From Candidatus Abyssobacteria bacterium SURF_5 (lineage in GTDB: Bacteria > Abyssobacteria > SURF-5), in NCBI GenBank assembly GCA_003598085.1, contig QZKU01000052.1, positions 1 to 36,363 on the forward strand: 36,363 nt of DNA, in the 5' to 3' direction. The position numbers were made by a program, and so were the translations under genes. Within the stretch, counting starts at the first letter, position 1, and each line of letters starts with the position of its first letter. Positions 1-36,363 of the stretch are shown here, piece after piece. Under the pieces are notes generated by a model, which did not search any database, was not told the DNA's origin, and was given only the letters and a program-made list of their open reading frames with translations.

Positions 1-115
1 AATACCCTCTGCGACATTGCTCTATTCCTCTTTCACCATAAAAACCCTGTCTTTGTGCCCTTTCACTCACTTCCGAATGTCGGGTTGCGGAATCGCTGTT
101 TTTCGCCTCATTCAC

Positions 116-145
116 TTGACACTCGCGTGCGCGATCTGATAGATT
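116..145 (+). promoter_or_regulatory. sigma70-type promoter for the GT-C gene
   Basis: TTGACA at 116-121 and TAGATT at 140-145 are 18 bp apart, and a TG one base before the -10 (137-138) gives an extended -10. It lies about 65 bp upstream of the first gene and points at it. The rest of 1-211 shows no gene that I can support. Call is by motif only. Confidence 0.6.
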
Positions 146-211
146 TGAATTCAGAATTGCTCCGGCCGAAGAGCGCCGGTGCATCATGAAGGTAAAGAAC
201 TATAACTTCCA

Positions 212-1804
212 GTGGCCCAACAAGAAACAGCCGTTTTCTCCCGACCGACCATTTTCCTGGTAATCCTCCTGAGCATCGCAGCGACGCTTCGCCTCGCGGT
301 CGCGTTTTGTGATATCCAAACGCTGATCACGAAAGTGCTCTCGGATGATTCATTTTACTATTTTCAATTGGCAAAGAACGCGGCTGCGGGGGGCGGCGTA
401 ACCTTTGATGGAACCATGCCGGCAAATGGGTTTCATCCGCTGTGGTTCCTTTTGCTCGTTCCCATTCATTACGTTTTTGGCGGGTTGACCGCTCCGATCC
501 ATGCGGCGCTCGCGCTCGAGGGTCTCCTGGACGTCGGCGCCGGATACCTCATTTACCGGCTTATCAGCACATTGACGGAAAATAAAAGCGCCGGTGTAGC
601 GGGGGCGGCCGTTTACCTGCTCAATCCATCGGTGATTTTCCATTCAGTCAACGGGCTGGAGACCGGCCTTAATCTCTTTCTGTTTGCCTTCTATTTCTGG
701 TTTTACCTGACCATGCTCCACGAGGAGAAGATCTCCGGCCGAAACCTTCTGTTGCTCGGCTTCTTATCGGGATTGCTCATTCTCACGCGAACGGATAACG
801 CTATCCTGGTCGCAGTCACATATATACATCTGCTGTTTTTCAGGCGCGCCATCCGCCGACCTGCGGCTATCGCGGCGTCAGGCGCCGTTTGCGCCGCGGT
901 TGTCGCGCCATGGCTGCTGTGGAACCTGCATACGTTCGGCACGATCGAGCAATCCAGTGGCAGCGCCTACAGCATTATCACGCGAGGCAACCTGCGGGCG
1001 GCCGGCGTAGCGAGCCACCAGATTTTCCTCACTTCTCTGGCGAATACCATCAAGTTGTTCGTGTGGACGATCCCAACGGACGTGTTCGCATGGGGAGGAT
1101 TGATGGGAATTTTGGCTGGCCTGGGGTTGGGGCTCGTCCAACTCGATGATCCAAGAGCGCAGCGGGTATGGAAATCACTGCGGCTGGCATCTGTCGCTCT
1201 CATCGGATTCATTGCACTCACTCTTGCGCATTCGCTGGCGAGGGGAACACTGAAATCGTGGTACTTCATTCCTGCTGCGACAATTGCATCGATTTTTCTC
1301 GGCATCCTCTTCGGTTCAGTCGATTTCTCAAAAATTGCGCTGAAAGGCCGCGGTCGTATTGCCGCCGCTTTTCTGGCAGGGATTGTTCTCTCCGGCTACC
1401 TGCTGAACGGGTGGACCGGCTGGAGGAATGGGATGTACCCCTGGCAGATCGAGCAGCTCATGGCTGCGGACTGGGCAAAGCGCAACCTCGCCGATGATAT
1501 ATTGATCGGGAGCTTCAACTCCGGCATCATCGGCTACATGAGCGAGAGAACAGTGGTCAATCTGGACGGACTGGCTAACAATTCCGTCGTTCCGTATCTG
1601 AAGGAGCGGCGGTTGTGGGAGTACATCCGCGAGCGAAACATAGCCTACCTCATAGACTCCGACTATTCCATTCTGAAGGATTACCGCGAATTCTACGGGA
1701 CCGGCTGGGAGCCGCGAGAGCGCCTCGTGCGGGTAGCCGTTATTGACGAGCCCGCGGTTTCCTGGGCCGGCGCACCTGTCGCGGTCTACAAAGTGATTCC
1801 CTGA
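212..1804 (+). CDS. GT-C fold membrane glycosyltransferase (GT39/ArnT-like)
   Basis: A 530-residue polytopic membrane protein, likely transferring a sugar from a polyprenyl-phosphate donor on the outer face of the cytoplasmic membrane. The first hydrophobic segment (about residues 13-33) is followed by a loop with the acidic pair D45-D46 (SDDSFYYF). This is where GT-C enzymes of the PMT/ArnT type carry their catalytic acid. About ten more hydrophobic segments follow, and a soluble C-terminal part of about 110 residues begins near the WTGWRNGMYPW stretch. The start is a GTG at 212; an ATG at 186 is in another frame. The UbiA-family gene follows after 87 bp and has its own promoter-like sequence. 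Acceptor and sugar cannot be told from sequence; family membership is fairly sure, specificity unknown. Confidence 0.75.
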   Translation: MAQQETAVFSRPTIFLVILLSIAATLRLAVAFCDIQTLITKVLSDDSFYYFQLAKNAAAGGGVTFDGTMPANGFHPLWFLLLVPIHYVFGGLTAPIHAALALEGLLDVGAGYLIYRLISTLTENKSAGVAGAAVYLLNPSVIFHSVNGLETGLNLFLFAFYFWFYLTMLHEEKISGRNLLLLGFLSGLLILTRTDNAILVAVTYIHLLFFRRAIRRPAAIAASGAVCAAVVAPWLLWNLHTFGTIEQSSGSAYSIITRGNLRAAGVASHQIFLTSLANTIKLFVWTIPTDVFAWGGLMGILAGLGLGLVQLDDPRAQRVWKSLRLASVALIGFIALTLAHSLARGTLKSWYFIPAATIASIFLGILFGSVDFSKIALKGRGRIAAAFLAGIVLSGYLLNGWTGWRNGMYPWQIEQLMAADWAKRNLADDILIGSFNSGIIGYMSERTVVNLDGLANNSVVPYLKERRLWEYIRERNIAYLIDSDYSILKDYREFYGTGWEPRERLVRVAVIDEPAVSWAGAPVAVYKVIP

Positions 1805-1815
1805 ACGCCTGCGGC

Positions 1816-1844
1816 TTGACTTTGATTTTCATCAAATATATTCT
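1816..1844 (+). promoter_or_regulatory. promoter with a dyad in its spacer
   Basis: TTGACT (1816-1821) and TATTCT (1839-1844) are 17 bp apart upstream of the UbiA-family gene. The spacer holds a perfect inverted repeat, TTTGAT-TTTC-ATCAAA (1821-1836), placed as a repressor site would be. Promoter call by motif; no regulator is identified. Confidence 0.5.
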
Positions 1845-1891
1845 GATAGTAACCACTGATATCGGCAGAAACAAGAAATAAAAGGAAGACA

Positions 1892-2827
1892 GTGGAGGCA
1901 AAACTGGAAAACGTGACGATTGCAGAATCGCACAGCCGCTGGGTTGGTCTGGTGCAAAGCATGCGGCCCACTCAGTGGGTGAAAAATCTTATTATCTTTG
2001 CCGTCCTCGTTTTCTCGCTGAATCTGTTCAATGCCGCCCTCCTGCTCCGGACCCTGCTCGCTTTCTTTCTTTTTTGTATTCTGTCCGGGACAGTTTACAT
2101 TATCAACGATTATGCCGACCTGGAGAACGATCGCCTGCACCCGACCAAGTGCAAGAGACCGCTTGCTTCGGGTGCGGTTCCGCCTCTGTTCGCCATCAAG
2201 AGCGCGATTTTGCTGAGCGTGATCGGCCTTGGCGGCTCGTTTGTCCTGGGCGTCGGCTTCGGTCTGGTTGCCCTTGCGTATTACACGCTCGTCGTTTCGT
2301 ATACGTTTTACCTTAAGCACGTAGTCATCCTCGATGTGTTTGCCATTGCGCTCGGTTTCGTCTTGCGCGCGCTGGCGGGCGGCGTCGTCATCCATAATGC
2401 CATCTCGGCTTGGTTTCTGATCTGCATATTGTTTCTGTCCCTTTTCCTTGCGCTCAGCAAGCGGAGGCATGAGTTGCTCCTGCTCGATAATGAAGCATCC
2501 AGGCACCGCAGATCGCTTGCCGAGTACAGCCCCTATTTCTTGGATCAGATGATCGCGATCGTCACTACTTCCACCGTTATCTCCTACGCCATGTTTACCG
2601 TTTCGAGTGAATCGCTGGAATACCAGCGTTTCCAGACCCACAACCTGATCTACACTGTCCCGTTCGTTCTCTACGGAGTTTTTCGCTACCTGTACCTGGC
2701 TTATCACAAGGAACAGGGCGGAAGTCCCACGCGGGTGCTGTTGACCGATCGGGCGTTGATGGTGGATATATTCCTCTGGTTTATCGCCTGCAGTATCATC
2801 CTCTACAGGCAGTTTCTCATCAGTTGA
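1892..2827 (+). CDS. UbiA-family prenyltransferase, decaprenyl-phosphate phosphoribosyltransferase-like
   Basis: A 311-residue integral membrane prenyltransferase. The N-terminal SMRPTQWVKN and the aspartate-rich motif N72-D73-x2-D76-x3-D80, followed by the PTKCKRPLASG stretch, are typical of the UbiA subgroup that contains mycobacterial 5-phosphoribosyl-1-phosphate decaprenyl-phosphate transferase (Rv3806c). About nine hydrophobic helices run to the C-terminus. The family links a polyprenyl phosphate to PRPP, or prenylates other acceptors, at the cytoplasmic side of the membrane. The GTG start at 1892 is supported by AGGAAG 8 bp upstream. It lies between a GT-C transferase and a DUF362 gene, which suits synthesis of a lipid-linked sugar, perhaps a donor for the GT-C enzyme. 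Substrate is inferred only. Confidence 0.8.
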   Translation: MEAKLENVTIAESHSRWVGLVQSMRPTQWVKNLIIFAVLVFSLNLFNAALLLRTLLAFFLFCILSGTVYIINDYADLENDRLHPTKCKRPLASGAVPPLFAIKSAILLSVIGLGGSFVLGVGFGLVALAYYTLVVSYTFYLKHVVILDVFAIALGFVLRALAGGVVIHNAISAWFLICILFLSLFLALSKRRHELLLLDNEASRHRRSLAEYSPYFLDQMIAIVTTSTVISYAMFTVSSESLEYQRFQTHNLIYTVPFVLYGVFRYLYLAYHKEQGGSPTRVLLTDRALMVDIFLWFIACSIILYRQFLIS

Positions 2828-2845
2828 TCTAAAAGGAGTTTTTAC

Positions 2846-3982
2846 ATGGGTTCTGTTCGCATTTCCCCTCAACCCGATACAAACGGCAAGCCGGCGGCCC
2901 GGAAGTCGAAGGTCGCGGTGCTGAAGACGGCGCCCGAAACCGTAATCGAGGATTACGGCCGCCTGATGCGTTTGGCGGATTATGAAAAGTATTTGCCGAA
3001 GGATAGGGACACCGCCCTTAAGATAAATATATCCTGGCACGTTTTCTATCCTGCCTGCTCGACTCTGCCGTGGCAGCTCGACGGCGTTATCAAGACGATG
3101 CTCGATGACGGCTACAAGCCTTCGCTTATTCACGGCTGCCATAATCGAACCGTCGTCGTCGACGCGAAGGTCGGAGAAGTAAATAACAAACAGCGGCAGG
3201 TCGTGGTTGACAAATACGGCCTGAGGAACATCCATCTGTATGAGAACGAGGAGTGGATAAAATACGAGCCGGAGAGAAAATTGCTGGTGCTCCCCGGAAT
3301 TTTTCCCAACGGCATCTACATCCCGAAACGCTTCATCGGCGAGAATATCCTGCATCTGCCCACCATGAAGACGCACGTCTTCACCACCATGACGGGCGCA
3401 ATGAAGAACGCCTTCGGCGGCCTGCTCCAAGAACGCCGTCACTGGACGCACAGCGTGATCCACGAGACCCTCGTCGACCTGCTCACAATCCAACAGGAAA
3501 TTCATTCAGGCATTTTCGCAGTGATGGATGGAACATTCGCCGGCGACGGCCCCGGCCCGCGCTGTATGCGCCCTCACGTGAAAGATTATATTCTTGCCAG
3601 CGCCGACCAGGTAGCAATCGATGCGGTTGCGGCGAAAATGATGGGGTTCGATCCCATGAGCCTTGACTTCATTCGAATCGCGCACGAGCGCGGCCTCGGC
3701 TGCGGAATTGTGGACGAGATGGAAATTGTGGGCGAGGATATATCGGCAATCAACTGGCGTTTCGAAGGCCGGAAAGACACCTTTGCCAGCCGAGGCCAGA
3801 AAGCCATCTACCACGGACCGCTCAAGCCGCTGGAGAACCTGCTCCTGCGCACCCCGCTGGTGCCGTGGTCGTATGTCGCTTCGCGCCTGTATCACGACGG
3901 GTTCTGGTATCCGCTGATCGGAAAGAGGCGGGTAAACGAAGCGCTGCGAACGAAATGGGGCAGGTTGTTCCAGCAGTACTGA
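2846..3982 (+). CDS. DUF362 domain protein
   Basis: A 378-residue protein whose central part matches the DUF362 family, including the LHLPTMKTHVFTTMTGAMKN stretch and a later DGTFAGDGPGPR segment and LASADQVAIDAVAAKMMG. Many DUF362 proteins carry a ferredoxin-like 4Fe-4S domain; here no CxxCxxC cluster motif is present, so this is the cluster-free form. The family's biochemical role is unsettled. A good ribosome site (AAAAGGAG) precedes the ATG, and only 18 bp separate it from the UbiA-type gene, so the two are probably cotranscribed. It converges with the radical SAM gene. Family call is good; function is open. Confidence 0.75.
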   Translation: MGSVRISPQPDTNGKPAARKSKVAVLKTAPETVIEDYGRLMRLADYEKYLPKDRDTALKINISWHVFYPACSTLPWQLDGVIKTMLDDGYKPSLIHGCHNRTVVVDAKVGEVNNKQRQVVVDKYGLRNIHLYENEEWIKYEPERKLLVLPGIFPNGIYIPKRFIGENILHLPTMKTHVFTTMTGAMKNAFGGLLQERRHWTHSVIHETLVDLLTIQQEIHSGIFAVMDGTFAGDGPGPRCMRPHVKDYILASADQVAIDAVAAKMMGFDPMSLDFIRIAHERGLGCGIVDEMEIVGEDISAINWRFEGRKDTFASRGQKAIYHGPLKPLENLLLRTPLVPWSYVASRLYHDGFWYPLIGKRRVNEALRTKWGRLFQQY

Positions 3983-4145
3983 TCAAGGCATCCAATCCGA
4001 AGAAGTTTCGCGTGCCGCGGTAGCGCCGCAAAGAGGATCGGCACAACGGTATACCCGACAAAGGCGCCCAGGACTAGGCACACGGCCTCTCTTTTAGTTC
4101 ACTCTGCGGAACGAGGCGAGGCGGATTGCTCCTTCAGCGGTTTTT

Positions 4146-5615
4146 TCAGGCGCCGGGGCGGGACATCTTTGAAAGAATTTCCGATCGGTGGCGCCTCCAC
4201 GAGCACAGCGGGATTGTCCGTACCGAATCGTTTTCCGGATCCAGGAAGCCGACGGCGACCGGACAGCGTTCCACGCACTGCGACTGGTGCTGAAAACGGT
4301 CCTGATACGGCAGCACAACCAGGCGAAAAATCGATTTCTTTCCGGTGATCTCTTCGAATATCCGCCGCCGTTTTTCCCTTGATCGGATATTCAGCACAAG
4401 GCGAAGCATCCCGAGATACTTTTTCAAGCCCTTCTCGGAGAACACCCTGTCCAGTTTCACATGCTTGCGAATCAGCGATCCATACCACAAGCTGATAAGA
4501 ATTTTCCCCCAAAAAGTCCGGGCAGACTCATCATCCTTCTTTTTCGGGTCGTCTGAATTATTGCGCGAAGCTTTCTTTTTCAGGTCCTCCGCCAACTCGT
4601 AAAAGGAGGTTTTCAGAAATTCGGATGCCGGCACATATCCGTTCTCTGTTGAGATGAGAAAAGCAATGCTCTCGCAACTCGGGCTTGCCCCCCGAAAAGC
4701 CGCGAACGGCCTCAGAAGTTCGCGAAACGGAACGGGAACATCCATAGAGCCGGCAGGCAAAAATTCTATCCCGCTGAACTTTTCAGCCACCAGATTTTCC
4801 ACGTCCTCCACGGTTAGGCGTTCTTCCTCGCGCCAAGCGAACTGCACCTCTCCGTTATCCCATGTCCGCGCCAAAGGAATCAGGTAAAGGGCGCCTACCA
4901 CTTTTCTCCTTTGCCGGCAGAATTCGATAATGTCCGTCAGGGCTTTGTCATTGATTCCCCTGGCAAGGGTGCAGAAAATCGAGATCGGCGTCTGGACATA
5001 CTTGCTGGTGTTGCCAAGCGCGGTCAGCTTCTTCTCGAGAAGGTCCTCGTTTCCTCGCAGCAACCGGTAGGTGCAGGAATCCATTCCGTCGAACTGGAAA
5101 TGGATTCCGGCTCCCGTGGATAAGAGCTGCCGACAATACTCCTCATCCGCAAGCCGGACGCCGTTGGTGCATACACAGACGTGGAGACCGTACTGGAAGC
5201 CGAGCGCAATAATAGCGGGCAAATCGTCGCGTGTCGTCGGCTCGCCGCCGAATAATTCAATGTGGGGCGGCGGCTTCCTCTGGGAAAGCGATCGGAACAA
5301 TCGATCAAAATACTCGAGAGGAGGATCGAACTTCGCGCTCTCCCTGCCCATGTTGGACATACAGGTGGGACAGCTCAGATTGCAGGTGTTCGTCACCTCG
5401 ACGACGACAACTCGCGGCTCCGAAGGCGGAAATGTGCCTTTACCGAATTCCTGCTTTTTCTGATAGCGCTCGATATCGGAGGAAAGCAACGTCTCGGTGA
5501 CTCCGCAACGCGCGCATTCTTTTCTGAGGTACATCTTTCCGTCGCGCGATTCATAGCTTGCGGGCACTACTTTATCGCAAATATTGCAATATCCGCTATT
5601 TACCTCATAATTCAT
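4146..5615 (-). CDS. radical SAM protein resembling tetraether lipid synthase (Tes/MJ0619-like)
   Basis: A 489-residue radical SAM enzyme. The N-terminus has paired cysteines C10/C13 and C34/C37, a rubredoxin- or zinc-like site. The radical SAM cluster motif is C78-x3-C82-x2-C85 within TNTCNLSCPTC. A later FDGMDSCTYRLLRG segment and a C-terminal group of cysteines (CVERCP and, 20 residues on, PLCSW) agree with the architecture of the archaeal Tes enzyme MJ0619. That enzyme has a rubredoxin-like iron site and auxiliary 4Fe-4S clusters and joins lipid tails to make membrane-spanning lipids. The gene stands alone on the minus strand, with no clear Shine-Dalgarno before the ATG. Nearby UbiA, DUF362 and GT-C genes fit a lipid/envelope role. 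Radical SAM is certain; the Tes-like assignment is an inference from layout, and other C-C-forming or methyl-transferring radical SAM enzymes are possible. Confidence 0.7.
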   Translation of the reverse strand: MNYEVNSGYCNICDKVVPASYESRDGKMYLRKECARCGVTETLLSSDIERYQKKQEFGKGTFPPSEPRVVVVEVTNTCNLSCPTCMSNMGRESAKFDPPLEYFDRLFRSLSQRKPPPHIELFGGEPTTRDDLPAIIALGFQYGLHVCVCTNGVRLADEEYCRQLLSTGAGIHFQFDGMDSCTYRLLRGNEDLLEKKLTALGNTSKYVQTPISIFCTLARGINDKALTDIIEFCRQRRKVVGALYLIPLARTWDNGEVQFAWREEERLTVEDVENLVAEKFSGIEFLPAGSMDVPVPFRELLRPFAAFRGASPSCESIAFLISTENGYVPASEFLKTSFYELAEDLKKKASRNNSDDPKKKDDESARTFWGKILISLWYGSLIRKHVKLDRVFSEKGLKKYLGMLRLVLNIRSREKRRRIFEEITGKKSIFRLVVLPYQDRFQHQSQCVERCPVAVGFLDPENDSVRTIPLCSWRRHRSEILSKMSRPGA

Positions 5616-5803
5616 GTACTAATGTCTTTACGTGTTGCCTCTGCGACTTCCACTCCTCGATTTGAAGGCATAAATGAGCATAAATCATACCATTTCCCCC
5701 TGATGCTCGGGTCTTTGTGGTCTCTTACCGTAAATTCACCACACATTCGCCCACTTTTCAGGGGGGTGATGGGGAGCAAAACTAAAAACAAATTCCGAGA
5801 TCC

Positions 5804-6241
5804 TCAAGGCAGGGCAGGATCGGGAGCCGAAATCTGCTCGGGTGTCGAGTCGCAATTAAAGAGCGTAAACTCGAAAACGTCTCCTTTTTCGTTGATAACA
5901 ACCCCTTCAATGATATCGAGTTCGGGAGAAGTGAACTGGCCTTCCCAGAATGTCGATATGCAACAGTCTTCAGGGGTATCAAGAACCGTCAGCCGAATCT
6001 TATTTTGCGGACAGCAGATTGTGCCGTATACGGGTAATAGACCACAGTTCACCCCGGGGTCGGCCACGTCGCGCGTGCCTCTGATTTCACCCTTATCAAG
6101 CGTTATGTTCCAAACTCCGCCGAAATTGTCACACATGGTGAACGTCTTGGCTCCCAGGTCACAGACAAGCGCTTCAGCCGCTGTAAACGCGAACATCGTC
6201 AGACATAGTGTCAAAAACAGTGCTATTGCCGCCTTTTTCAT
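5804..6241 (-). CDS. small secreted cysteine-rich protein, function unknown
   Basis: A 145-residue protein starting at the ATG at 6241, preceded by GAGCGAGGT. Residues 1-24 (MKKAAIALFLTLCLTMFAFT then AAEA) form a clear Sec signal peptide with an A-x-A type cleavage site. The mature part of about 120 residues has eight cysteines, including two CC pairs, and is rich in beta-forming residues, so a disulfide-stapled beta domain is likely. I do not recognise the family. The gene has its own promoter (6386-6414) and a leader of about 140 nt. An upstream in-frame ATG at 6280 would add 13 residues in front of the signal peptide and is unlikely. Confidence 0.7.
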   Translation of the reverse strand: MKKAAIALFLTLCLTMFAFTAAEALVCDLGAKTFTMCDNFGGVWNITLDKGEIRGTRDVADPGVNCGLLPVYGTICCPQNKIRLTVLDTPEDCCISTFWEGQFTSPELDIIEGVVINEKGDVFEFTLFNCDSTPEQISAPDPALP

Positions 6242-6385
6242 GATTACCTCGCTCAGGTTTCGCTCTAATGTAAAAGTCAATTCCGCTGTTCTGCTGATCT
6301 TGATACGGCTCGCTTCTCCTGCATAGTACTTTCCCTTGCATCACCTCCTTTTTTTCGGCCATTCATGACATTTCCGTGAACAAGA

Positions 6386-6414
6386 AGTTTATCACACCTT
6401 TTTTGGTTCGTCAA
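6386..6414 (-). promoter_or_regulatory. promoter of the secreted Cys-rich protein gene
   Basis: On the minus strand TTGACG (6409-6414) and TAAACT (6386-6391) are exactly 17 bp apart. Transcription would begin near 6379. The leader contains a long Shine-Dalgarno-like run, AAAGGAGGTGATG, around 6339-6351, far upstream of the gene start. The rest of 6242-6564 holds no gene that I can support. Confidence 0.65.
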
Positions 6415-6564
6415 TAACTCATAAATAACCCATGGGAAAAGATAAAACGCTTCACCTGAGCCGGAACAGGTTCATTTGATTGACGTTAAACAAAAATGTA
6501 GAGAATATTTTGAATAAGGAACGGAGAGAAAGTTAACGAAAATTTATTTAAAAATTTTCTGGGC

Positions 6565-7569
6565 TTAGAAATTCCGGCAGTGCTCGTCAAGCTCCTCAAA
6601 CGGGAAGAATTGTTCGTAATCAGCCAGAGCCGCCAGCGCACGCGAATGAGTCCGCATCCCCACTTCCTCAAGAATGGCGGCCGGATTGAGTCCGCCGATC
6701 ACAATTGCCCCCACCTGTCCCTGATTCACCGGAATCTCGAGCAGCGGCTGACCGGGCCATCCAATGGACATAAACCCACCCAACCCAACTTCCTCCAGTT
6801 GTTGGGCCAGATACACCACACGCTCCCTGCTTTCGGCGGGAACCTCCCTGAAACTGGCGCCGATGCGGCCATTGCCATTTTTCGTGGCGCCGAGATAATC
6901 GGTCATGCCGCTCCGGATGAAAACCTCCAGGGGATCGAGCGTTGTCCCATTGTAGTATATGACCTCGACGAAACGGCTGGGCTTATAATCATGTAATTCC
7001 AGTAACCCGCCGAATCGAGAATAAGTAGGGATCCCGTTCGATAGCAGTACTCCATTCAGTGTAACCGAGCACACTGTCCCGATCCCGACCATTCCCTCGG
7101 GAACAATCAGCTCGCCCACGCGCTGCTGCGGCGCAAAGAGCGTCACCAGGCGTCCCATCGCGTATCCGTGGCTGAAAACCCGCTTCACCAGCGGCGCAGC
7201 CTTTTTCAACTGCGACTGCTCAATGATGCTGGCATTCACAACCACAGTGCCGGAACGAGTCTTCAGGTCGAAGTTCATTCGGTACGTCATCTGATCTATT
7301 TTTGCAGCGAGAAATCCCACTCGTTCAATAATGCGGGCGCTGGAGATCTCCTCCATTCCCTTCTGCGTTATCAACCGGCCTCTTCGCCCCAGATTCTCGG
7401 TCAGCCCTTCCTCATCCATCGCTTGCAGATAAAACCGGACCGTTCGCTCGGTGATCTCATTGCCGGCGGCAATGAGCCGCTCCGTGATCCGGGAGCTGCC
7501 TACGGGCCGGCCGGCTTCCTGAAGAATGCGCAGAATTGCAAGCCGCTTCTTTTCGGTCTTTTCACTCAT
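6565..7569 (-). CDS. nrpR: NrpR-type transcriptional regulator (winged helix + NRD/DUF128 domain)
   Basis: A 334-residue protein. Residues 1-75 form a winged helix-turn-helix (KKRLAILRILQEAGRP, then a recognition region ITERTVRFYLQAM and a wing ENLGRRGRLIT). The rest is one NRD (DUF128) domain, e.g. LVTLFAPQQRVGELIVPEGM, GVLLSNGIPTYSRFGG and GGLNPAAILEE. In methanogens NrpR represses nitrogen-assimilation genes by binding GGAA-N6-TTCC-type dyads and is released by 2-oxoglutarate. This protein has a single NRD, and DNA-binding and sensing parts are on one chain. The start is ATG 7569 or ATG 7578; neither has a strong ribosome site. It is divergent from a glutamate-synthase-like gene whose promoter carries a matching dyad, so it probably controls that gene and perhaps the operon at 9956. 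Family call is firm; target set is inferred. Confidence 0.85.
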   Translation of the reverse strand: MSEKTEKKRLAILRILQEAGRPVGSSRITERLIAAGNEITERTVRFYLQAMDEEGLTENLGRRGRLITQKGMEEISSARIIERVGFLAAKIDQMTYRMNFDLKTRSGTVVVNASIIEQSQLKKAAPLVKRVFSHGYAMGRLVTLFAPQQRVGELIVPEGMVGIGTVCSVTLNGVLLSNGIPTYSRFGGLLELHDYKPSRFVEVIYYNGTTLDPLEVFIRSGMTDYLGATKNGNGRIGASFREVPAESRERVVYLAQQLEEVGLGGFMSIGWPGQPLLEIPVNQGQVGAIVIGGLNPAAILEEVGMRTHSRALAALADYEQFFPFEELDEHCRNF

Positions 7570-7832
7570 AATCCGCATTCTACCAGAAGTCCTGCCACAT
7601 TGCAAGCCGAAATTGGCAATTTTGCCGCAATTCACGTGGCAGCAGCTTGGCTTTTTCCGAGAACAGAGCGGGATTTCCTTTGGAATCTTGGAATTTTTTT
7701 TGCGATGAGCGCTCGCAGTATATTCGGGATTGCCGGAACGGAAATCTTTTTTGCCGGAACATAAGCGGCAAATTTGCCAACGAATAGAGTCCTTCTTTAC
7801 TAAAAAACCTGCCATTTCAGGGGAGATTCTCA
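7570..7832. other. regulatory intergenic region between nrpR and the glutamate-synthase-like gene
   Basis: No gene seen. It holds two perfect palindromes, GGCAATTTTGCC (7615-7626) and GGCAAATTTGCC (7767-7778), and a direct repeat TTGCCGGAAC at 7730-7739 and 7751-7760, 21 bp apart (two helical turns, so same face of DNA). A TATACT -10-like box for nrpR lies on the minus strand at 7717-7722, but no good -35 accompanies it. The arrangement looks like a multi-site control region, plausibly for NrpR autoregulation. Confidence 0.5.
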
Positions 7833-7861
7833 TTGACATTACATCTGGAGTGTGATATTAT
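7833..7861 (+). promoter_or_regulatory. near-consensus sigma70 promoter of the glutamate-synthase-like gene
   Basis: TTGACA (7833-7838) and TATTAT (7856-7861) are 17 bp apart: a perfect -35 and a 5/6 -10. Expected start of transcription is about 7868. This is the strongest promoter in the window by sequence, which suits a gene held by a repressor. Confidence 0.8.
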
Positions 7862-7863
7862 TA

Positions 7864-7877
7864 GGCAATGATTTGCC
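7864..7877. promoter_or_regulatory. candidate NrpR operator (GGCA-N6-TGCC) at the transcription start
   Basis: GGCAA-TGAT-TTGCC is a perfect inverted repeat lying directly downstream of the -10 box and over the predicted start. Read as GGCA-N6-TGCC it has the half-site spacing of archaeal NrpR operators (GGAA-N6-TTCC and variants). The nrpR-like gene is the divergent neighbour. Position and spacing support a repressor site; binding itself is inferred. Confidence 0.6.
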
Positions 7878-8010
7878 AGTTCGGTTGCGACACTCGATCC
7901 TGCGCATGGGAAGGTGATGAGAGTCCGTCTGATGGAGCAGGCAAGGTGTCTGCGGGCAGGAACGAAGTTTCAGGTGCGGCAACTTTTGACCGAAAGTCCT
8001 AAAGGAGAGT
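7868..8010 (+). promoter_or_regulatory. structured leader RNA, candidate riboswitch
   Basis: The leader between the promoter and the ATG at 8016 can fold into a closed multi-helix structure: TTCG/CGAA (7880-7883 with 7991-7994) stacked on GTTGC/GCAAC (7884-7888 with 7979-7983); GACAC/GTGTC (7889-7893 with 7946-7950); CCTGC/GCAGG (7899-7903 with 7937-7941); and a hairpin GGAAC-GAA-GTTTC (7959-7971). The loop of the third helix holds GTGATGA and CTGA, reminiscent of a kink-turn. The outer helix closes just before the ribosome site AAAGGAG (8001-8007). I cannot match it to a known riboswitch class. The gene's function suggests a nitrogen, amino-acid or C1 ligand, but this is a guess. Confidence 0.5.
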
Positions 8011-8015
8011 AACGT

Positions 8016-9599
8016 ATGAATCTACATCGTCCAAATGCCAATGAGGCGCTGCAGACGAGCAACCGCTCGCGGCATGTTTCACCTCAGTCCGGTATTTGCA
8101 GCCGCTGCATAGACGGTTGCAAGGGCGGGTGCGACCTTTTCACTTCCACTTTCCGGGGAAGAGAGCTGCTGTATCCCGGTCCCTTCGGGGAGGTAACCGC
8201 GGGCGCCGATAAAGATTACCCGGTCGATTATTCGCACCTGAACATCATGGGCTATGCCTTCGGGGCCGAGGGTACTCTGGGCGACTCCGACCACGCCACG
8301 TTTCCGACCGTCAATACGGAAACGCAATTCGGCACCACTCACAAGGTAAAGATGAAGGCCCCTATTTTCACCGGCGCGCTCGGCAGCACCGAGATCGCTC
8401 GCAAGAACTGGGAGCATTTTGCCGTGGGCGCGGCCATCAGCGGTATCAGCCTTGTTTGCGGTGAGAACGTCTGCGGCATTGATCCGAAGCTCGAGCTCGA
8501 TTCCCGCGGAAAGGTAAAGGAAGCGCCCGATATGCGCCGGCGGGTGGAAGCCTATCGGCGGTATCATGAGGGATACGGAGACATCCTCGTACAACTGAAT
8601 GTTGAAGATACGCGGTTCGGAGTAGCCGAATACGTGGTCGACAAGCTCGGCGTCGAGACCATCGAACTCAAGTGGGGCCAGGGCGCAAAATGCATCGGGG
8701 GCGAGATCAAAGTCGATTCGCTCGAGCGCGCCATCGAACTGAAGAAGCGCGGCTACATCGTAACGCCAGATCCCGAGAACCCGGCCAATCAGGCGGCCTT
8801 CAGGGACGGCGCCATCAAGCAGTTCGAGCGCCACTCGCGCCTCGGCTTCATCGACTACGACGGCTTCATGAAGGAAGTCGAACGGTTGCGCAAACTTGGC
8901 GCAAAACGGGTAACGCTGAAAACCGGGGCCTATCCGATGCGCGAGCTCGCCATGGCGATTCGCTGGTCGTCCGATGCCCGCATCGATCTGCTCACGATTG
9001 ACGGAGCGCCGGGCGGGACCGGCATGAGCCCGTGGCGCATGATGGCCGAATGGGGCGTGCCTTCAATCTACCTGCATTCGATGGCCTACAATCTGTGCTG
9101 CAAACTCAGGGACAAAGGAAAATTCGTGCCTGATATCGCCTTTGCCGGCGGATTCAGCGCCGAAGACCACGTCTTCAAAGCGATCGCCCTGGGCGCGCCT
9201 TTCACGAAGGCAGTCTGTATGGGCCGCGCGCTGATGATCCCCGGCATGGTCGGCAAAAATATCGCCGCCTGGCTCAATGGATCCAATGGAGAACTGCCCA
9301 AGACCGTATCGAAGTACGGGAAGACGAAAGAAGAGATCTTTGTCTGTTACGAAGAAATTAAGGCGAAGTACGGGGCCGAAGCCGATAAAATGCCGCTTGG
9401 CGCAATCGGAATTTATAGCACAACCGAAAAAATACGAGTGGGCCTGCAACAACTGATGGCGGGGGCGCGCAAGTGGAAGGTTGAGTTGATCAAGCGCCAG
9501 GATCTGGCCTCTCTCACCGAAGAATGCACCAGGGTAACAGGCATCCCCTATATCATGGACGCGTACCGGCAGGAGGCGATGGAGATTATCGACGCCTGA
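8016..9599 (+). CDS. glutamate-synthase-like FMN domain protein with an N-terminal Cys cluster
   Basis: A 527-residue protein with the glutamate synthase FMN/TIM-barrel domain from about residue 80 to 460. Recognisable family motifs are KWGQGAKCIGGEIK (FMN/phosphate region), IDGAPGGTGMSP and AGGFSAEDHVFKAIALGA. The N-terminus carries C28-x2-C31-x3-C35-x3-C39, a possible Fe-S or metal site, while the usual C-terminal Cys motif that binds the 3Fe-4S cluster is absent. It has no glutaminase domain. It may act as the FMN subunit of an amidotransferring or electron-transferring enzyme. N-methylglutamate synthase subunit MgsC belongs to the same superfamily and is an alternative. It is transcribed alone: own promoter and leader, and a terminator follows at 9646. 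Family sure, reaction uncertain. Confidence 0.75.
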   Translation: MNLHRPNANEALQTSNRSRHVSPQSGICSRCIDGCKGGCDLFTSTFRGRELLYPGPFGEVTAGADKDYPVDYSHLNIMGYAFGAEGTLGDSDHATFPTVNTETQFGTTHKVKMKAPIFTGALGSTEIARKNWEHFAVGAAISGISLVCGENVCGIDPKLELDSRGKVKEAPDMRRRVEAYRRYHEGYGDILVQLNVEDTRFGVAEYVVDKLGVETIELKWGQGAKCIGGEIKVDSLERAIELKKRGYIVTPDPENPANQAAFRDGAIKQFERHSRLGFIDYDGFMKEVERLRKLGAKRVTLKTGAYPMRELAMAIRWSSDARIDLLTIDGAPGGTGMSPWRMMAEWGVPSIYLHSMAYNLCCKLRDKGKFVPDIAFAGGFSAEDHVFKAIALGAPFTKAVCMGRALMIPGMVGKNIAAWLNGSNGELPKTVSKYGKTKEEIFVCYEEIKAKYGAEADKMPLGAIGIYSTTEKIRVGLQQLMAGARKWKVELIKRQDLASLTEECTRVTGIPYIMDAYRQEAMEIIDA

Positions 9600-9645
9600 G
9601 GTCTGCGGCCCCGCTGATCTGCGGAATTTTTTCCTCTCTCGGTTT

Positions 9646-9680
9646 GCGGCGCTCATTCGATGAGCGCCGCAGCTGTTTTT
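9646..9680 (+). terminator. rho-independent terminator
   Basis: A perfect 11-bp stem, GCGGCGCTCAT / ATGAGCGCCGC (9646-9656 with 9660-9670), has a TCG loop and is followed by AGCTGTTTTT. It ends the glutamate-synthase-like transcript and separates it from the next operon. Confidence 0.8.
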
Positions 9681-9686
9681 GCGAAC

Positions 9687-9806
9687 GGCAGTTTTGCCGG
9701 TCATTCTCGTCTTGCATTGATCGGGCGGCGCAAAAAGCCTTTATTTAGCCCAGGGCCGATTGCAGGCGATAATGGCTCAAATCTCGTTCCGGAAGAAAAT
9801 TTCCGG
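9687..9806. promoter_or_regulatory. candidate NrpR control sites, including CCGGAA-N6-TTCCGG
   Basis: A perfect dyad CCGGAA-GAAAAT-TTCCGG sits at 9789-9806; its core is exactly the GGAA-N6-TTCC of methanogen NrpR operators. A second dyad, GGCA-GTTT-TGCC (9687-9698, flanked by C and G), copies the GGCA-N4-TGCC palindromes near nrpR. The first lies 35 bp upstream of the -35 box at 9842, unlike a simple blocking site, so activation, looping or a second promoter are possible. No gene is seen in 9600-9955. Confidence 0.5.
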
Positions 9807-9841
9807 ATGAACAAATTGCCGGATAAGCGGAAGATTTCTGC

Positions 9842-9870
9842 TTGAAATAACCCTTTGAATCTGCTAGACT
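9842..9870 (+). promoter_or_regulatory. promoter of the mvhD-metV-metF-glutamate synthase operon
   Basis: TTGAAA (9842-9847) and TAGACT (9865-9870) with a 17-bp spacer, 85 bp upstream of the first gene. It is the only good promoter-like sequence before the six closely spaced genes that run to 17477. Confidence 0.6.
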
Positions 9871-9955
9871 TTGCTTGTGTTTTGCAGTGACTATGCGGGA
9901 CGAGAAAAACCAAACCTGCATGAAAGCCTGCTATGAATAAAGAAGGAAGGATTCA

Positions 9956-10363
9956 GTGGATATCGTTATCTTTGCCTGCCAAAATCGCATTCCGCAAGAT
10001 TGGCGCCCTCCATTCACGCCAGATAGCATTAACGGGCAATACATCCGCCTGAGGCAACTCCCCTGTTCGGCAAAACTCACAACGCTTTCCATTATCCGCC
10101 TCTTTGAAAAACAGGCTGACGCCGTGCTTGTTCTCGCCTGTCCTGAAAACGGATGCCGCTCGCTCGAAGGCAGCCGCAGAGCGGCTGCTCGCGTGCGAGA
10201 AGCAAATGCCGTTCTTGAAGAGGTCGGCCTCGGAAATTGCCGGGTGATGATCAGGCAGAGCGGCGCCAACAATCGACAGGACCTCCTCGACGCACTGCAG
10301 GAATTAAGCGGCCGCGTGGAAAAGCTGGGGCCGAACCCGGCAAAAGGGAACAGGGTCAGATGA
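9956..10363 (+). CDS. MvhD/FlpD-like hydrogenase iron-sulfur subunit
   Basis: A 135-residue protein of the MvhD family: small 2Fe-2S proteins that pass electrons between an oxidoreductase and heterodisulfide-reductase-like or flavin modules. Cysteines C8, C37, C62 and C67 lie in the family pattern (FACQN, LPCSAK, VLACPENGC); the second Cys of the usual N-terminal pair is replaced. The GTG start has AAGGAAGG just upstream. It overlaps metV by four bases (ATGA), the tightest coupling in the operon. MvhD next to MetV/MetF is known from acetogens, where it is thought to feed methylene-THF reductase from bifurcating complexes. Electron partner here is inferred. Confidence 0.75.
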   Translation: MDIVIFACQNRIPQDWRPPFTPDSINGQYIRLRQLPCSAKLTTLSIIRLFEKQADAVLVLACPENGCRSLEGSRRAAARVREANAVLEEVGLGNCRVMIRQSGANNRQDLLDALQELSGRVEKLGPNPAKGNRVR

Positions 10364-11040
10364 TAATAGCCGAACGTAAACCGATCGAAGAAATCCTTTC
10401 AATAATTGGCGACGTCGATTCCGTGCTGATTGCGGGCTGCGCCACATGCGTAGCCGACTGCATGGCGGGCGGCGAGCGGGAAGTCGGCATCCTCGCTTCC
10501 GCGCTCCGGATTGCGGCCGCACAGAGAGGCAAACAACTTGAAGTCCTCGAGGTGACCGTGGAACGCCAATGCGAGCGGGAATTCATTGAAAAGGCGCGGG
10601 AAAAAGTGGACAGAGTCACCCTCGTGCTTTCGACTGCCTGCGGCGTCGGCGTCCAGGCGATGGCCGAGCGTTTCCCGAACAAACCGATTTGTCCCGGCGT
10701 CAACACAAAATTCCTCGGCCTCCGCGAGGCTGAAGGAGTGTGGAGCGAGCGCTGCGCCGCATGCGGAGACTGCACGCTGCATCTGACCGGCGGCATTTGT
10801 CCGGTCGCCCGTTGTTCCAAGAGCCTGCTGAATGGGCCATGCGGCGGCTCCAAAGGCGGGAAATGCGAGGTTTCCGAGGACGTCGATTGCGGATGGCATC
10901 TTATTGTCGAGCGCCTGACGGCTCTTGGGCAACTTGACCGGCTCGAAGTTAACATTCCCCCGAAGAATTGGGCCGCCTCTCGCGACGGCGGACCGCGGAA
11001 AGTCGTCAAGAAGGAATACAGAGATGAAGAGCGGGAGTAA
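10360..11040 (+). CDS. metV: methylene-THF reductase Fe-S/Zn subunit MetV
   Basis: A 226-residue protein matching MetV, the partner of MetF in acetogen-type methylene-tetrahydrofolate reductase. N-terminal cysteines C27, C30 and C34 (GCATCVADC) and a Cys-rich C-terminal segment (CAACGDC, GICPVARC, NGPCGG, GKCEVSEDVDC) fit the MTHFR C-terminal zinc/Fe-S family. The start is the ATG at 10360, overlapping the mvhD-like stop; an earlier in-frame ATG at 10237 lies deep inside that gene and is rejected. Its 3' end overlaps metF by 17 bp. It acts in the cytoplasm in the methyl branch of C1 metabolism, passing electrons to MetF. High confidence for family. Confidence 0.85.
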   Translation: MIIAERKPIEEILSIIGDVDSVLIAGCATCVADCMAGGEREVGILASALRIAAAQRGKQLEVLEVTVERQCEREFIEKAREKVDRVTLVLSTACGVGVQAMAERFPNKPICPGVNTKFLGLREAEGVWSERCAACGDCTLHLTGGICPVARCSKSLLNGPCGGSKGGKCEVSEDVDCGWHLIVERLTALGQLDRLEVNIPPKNWAASRDGGPRKVVKKEYRDEERE

Positions 11041-11959
11041 CCTTGAAAAAGTTTTGGCAGCCGGCCACTTCGCGGTAACGGCTGAACTGGGGCCGCCCAT
11101 GGGCTGCAACATGGAGCCGGTTCGCAAAAAGATCGAGTTGCTGCGCGGGACAGCCGACGCGTATAACGTCACCGATTGCCAAACCGCGGTCGTCCGCATG
11201 AGCAGCATTGCGACGTCGATCCTGCTCGTGCGGGAGGGTCTCGAGCCGGTCATGCAGATGACTTGTCGCGACCGCAACCGGATCGCGATCCAGAGCGATA
11301 TCCTCGGCGCGGCCGGTCATGGAATCCACAACTGCCTGTGTATCGCAGGGGACCACCAGTCGTTCGGGGCCGCCGGAAAACTCAAAGGCCATCCCGGCGC
11401 CAAAAACGTATATGATGTGGATTCGATCCAACTTGTTGGAATACTCAAACAGCTTCGCGACGATTCCCGCCAGCAGGGAGGCGACGCTCTTGACGGACCT
11501 GTTCCGCTGTTCATCGGCGCCGCCTGGACGCCGCTCGGCGATCCGATCCAGATTCGCACTACCCGACTGGCAAAAAAGATTCGAGCGGGTGCAGACTTTA
11601 TTCAAACGCAAGCGGTCTACGACATCGAGCAATTTGCGGAGGCAATGCGCAAGGCGCGCGACAAAGGTCTTCACGAGCGTGCCGCCATTCTGGCGGGCAT
11701 CATTGTTCCTAAAAGCGCCGCCATGCTTACGTACATGAACAAATCGGTGCCCGGCGTGATCGTTCCCCAACATCTGATCGACCGGATGCAGGCGGCCGCC
11801 GACCGGCGGGCCGAAGGCATACGAATCGCCACAGAACTGATCGAACAAGTGCGCCGGATCGAAGGCGTGCGCGGAGTGCACATCCAGGCAATTGAATGGG
11901 AAGCCGCTGTGAGGGATGTCGTTGGAGGCGCGGGACTGCTGCCCAGGCCGGTCGTCTGA
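11024..11959 (+). CDS. metF: methylenetetrahydrofolate reductase MetF
   Basis: A 311-residue TIM-barrel flavoprotein that reduces 5,10-methylene-THF to 5-methyl-THF. The N-terminal VTAELGPPMGC holds the conserved catalytic glutamate. The segment YNVTDCQTAVVRMSS and later GIHNCLCIAGDH and VDSIQLVGILK match the family. The start at ATG 11024 overlaps metV. Upstream extension to 10925 would read through metV and is not needed. With MetV and the MvhD-like protein it forms an acetogen-style reductase that probably does not use NADH directly. The operon then continues into glutamate-synthase-like genes, which is unusual. Confidence 0.9.
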   Translation: MKSGSNLEKVLAAGHFAVTAELGPPMGCNMEPVRKKIELLRGTADAYNVTDCQTAVVRMSSIATSILLVREGLEPVMQMTCRDRNRIAIQSDILGAAGHGIHNCLCIAGDHQSFGAAGKLKGHPGAKNVYDVDSIQLVGILKQLRDDSRQQGGDALDGPVPLFIGAAWTPLGDPIQIRTTRLAKKIRAGADFIQTQAVYDIEQFAEAMRKARDKGLHERAAILAGIIVPKSAAMLTYMNKSVPGVIVPQHLIDRMQAAADRRAEGIRIATELIEQVRRIEGVRGVHIQAIEWEAAVRDVVGGAGLLPRPVV

Positions 11960-11971
11960 GAGGGAAAAGGA

Positions 11972-13378
11972 ATGCCGAAGAAGTATCACATAAGCGCGCA
12001 AGCGGCCCCGCCGAGATTCATTCCCGTTCCCAAGTACGCGATGGTGGAACGGGAAGGCTGTCTCGGCTGCCTCGAGTGCGCCAAGCGTGATTGCGTCTAT
12101 GAGGTCTATAAGAACCGCCGGTTCGATCCGGAACAGATTACAGACTCCATCGACTCTTTGTGCAAGAACTGCCTGCGCTGTATTCAGAGCTGCAAGAACC
12201 AGATCATCAGCAAGATGAAGAATCCGGATTTTTACGCTCTGGGGGATTCCCATTGGAAACCGGACCAGATCGCCAGCCTCTGGGAACAAGCCACTACCGG
12301 GAAAATCCCTGTCTCGGGCGCCGGCTATCGTGGGCCTTTCAGCGGACCAGGCTTCGATTCCATGTGGACGGACATGTCGGAAATCGTGCGCCCGACACGG
12401 GACGGCATCCACGGGCGCGAATACATCAACACCTGCGTCGACATCGGCAGGAAGGTTTCCCGCCTGGTTTTCGATGAGGGCAAACATTTGGTGTCGGAGA
12501 CGCCGCCACTCGTCGAGTTGCCCACCCCCTTCATTTTCGACCTGCTTCCTTTCGGCATAATGAATGAGAGCGTGCGCGAGGCGTATCTGCGCGCCGCCGA
12601 AACGGTGCAGACAATGCTGGTAGTGCCGGAGAGCGCGCTGGACTGGAAACTTGTTCCGCGACTTGAGAACATCATTCCCCTGCTCGATCCCTGCGGAATA
12701 ATTTCGGAAAAAACCAAAGAGCTTATCGTCCGCTCTCGAATGATCGAGTTTGAAGATGCGGCCGACGCGCCGGCTCGCATGGAATCGATCAAGAAATTGA
12801 ATCCCGCGGCGGTTGTCGCGATCAGGATGCCGCTTAACAGACGAACAAGCCCGCGGATCGAGGAACTTACCCGCGCCGGCGTCGAAGCGATCCACGTCGT
12901 TGCGGACTGGCAGGGAAACGAGCCCGGCGAACAGCGTCCCCGCTTCCTGAAAGAGGTGCTGCGAGAGATCCACCTGAATCTGATCGACAAGGCGTTGCGC
13001 GATGAGGTAACCATTATCGCCTCCGGCGGGATTGGAATGGCCGAACACGTGGCAAAGGCGATCATCTGCGGCGCCGATGTCGTCGGCATCGACCTGGTGT
13101 TGCAGGTCGCACTCGAGTGCCGGGTGTGCAAACGATGCACCCGCGGCCTGAGCTGCCCCGTCTCGATCGATGCAATCGAGCCGGAATGGGCGGCGCTGCG
13201 CGTGAGGAATCTGATGTGTTCGTGGCACTCCCAGCTCATTGAGGTCCTCGGAGCCATGGGGTTGCGGGAGATACGGCGGCTGCGCGGAGAGGTGGGCCGT
13301 GCCATGTTTTTCGAGGATTTGGAGAAGGAGGCTTTCGGCGATGTCAGACTCGCCACAGACGCTCGCAGCTCAGGATAA
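11972..13378 (+). CDS. degenerate glutamate-synthase-like Fe-S protein
   Basis: A 468-residue protein with two 4Fe-4S motifs at the N-terminus (C30, C33, C36, C41 and C64-x2-C67-x2-C70-x3-C74). A TIM-barrel-like region follows and ends in a glutamate-synthase-type tail: ASGGIGMAEHVAKAIICGAD, then C383-x2-C386-x2-C389-x5-C395. The usual FMN and 2-oxoglutarate motifs (QGAKPGxGG and GGTG) are missing; VVADWQGNE stands where the glycine-rich loop would be. It looks like a diverged paralogue of the next gene that keeps the Fe-S sites. A role as electron-transfer partner or structural subunit is inferred. Start ATG has AAAAGGA upstream; 12 bp after metF; its end overlaps the next gene by 38 bp, implying coupled translation. 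Confidence 0.7.
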   Translation: MPKKYHISAQAAPPRFIPVPKYAMVEREGCLGCLECAKRDCVYEVYKNRRFDPEQITDSIDSLCKNCLRCIQSCKNQIISKMKNPDFYALGDSHWKPDQIASLWEQATTGKIPVSGAGYRGPFSGPGFDSMWTDMSEIVRPTRDGIHGREYINTCVDIGRKVSRLVFDEGKHLVSETPPLVELPTPFIFDLLPFGIMNESVREAYLRAAETVQTMLVVPESALDWKLVPRLENIIPLLDPCGIISEKTKELIVRSRMIEFEDAADAPARMESIKKLNPAAVVAIRMPLNRRTSPRIEELTRAGVEAIHVVADWQGNEPGEQRPRFLKEVLREIHLNLIDKALRDEVTIIASGGIGMAEHVAKAIICGADVVGIDLVLQVALECRVCKRCTRGLSCPVSIDAIEPEWAALRVRNLMCSWHSQLIEVLGAMGLREIRRLRGEVGRAMFFEDLEKEAFGDVRLATDARSSG

Positions 13379-14849
13379 AATTTCGCAAACGGGCTGCCGC
13401 GAGCCAAAACATGTGCCCTCGCGATTCCGTAATCGCGTTGCGAAGTATAAAGTGTTTCGAAGCGCCGCGTGCGTTGCGTGCGGCAAATGCGCCGAGCTGT
13501 GTCCATACGGAGTGCATGTGCAAAGCGGCGACCGCATGCTCAGGCCGCGCGAATGGCTGTGCATCGGATTCGAGTGTCAGAAGAACAGTTTTTACTGCAT
13601 CGATCAATGTCCACAACAGGCGCTTTCAATGGGAATCAATCCGCTGTTCGAGGTGATCGGTGATGCGCGCTGGCCCGCCGATATGATCCTGGCGACGTGG
13701 GCGATGGCCGAGACCGGCGATGTCCCCCCAGGCGGTTTAGAATATCAGTTCGGACTCTCCGGCGGCGGCTTCGACCGGCTCGCCTTCGATTTTGCAGACG
13801 GAAGGGATAACGGCATCAGCGAGGACGACATCGATCTCGGCATCGAATTGAACCGGCGCGGCGGCGACGCTCATCCCGTCCATATCGATATTCCGATATA
13901 CGGCGGCGGCATGTCGTTCGGCTCGATCAGCGAGAACACCATGATCGGACGCGCCATGGCGGCCAAAGAGTGGAACACCTTCACGTGCACCGGCGAAGGC
14001 GGATACCCGGAGTCGCTCGTGCCTTTCTCCAACCACATTATCACTCAGGTGGCGACGGGACTATTCGGAGTACGCGAGGAGACTATCCAGCGATCGAAGA
14101 TCATCGAATTCAAATATGCGCAGGGGGCAAAGCCCGGCCTCGGCGGCCATCTTCTCGGCGATAAAGTGACTCCGCAGGTGGCGCAAATGCGCGAGGCGGT
14201 GGCCGGAAATTCACTGTTCTCGCCGTTCCCGTTCCACTCCGTTTATTCGGTTGAAGACCACAAGAAGCACGTGGATTGGATCAAGGCGATCAGTCCGCGC
14301 TCGCTCATATCGGTGAAGGTATCGACGCCGACCGACGTCGATATGGTAGCGATGGGCAGCTACTATGCCGACGCGCACATTCTGCACATCGACGGCAGTT
14401 ACGGCGGCACGGGAGCCGCACCGGATATCGCGAAGAAGAACATCGCAATGCCGATCGAGTACGCCATTCCGAAGGTCCACAAGTTCTTGGTTGCCGAAGG
14501 CGTGCGCGAGCGGGTGGCGCTGATCGCATCCGGCGGCATTCGCAACCCGTGGGACGTCGCCAAATCGATTGCGCTCGGCGCCGACGGAGTCGTCGTGGGA
14601 ACGGCGGAAATGATCGCGCTGGAGTGCATTCGCTGCGCCAATTGCGAGAGCGGCCGCGGGTGCGCCCGCGGGATAGCCACTACTGATCCCGAGCTTGTCC
14701 GACTCGTTTCCATCGAGTACGCGAGCCGGCGCCTGAGCAACTTGTATCTGGCCTGGGCAAGAGAGCTAAAAAGAATCCTCAAACGGCTGGGAATGCGCAG
14801 CGTCAAGGAACTCGTCGGACGAACCGATGTCCTTGTGCGCTTTCCATAA
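13341..14849 (+). CDS. gltB: glutamate synthase FMN/Fe-S subunit (archaeal GltB type)
   Basis: A 502-residue protein. The N-terminus has ferredoxin-like cysteines C44, C47, C50, C54 and further C74, C79, C86, C90. The FMN domain is complete: YAQGAKPGLGGHLLGDKV, HIDGSYGGTGAAPDI and ASGGIRNPWDVAKSIALGAD. It ends with the CIRCANCESGRGC cluster motif of the 3Fe-4S site. It catalyses reductive transfer of ammonia to 2-oxoglutarate, making glutamate. The ATG at 13341 with GGAGAAGGAG upstream is preferred over 13239, which lies inside the preceding gene. No GltD-type NADPH subunit is present here, so the electron donor may be ferredoxin or a neighbour in the operon. Confident call. Confidence 0.85.
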   Translation: MSDSPQTLAAQDKISQTGCREPKHVPSRFRNRVAKYKVFRSAACVACGKCAELCPYGVHVQSGDRMLRPREWLCIGFECQKNSFYCIDQCPQQALSMGINPLFEVIGDARWPADMILATWAMAETGDVPPGGLEYQFGLSGGGFDRLAFDFADGRDNGISEDDIDLGIELNRRGGDAHPVHIDIPIYGGGMSFGSISENTMIGRAMAAKEWNTFTCTGEGGYPESLVPFSNHIITQVATGLFGVREETIQRSKIIEFKYAQGAKPGLGGHLLGDKVTPQVAQMREAVAGNSLFSPFPFHSVYSVEDHKKHVDWIKAISPRSLISVKVSTPTDVDMVAMGSYYADAHILHIDGSYGGTGAAPDIAKKNIAMPIEYAIPKVHKFLVAEGVRERVALIASGGIRNPWDVAKSIALGADGVVVGTAEMIALECIRCANCESGRGCARGIATTDPELVRLVSIEYASRRLSNLYLAWARELKRILKRLGMRSVKELVGRTDVLVRFP

Positions 14850-14864
14850 GAGAACCAACAGACC

Positions 14865-17477
14865 ATGGACATGAAAAGCGAATTCATCATTCGGTCGCGA
14901 GAGCCTCTGCTGCAAGCGGCGCCCGCCTGCGCGCCGCGCAAGGAAGCGGAAGAAGGCGGCTGCGGGGTCGTCGGCTTCGCCTGCAGCATACCGGTCGGCG
15001 GAAAACATATTTACGAGCCGTCCTGCCAGATGCATAACCGCGGCAACGGCAAAGGCGGCGGCATCGCCGCCGTCGGCTTTGTGCCCGAACAGCTTGGCAT
15101 AACGCGCGACGTCCTTGATTCACATTACATCCTTCAGATAGGACTGCTGAATATGGACGCGCGAAAAACGGTCGAAGAGGAATTCATTTTGCCTCATTTC
15201 GACGTGGCGCAGATGAGCATGCTGCCGACGGTGGACAACTACCGCGACATCGAAGGCCTCGAGGTCCGCCCTCCCGACGTGCTGCGCTGCATCGCACGCG
15301 TTAAGCCCGCCGTTCTCGATGGGTACATCCGCGACCACTCGCTCGACTCGTTGAGTCGCACTGAGGCCGAAGACGAATTTGTTTATCAGAATAGTTTCAG
15401 GTTGAATCAGAACCTGTACGCTTCGCTGGGCGAGAAGAAGGCGTTTGTCCTCTCGCACGGCCGCAACATGATGATCCTCAAAATTGTGGGCTATGCCGAG
15501 AAACTGGCGCAATACTATTTGCTGGAGGACTTCAAGGCCCACTGCTGGATCGCGCACCAGCGGTATCCGACCAAGGGGCGCGTCTGGCATCCAGGCGGAG
15601 CGCATCCGTTCATGGGAATGCATGAGGCGCTCGTGCATAATGGCGATTTCGCCAATTATGTTTCAGTCTGCGAATACTTGAAAATGCGAAACGTGTATCC
15701 CCTGTTTTTGACGGACACCGAGGTCTCAATCCAGCTGTTCGACCTCTGGAAACGCGTCTACCGGTATCCGCTCGAGTACGTCATCGAAGCGATGGCGCCG
15801 ACGACCGAACTTGATTTCAATCGCTTGCCCGCCGAAAAACAGCGCATCTATCGACAGGTACAAGCTTGTCACATGCATGGCTCTCCTGACGGCCCGTGGT
15901 TCTTCATCATCGGGCGCAACGACGTCGAGAACAATCGATTTCAACTGATCGGCATCACCGATACGTCCATGTTGCGACCGCAGGTTTTCGCCTTCACGTT
16001 GGGCGAAGTCTCGATCGGGTTGTGCTGCTCGGAAAAACAGGCAATCGACGCGACGCTTCACTCGCTCGCGCAGGAGGACCCTCGATTCCATCCGATTGCC
16101 GACAAATACTGGAACGCGCGCGGCGGTAGTCACACCGACGGAGGCGCATTCATTTTCACGGTTTCCGGCGCGGGCGAGAACAAGAAAATGACGTGCGCGA
16201 ACAAGTTCGGCATCGAGGTGACGCTGTCCCCCGAAAAGAAGCATCGCGACCGGGCCGAGGCAGTCACGGCCCCGAAAACGCAAGACGCGCTTTCGCGCCG
16301 TATCCGGACGTTCCTGAAGCGGGAAGACGCCGACGGGCTGTTTGCATGGATAAGCGACAGCGTCGCGCGCTGGCGATACAATACGCTTGCATGGGTTCTT
16401 CAGGAGTCGGCAGAGATAGCCGAACAAGGAGACAGGGAACGCGCGGTCATCATTGCCGCCTTGACGCTGCTGAACGATCGCCGGTACGCGACAGGGAAGA
16501 AGAAGCGCAGCTCTGTTCTCGAATTGGTGCGCCTTTCGCTGCATTCGATTTTCCGAAGCTGTCCCGCCATCGAATCGGCTCAATCTTCGCGGTACCGGTT
16601 GATAGGGTGGGAGAATCGCCACCAACTGCGAGCGCCAGTCGAGAGCGAACAGATACTGGTGATCGATGCAGCCGGTTTTGCGCCGGAAGGCCCTGATTGC
16701 CATTCGCACCTGCTGATCGCGGGTTTCCGATTGGGGTGGCGCCGCTTTATCGCCTACAACTTCAGAGGCGAGCGGTTCTCCGGCTGCGGGTTCGGACCGG
16801 AAACGCAAGGCGTCATTATCGACCTGTACGACAGCACGGGCGATTATGTTGCCTCGGGCATTGACGGAATGGAGATATACATCCACGGCGACGGCCAGGA
16901 CCAGCTTGCTCAAATTATCAAGCAGGGAAAACTGGTTGTTTATGGAGACGTCGGCCAGACCTTCATGTATGGTGCGAAGGGCGGCAGTATCTACGTCATG
17001 GGGAATGCGGCGGGGCGGCCCCTGATCAATGCCGTCGGCAGGCCCCGCGTGGTTGTAAACGGCACCTGTTTGGATTATTTGGCTGAATCTTTCATGGCCG
17101 GCGACGCACTCAACGGCGGCGGTTTCGTCGTTCTGAATGCAGTTGAATTCGATGAAGAGGGCTCCCTTCGCGATCTTCCTTTTCCCTATCCCGGCTCCAA
17201 TCTTTTCTCACTTGCGTCGGGCGGCGCTATCTATGTTCGCGACCCGCACCGGCTCGTTGCGGACGAGCAGCTTAACGGCGGCGAATTCGCTCCCATGACG
17301 GCGGCCGATTGGCAGCTCATCCTGCCGCACCTCCAGGAGAACGAACGGCTTTTCGGCATTTCCGTTATGAACCACTTGCTGACGGTCAACGGCAAGAGGA
17401 TGGCGCCGGAGGACGTTTATCGAAAGGTTCGACCGGTGAAACTCGCGGTTCTGGCGAAAGTTGCTGAACATGAATAA
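14865..17477 (+). CDS. glutamate synthase glutaminase domain fused to the GXGXG domain
   Basis: An 870-residue protein. After a 32-residue propeptide-like leader (ending EAEEGG), C33 starts a class II glutamine amidotransferase domain (CGVVGFACS; residues 33 to about 430). This domain cuts glutamine to glutamate and ammonia. A helical linker of about 150 residues follows, then the beta-helical GXGXG domain (about 600-860; e.g. GCGFGPETQG, GIDGMEIYIHGDG, GAKGGSIYVMGNAAGRPL). In bacterial GltB these two domains flank the FMN domain in one chain, and in archaea they are separate proteins; here they are fused without the FMN part, which is supplied by the gene just upstream. The enzyme would be rebuilt from two chains. 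Last gene of the operon. Confidence 0.85.
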   Translation: MDMKSEFIIRSREPLLQAAPACAPRKEAEEGGCGVVGFACSIPVGGKHIYEPSCQMHNRGNGKGGGIAAVGFVPEQLGITRDVLDSHYILQIGLLNMDARKTVEEEFILPHFDVAQMSMLPTVDNYRDIEGLEVRPPDVLRCIARVKPAVLDGYIRDHSLDSLSRTEAEDEFVYQNSFRLNQNLYASLGEKKAFVLSHGRNMMILKIVGYAEKLAQYYLLEDFKAHCWIAHQRYPTKGRVWHPGGAHPFMGMHEALVHNGDFANYVSVCEYLKMRNVYPLFLTDTEVSIQLFDLWKRVYRYPLEYVIEAMAPTTELDFNRLPAEKQRIYRQVQACHMHGSPDGPWFFIIGRNDVENNRFQLIGITDTSMLRPQVFAFTLGEVSIGLCCSEKQAIDATLHSLAQEDPRFHPIADKYWNARGGSHTDGGAFIFTVSGAGENKKMTCANKFGIEVTLSPEKKHRDRAEAVTAPKTQDALSRRIRTFLKREDADGLFAWISDSVARWRYNTLAWVLQESAEIAEQGDRERAVIIAALTLLNDRRYATGKKKRSSVLELVRLSLHSIFRSCPAIESAQSSRYRLIGWENRHQLRAPVESEQILVIDAAGFAPEGPDCHSHLLIAGFRLGWRRFIAYNFRGERFSGCGFGPETQGVIIDLYDSTGDYVASGIDGMEIYIHGDGQDQLAQIIKQGKLVVYGDVGQTFMYGAKGGSIYVMGNAAGRPLINAVGRPRVVVNGTCLDYLAESFMAGDALNGGGFVVLNAVEFDEEGSLRDLPFPYPGSNLFSLASGGAIYVRDPHRLVADEQLNGGEFAPMTAADWQLILPHLQENERLFGISVMNHLLTVNGKRMAPEDVYRKVRPVKLAVLAKVAEHE

Positions 17478-17664
17478 TGAATCGCGACCGGCGGTTCCTT
17501 CTCCCTCAGAGTTCCGACCCTGATCGTCGCGGGCCATCTCCATCCTTCTGAACGGCAAAGGATCTGGAAAGCGTCGCGCTCTGACCAGACACCCAGAACA
17601 GAGCACGATCCCGCCGCGTTGAACCCCTTATGCTTGCTGCTGGCAAAGAATCCAGTCGAGGCGC

Positions 17665-17670
17665 TATAAT
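17665..17670 (+). promoter_or_regulatory. possible -10 box for lipB
   Basis: A perfect TATAAT lies 27 bp before the lipB start. The best -35 at 17-18 bp spacing is only GGCAAA/TGGCAA, so it is a partial promoter. The rest of 17478-17696 shows no gene and no clear terminator. Confidence 0.4.
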
Positions 17671-17696
17671 TAAATGCCTCTCGAGTTGAAGAAGAT

Positions 17697-18413
17697 ATGA
17701 ATGAACGATTGAAACCATCGCCGGCTGAAAACGCGCCCGGCGGGCGCGCGTGTGAAATCATTGATCTTGCCGTCTGCTCCTACGCCAAGGCGTATGCCTT
17801 CCAAAAGGAAAAGGTTCGATCGAAGATTGACGGGGCCGATTCGGACACACTGATTCTGGTCGAACATTTCCCCGTGCTTACGCTCGGACGCCGGGGCCGC
17901 CGCGAGCATATCTGTGCTCCAACGCACCATCTAAGGTCGATGGGAATCGATGTGATCGATACGGATCGCGGCGGCGATGTCACTTATCACGGCCCCGGCC
18001 AACTTGTCGGATATCCGATCCTGGACCTGCGCGTCCATCGCCAGGATGTTAATTGGATATTGCGCTCGATAGAGGCCTCGCTCATTCGCGCCCTGGAGAA
18101 ATTCGGGATTCGAGCGGGGGTTGAACCCGGCCTCACCGGCGTCTGGGTAAATGGGGGAAAAATAGCGGCTATCGGAATCGGCATCAGCCGCTGGATCACA
18201 TTTCACGGATTCGCGCTTAATGTCGCTCCAAAGATGGATCACTTCCAATTGATTATCCCCTGTGGCATCCGAAACAGGGAGGTTATCAGCATGGAAGAAG
18301 CGCTCGGGAAAGCGCCGCCCATGGAGGAGGTCAAAAGAGCGGTAATCGAGGGTTTCTGCGCAACATTTGGACTCACTCCTTCAAAGCTTGATTTTCCGAG
18401 TCCGAAAAGTTAA
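17697..18413 (+). CDS. lipB: octanoyl-[acyl-carrier-protein]:protein N-octanoyltransferase
   Basis: A 238-residue enzyme that moves octanoyl groups from acyl carrier protein to the lipoyl domains of target proteins, the first step of lipoate synthesis. The signature RGGDVTYHGPGQ (91-102), the catalytic lysine K155 in VNGGKIAAIGIGISRW and the catalytic cysteine C189 in IIPCG are all present. Length is normal apart from a short N-terminal extension of about 15 residues. No lipA lies in the window. It precedes the pilT pair by 38 bp and may share their transcript. High confidence. Confidence 0.95.
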   Translation: MNERLKPSPAENAPGGRACEIIDLAVCSYAKAYAFQKEKVRSKIDGADSDTLILVEHFPVLTLGRRGRREHICAPTHHLRSMGIDVIDTDRGGDVTYHGPGQLVGYPILDLRVHRQDVNWILRSIEASLIRALEKFGIRAGVEPGLTGVWVNGGKIAAIGIGISRWITFHGFALNVAPKMDHFQLIIPCGIRNREVISMEEALGKAPPMEEVKRAVIEGFCATFGLTPSKLDFPSPKS

Positions 18414-18451
18414 GATGTGGGTTAAGGTAAATAGAGGAAAACCGGTTATTT

Positions 18452-19564
18452 ATGAAGCTTGAACCGATCAAGATTCTCGAACAAATGGTGTTATCAAAGG
18501 CTTCTGATTGCTATCTCAAGGTCGGCGAGCGTCCCGCCTTCAGGATGAACGGGCGCATCAGCCAAACCTCTTTCGATACGCTTACCGACGCGGATGTGGA
18601 TGTTTTTATCGAAACAGTGATGACTCCCTTTCAGCGCGAACGGTTTGCGCAAGACCCGGACCTCGACCTTTCTTACGCCCTGCCAAGCGGCAACCGGTTC
18701 AGAGTCAACGTCTTCAGGCAGCGGGGCCATATTGGCGCGGTCATCAGGCATATCCCATCGGAAAACCTTGGATTCGAATACCTTGCTTTACCGCCGGTTG
18801 TGCGCGAATTTGCCGAGATGTCGCGCGGCCTGATCATCGTGTCGGGCGCGACGGGAAGCGGCAAAACAACGACACAGGCGGCCATGATCGACCACATCAA
18901 CCGAAATTTCAGCAAGCACATCGTCACCATTGAAGACCCGATAGAATTCATCCATTTCGACAAGAAAAGCCTGATCAATCAGCGTGAGGTCGGGTTCGAC
19001 ACGAACAGTTTCGCCGATGCATTGAAACACGTGGTCAGGCAAAGCCCCGATGTCATTCTCATAGGGGAAATGCGGGACCTGGAAACGATGCTTATCGCTC
19101 TTTCGGCCGCTCAGACCGGTCACCTGGTGGTTACAACGCTGCACAATGTGGATACCGCCCAGACAATCGATCGCATCATAAACTACTTCCCCGAATACAT
19201 GCGCCATCAGGTACGCCTGGAGCTGTCCCTGTGCCTGAAGGGGGTCCTTTGCATGCGGCTGCTGCCGCGCAGCGACGGGAAAGGGCGTGTTCCCGCGATC
19301 GAGGTGCTCCGGGTGACCCCGCTCATCCGGAAACTGCTGCTCGAGGGCAACACGAAGTCAATTCCGGATTACATAAAAGAGGGACGCGAATTCGGGATGC
19401 AGACATTCAACCAGTCTCTCCTCGATTTATATCAGAAGGGGCAGATTACTTATGAAGACGCCCTTCAAAACGCGTCGAATCCCGAAGAGTTCAAATTGAA
19501 CGCGCAAGGTATGTTTACCGGAGTCGATTCCATCCGGGCCCGACGTTTTGAGGAGCCGATCTAG
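18452..19564 (+). CDS. type IV pilus twitching ATPase, PilT/PilU family (copy 1)
   Basis: A 370-residue secretion-type ATPase that powers pilus retraction. The Walker A is GATGSGKT (132-139), Walker B is in DVILIGEMRD, and the TLHNVDTAQTIDRI stretch carries the histidine-box region. The C-terminus (EGREFGMQTFNQSLLDLYQKG, then ASNPEEFKL) is PilT/PilU-like, with a tail past the usual end. The start has AGAGGAAA upstream. It is followed after 11 bp by a second PilT-like gene. The AIRNLIRE motif of classical PilT is not intact here (VTPLIRKLLLEG), so this copy may be the PilU-like accessory. Confidence 0.9.
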   Translation: MKLEPIKILEQMVLSKASDCYLKVGERPAFRMNGRISQTSFDTLTDADVDVFIETVMTPFQRERFAQDPDLDLSYALPSGNRFRVNVFRQRGHIGAVIRHIPSENLGFEYLALPPVVREFAEMSRGLIIVSGATGSGKTTTQAAMIDHINRNFSKHIVTIEDPIEFIHFDKKSLINQREVGFDTNSFADALKHVVRQSPDVILIGEMRDLETMLIALSAAQTGHLVVTTLHNVDTAQTIDRIINYFPEYMRHQVRLELSLCLKGVLCMRLLPRSDGKGRVPAIEVLRVTPLIRKLLLEGNTKSIPDYIKEGREFGMQTFNQSLLDLYQKGQITYEDALQNASNPEEFKLNAQGMFTGVDSIRARRFEEPI

Positions 19565-19575
19565 GAGAAAAGGTA

Positions 19576-20676
19576 ATGGAAGCTTATCAACCCGAGCACA
19601 CCGTCCCCGATGTCAGTCGCAGCGGCAGGATCGACATGAAGAGCCTGTTCGATCTGGTCATGGTCCGCAAGTCTTCGGACTTGCTGCTCACAGCGGGGGC
19701 GCCGCCTTTGATCCGGGTCAATGGCGAGTTGAAGGCGACCGAATATCCCGAGTTGACGCCGGAAGAAAACAAGCGGCTGATATATAGCATATTGACGGAT
19801 AAACAGCGGGAGGAATTCGAAGAGAAGCGCGAACTCGACATGTCGATCGGCGTGAGCGGAGGCCACCGCTTCAGGGTGAACGTTTACATGCAGAAGGGCT
19901 GCGTCACAGCCGCAATGCGCGCAATAGCCGAGAAAATCCCTTCGCTCGAGGAACTGGGGCTTCCCAAGATCGTCGCCAAGCTCGCTTTCCGGCCGCAGGG
20001 GCTCATCCTGGTTACGGGCCCCACCGGCCACGGCAAAACGACGACGCAGGCGGCCATGATCGATCTGATCAATACGCACAAGCGCTGCCATATTATCACC
20101 GTCGAGGACCCGATCGAGTACGTACATCACCACCGCAAGTCCGTCATCGACCAGCGCGAGCTCGGCAGCGATACGCTTACGTTTGCGGGCGCCCTCAAGT
20201 ACGTTCTGCGGCAGGACCCGGACGTCATCCTCATCGGCGAAATGCGCGATCTGGAAACGATTTCTTCCGCATTGACGGCCGCCGAGACGGGGCATCTCGT
20301 CATCGCCACGCTGCATACGAACGACGCGATTCAGACGGTCGACCGCATCGTGGACGTGTTCCCCTCACATCAGCAGCAGCAGATACGCATCCAACTCGCG
20401 TTGAGCCTGCTGGCCGTCGTCTCGCAGCGCCTGCTGCCGCGAGCCAACGGGAAAGGCCGAGTCCTCGCGTGCGAGATTCTGCGCAATAATTCAGCCGTCG
20501 GCAATCTGATTCGCGAGTCGAAATCGCACCAGATATACAGCATTATGGAGACACACTCCAAGGACGGCATGATCTCGCTCGACGCCTCGATCAAGCAGCT
20601 CTATCTGCGCGGAATCATCTCGTACGACGTCGCGGTCAATCACGTCCGCAATCCGCAGATAATCGCAAATGCATAG
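19576..20676 (+). CDS. pilT: type IV pilus twitching ATPase, PilT family (copy 2)
   Basis: A 366-residue PilT-family ATPase. Walker A is GPTGHGKT (148-155), with histidine where serine is common but still fitting the G-x4-GK-T pattern; Walker B is DVILIGEMRD; TLHTNDAIQTVDRIVDVFP is also typical. The C-terminal SAVGNLIRESKSHQIYSIME corresponds to the AIRNLIRE region needed for retraction, so this is the more classical PilT of the pair. A short N-terminal extension of about 20 residues precedes the usual start, with the internal methionine M21 as an alternative. AGGAGAAAAGG precedes the ATG. Tandem with copy 1 and likely cotranscribed; the two may form a mixed or sequential motor. Confidence 0.9.
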   Translation: MEAYQPEHTVPDVSRSGRIDMKSLFDLVMVRKSSDLLLTAGAPPLIRVNGELKATEYPELTPEENKRLIYSILTDKQREEFEEKRELDMSIGVSGGHRFRVNVYMQKGCVTAAMRAIAEKIPSLEELGLPKIVAKLAFRPQGLILVTGPTGHGKTTTQAAMIDLINTHKRCHIITVEDPIEYVHHHRKSVIDQRELGSDTLTFAGALKYVLRQDPDVILIGEMRDLETISSALTAAETGHLVIATLHTNDAIQTVDRIVDVFPSHQQQQIRIQLALSLLAVVSQRLLPRANGKGRVLACEILRNNSAVGNLIRESKSHQIYSIMETHSKDGMISLDASIKQLYLRGIISYDVAVNHVRNPQIIANA

Positions 20677-20706
20677 GCTTCCGCACGACGGGCCTCCTTT
20701 TCAGCC

Positions 20707-21363
20707 ATGATCCTGATCATAGCTCTCGGCATCATTCTCGCTCTTCTCATCGCGGTATCCATCTGGTTCGCCTATTCCGGATACGTCGAGGGCCGCACCA
20801 CCATCGGATGGGTATTCCTCTTCATTTTTCTTATCGTCTATGTCGAGTTCTCCGGCCTCTTGTATGCCAGGACGGACGACGCCGCGGGTCTGTTCGTGCT
20901 GGTGCTGAGCATGATCCTCATTCTCATGACGCAGGGCCCTCTCCTTTTCGAATTGATTTCGCTGGGCGTAATGCCCAATCCGGCGCGCGACCTCAAGGTC
21001 ATCAAATCATATGCGAAAGCGGAGCGAAAGGTGGCGGAGGAAGACGTGGCGGGAGCGATTGCGGAATATGAGATCGTCATCGCGGATGATCCGCATGACG
21101 TCACCGCCCGGTTTCGGCTGGCTGACCTGCGCTATCAGGCGGGGGATTACCGCAAGGCGGTGGAGGCGTATGCTGAAATCGCGGCGCTCACTGAAAAGCT
21201 CGACATGAACCAGCGCTGTTCAGCCCTGATGCGGCTCTCCGAAATTCACGCGCAGAATCTGGGCGATCCTGAAAACGCGCGAAAATATCTCAACATGATC
21301 ATAAACGAATATGCCGGCAGCAAATTTGCCGGCTATGCGATGGATCGGCTAAACCAGTTATAG
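20707..21363 (+). CDS. membrane protein with C-terminal TPR repeats
   Basis: A 218-residue protein. Three hydrophobic segments occupy about residues 1-24, 34-53 and 60-88. From about 105 to the end come tetratricopeptide-type helices (DVAGAIAEYEIVIADDP, YQAGDYRKAVEAYAEIAAL, GDPENARKYLNMIINEYAGS). TPR domains bind partner proteins, so this could be a membrane scaffold. It follows pilT by 30 bp and may be cotranscribed, which hints at a pilus-related role, but there is no family-level match that I recognise. No clear Shine-Dalgarno before the ATG. It converges with the flavoprotein gene with only 15 bp between stops. Confidence 0.65.
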   Translation: MILIIALGIILALLIAVSIWFAYSGYVEGRTTIGWVFLFIFLIVYVEFSGLLYARTDDAAGLFVLVLSMILILMTQGPLLFELISLGVMPNPARDLKVIKSYAKAERKVAEEDVAGAIAEYEIVIADDPHDVTARFRLADLRYQAGDYRKAVEAYAEIAALTEKLDMNQRCSALMRLSEIHAQNLGDPENARKYLNMIINEYAGSKFAGYAMDRLNQL

Positions 21364-21378
21364 AGTTTCCCGCGTCGT

Positions 21379-23388
21379 TTACAACATTCGACCGACCCGA
21401 GCGCCTTCAATAATCGCGTCTATGCCTTTCGCCGGAGCGAGCGCATCGCCGATCACGTGAATCTCAGGCGCCGCTTCCCTCCATCTTTCGGCAAGCTTGG
21501 AATCCGCTTCGTATCCCGCCGCCAGTATTATGGTGTCGGCTTCGAGTAATTCGGTGCGGCCATCGAGCTGAATAAGGAGCCCCTTGTCGTTCAATTCGAG
21601 ATAATGCGCGCCGGTGATCGTTCTGACGCCGAGCTTTTTGAGCTCCTGCAGGATGACCCAGCGGGTGCTCCTGCCGAGCGTCTCACCGACGGCCGAGCCG
21701 CGCCTCACCAGCGTTACCTGCCGACTTCCCCGGCGAGCCAATTCAACTGCTTCGCCAGGAGGAACCACCCCGTGCTCGGCGAGAAAAACTGCCGCCTCAG
21801 GCGATATCGCACCCTTACGCGCCGCGTAAATTCCCACTTCGCAGGCGACTCCGCCGGCGCCGATAATGACAACGTTTTGGCCGAGCGGCACGCGCCCCGC
21901 CAGCACGTCTTCGGCCGCCGCGACTTTTGTGCTGTCAATGCCGGAAATGTCCGGAACGCGAGTACGCGCTCCACTTGCGAGCACGACCGCATCCGGTGTT
22001 TGGGCCTTTGCCAGTGAGGGAGTCATTTCCGTCTCAAGAATAATCTCGACTCCTGCGCGTTCCGCCGCCCCGGCAAGATATTGGATCGTTTTGCGGAGGT
22101 CCTCGCGCCCGGGCGGAATCGAGCCGTAGACGAGCCGCCCGCCGAGCCAGCCCGTTTTCTCGTACAACGTCACCCGGTGGCCCCGTTCGGCGAGGACGCG
22201 CGCGGCCTCCAAACCGCCCGGACCGCCGCCGACAACGAGTATCTTCTTCGGACGCTCGGCGCCTGTGATCGAGAATTCTTCTTCATTTCCCCGCACTGGG
22301 TTATTCATGCACGTGCTCGGCTGGCCGGTGAAGATTCTGTCGAGGCATCCTTCATTACAGCCGGTGCACGGAATAATCTCATCAAATCTGCCCTCGCGCG
22401 CCTTCTTCGAAAAATGGGGGTCCGCGTTCAGCGCGCGCGCCATTGCGATAAAATCGGCGTCGCCGTCCTCCAAAATCGATTCCGCCAGCGCCGGATCGGT
22501 TATCCGATTGCAGGTCATGACAGGAACGGCGACAGAGGACCTGATCTTTCGGGCGAGGAAGGTGAAGGCGCCGTGCGGAACGGATGCCGCCACCGTCGGA
22601 GTACGTGATTCGTGCCAGCCGATCTGGATGCTGACGGCGTCCGCGCCGGCTCTCTCAAATAACCGGGCGATCTCGATCGATTCCATGATCGAGTTGCCGC
22701 CTTCCATCAGCTCCGTGCCGCTGTGACGCATGATCACCGGATAGTCCGCGCCGCACCCCTGCTTTATCGCCTGGATTACTTCAATTCCAAACCGGGCGCG
22801 GTTTTGAAGCGAGCCGCCGTAGCTGTCTCGCCGCTGATTTGATAAAGGAGAAAGAAACTGACTGATGAGGTAGCCCGTTGATCCGATAATTTCGACGGCG
22901 TCGAATCCGGCCGCGCGCGCTCGAATGGCGGCCGCAACGAAAGCCTCCTCTATCTCGCGTATCTCAGGAATTGAAAGCTCGCGCGGCGTCTCGCGCGTTA
23001 AGCGGGAGGGGATAGCCGAGGAAGATACCGGCTGTTCGCCGTCGATCGTAAAGGAGAAGGCATAGCGGCCTGCGTGGAACAGTTGAGCCGCCGTCTTTGC
23101 GCCATGAAAGTGAAGGCGCTCATTCAGCGCGGCCATCGCAGGAATATATTTGTCGTCGTCGATGCTGAGGAATCCCATTCCGCCGCCGCCGAGCCGGTGC
23201 ACCTTGAAGCCGCCGCAAACGATCAAACCGGTTTCGCCTCGGGCGCATTCCTCGTAATAGCGGATCATGCGCTCCGTGACATAGCCATCCTCAGCATAGC
23301 CGAGATGCATGGCCGCCATCACGATGCGGTTACGCACCGTCATTGAGCCGATGGAGCCTTCGCGAAATAGAAATTTCAAGGCGCTCAT
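21379..23388 (-). CDS. 2,4-dienoyl-CoA reductase-like FAD/FMN/4Fe-4S oxidoreductase (FadH family)
   Basis: A 669-residue enzyme with an N-terminal old-yellow-enzyme FMN barrel (1 to about 335), a 4Fe-4S site C341-x2-C344-x3-C348-x11-C360, and a C-terminal FAD/NAD(P)H part with GGGPGGLEAA and GAGGVACEVG nucleotide loops. The EIIGSTGYLISQFLSPLSN stretch is typical of FadH-type members. The family reduces alpha,beta-unsaturated acyl-CoAs, enoates or related compounds. ATG 23388 lies 5 bp after the stop of the upstream dehydrogenase gene; an earlier ATG at 23445 would overlap that gene and is not chosen. With the dehydrogenase it suggests breakdown of an acyl-CoA or alicyclic substrate. Exact substrate unknown. 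Confidence 0.85.
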   Translation of the reverse strand: MSALKFLFREGSIGSMTVRNRIVMAAMHLGYAEDGYVTERMIRYYEECARGETGLIVCGGFKVHRLGGGGMGFLSIDDDKYIPAMAALNERLHFHGAKTAAQLFHAGRYAFSFTIDGEQPVSSSAIPSRLTRETPRELSIPEIREIEEAFVAAAIRARAAGFDAVEIIGSTGYLISQFLSPLSNQRRDSYGGSLQNRARFGIEVIQAIKQGCGADYPVIMRHSGTELMEGGNSIMESIEIARLFERAGADAVSIQIGWHESRTPTVAASVPHGAFTFLARKIRSSVAVPVMTCNRITDPALAESILEDGDADFIAMARALNADPHFSKKAREGRFDEIIPCTGCNEGCLDRIFTGQPSTCMNNPVRGNEEEFSITGAERPKKILVVGGGPGGLEAARVLAERGHRVTLYEKTGWLGGRLVYGSIPPGREDLRKTIQYLAGAAERAGVEIILETEMTPSLAKAQTPDAVVLASGARTRVPDISGIDSTKVAAAEDVLAGRVPLGQNVVIIGAGGVACEVGIYAARKGAISPEAAVFLAEHGVVPPGEAVELARRGSRQVTLVRRGSAVGETLGRSTRWVILQELKKLGVRTITGAHYLELNDKGLLIQLDGRTELLEADTIILAAGYEADSKLAERWREAAPEIHVIGDALAPAKGIDAIIEGARVGRML

Positions 23389-23393
23389 ATCAT

Positions 23394-24158
23394 TCAGGCG
23401 GTTGCATAACCGCCGTTGACACTGATGGCCTGGCCGGTTATCCATGAGGCGCGGTCGGAAGCGAGGAACACCGCCAGATGCGCGATGTCTCGAGGGTCGC
23501 CGAGCCGCCGCATGGGGTATGCCTTCACCACCTTCTTCTCAAATTCCTCCGAAAGCATCTGCTGAACGGCCTCGGTCTTGGTCATACTGGGGCAGATTGC
23601 ATTCACATTGATTCCGTAACGGCCGACCTCTTTGGCGATCGACTTGGTGAAGGAGACGATGGCGCCCTTGGCGCCCGCGTAAACCGCCTGTCTCGGCTCG
23701 CCTACTTTGGCGGCATCGGAGGCCATGTTGATGATCTTGCCGTATCCGGCTTCGATCATGCTTTCGATGACTGCCGCCGTGCAGTTGATGGCGCCGTGAT
23801 AACAGACATCAACCACCTGCGACCAGACCTGCCGATCGCTATTCTTCTCCTCAACAAAAGAAAGAAACTGGGGCAGCTTTGCGGCATTATTCACCAGAAT
23901 CTGAACCGGCCCGAGCTCTTTGACCACAGCTTTGACCATCGCGTCCACGCTTGCCGGATCGGTGACATCGGTTGCGACGGCAAATGACTTAACCCCTATG
24001 CTTTTCAATGACGCAGCAGCCTGGGCCGCGCTGCTCTGGTCGATTTCCGCGATCGCGATGTGCGCGCCTTCCTCCGCCAGTTCGCGGGCAATCGCCAGTC
24101 CGATGCCGCGGCCGCCGCCCGTCACTACGGCAACCTTCCCTTTCAACTGCAGGTCCAT
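23394..24158 (-). CDS. short-chain dehydrogenase/reductase (SDR)
   Basis: A 254-residue classical SDR. The NAD(P) loop TGGGRGIG is at 13-20, NNAA at 90-93, and the catalytic residues are S147, Y160 and K164 (YAGAK). The C-terminal ASWITGQAISVNGGY is typical of the FabG/BadH-like group, which oxidises or reduces beta-hydroxyacyl thioesters. It lies 31 bp downstream of the adenosyltransferase and 5 bp upstream of the FadH-like gene, on the same strand, so all three may be one operon. Family certain, substrate not. Confidence 0.85.
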   Translation of the reverse strand: MDLQLKGKVAVVTGGGRGIGLAIARELAEEGAHIAIAEIDQSSAAQAAASLKSIGVKSFAVATDVTDPASVDAMVKAVVKELGPVQILVNNAAKLPQFLSFVEEKNSDRQVWSQVVDVCYHGAINCTAAVIESMIEAGYGKIINMASDAAKVGEPRQAVYAGAKGAIVSFTKSIAKEVGRYGINVNAICPSMTKTEAVQQMLSEEFEKKVVKAYPMRRLGDPRDIAHLAVFLASDRASWITGQAISVNGGYATA

Positions 24159-24189
24159 CTCCGGTTTCTCCTTTCCTCAAAGGTGAATT

Positions 24190-24732
24190 TCAAGCAGGAT
24201 TCTGCGGGTCCGGCCTTGCGCTGCCCTCTTCATATCGGGCAAGCGTGAACAGGAGATCGGCCAGCCGATTGCAGTAACAGAGGATTTCCGGGTTCTTCAC
24301 TTCGCCGTCGTCAAACAGCTTTGCAATGCGGCGCTCGGCGCGCCTGAGCGTCGAGCGCGCCAGGTCAAGCGAGCCGGCGCCGGGGCTCCCGCCCGGCGGC
24401 ACAAATCTTCTCGGCATCTCCACAAGATTTTCATAGCATTCGATCAAGCTCTCGATCCGCAGGGTGTGCTCACGCGTTATCCTCTTCTTCAGTTTCTTAT
24501 TCTCGTCGGGCAGCGCGGCCAATTCCGATCCGACCACGAAGAGATCATGCTGGATGTCCAGGATAATCTGTTTGAGGTCGCCATTTTCAATCAGCCCCCT
24601 GGCCAGCCCGAGGGCTGAGCTGGCTTCATCGATCGCGCCGTACGCCTCGGGCCGCGGTGAGTACTTTGGAATACGATGGCCGAACAACAGACTGGTGGTG
24701 CCGTCGTCGCCCCTTTTGTTGAAACTCTTCAT
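24190..24732 (-). CDS. cob(I)alamin adenosyltransferase, PduO type
   Basis: A 180-residue enzyme that transfers the adenosyl group of ATP to cob(I)alamin to make coenzyme B12. The N-terminal GDDGTTSLLFGHRIPKYS, the AYGAIDEASSALGLAR helix and the RFVPPGGSPGAGSLDLARST segment with RRAERRI are the PduO-family ATP and cobalamin motifs. The start is ATG 24732 with AAAGGAAAAGG upstream; an ATG at 24825 would add 31 residues with no family match. First gene of a minus-strand trio with the SDR and FadH-like genes. It implies adenosylcobalamin-dependent enzymes elsewhere in the genome. Confidence 0.85.
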   Translation of the reverse strand: MKSFNKRGDDGTTSLLFGHRIPKYSPRPEAYGAIDEASSALGLARGLIENGDLKQIILDIQHDLFVVGSELAALPDENKKLKKRITREHTLRIESLIECYENLVEMPRRFVPPGGSPGAGSLDLARSTLRRAERRIAKLFDDGEVKNPEILCYCNRLADLLFTLARYEEGSARPDPQNPA

Positions 24733-24833
24733 CCGATGCCGCCTTTTCCTTTCCGTCAAGCAGTCAGGCCGTGAATTCTTCCTTCGTGTGAGTCGTGCGC
24801 AATTGAAGAAGATTTCTTTTTCCAAAGTGCATG

Positions 24834-24842
24834 TGGTAGACT
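24834..24842 (+). promoter_or_regulatory. possible extended -10 promoter for the 38-residue ORF
   Basis: TGGTAGACT is an extended -10 (TG-n-TAGACT) with only a weak T-rich -35. It would start RNA near 24848, in front of GGAAGGAG (24854-24861). Confidence 0.35.
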
Positions 24843-24885
24843 AATAGATAACAGGAAGGAGATCAAATTTCCAGGTCTTTTTGTT

Positions 24886-25002
24886 ATGGCTGCCATACTG
24901 GACACATTCAAGAAATACAAAGCCGAGATACTGCTTGTGGGGCTGTATATCTACGTGGTCATCCTCGGCATCGCAACGTTAAAGGAACTCGGAATCATCT
25001 GA
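24886..25002 (+). CDS. possible 38-residue single-span membrane peptide
   Basis: ATG 24886 to TGA 25002 encodes a 38-residue peptide: a charged N-terminus (DTFKKYKAE), one hydrophobic helix of about 18-20 residues (ILLVGLYIYVVILGIA) and a short tail KELGII. This is the layout of small regulatory or stabilising membrane proteins. A strong SD, GGAAGGAG, lies 24 nt upstream, too far for normal use, but ATAACA (24848-24853) can pair with TGTTAT (24882-24887), which would bring it near the ATG or hide the start. It fills the gap between the divergent adenosyltransferase and the convergent CooC-like gene. No family recognised; may not be real. Confidence 0.45.
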   Translation: MAAILDTFKKYKAEILLVGLYIYVVILGIATLKELGII

Positions 25003-25008
25003 TTCGGC

Positions 25009-25764
25009 TTACAGGTCCAGGCGATCTGCGATCTCTTTGACCATCCGAATCGTGGTAGATGAATCAGGAAGTTGAACCAGCGGCTTGCCGCTCCCGTCAA
25101 ATTCCCGCAAGAGCTCGTCTTCAGGAATGAGGCCGATCACCGGAATTCCCAGCGAACTGATCCTCTGTTCGACTTCGGGCGAAAGCCCATTATGCACCCG
25201 GTTCATCAACAGATGCATGGTCCCGATAGTCAGCTTCAGCTCCGAGACCAATTCGCGGATTCGTTCGGCGGCGAGCATCGACCGAAGCGAAGGATCGGAG
25301 ACGACGAGCAGATGATCCATGACGGTCGTTATTCGCCGGCTCATGTGTTCCATTCCCGCCTCGTTGTCAACGACGATACGCGCGTACTGTTTGCTGAGAA
25401 TCTTCAGGACGTCCCGCAGAACGTTATTCGCGAAGCAGTAGCAGCCGGGCCCCTCGGGGCGGCCCATGACGAGCAGGTCGAACCCATCGGCCTCGATCAG
25501 GCATTCCTGCACCTTCAGCTCGAGGTAGTCGTGTTTCGCCATCCCGCCGGGAAGCGTGCCCGAGCGCTCCGCCATCTCCTCCCGGATCGAGCCGATCGTC
25601 TCAGCCACCTGTAAACCGAGCACCTCGTTGAGGTTCGAATTCGGGTCGGCATCGACCACCAAGACAGGCGTCTCTTTCTTTTGCACCAGGTATCGAACAA
25701 GCAGGGCGGCTATGGTCGTTTTGCCGACGCCGCCTTTGCCCGTAATCGCGATCAATTTGCTCAT
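25009..25764 (-). CDS. CooC-like nickel-insertion ATPase (copy 2 of operon)
   Basis: A 251-residue MinD/ParA-type ATPase with the deviant Walker A GKGGVGKTT (9-17) and a CxC pair C108/C110 (GCYCFANN). In CooC that pair binds nickel at the dimer interface. CooC-type proteins insert Ni into carbon monoxide dehydrogenase or the acetyl-CoA synthase complex. The ATG at 25764 is chosen because GGAG lies 6 bp before it; a TTG at 25776 would add four residues. It follows the sister gene by 15 bp. No CODH/ACS gene is in the window. The target enzyme is inferred. Confidence 0.8.
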   Translation of the reverse strand: MSKLIAITGKGGVGKTTIAALLVRYLVQKKETPVLVVDADPNSNLNEVLGLQVAETIGSIREEMAERSGTLPGGMAKHDYLELKVQECLIEADGFDLLVMGRPEGPGCYCFANNVLRDVLKILSKQYARIVVDNEAGMEHMSRRITTVMDHLLVVSDPSLRSMLAAERIRELVSELKLTIGTMHLLMNRVHNGLSPEVEQRISSLGIPVIGLIPEDELLREFDGSGKPLVQLPDSSTTIRMVKEIADRLDL

Positions 25765-25779
25765 CGAATGCTCCAAAAC

Positions 25780-26583
25780 CTATTCGGCGCCGCTCCCGGA
25801 TTCGATCAAGGCAATCACCTTCTCCTTGATGCCCGTCATCTCTTTCAGGAAACCGGCGTCAGTTGATTTATACGCGTCGTAAGCGGCCTTTCCCTCGCGG
25901 TCGAATGTCATAAGGTTGCGGTCATACGAGATGTATCCCAATATTTGGTTGTCCGGAAAGTTCTTCCGCAGCAGTTGGGCGTCGGCTTCATCGACGACTT
26001 TATTCATGACAAGCCGCATCGCCTGGATGCCGAGATCGCTCGCCAGCTTGATGATGGAGCGCGCCGTTTCGATGCTTCGCAGGCCGGGCTCAACAACGAT
26101 GACAAGCAGATCCACTGCGCGCGCCGTTCCCCGTCCCAGGTGTTCGAGGCCGGCCTCCATATCCAGGATCACCGTCTCGTCCCTGTATTCAAGAACTTCT
26201 TCGAGAAACCGCCGCAGCACCACATTTTCGGGACAAAGACATCCCGTGCCGCCTCCATCGAGCGAACCCATGATCAGGAATTTGACTCCCTCGACTTCAC
26301 GGCTGTAGGTGTCGGGAATATCGTCCACTTTGGGATTCAGCTTGAACATGACTCCATAGCCCTGCTGGGCGCCGGTCCGCTCCCGAATGAAGTCCTTCAT
26401 ATCAGCGATAGGTGTGATCTCGCGTGCGATCTCCGGCTTGCAACCTATTGCAGAGGCGAGATTTGCGTCGGGATCGGCGTCGATCGCCATCACCTTGTAA
26501 CCGTCGTCCGCAAGCATTCTCGCAAGCGTTCCGGCAAGCGTGGTCTTGCCGACTCCGCCTTTTCCGACTATGGCTATTTTCAT
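25780..26583 (-). CDS. cooC: CooC-like nickel-insertion ATPase (copy 1 of operon)
   Basis: A 267-residue ATPase, the closer CooC match of the pair: deviant Walker A GKGGVGKTT (8-16), DADPDANLASAIG switch region, and the nickel-binding CxC at C115/C117 in GTGCLCPEN. It readies carbon monoxide dehydrogenase by ATP-driven nickel insertion. ATG 26583 has AGGAG 11 bp upstream, and a strong promoter is at 26637-26665. Two different CooC-type proteins in a row suggest separate clients, such as CODH and ACS. They fit the MetV/MetF genes in pointing to the Wood-Ljungdahl pathway. Confidence 0.85.
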   Translation of the reverse strand: MKIAIVGKGGVGKTTLAGTLARMLADDGYKVMAIDADPDANLASAIGCKPEIAREITPIADMKDFIRERTGAQQGYGVMFKLNPKVDDIPDTYSREVEGVKFLIMGSLDGGGTGCLCPENVVLRRFLEEVLEYRDETVILDMEAGLEHLGRGTARAVDLLVIVVEPGLRSIETARSIIKLASDLGIQAMRLVMNKVVDEADAQLLRKNFPDNQILGYISYDRNLMTFDREGKAAYDAYKSTDAGFLKEMTGIKEKVIALIESGSGAE

Positions 26584-26636
26584 GCTCTTGCAGCTCCTGA
26601 TTTTATTTCAGACGAAATCGGGGGATATCTATTTTC

Positions 26637-26665
26637 AGTATACAGGAGCACGAAATGGGTGTCAA
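26637..26665 (-). promoter_or_regulatory. sigma70-type promoter of the cooC pair
   Basis: On the minus strand TTGACA (26660-26665) and TATACT (26637-26642) are 17 bp apart: a full -35 and a 5/6 -10. Transcription would start near 26630, about 47 bp before the first cooC-like gene. Confidence 0.75.
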
Positions 26666-26739
26666 TTTGCCGAAAACCTGTAATTCGAGAGTAGGACCCC
26701 CCTTAGTTCTCCTCCTTTCGCGTAAACATCCCATCCCAT

Positions 26740-26769
26740 TTGACCCCAAAAAGATGCAAATGATAGAAT
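26740..26769 (+). promoter_or_regulatory. promoter of the acyl-CoA synthetase gene
   Basis: TTGACC (26740-26745) and TAGAAT (26764-26769) with an 18-bp spacer, 69 bp upstream of the start, divergent from the cooC promoter. The 255-bp region between the two genes otherwise shows nothing. Confidence 0.55.
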
Positions 26770-26838
26770 GATGCCACCCCAGACCTGTCTCATAGCTTTT
26801 CGGCAGTGTATTTCCCAAAATTACGAGAGGTTTTTTCA

Positions 26839-28320
26839 ATGGAATCGCAAAATAGCGGCGGCAGCCGGATTGAAACAGCAGACCCGGATTTGAGGGATTT
26901 GAGCCGCTTGTTTTATCCTCGCGGAATCGCGGTCATCGGCGCCTCTGACAATTACGCCAGAGGGTCAAGCATGTTCCTGCACAGCCTGGTAGCACTTGGA
27001 TATCAGGGAGGCCTGTATCCGGTCAATGTGTCCGGCGAAGAAATCATCATGGGGTTGCCCGCGTACCGGAGCGTCAGAGACATACCCGGCCCGGTGGACT
27101 ATGCGGTAATCGGGGTGCCCGCGTCCGCAACCGCGGGCGTTGTAGCCGAATGCATCGAAAAGCAGGTGCCTTTCATCCACTTCTTTACGGCGGGATTCGG
27201 AGAATTGCAGACCGAAGAGGGCAGGCGTTTGGAGGATGAGCTGGTTCGGCTGGCATCGGGCAAGACGCGGCTGATTGGCCCGAACTGCATGGGTGCATAT
27301 TGTCCCGAGGCGCGCGTGGGCTTCGATTCGACTCATCCTGTTGAATCCGGCCGTGTCGCCTTCATCTCCCAAAGCGGAGGCCACGCTATCAACTTTATCC
27401 GCTGCGCCACCGAGCGCGGACTGCGCCTCTCGAAGGCGATCAGCTACGGAAATGCAAGCGATCTCTCTTCGAGCGATTTCCTCAGATATTTTTCCGAAGA
27501 CGATAGAACGGGTGTGATCGGTATCTATATCGAGGGAGTGCGCGAAAAGCGCCTGTTCTTTGATGCGTTGCGCGAGGCGGCGGCCCGAAAACCGGTTATC
27601 ATTTGGAAAGGAGGCCGCACGCCCGCGGGAACCACCGCCGCTGTCGGGCATACCGGCGCGCTTGCCGGCTCGTTCGAGGTCTGGAAGGCAATGATCAAGC
27701 AGGCCGGCGCAGTCCTGGTCGACGATTATGAGGAAATGATCGAGCTGATGCTCGGGCTCGAATGCCTCCCGTTTCCGAGCGGACTCAATACGGCGCTCAT
27801 ATGCACCGGCGGCGGCAACAGCGTGGTAGCCGCCGATCAGTGCTATGAGGCCGGTCTTACACTCCCGCCTCTAAAAGAGGAGACCCAGCGCGAGCTTTTG
27901 ACCGTTCTGCGAGAGGCGGGCACGATCCGAAGGAACCCGATCGACTCAAGCGCGCACGGCATCTATCCGGAAAATATCTTGAAGCTCGTTCGCATTGTCG
28001 AAAAGGATCCCAACGTTGAATGCATTCTGTTTGCCTATCAACTTTACTTCCTCTTCAGAAACGTGAAGCGGTTCGGGATCTCGACTGAGGACGCCTTTGA
28101 ACAGATTATCGAATCTCTGAAAACGGTGAGGGAAACGGCCGCGAAACCGGTGGCTTTTGCCGTTCAGCGCGATTCCGACGTTATCGAAGCGGAAACGTTC
28201 CGCCTCACTCTGAAGAATCGCCTGTTGGAAGCCGGCGTCTGCACTTTTGATTCCGTCCGCGGCGCCTCGAAGGTGTTGGCGCATATGCGCCGCCTTCAGG
28301 AAAGGCGCGAGGGAATTTAG
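26839..28320 (+). CDS. acetate/acyl-CoA ligase (ADP-forming) alpha subunit
   Basis: A 493-residue NDP-forming acyl-CoA synthetase alpha chain. Residues 20-150 are a CoA-binding Rossmann domain (FYPRGIAVIGAS, then HFFTAGFGE and LIGPNCMGAYCP). A succinyl-CoA-synthetase-like domain follows, with the phosphorylated histidine H271 in AVGHTGALAGS. The enzyme turns acyl-CoA plus ADP and phosphate into acid, CoA and ATP, giving substrate-level ATP. The ATP-grasp beta subunit is neither fused nor adjacent, so it must be encoded elsewhere. The ATG at 26839 is preferred over 26806, having GAGAGG upstream. Acetate is the usual substrate, but aryl or branched acids are possible. Confidence 0.85.
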   Translation: MESQNSGGSRIETADPDLRDLSRLFYPRGIAVIGASDNYARGSSMFLHSLVALGYQGGLYPVNVSGEEIIMGLPAYRSVRDIPGPVDYAVIGVPASATAGVVAECIEKQVPFIHFFTAGFGELQTEEGRRLEDELVRLASGKTRLIGPNCMGAYCPEARVGFDSTHPVESGRVAFISQSGGHAINFIRCATERGLRLSKAISYGNASDLSSSDFLRYFSEDDRTGVIGIYIEGVREKRLFFDALREAAARKPVIIWKGGRTPAGTTAAVGHTGALAGSFEVWKAMIKQAGAVLVDDYEEMIELMLGLECLPFPSGLNTALICTGGGNSVVAADQCYEAGLTLPPLKEETQRELLTVLREAGTIRRNPIDSSAHGIYPENILKLVRIVEKDPNVECILFAYQLYFLFRNVKRFGISTEDAFEQIIESLKTVRETAAKPVAFAVQRDSDVIEAETFRLTLKNRLLEAGVCTFDSVRGASKVLAHMRRLQERREGI

Positions 28321-28456
28321 AGAACACATCTCATCTCTTTGGCCGCAGATTCGATAATAATACGTCCACTCTTGCTGACCCGTCTCATGGTGCATCGAAA
28401 AAGACCCCCTGCTTCCGCCTGATAGCACGTGAGCGCGTCTGACAGGCAAAAAAGGG

Positions 28457-28485
28457 TTGCCCCGCGCGGCAAATGTTGATACTCT
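28457..28485 (+). promoter_or_regulatory. weak promoter of the trehalose operon
   Basis: TTGCCC (28457-28462), 17-bp spacer and TACTCT (28480-28485), with a TG one base before the -10 making it an extended type. It lies 39 bp upstream of the DUF5752 gene. Nothing else is seen in 28321-28523. Confidence 0.4.
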
Positions 28486-28523
28486 AAGACAAGCACGAAC
28501 ACTCATGCATATGCGGGAGAAAC

Positions 28524-29201
28524 ATGAATCAGGCAGAAACAGCTTTCGACTCGTTCGCGATCAAGGATTGCGCAGTCGTGGCCATAGCAACGGGCCGAAG
28601 GGCGCTTAACCTGAGAGAACTGCGCGAGCACCTCGCTTCCGTTGATCCGGACAGCATCTATCATCACTTCTGGGGAGGCCTTCTGCGGCCACGTTTCGAC
28701 GATCCGGAGTTCAATAATGACTTTGCGGCATGGGCATATCGCGGCCTCAACGAGGGAAAACTGGCCGAGCGGCTTGGCGTAATTGATCCTACCGATTTCC
28801 CCGATCTGGAGGATTTGCGGCGGGAGCTGATCGATATAGTTGAGGAAAGGCTGGAGGAAAGCGACGTCGTTCCCTGGGCGCCGCATGACCGGCAATTCAA
28901 TTTCATCACGACTCACATGGTCGTCTTTGACACGCACAAGCGGCTGAAGGACCCAAAAGAGTTAGTAGTTGCCGTTCCGCATCTGTCGCTCGGCAGCATC
29001 TTCTATCACTTTATTGATGCGCGCAGACGCACGCCGAATAACATCGATGACTTTCGTTCATGGCTCCAGGGATACGGCGATTTCCATGAAAAGCTGATTC
29101 AGCAGCTTGCCTCAGTCGACCCCTTTTTTCCGACACTCGCCGAACTTCGAGACGAGCTGTCCGCGATGTTCAAGAATTACTTTGAAGGCGCGCCGTCATG
29201 A
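28524..29201 (+). CDS. DUF5752 family protein, trehalose-operon partner
   Basis: A 225-residue soluble protein, acidic and mainly helical, matching the DUF5752 family (IYHHFWGGLLRPRFDDPEFNND, then GSIFYHFIDARRRTPNN). Such proteins are typically found next to trehalose glycosyltransferase TreT and have no proven role. The stop overlaps the TreT start by four bases (ATGA), so the two are translationally coupled, which suggests a shared complex or regulation. Family call rests on sequence pattern and context. Confidence 0.7.
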   Translation: MNQAETAFDSFAIKDCAVVAIATGRRALNLRELREHLASVDPDSIYHHFWGGLLRPRFDDPEFNNDFAAWAYRGLNEGKLAERLGVIDPTDFPDLEDLRRELIDIVEERLEESDVVPWAPHDRQFNFITTHMVVFDTHKRLKDPKELVVAVPHLSLGSIFYHFIDARRRTPNNIDDFRSWLQGYGDFHEKLIQQLASVDPFFPTLAELRDELSAMFKNYFEGAPS

Positions 29202-30439
29202 ACAAACTTCTCAATAAATATGCTGAAGTTGTGGGAGAGGATGTCATTCAGCATCTCCGGCAACTTTCCCGCCCGCTTCAGGGCAAAAAGATTATTCATG
29301 TCAATTCCACACGCGAAGGGGGTGGGGTGGCGGAAATCCTGCACAAGCTGGTGCCCATGATGCGGGACCTCGACATCGATGCCGATTGGCACGTCATTAG
29401 CGGGGACAATGAATTTTTTCAATGCACCAAAGCGTTCCATAATGCGCTGCAGGGAAACAGAGTGGCAATGCCGGCGGGAATGATCAAATCCTATGAGCGA
29501 ACCAGCGCCGAGAATGCGGAAACTCTGTGTCCGGTGCTTGACAGCGCCGATTTCGTGTTCATCCATGATCTTCAGCCCGCCGCCTTGCTCAAGTTGTGCG
29601 GCGAGCACAAGGGCAAGTGGATCTGGCGCTGTCACGTGGATATCAGCCGGCCGTACCGGCTCGTGTGGAAATACCTTCATGATTTCATTTCGATCTACGA
29701 CGCCAGTGTCTTTTCTCTCGCCGACTTTCAGAAGAGGCTGCCGCACCCGCAGTACATCATTCCGCCAAGTATCGACCCGCTCTCAGAGAAGAACATCGAT
29801 CTTCCGCAAGAGGAGATCGACGCGGTTTGCAGCGGCTTCCAGATCGACCGCGCGCGCCCGCTCATCGTACAGGTCTCGCGATTCGACCGGTTCAAAGACC
29901 CGCTCGGGGTGATTCATGCATACCAGATCGCGAAAAGGTCGATTCCGGCGCTGCAACTGGTTTTAGCCGGCGGCGGGGCGACCGACGATCCGGAAGGAGA
30001 AGCGGTTTTTAAAGAAGTAGAGGCGGTGGGCGCCGACGATCCGGACATCCACATCCTGATGCTGCCGCCGGACTCGCACCGGATCATTAATGCGCTCCAG
30101 CGGGCGGCGGACATCGTGCTGCAGAAATCGATCAAAGAAGGATTCGGTTTGACCGTGACCGAAGCCATGTGGAAGGGAAAGCCGGTGATCGGCGGCAACG
30201 TCGGCGGTATCCGCCTGCAGGTCGTCAACCACCATACCGGATTCCTCGTCGATTCTCCTGAGGGAGCGGCCTTGCGAATTCGCTATCTGCTGAGCCACCG
30301 GGAAAAAATTGCAGAAATGGGCGAGAAGACAAAACGGTTTGCGCGAGATAATTTTCTGCTGACTCGGCAGCTCCGCGACTACCTCACGATGCTCGTCTCG
30401 CTTTCTTACGGGAATATCAGCAGAATAGAGTTGGAGTAG
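29198..30439 (+). CDS. treT: trehalose glycosyltransferase TreT-like (GT4)
   Basis: A 413-residue GT-B fold glycosyltransferase. The N-terminal IIHVNSTREGGGVAEILHKL and the middle HDLQPAALL and WRCHVDIS segments are characteristic of TreT. The C-terminal half holds the GT4 motif KEGFGLTVTEAMWKGKPVIG, whose glutamates bind the nucleotide sugar. TreT joins NDP-glucose and glucose directly to trehalose, reversibly. It is coupled to the DUF5752 gene upstream and 36 bp ahead of otsB. Other GT4 trehalose phosphorylase-like enzymes share this fold, so the exact reaction is likely but not proven. Confidence 0.8.
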   Translation: MNKLLNKYAEVVGEDVIQHLRQLSRPLQGKKIIHVNSTREGGGVAEILHKLVPMMRDLDIDADWHVISGDNEFFQCTKAFHNALQGNRVAMPAGMIKSYERTSAENAETLCPVLDSADFVFIHDLQPAALLKLCGEHKGKWIWRCHVDISRPYRLVWKYLHDFISIYDASVFSLADFQKRLPHPQYIIPPSIDPLSEKNIDLPQEEIDAVCSGFQIDRARPLIVQVSRFDRFKDPLGVIHAYQIAKRSIPALQLVLAGGGATDDPEGEAVFKEVEAVGADDPDIHILMLPPDSHRIINALQRAADIVLQKSIKEGFGLTVTEAMWKGKPVIGGNVGGIRLQVVNHHTGFLVDSPEGAALRIRYLLSHREKIAEMGEKTKRFARDNFLLTRQLRDYLTMLVSLSYGNISRIELE

Positions 30440-30475
30440 ATTGTCTTTCATTCCTAATTCGAGGGCGCCGCAAAC

Positions 30476-31270
30476 ATGAACGTTCTCAAGCCGGAATATC
30501 AACTCGAAACCTTTTTCGAGAAGGTCGCCGGAGCGCAGAAACGAGCGCTGCTGCTCGATTACGACGGCACGCTCGCGCCGTTCACACCCAATCGAAATGA
30601 AGCCCTCCCCTATCCCGGCGTGAAGGAAATCCTGCAGAAGCTGGTGGATTCCGGGCCCACCCGCGTGATTTTGATAACAGGCCGCTGGATTCGCGATCTG
30701 GTCGAGTTGCTGGACCTTGAGCGGCTTCCGGAAATCTGGGGCTCGCATGGCTGGGAAAAACTGACGCCGGATGGCAGATATGAGATCGGGCGACTCGAGG
30801 AGGGCCCTCTGCAGGGACTCGCCGAAGCCGACGAATGGATCGAAAGTGAAGGATTGGCCGCACGCGCCGAGCCGAAGCCGGCAAGCCTCGCCATCCACTG
30901 GCGAGGCCTTCAGCCGCGCGAGATTGAACAACTTCGCAGGAAGATCGAGGACAGGTTGTCACCGCTCGCAAAGAGAAGAGGATTGAACCTGCATGAATTC
31001 GACGGAGGAATCGAGCTCCGCATCCCCGGCCGCGACAAAGGATATGCGGTTACCACCGTTTTGGATGAGATGGGAAAAGACACGGCAGCCGCATATCTCG
31101 GCGACGATTACACGGATGAAGATGCTTTTGTCGCCATTCGCCGGCGCGGCTTGAGCGTCCTGGTTCGCAAAGAGTTCAGGCCGACCGAAGCCGATATCTG
31201 GCTCGTGCCGCCGGAGGAACTGCTGGATTTCCTCAAGCGCTGGCTGCAGGCGACTTCACCTGACCATTGA
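30476..31270 (+). CDS. otsB: trehalose-6-phosphate phosphatase
   Basis: A 264-residue HAD-superfamily phosphatase that removes phosphate from trehalose 6-phosphate. The nucleophile motif is DYDGTLAPF (D28, D30), motif II is in LITGRWIRDL, and the acidic motif is GDDYTDEDAF near the C-terminus. GIELRIPGRDKGYAV, with the conserved lysine, lies before it. Length is normal for a single-domain OtsB. It comes before otsA, with 90 bp between. Cytoplasmic. High confidence. Confidence 0.92.
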   Translation: MNVLKPEYQLETFFEKVAGAQKRALLLDYDGTLAPFTPNRNEALPYPGVKEILQKLVDSGPTRVILITGRWIRDLVELLDLERLPEIWGSHGWEKLTPDGRYEIGRLEEGPLQGLAEADEWIESEGLAARAEPKPASLAIHWRGLQPREIEQLRRKIEDRLSPLAKRRGLNLHEFDGGIELRIPGRDKGYAVTTVLDEMGKDTAAAYLGDDYTDEDAFVAIRRRGLSVLVRKEFRPTEADIWLVPPEELLDFLKRWLQATSPDH

Positions 31271-31360
31271 AGCAGGATCGGACAACTGACGAGATGAAAG
31301 GCGGTTGATAAGACACATTGATTCCCCGGCCCCATGGGCGGCACGGAAGGAGGCGGCGAT

Positions 31361-32914
31361 ATGACGGCAGCGCGCTTTCCCACAAACAGACTGATCATCG
31401 TCTCAAACCGACTCCCGGTCATCATAAGCCGGGGGAAAGACGGGAAACTGCACAGCAAGCCCGGCTCCGGCGGGTTGGTGACCGCCATCGCGCCCGTTCT
31501 CCGCAATCGCGGCGGCGTCTGGATCGGCTGGCCGGGAATCCTTCAGGAAGAAGGCGTGGACATAGAGGCCGTCCTGAATGAGGCCACCAAAACCGAGGGA
31601 TATTCATTCAAGCCCGTTCTGCTGACTGAAGAAGAGAAAAGGCAATTTTACTTCGCCTTTTCCAATCAGATACTCTGGCCGGTGTTCCACGATTTTCAGC
31701 CCCGCTTCATTCCCGACCCGGCGAGCTGGACCGTTTACCAGAACGTGAATCAAAAATTTGCGGAAGTCACTGCCCGCAATATTCAAAAAGACGATTACAT
31801 CTGGATCCACGACTATCACCTGCTGACGGTTGCGCGCGAGTTGCGCGCGATGGGCGTAAAAAACAAGATCGGATTCTTCCTGCATATCCCCTTCCCTCAT
31901 CTTGATTTCTTCCTGAAGATTCCGTGGCGCCACGAGATTCTGAGCGCCCTCCTGCAGTACGACCTGATCGGACTGCAAACGCTGCGCGACCGCCGCAACT
32001 TCATGCAGTGCATTCGAGCCTTTCACGGCGCTGTCCGCACAGAAGGCAAAGGGCAGGTCATCATGGTGCGTGTCAAGGACAGGGAGGTGAGGATCGGCGG
32101 CTTCGCCATCAGCATTGACTATGATTCATTTGTTCGTCGCGCAACAAGCAAAGAGGTGGCTGATCAGGCATGGTACATCCATGAGGCGCTGCCGAACCGC
32201 CAGTTGATTCTTGGAATTGACCGGCTCGACTATACCAAAGGCATCACCAACCGGCTCGAGGCGTTCCGGTATGCGCTCCAGCAGTATCCGGACCTTCGCG
32301 AAAAGGTGACGTTCATACAGGTCGTGGTGCCCAGCCGCGAGAATATCCCCGAGTACCAGAACTTGAAAATGCAGATCGAGCGGCTGGTCGGCGAGATCAA
32401 CGGGCAGTTCACGGTTTCCGGCTGGGTGCCGATCCACTACATATATCGGAGTCTTGATCCCACTGAGCTACTGGCGTATTATCGCGCCGCTGAAATCGCG
32501 CTTGTGACCCCGCTGAAGGACGGCATGAACCTGGTTTCCAAAGAATACTGCGCGTGCAGCCTGGAAGAGGAGTGCGTGCTCATTCTGAGCGAATTCGCGG
32601 GGTCTGCGGCGCAAATGCATAGAGGGGCGCTCCTGGTGAATCCGTACAGCATAGAAGAGATATCAAATGCGATCAATCATGCCTACCACATGAGCAGAGA
32701 CGAGCGCCGGAAAAGAATGAAGAATCTCAGGCGCCTCGTCGATCAATATGATATCTTCTGGTGGGTTGATTCATTTCTTCGGGCCGCATTCACCAGAAAC
32801 CTTGATGATTTCCCGCTTCTTGAAGATTACCAGCCGCAACAGAGCCGGCCGTCAGACCCGACCAATTTCAAAATGGTCTCATTCAATCTATCCGAAGAAC
32901 CCTGGCAGGTATAG
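31361..32914 (+). CDS. otsA: alpha,alpha-trehalose-phosphate synthase
   Basis: A 517-residue GT20 enzyme that makes trehalose 6-phosphate from an NDP-glucose and glucose 6-phosphate. Family motifs: SNRLPV at the N-terminus, [58 protein letters not shown] and [10 protein letters not shown]. The start is the ATG at 31361, seven bases after GGAAGGAGG; the ATG at 31334 would place this ribosome site inside the gene. A C-terminal tail of about 30 residues goes past the usual end. Last gene of the trehalose operon, convergent with the GH4 gene. Confidence 0.93.
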
Positions 32915-32956
32915 GGGTGCTGGTGCGCAAGTCACCCGCCCGATCTCAGCGGCATA

Positions 32957-34267
32957 TCATGAAAAGAAACGCGGGAGGTATTCCCTGTTTGCCTCAAGCA
33001 TGGCGTCCAGGCATCTTTCCGCGGTGAACCGATCAGGCACCGCCGGATCGAGGAGCATCGCCTCAAGCGCCGCCTGGCGGCTGCCCTCCATCGCCGCTTT
33101 CGCGTTGAGGTAGTGGATCGTGGTCTGCAGATGACACCATCCGGATATGAGCGGGGGCAGCGAACCGACCGGCTCGCCTTCCGTCTGGCCGCCCCGGGTC
33201 CAGCCGGGAACTTCCACAATAGAATTTGGCGGCAGATTTGAGATGTAGCCGTCGTTCGGCAGATTGAGCGCATTGAAGCGCTGTTTGCGGTCATGTGCGA
33301 GCGCGGAGATGATCTCCGCAACGATTTCCCCACTTGGCCACTGCATGAATTCCTGCAACGGATACTTTCCGGCAACGGCATTCTGGACGCGCTCATCCGT
33401 ATCCTTCAGGTAGATTTGATAGACGGAGAAGAAGTCGAACGGCTCCAGGTCCGACGCCCAGGGGGTGCGCCAGATATGACCGCCCGGGATGTATTCTCCT
33501 ATGTGGCTGTCGCTTGTAACGCACAAATACCCGCTCAGCCGGAAAAGGTCGGCGACGAGCAGCCGGTCCATATGCACGCGTGTCGGCGCCAACTCGCGCA
33601 CCATTGGATACAGGTCTTCCCCCGTCTGTTTGTCGCGGATATCCAGATACCACGTGAAGTGGTTCAAGCCCGCCGCCACAACGTGCAGGCGGTCTTCGGG
33701 CACTTCCAGAAGCGCTGACAGATAACCATTGCCGTCCACGATCTCATGACAGCTTCCGATGAATCTGACGTTGGTGTAATCGTTGACGGCCTGAAGAATC
33801 CGGCTCATGGGATTTGCGAGGTTGATCACCATTGCCTCGGGACACAGTCGCTCCACATCCTGGCAGATTTCCACGACCAGCGGAATCTGGCGCATCGCGT
33901 GAAACAGGCCGCCCGGGCCCCCGTTCTCTCCCTGCGCCTGCTCAATCCCAAATTTCTTCGGAATGCGCCGATCCATGTGCCACAGGGGGAACCGATTCAC
34001 CTCGACACTGATAATGACGAAATCGGCGCCGGGAAGCGCGCTGACTCTATCGGTCGTATATTCGAGTTTTAATGCCGCGCCCGTCGTCTCGATCAAACGT
34101 CGCCCCAATTGGTACACCAGCTTCAGTTTTTCCTCATTTACGTCGACAAGGACGATCGTGCTGCCATAAACATCCTTGGTCTTGATAAAATCCGAAATAA
34201 GCAAGGGCGCAAACTGCGTGCTCCCTCCCCCGAGAAAGACTATCTTTTTTCCCAACAGTGGCGTCAT
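32957..34267 (-). CDS. GH4 family NAD-dependent glycosidase
   Basis: A 436-residue glycoside hydrolase of family 4, which uses NAD+ and a divalent metal in a redox-assisted elimination mechanism. The NAD-binding loop is FLGGGSTQFAP (11-21), and the metal site is C173-H174 in GSCHEIV and N202-H203 in GLNHFTW. AQGENGGPGGLFHAMRQIP is also family-typical. GH4 members cleave alpha-galactosides, alpha-glucuronides or phosphorylated glucosides. Preceded by a strong GGAGGT. Being next to trehalose genes suggests disaccharide use, but it is on the other strand and its substrate cannot be told. Confidence 0.85.
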   Translation of the reverse strand: MTPLLGKKIVFLGGGSTQFAPLLISDFIKTKDVYGSTIVLVDVNEEKLKLVYQLGRRLIETTGAALKLEYTTDRVSALPGADFVIISVEVNRFPLWHMDRRIPKKFGIEQAQGENGGPGGLFHAMRQIPLVVEICQDVERLCPEAMVINLANPMSRILQAVNDYTNVRFIGSCHEIVDGNGYLSALLEVPEDRLHVVAAGLNHFTWYLDIRDKQTGEDLYPMVRELAPTRVHMDRLLVADLFRLSGYLCVTSDSHIGEYIPGGHIWRTPWASDLEPFDFFSVYQIYLKDTDERVQNAVAGKYPLQEFMQWPSGEIVAEIISALAHDRKQRFNALNLPNDGYISNLPPNSIVEVPGWTRGGQTEGEPVGSLPPLISGWCHLQTTIHYLNAKAAMEGSRQAALEAMLLDPAVPDRFTAERCLDAMLEANREYLPRFFS

Positions 34268-34358
34268 GCTCTACCTCCGATGTGCCGCCGATTCGCGTCC
34301 CACCCGCATATCTTACCCGAAACTTCGAGAATCGCGCAACTCGCACAATGGGAATCGA

Positions 34359-36194
34359 TCAGGCTCGCGCCAGCCGGAAATCGGCGCGAGTCGCCGGAAA
34401 ATTGGAATTATAATATGGATCGAACGGGCGCTTTTTCTTCCATCTTTCAAAAAAAAGCAGCTCTTCATGTTCGTCACCGCGCTTGCCCGTGCTGGCGCTT
34501 TCATGATGATACAGCAAGGCGAACGGCGTAAAGACCGTGCGAAAACCCGCTTCAGCCGCCCGCAGGCATAAATCGACGTCCTGATACGATACCTTATACG
34601 CGGAATCGAAGCCCCCAAGACTCTCGAAGACGCTCCTTTTCACCATCATGCAGGCGCCGCTGACCGCCGAGCAGTTTCGAATGACGTCCGCCATGCAAAA
34701 ATAGCCGGGTTCCTCGCGCGGCAGGCGGGAGTGAACGTGCGCCGCCGTCCCGCAATGCCACAGCGCTATGCCCGCATGCTGTACGGTATCGTCCGGATAC
34801 AGCAGTTTCGCGCCCACGATTGCCACTCCCGGCAGCTCCAGCATCTCGAGCATCGCCTCCAACCAGCCGGCCTCGATGACTTCGGTGTCGTTATTGAGAA
34901 AAAGGAGGGCGTTCCCCTCGGCTCGGGCGGCGGTCGCGTTATTTATCGCCGAATAATTGAAGTCGCCGGGACAATCGATTATGCGAACCCGGCTATCTCC
35001 CTCCAGCGAAGCAAAATACTCCTTGGTCCGCGGCTCAGAACTCTCATTGTCGGCAATTATGATTTCAAAACGCGGGCGCTTCGTGAGCCGAAATATCGAG
35101 TCGATGCACGTCTTCAGGTACTCGCTTCTGTCGCGGGTGGGTATGATAATGCTGACGAGCGAGTCCGAGGGAAACGCCGCGCGCACGCGATAGGTGCCGG
35201 CGCATCTTCCCTGTTCAACGGTGCCGGAAACGCCTCTTCTTTCAAGCGCATCGTGCAGTGCCTTGATGGAGGACGCTGCCGCCGTTTTGCCGCCCGCGGA
35301 GGAATGATAGCTGATCGCCGTCGATCCGCTCGAGCGGCGCCAATGGTATAAAACTTTCGGAATATGATGGATGCGATCGGTCCGCTCTGTCAGACGAAGC
35401 GCCAGATCGAAATCCTGCGCTCCGTCGAATCCCGCCCGAAAGCCGCCGATCTCTTCAACAATGCTTCTCCGGTACACACCAAGGTGACACGTGTACATCG
35501 TCGAAAGCAGAAGCTCGGGCGACCAATCCGGCTTGAGAAAAGCCTCCACGTGCCGCCCGCGCTCGTCAATTTTGTCCTCGTCTGAATATATGAAATCCGC
35601 GTCCGGATGCTCGTTCAGCAGCTTCACCACCTCGAACAGCGCTACGGGAGCAAGCTGGTCATCATGATCGAGCAGAGCGACGAACTCGCCCTCAGCAAGC
35701 GCGAGCGCGGCATTCGAGGCGCCTGCAATTCCCTGGTTCCGCTCCAAAAAGCGCATCTTGATTTTCTTGTCGGCGCCGGCATATCGTTCGAGAACCGCCC
35801 TGGTTGCCGCGTTTGTCGAGGAGTCATCGGCGATGCAGAGTTCCCAGCGCGGATATATCTGCCGCTCGACGCTCCCAATCGCCTTCTGCAGGAGGCGGGC
35901 ATCCACATTATAAACCGGCATCACAACGCTGATGAGAGGCTTGAACGAGAGGCGGGAAACGCTTGCCCGCATGGCTTGCATTTGCTCGGGAGATGCAGCA
36001 TGCTCCTTCCGCCAGCGCTGATACAGGATATCCTCGACGGAAAGCATGCGCCTGCCGAGGAGGCGGTATTGAAGATAGGCGGCGCAGTAGCGGAGGGTGG
36101 CCTCCATCCCTTCCGCTTGCAAGAGATCCAGTGTCTTGTTCAATATGTTAGGCAGACAAATGCTCCATCGAAGGTCCATTCTTCCTAAATTCAC
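34359..36194 (-). CDS. double-domain GT2 glycosyltransferase
   Basis: A 611-residue protein with two family 2 glycosyltransferase domains. Domain one is about residues 88-300 (ISVVMPVYNVD, CIADDSS, LLDHDDQLAP, SDEDKIDERGRH). Domain two is about 340-590 (VSIIIPTRDRSEYL, IADNESSEPRT, FLNNDTEVIEAGWLEAM, GGFDSAYKVSYQDVDLC). An N-terminal helical part of about 85 residues has no membrane segment. Such tandem GT2 proteins build O-antigen or cell-wall polysaccharides, often with rhamnose. The start is GTG 36194 or ATG 36179; AGGAAGA is too close to the ATG. The gene lies 91 bp downstream of the GH4 gene. Upstream sequence 36195-36363 shows no gene. Confidence 0.8.
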   Translation of the reverse strand: MNLGRMDLRWSICLPNILNKTLDLLQAEGMEATLRYCAAYLQYRLLGRRMLSVEDILYQRWRKEHAASPEQMQAMRASVSRLSFKPLISVVMPVYNVDARLLQKAIGSVERQIYPRWELCIADDSSTNAATRAVLERYAGADKKIKMRFLERNQGIAGASNAALALAEGEFVALLDHDDQLAPVALFEVVKLLNEHPDADFIYSDEDKIDERGRHVEAFLKPDWSPELLLSTMYTCHLGVYRRSIVEEIGGFRAGFDGAQDFDLALRLTERTDRIHHIPKVLYHWRRSSGSTAISYHSSAGGKTAAASSIKALHDALERRGVSGTVEQGRCAGTYRVRAAFPSDSLVSIIIPTRDRSEYLKTCIDSIFRLTKRPRFEIIIADNESSEPRTKEYFASLEGDSRVRIIDCPGDFNYSAINNATAARAEGNALLFLNNDTEVIEAGWLEAMLEMLELPGVAIVGAKLLYPDDTVQHAGIALWHCGTAAHVHSRLPREEPGYFCMADVIRNCSAVSGACMMVKRSVFESLGGFDSAYKVSYQDVDLCLRAAEAGFRTVFTPFALLYHHESASTGKRGDEHEELLFFERWKKKRPFDPYYNSNFPATRADFRLARA

Positions 36195-36363
36195 ACACTT
36201 ATCCCATCATATCATGAGCATGTTCTTTTTTTCCCTCTCGTCTGGAAATTTGCGAGGGTCCGAAGGAGGGGTCATCTCTAAAAACCAAAGTCAAGAAAAA
36301 AATCTCCTTTTCCCTCCTTAATTACCATCTTTTGATTTTGGAGGGCATCCATAACGCAAGCGC

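Follow-up and report, generated by a model that had tools for sequence, protein, structure and literature searches.

What supplies the electrons of a glutamate synthase that is encoded without GltD, beside the genes of a methylene-tetrahydrofolate (THF) reductase? The question is raised by an operon of Candidatus Abyssobacteria bacterium SURF_5, which lies in the 36,363-nucleotide stretch of DNA analysed here (the window). Nitrogen enters biomass chiefly through glutamate synthase, which is known to draw on only a handful of electron donors: NAD(P)H via GltD, ferredoxin and, putatively, F420. The best reading of the sequences is a new class of glutamate synthase whose redox partner would be the MvhD-MetVF flavoprotein module. 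Such a pairing also bears on the question of what exchanges electrons with MetVF-type methylene-THF reductases in the cell.

Organization of the operon

The operon (9956-17477, + strand) comprises six genes:

9956..10363, +, P2: MvhD/FlpD-like protein, four-cysteine variant (D1); FlpD 69.9 bits
10360..11040, +, P3: MetV, Fe-S subunit of methylene-THF reductase; DUF5981 123.5 bits
11024..11959, +, P4: MetF flavoprotein subunit, type I MetF clade; MTHFR 118.7 bits
11972..13378, +, P5 (B1): degenerate glutamate-synthase Fe-S barrel; Glu_synthase 52 bits
13341..14849, +, P6 (B2): catalytic FMN subunit of glutamate synthase, bearing an Fe-S domain at its N terminus; Glu_synthase 314 bits
14865..17477, +, P7: class-II glutaminase fused to a GXGXG beta-helix domain; GATase_6 28.4 bits, GXGXG 43 bits

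The earlier note had described these genes as tightly ordered and lacking a GltD (NADPH) subunit, and both points are borne out by the open reading frames and Pfam. Overlaps join MvhD to MetV (4 bp, ATGA), MetV to MetF (17 bp) and P5 to P6 (38 bp), and gaps of 12 bp and 15 bp precede P5 and P7, respectively. Pfam finds neither GltD nor hdrCBA within the operon, which is thus not that of an NADPH-dependent holoenzyme nor that of a type IV methylene-THF reductase, and no bifurcating flavoprotein (HdrA, Nfn, Etf or similar) is found among the six products. Two neighbours were dropped as members of the system: P1 (8016-9599), a P1-like match to which lies on another contig in the related genomes G001 and G002, and lipB, downstream of the operon. 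The latter had suggested a glycine/lipoate link, which was abandoned because LipB adjoins the operon only in the three genomes of the window's family (BLAST).

A probable split glutamate synthase

From their sequences, P5, P6 and P7 together look like one split glutamate synthase alpha subunit. P7 has the features of a class-II (Ntn) glutaminase, namely a CGxxG nucleophile, an Arg, an NG oxyanion pair and an Asp; C33, R59, R233, H258, N259, G260, D261 and D284 are invariant in 83 of 83 homologues. Its GATase_6 match is barely above the cut-off of 27 bits, and similarity to GltB1 is also seen. The GXGXG domain corresponds to PF01493.

Aligned with solved glutamate synthases, P6 has an FMN/2-oxoglutarate site and the cluster cysteines: the GEGG Glu, the YS-ED Glu and GGTGA are kept, as are both Lys and the Gln of the KxAQGAKPG motif and the Arg after it. 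Gln978 (Synechocystis numbering) is replaced by His, as in archaeal GltB2, and the HHD motif of other glutamate synthases is uniformly changed to FHS; the substrate assignment is therefore putative. The P6 homologues form their own clade (100/100) on a very long branch from known GltB.

P5 carries motifs for two predicted N-terminal [4Fe-4S] clusters and one C-terminal cluster, with 12 Cys invariant among 41 sequences; it lacks the substrate segment and has no 2-oxoglutarate site. Its AlphaFold2 model (pLDDT 82.7) finds glutamate synthase as the best PDB match, on a widespread barrel fold. An assignment of P5 as the central domain of GltB was rejected: the likeness is only positional, because profile alignment (hhalign) places P5 on the FMN domain. 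The Pfam family of that central domain, Glu_syn_central (PF04898), does not match P5, and its match to P6 (22.3 bits, cut-off 22.8) overlaps the FMN domain. The AlphaFold2 model of a natural P5-P6 fusion is poor (pLDDT 59.7, pTM 0.51) and tells nothing about an interface; its PDB matches confirm only that the protein is GltB-like.

P6 is the sole strong GltB in the window genome, in its relatives G001 and G002, and in G041. Strong glutamate dehydrogenases are likewise absent from eight genomes, G041 and those of loci L033, L035, L037, L038, L049, L066 and L082, in which P5-P6-P7 would be the only evident route from ammonia to glutamate, as far as incomplete and imperfectly binned metagenome-assembled genomes allow. 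A single divergent protein of the Glu/Leu/Phe/Val dehydrogenase family is encoded in the window genome; its scores fall far short of the cut-offs for glutamate dehydrogenase.

Conservation of the locus

The earlier note had proposed a search for co-location across genomes, and held that an order confined to this genome would speak against a link. The same gene set recurs at homologous loci in a dozen or so phyla, which excludes that case. Neighbours were counted at the 50 homologous loci whose sequence extends 4.9 kb or more upstream of P7 (80 P7 relatives were kept and 71 further ones left out). P5 is present in 48 of them, P6 in 47 and MvhD in 44; P5 and P6 are fused in 16 loci, and gene order is permuted in L082, L090 and L096. 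MetF lies beside the synthase in at least 38 (39 counting L062), a lower bound set by BLAST cut-offs. About 1% would be expected for MetF by chance, related loci not being independent, and a chance gene order was rejected on these counts. No paper joining MetVF with GltB was found in the open-access literature.

Apart from the synthase genes themselves, no neighbour is as constant as MvhD. It is retained with P5-P6-P7 in loci that have no MetVF (L029, L033, L035, L066, L068 and L081); in ANME-1 loci both MvhD and MetVF are missing. MetVF is therefore not essential to the synthase everywhere. With the pairing found in about a dozen phyla, many uncultured anaerobes may use common electrons for nitrogen and one-carbon chemistry. 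This would be a fourth arrangement beside the known electron sources, spread over many uncultured anaerobic phyla, and in eight genomes no other way of forming glutamate is evident; nitrogen assimilation in metagenomes from the deep subsurface and sediments would have to be read differently.

MvhD, MetV and MetF

The MvhD of the window is, as judged from its cysteines, a distinct and dedicated four-cysteine variant. MvhDs linked to the synthase have four invariant Cys in 50 of 50 sequences, the window included, whereas HdrA-linked MvhDs have six, including a CCxxC that the window protein lacks; a single [2Fe-2S] cluster is predicted for the latter protein. In MetV, thirteen Cys columns are conserved across the type I, type II and Wood-Ljungdahl sequences, except that a single type I sequence differs at one of them. 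The window MetF keeps the equivalents of Glu28, Asp120 and Gln183, the residues of a functional MetF, as do 17 of 17 type I MetFs.

The MetFs linked to the synthase are not monophyletic: a single clade is worse by 120 in lnL, and the tree implies four or more label changes. MetF thus entered such operons repeatedly. The window genome has a second, complete HdrCBA-MvhD-MetVF set inside its Wood-Ljungdahl operon (at C67), and the MetVF of the window is therefore an extra one.

Electron supply to the synthase

We slightly favour the view that the six gene products form one redox enzyme system, a glutamate synthase with a split alpha subunit, for which four-cysteine MvhD, MetV and MetF replace the GltD/NADPH subunit. 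P7 would hydrolyse glutamine, releasing ammonia; at P6, ammonia would add to 2-oxoglutarate and the FMN would reduce the resulting imine. The FMN would exchange electrons with MetVF through the Fe-S clusters of P6 and P5 and through MvhD, P5 acting as a non-catalytic Fe-S barrel. The methylene/methyl-THF couple lies at about -200 mV (PMC8760232), and in glutamate synthase with 2-oxoglutarate a cluster lies at -190 mV and FMN at -270 mV (PMC8097209). By this matching of potentials MetVF could therefore act as donor, through oxidation of methyl-THF or with ferredoxin electrons entering MetVF, or could share a common electron supply with the synthase. In G041, a natural GltD-2[4Fe-4S]-MvhD fusion adjoins MetV and a MetF of the type I clade. 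Of the tie proposed in the earlier note, comparative genomics supports a functional association of MvhD/MetVF with a GltD-less, Fe-S-rich synthase that has lasted through evolution, with repeated recruitment of MetF and a dedicated MvhD. What the sequences show is gene content, conservation, residue patterns, phylogeny and recruitment; that the proteins form a complex, and by what path and in which direction electrons would move, is inferred. The separate gltD that the note had set against such a link is a weakened objection. Other parts of the genome do encode GltD-like domains, and the stand-alone GltD-like gene (C17) overlaps an NfnA-like gene, so that its product is most simply NfnB, though it could pair in trans.

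The alternative that survives best, with a real though lesser chance of being correct, is that MetVF was recruited only as a flavin/Fe-S relay, passing electrons of ferredoxin or NAD(P)H on to GltB. Its one-carbon chemistry would be incidental, kept by type I and given up by type II. The equivalent of the folate-anchoring Asp120 is found in none of 26 type II (HdrA-bearing) MetFs, as against 17 of 17 of type I and 31 of 32 others (only L122, a distant and weakly matching sequence, lacks it), while type II MetVs keep all thirteen Cys columns. In E. coli, Asp120Asn lowers kcat/Km for methylene-THF to 0.01% of wild-type (PMC11094777). With this Asp lost, type II MetF may be merely an electron-transfer flavoprotein. 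Against this, the window MetF keeps all its catalytic residues, which suggests selection for methylene-THF chemistry, and MetVF is not known to have a conserved NADH site (PMC8760232). The linking of one-carbon flux suggested in the earlier note is uncertain in view of the HdrA-bearing relatives. In wiring, the relay is a sub-case of the six-protein redox system; in function it is a rival.

It is rather unlikely that the window encodes part of a bifurcating MvhD-MetVF-GltB complex, which would obtain its HdrABC and GltD-like parts from the operon itself (in cis) in relatives and from other loci (in trans) here. Many relatives do add HdrBC and an HdrA with an internal GltD domain: in type II loci, hdrC-hdrB-hdrA::gltD-mvhD-metV and metF-P5-P6-P7 belong to a single operon. 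HdrABC-MvhD-MetVF has been proposed as a bifurcating methylene-THF reductase in Moorella (PMC8760232; PMC9012536), and an HdrA with an NfnB-like insertion has been described in ANME-1 (PMC9012536). The bifurcation suggested in the earlier note is plausible for these relatives but unsupported in the window, because the six products include no bifurcating flavoprotein; moreover, the HdrABC matched to MetVF sits in the Wood-Ljungdahl operon with its own MvhD-MetVF, and the window MvhD is not of the CCxxC form. We give similarly low credence to the boldest version of the six-protein redox system, in which one complex would couple methylene/methyl-THF directly to amination of 2-oxoglutarate, methyl-THF oxidation paying without NAD(P)H and with no strict need for ferredoxin; type II systems would be wired via HdrABC-GltD, with glutamate formation as an exergonic branch of bifurcation. 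If glutamate formation were a redox sink for Hdr-type complexes, nitrogen assimilation would be joined to energy conservation. In G041, a natural GltD-2[4Fe-4S]-MvhD fusion adjoins MetV and a MetF of the type I clade.

Less probable still is a co-regulated nitrogen and amino-acid operon, yielding glutamate and methyl-THF with no electron link. Methyl-THF feeds methionine synthesis, and genes for ammonium handling and nitrogen regulation (Amt, PII, GlnA, NrpR) lie close by in several loci, a setting that equally favours the six-protein redox system. Co-regulation leaves aside, however, that the electron-transfer protein MvhD is the most constant neighbour of the synthase and stays where MetVF is absent, and that MetF was recruited repeatedly; the loss of Asp from type II MetFs fits poorly with making methyl-THF, and six of the 26 type II genomes (G063, G068, G070, G079, G080 and G082) have a separate strong canonical MetF. 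Improbable, finally, is a glutamine-dependent reductive amination other than glutamate synthesis, to which the FHS change near the synthase site, the long P6 branch and the classical or archaeal-type GltB also present in about 9 of 26 genomes might point, but against which stand the remaining active-site residues and the eight genomes with no other evident route.

Comparison with known systems

NADPH-dependent GltBD (1ea0, 6s6s, 7mfm) shares with the window synthase the glutaminase, FMN synthase and GXGXG domains, the cluster Cys and the active-site residues kept in P6. The window synthase differs in being split over three genes with extra 2x[4Fe-4S] domains, in having the degenerate barrel P5 beside P6, with no PF04898 match above the cut-off, and in having MvhD-MetVF in place of GltD. 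The archaeal GltB1/GltB2/GltB3 type is likewise split, and its FMN subunit resembles P6 in carrying a 2x[4Fe-4S] domain at the N terminus and four Cys in the C-terminal part; in the window, however, glutaminase and GXGXG form one protein, a second barrel is present, the P6 homologues fall in their separate clade, and the partners are MvhD and MetVF.

The type IV reductase of Moorella thermoacetica (HdrCBA-MvhD-MetVF) has the same adjacent MvhD, MetV and MetF, and type II loci share its HdrCBA as well. The window operon has synthase subunits instead of Hdr, its MvhD is of the four-Cys form, and the true type IV operon of the organism is separate. ANME have a glutamate synthase that is putatively F420-dependent (FrhB10 cluster, PMC9012536), and whose electron-input protein is likewise unusual. 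There the partner is FrhB (F420) rather than MvhD-MetVF, with MetF not mentioned.

Organization and conservation of the operon

The operon encodes MvhD, MetV and MetF followed by three glutamate synthase (GltS)-type proteins, P5, P6 and P7. An ORF check bears out the six-gene order, gaps and overlaps of the earlier note, and Pfam agrees with it that there is no GltD, the NADPH subunit of the usual glutamate synthase, in the operon. The products are named by Pfam as MvhD/FlpD, MetV (DUF5981), MetF (MTHFR), two Glu_synthase-type proteins (P5, weak, 52 bits; P6, strong, 314 bits) and P7, which has a glutaminase and a GXGXG domain.

Confinement of the gene order to this genome is excluded, as homologous loci occur in many phyla. 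The 80 loci taken from 151 confirmed relatives in a P7-query scan of GTDB species genomes lie in Hydrogenedentota/Abyssobacteria, Poribacteria, Thermodesulfobacteriota, Myxococcota, Chloroflexota, Planctomycetota, Verrucomicrobiota, Actinomycetota, Spirochaetota, Armatimonadota, Fibrobacterota, ANME-1 and others. Their gene maps fall into three main layouts.

Main layouts of the homologous loci
Type I (the window's): mvhD-metV-metF-P5-P6-P7, P5 and P6 often fused
Type II: mvhD-metF-P5-P6-P7-hdrC-hdrB-hdrA::gltD-mvhD-metV
Type III: mvhD-P5-P6-P7, without metVF

The type II HdrA, of ~1500 residues, contains a GltD domain (Fer4_20 + Pyr_redox_2). Where 4.9 kb or more of sequence precedes P7 (50 loci), P5 is found in 48, P6 in 47, MvhD in 44, MetF in 38 (39 counting L062), MetV in 29, HdrA in 21 and a GltD domain in 18; the chance expectation for MetF at such a position is about 1%. 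The order is permuted, with the set retained, in L082, L090 and L096. Two ANME-1 archaeal loci (L038, L040) have P5-P6-P7, with MvhD not detected; an FAD-linked oxidase precedes them (in L040 Pfam-confirmed, with a 2x[4Fe-4S] domain), possibly another electron donor. One type III operon (L029, 2628-6567) is preceded by genes for GMP, CTP and NAD synthases, each of which uses glutamine or ammonia.

A probable split glutamate synthase

Judged by sequence, P5, P6 and P7 together appear to make up a single glutamate synthase alpha subunit. Aligned to solved GltS, P6 retains the GEGG Glu, K-x-AQGAKPG-x-GG and the next Arg, YS-ED, GGTGA and the cluster cysteines. The retained positions include the equivalents of the Synechocystis active-site residues K966, K972 and R992. 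P6 has His at the position of Synechocystis Gln978, as in archaeal GltB2, and it and its homologues uniformly have FHS where other GltS have HHD. In the tree they form one clade (100/100), from which archaeal GltB2 and classical GltB are separate. In P7, the nucleophilic Cys33 and its partner residues are invariant (83/83 sequences).

P5 is a homologous barrel that has lost the GEGG motif and a ~44-residue substrate segment, but three cluster motifs with a total of twelve invariant cysteines remain. Its profile aligns to the GltB FMN domain, and the best PDB match of its predicted model (pLDDT 82.7, pTM 0.83) is glutamate synthase, on a fold common to many FMN barrels. P5 and P6 are fused in 16 loci, which suggests that they act together.

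HdrABC-MvhD-MetVF is already known from Moorella, and HdrA-NfnB fusions and a putative F420-dependent glutamate synthase from ANME-1 (PMC9012536). A search of open-access papers found none linking MetVF to GltB, and the word glutamate did not turn up when the text of the Abyssubacteria paper was searched. We read the operon as probably encoding a class of glutamate synthase whose redox module is new.

Possible electron transfer

The 2-oxoglutarate/glutamate potential is near -120 mV; with this value we estimate that transfer from methyl-THF to glutamate would be favourable by about 15 kJ/mol. The methylene/methyl-THF potential is -200 mV, and MetVF is without a conserved NADH site (PMC8760232); in GltS with 2-oxoglutarate the cluster is at -190 mV and FMN at -270 mV (PMC8097209). 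At these potentials MvhD and the P5/P6 clusters could carry electrons between MetVF and GltS either way, with glutamate as the sink.

Flavin-based bifurcation, which the earlier note had raised for this operon, is not borne out: HdrA, Nfn and Etf are all missing among its products. Only for type II loci is bifurcation plausible. A stand-alone GltD-like protein on contig C17 of the same genome overlaps an NfnA-like gene and would most simply be NfnB.

Four cysteines are invariant in the MvhD linked to GltS (50/50 sequences), against six in its HdrA-linked counterpart from the same operons; the two are largely separate in a tree of few columns. The MvhD of the Wood-Ljungdahl operon in the window organism carries an in-frame TGA. 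All three genomes of the family have it where a Cys is otherwise conserved, and this MvhD is probably a selenocysteine protein:

L154 6688-7251: TGA-bearing MvhD, Wood-Ljungdahl operon
L155 6622-7155: the same
L156 7007-7507: the same

GltD, 2[4Fe-4S] and MvhD modules are covalently joined in nature in another genome, G041 (contig C49; L157 1543-3636), where the fusion adjoins MetV and MetF of the type I clade.

MetVF and its recruitment

On a different contig the window organism has a complete Wood-Ljungdahl operon, FTHFS-HdrC-HdrB-HdrA-MvhD-FolD-MetV-MetF-CODH-ACS. Since this has its own MetVF, the acetogenic role is covered elsewhere and the window's MetVF is extra. The GltS-linked MetFs do not group together: constraining them to a single clade worsens lnL by 120, and at least four label changes are needed. 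Types I and II have different MetF lineages, and those of L058 and L044 fall, where support is weak, among Wood-Ljungdahl MetFs. These several lineages indicate repeated recruitment of MetF.

The Asp anchoring the pterin is kept in 17/17 type I MetFs and 31/32 others (the exception is a weak, distant match), and absent in 26/26 type II MetFs. In seven of these 26 the anchoring Gln is replaced by His as well (type II loci include L049, L073 and L090). The MetV cysteines are all retained in type II. In E. coli MTHFR, Asp120Asn reduces kcat/Km to 0.01% of wild type (PMC11094777). With the folate-anchoring Asp lost, type II MetF may be an electron-transfer flavoprotein only, and a simple carbon-nitrogen coupling would have to be read with caution. 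The window's MetF retains the catalytic Glu, Asp and Gln equivalents and should be a working reductase.

Nitrogen context

Genome searches found no other strong GltB domain in the window organism, its two relatives (G001, G002) or G041. Neither classical/archaeal GltB nor a strong glutamate dehydrogenase was found in 7 of 26 further genomes, nor was the latter in G041; eight genomes are without another evident glutamate route, completeness being stated for only a minority. The window organism has a single divergent Glu/Leu/Phe/Val dehydrogenase, far under glutamate dehydrogenase cut-offs. Ammonium transporter, PII, glutamine synthetase and NrpR-like regulator genes neighbour several loci. The missing alternatives and these neighbours support, and do not prove, that the operon makes glutamate.

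Other genes of the window are:

4146-5615 (-): radical SAM protein, HMPTM N-terminal zinc ribbon
6565-7839 (-): NrpR-like regulator (HTH_12 + NRD1_2, 268.6 bits), in a bacterium
8016-9599 (+): P1, third Glu_synthase-type FMN protein, of another kind, 527 aa
17697-18413 (+): lipB, directly 3' of P7
21379-23445 (-): old-yellow-enzyme/BaiCD-like Fe-S flavoenzyme, 688 aa

The NrpR-like gene lies upstream of the operon, divergent to P1; such genes also adjoin the operon in L049, L062, L085, L097 and L098. P1 sits between it and mvhD, with a P1-like match on other contigs in both relatives. Of the loci examined, only those of this family's three genomes have lipB beside the operon.
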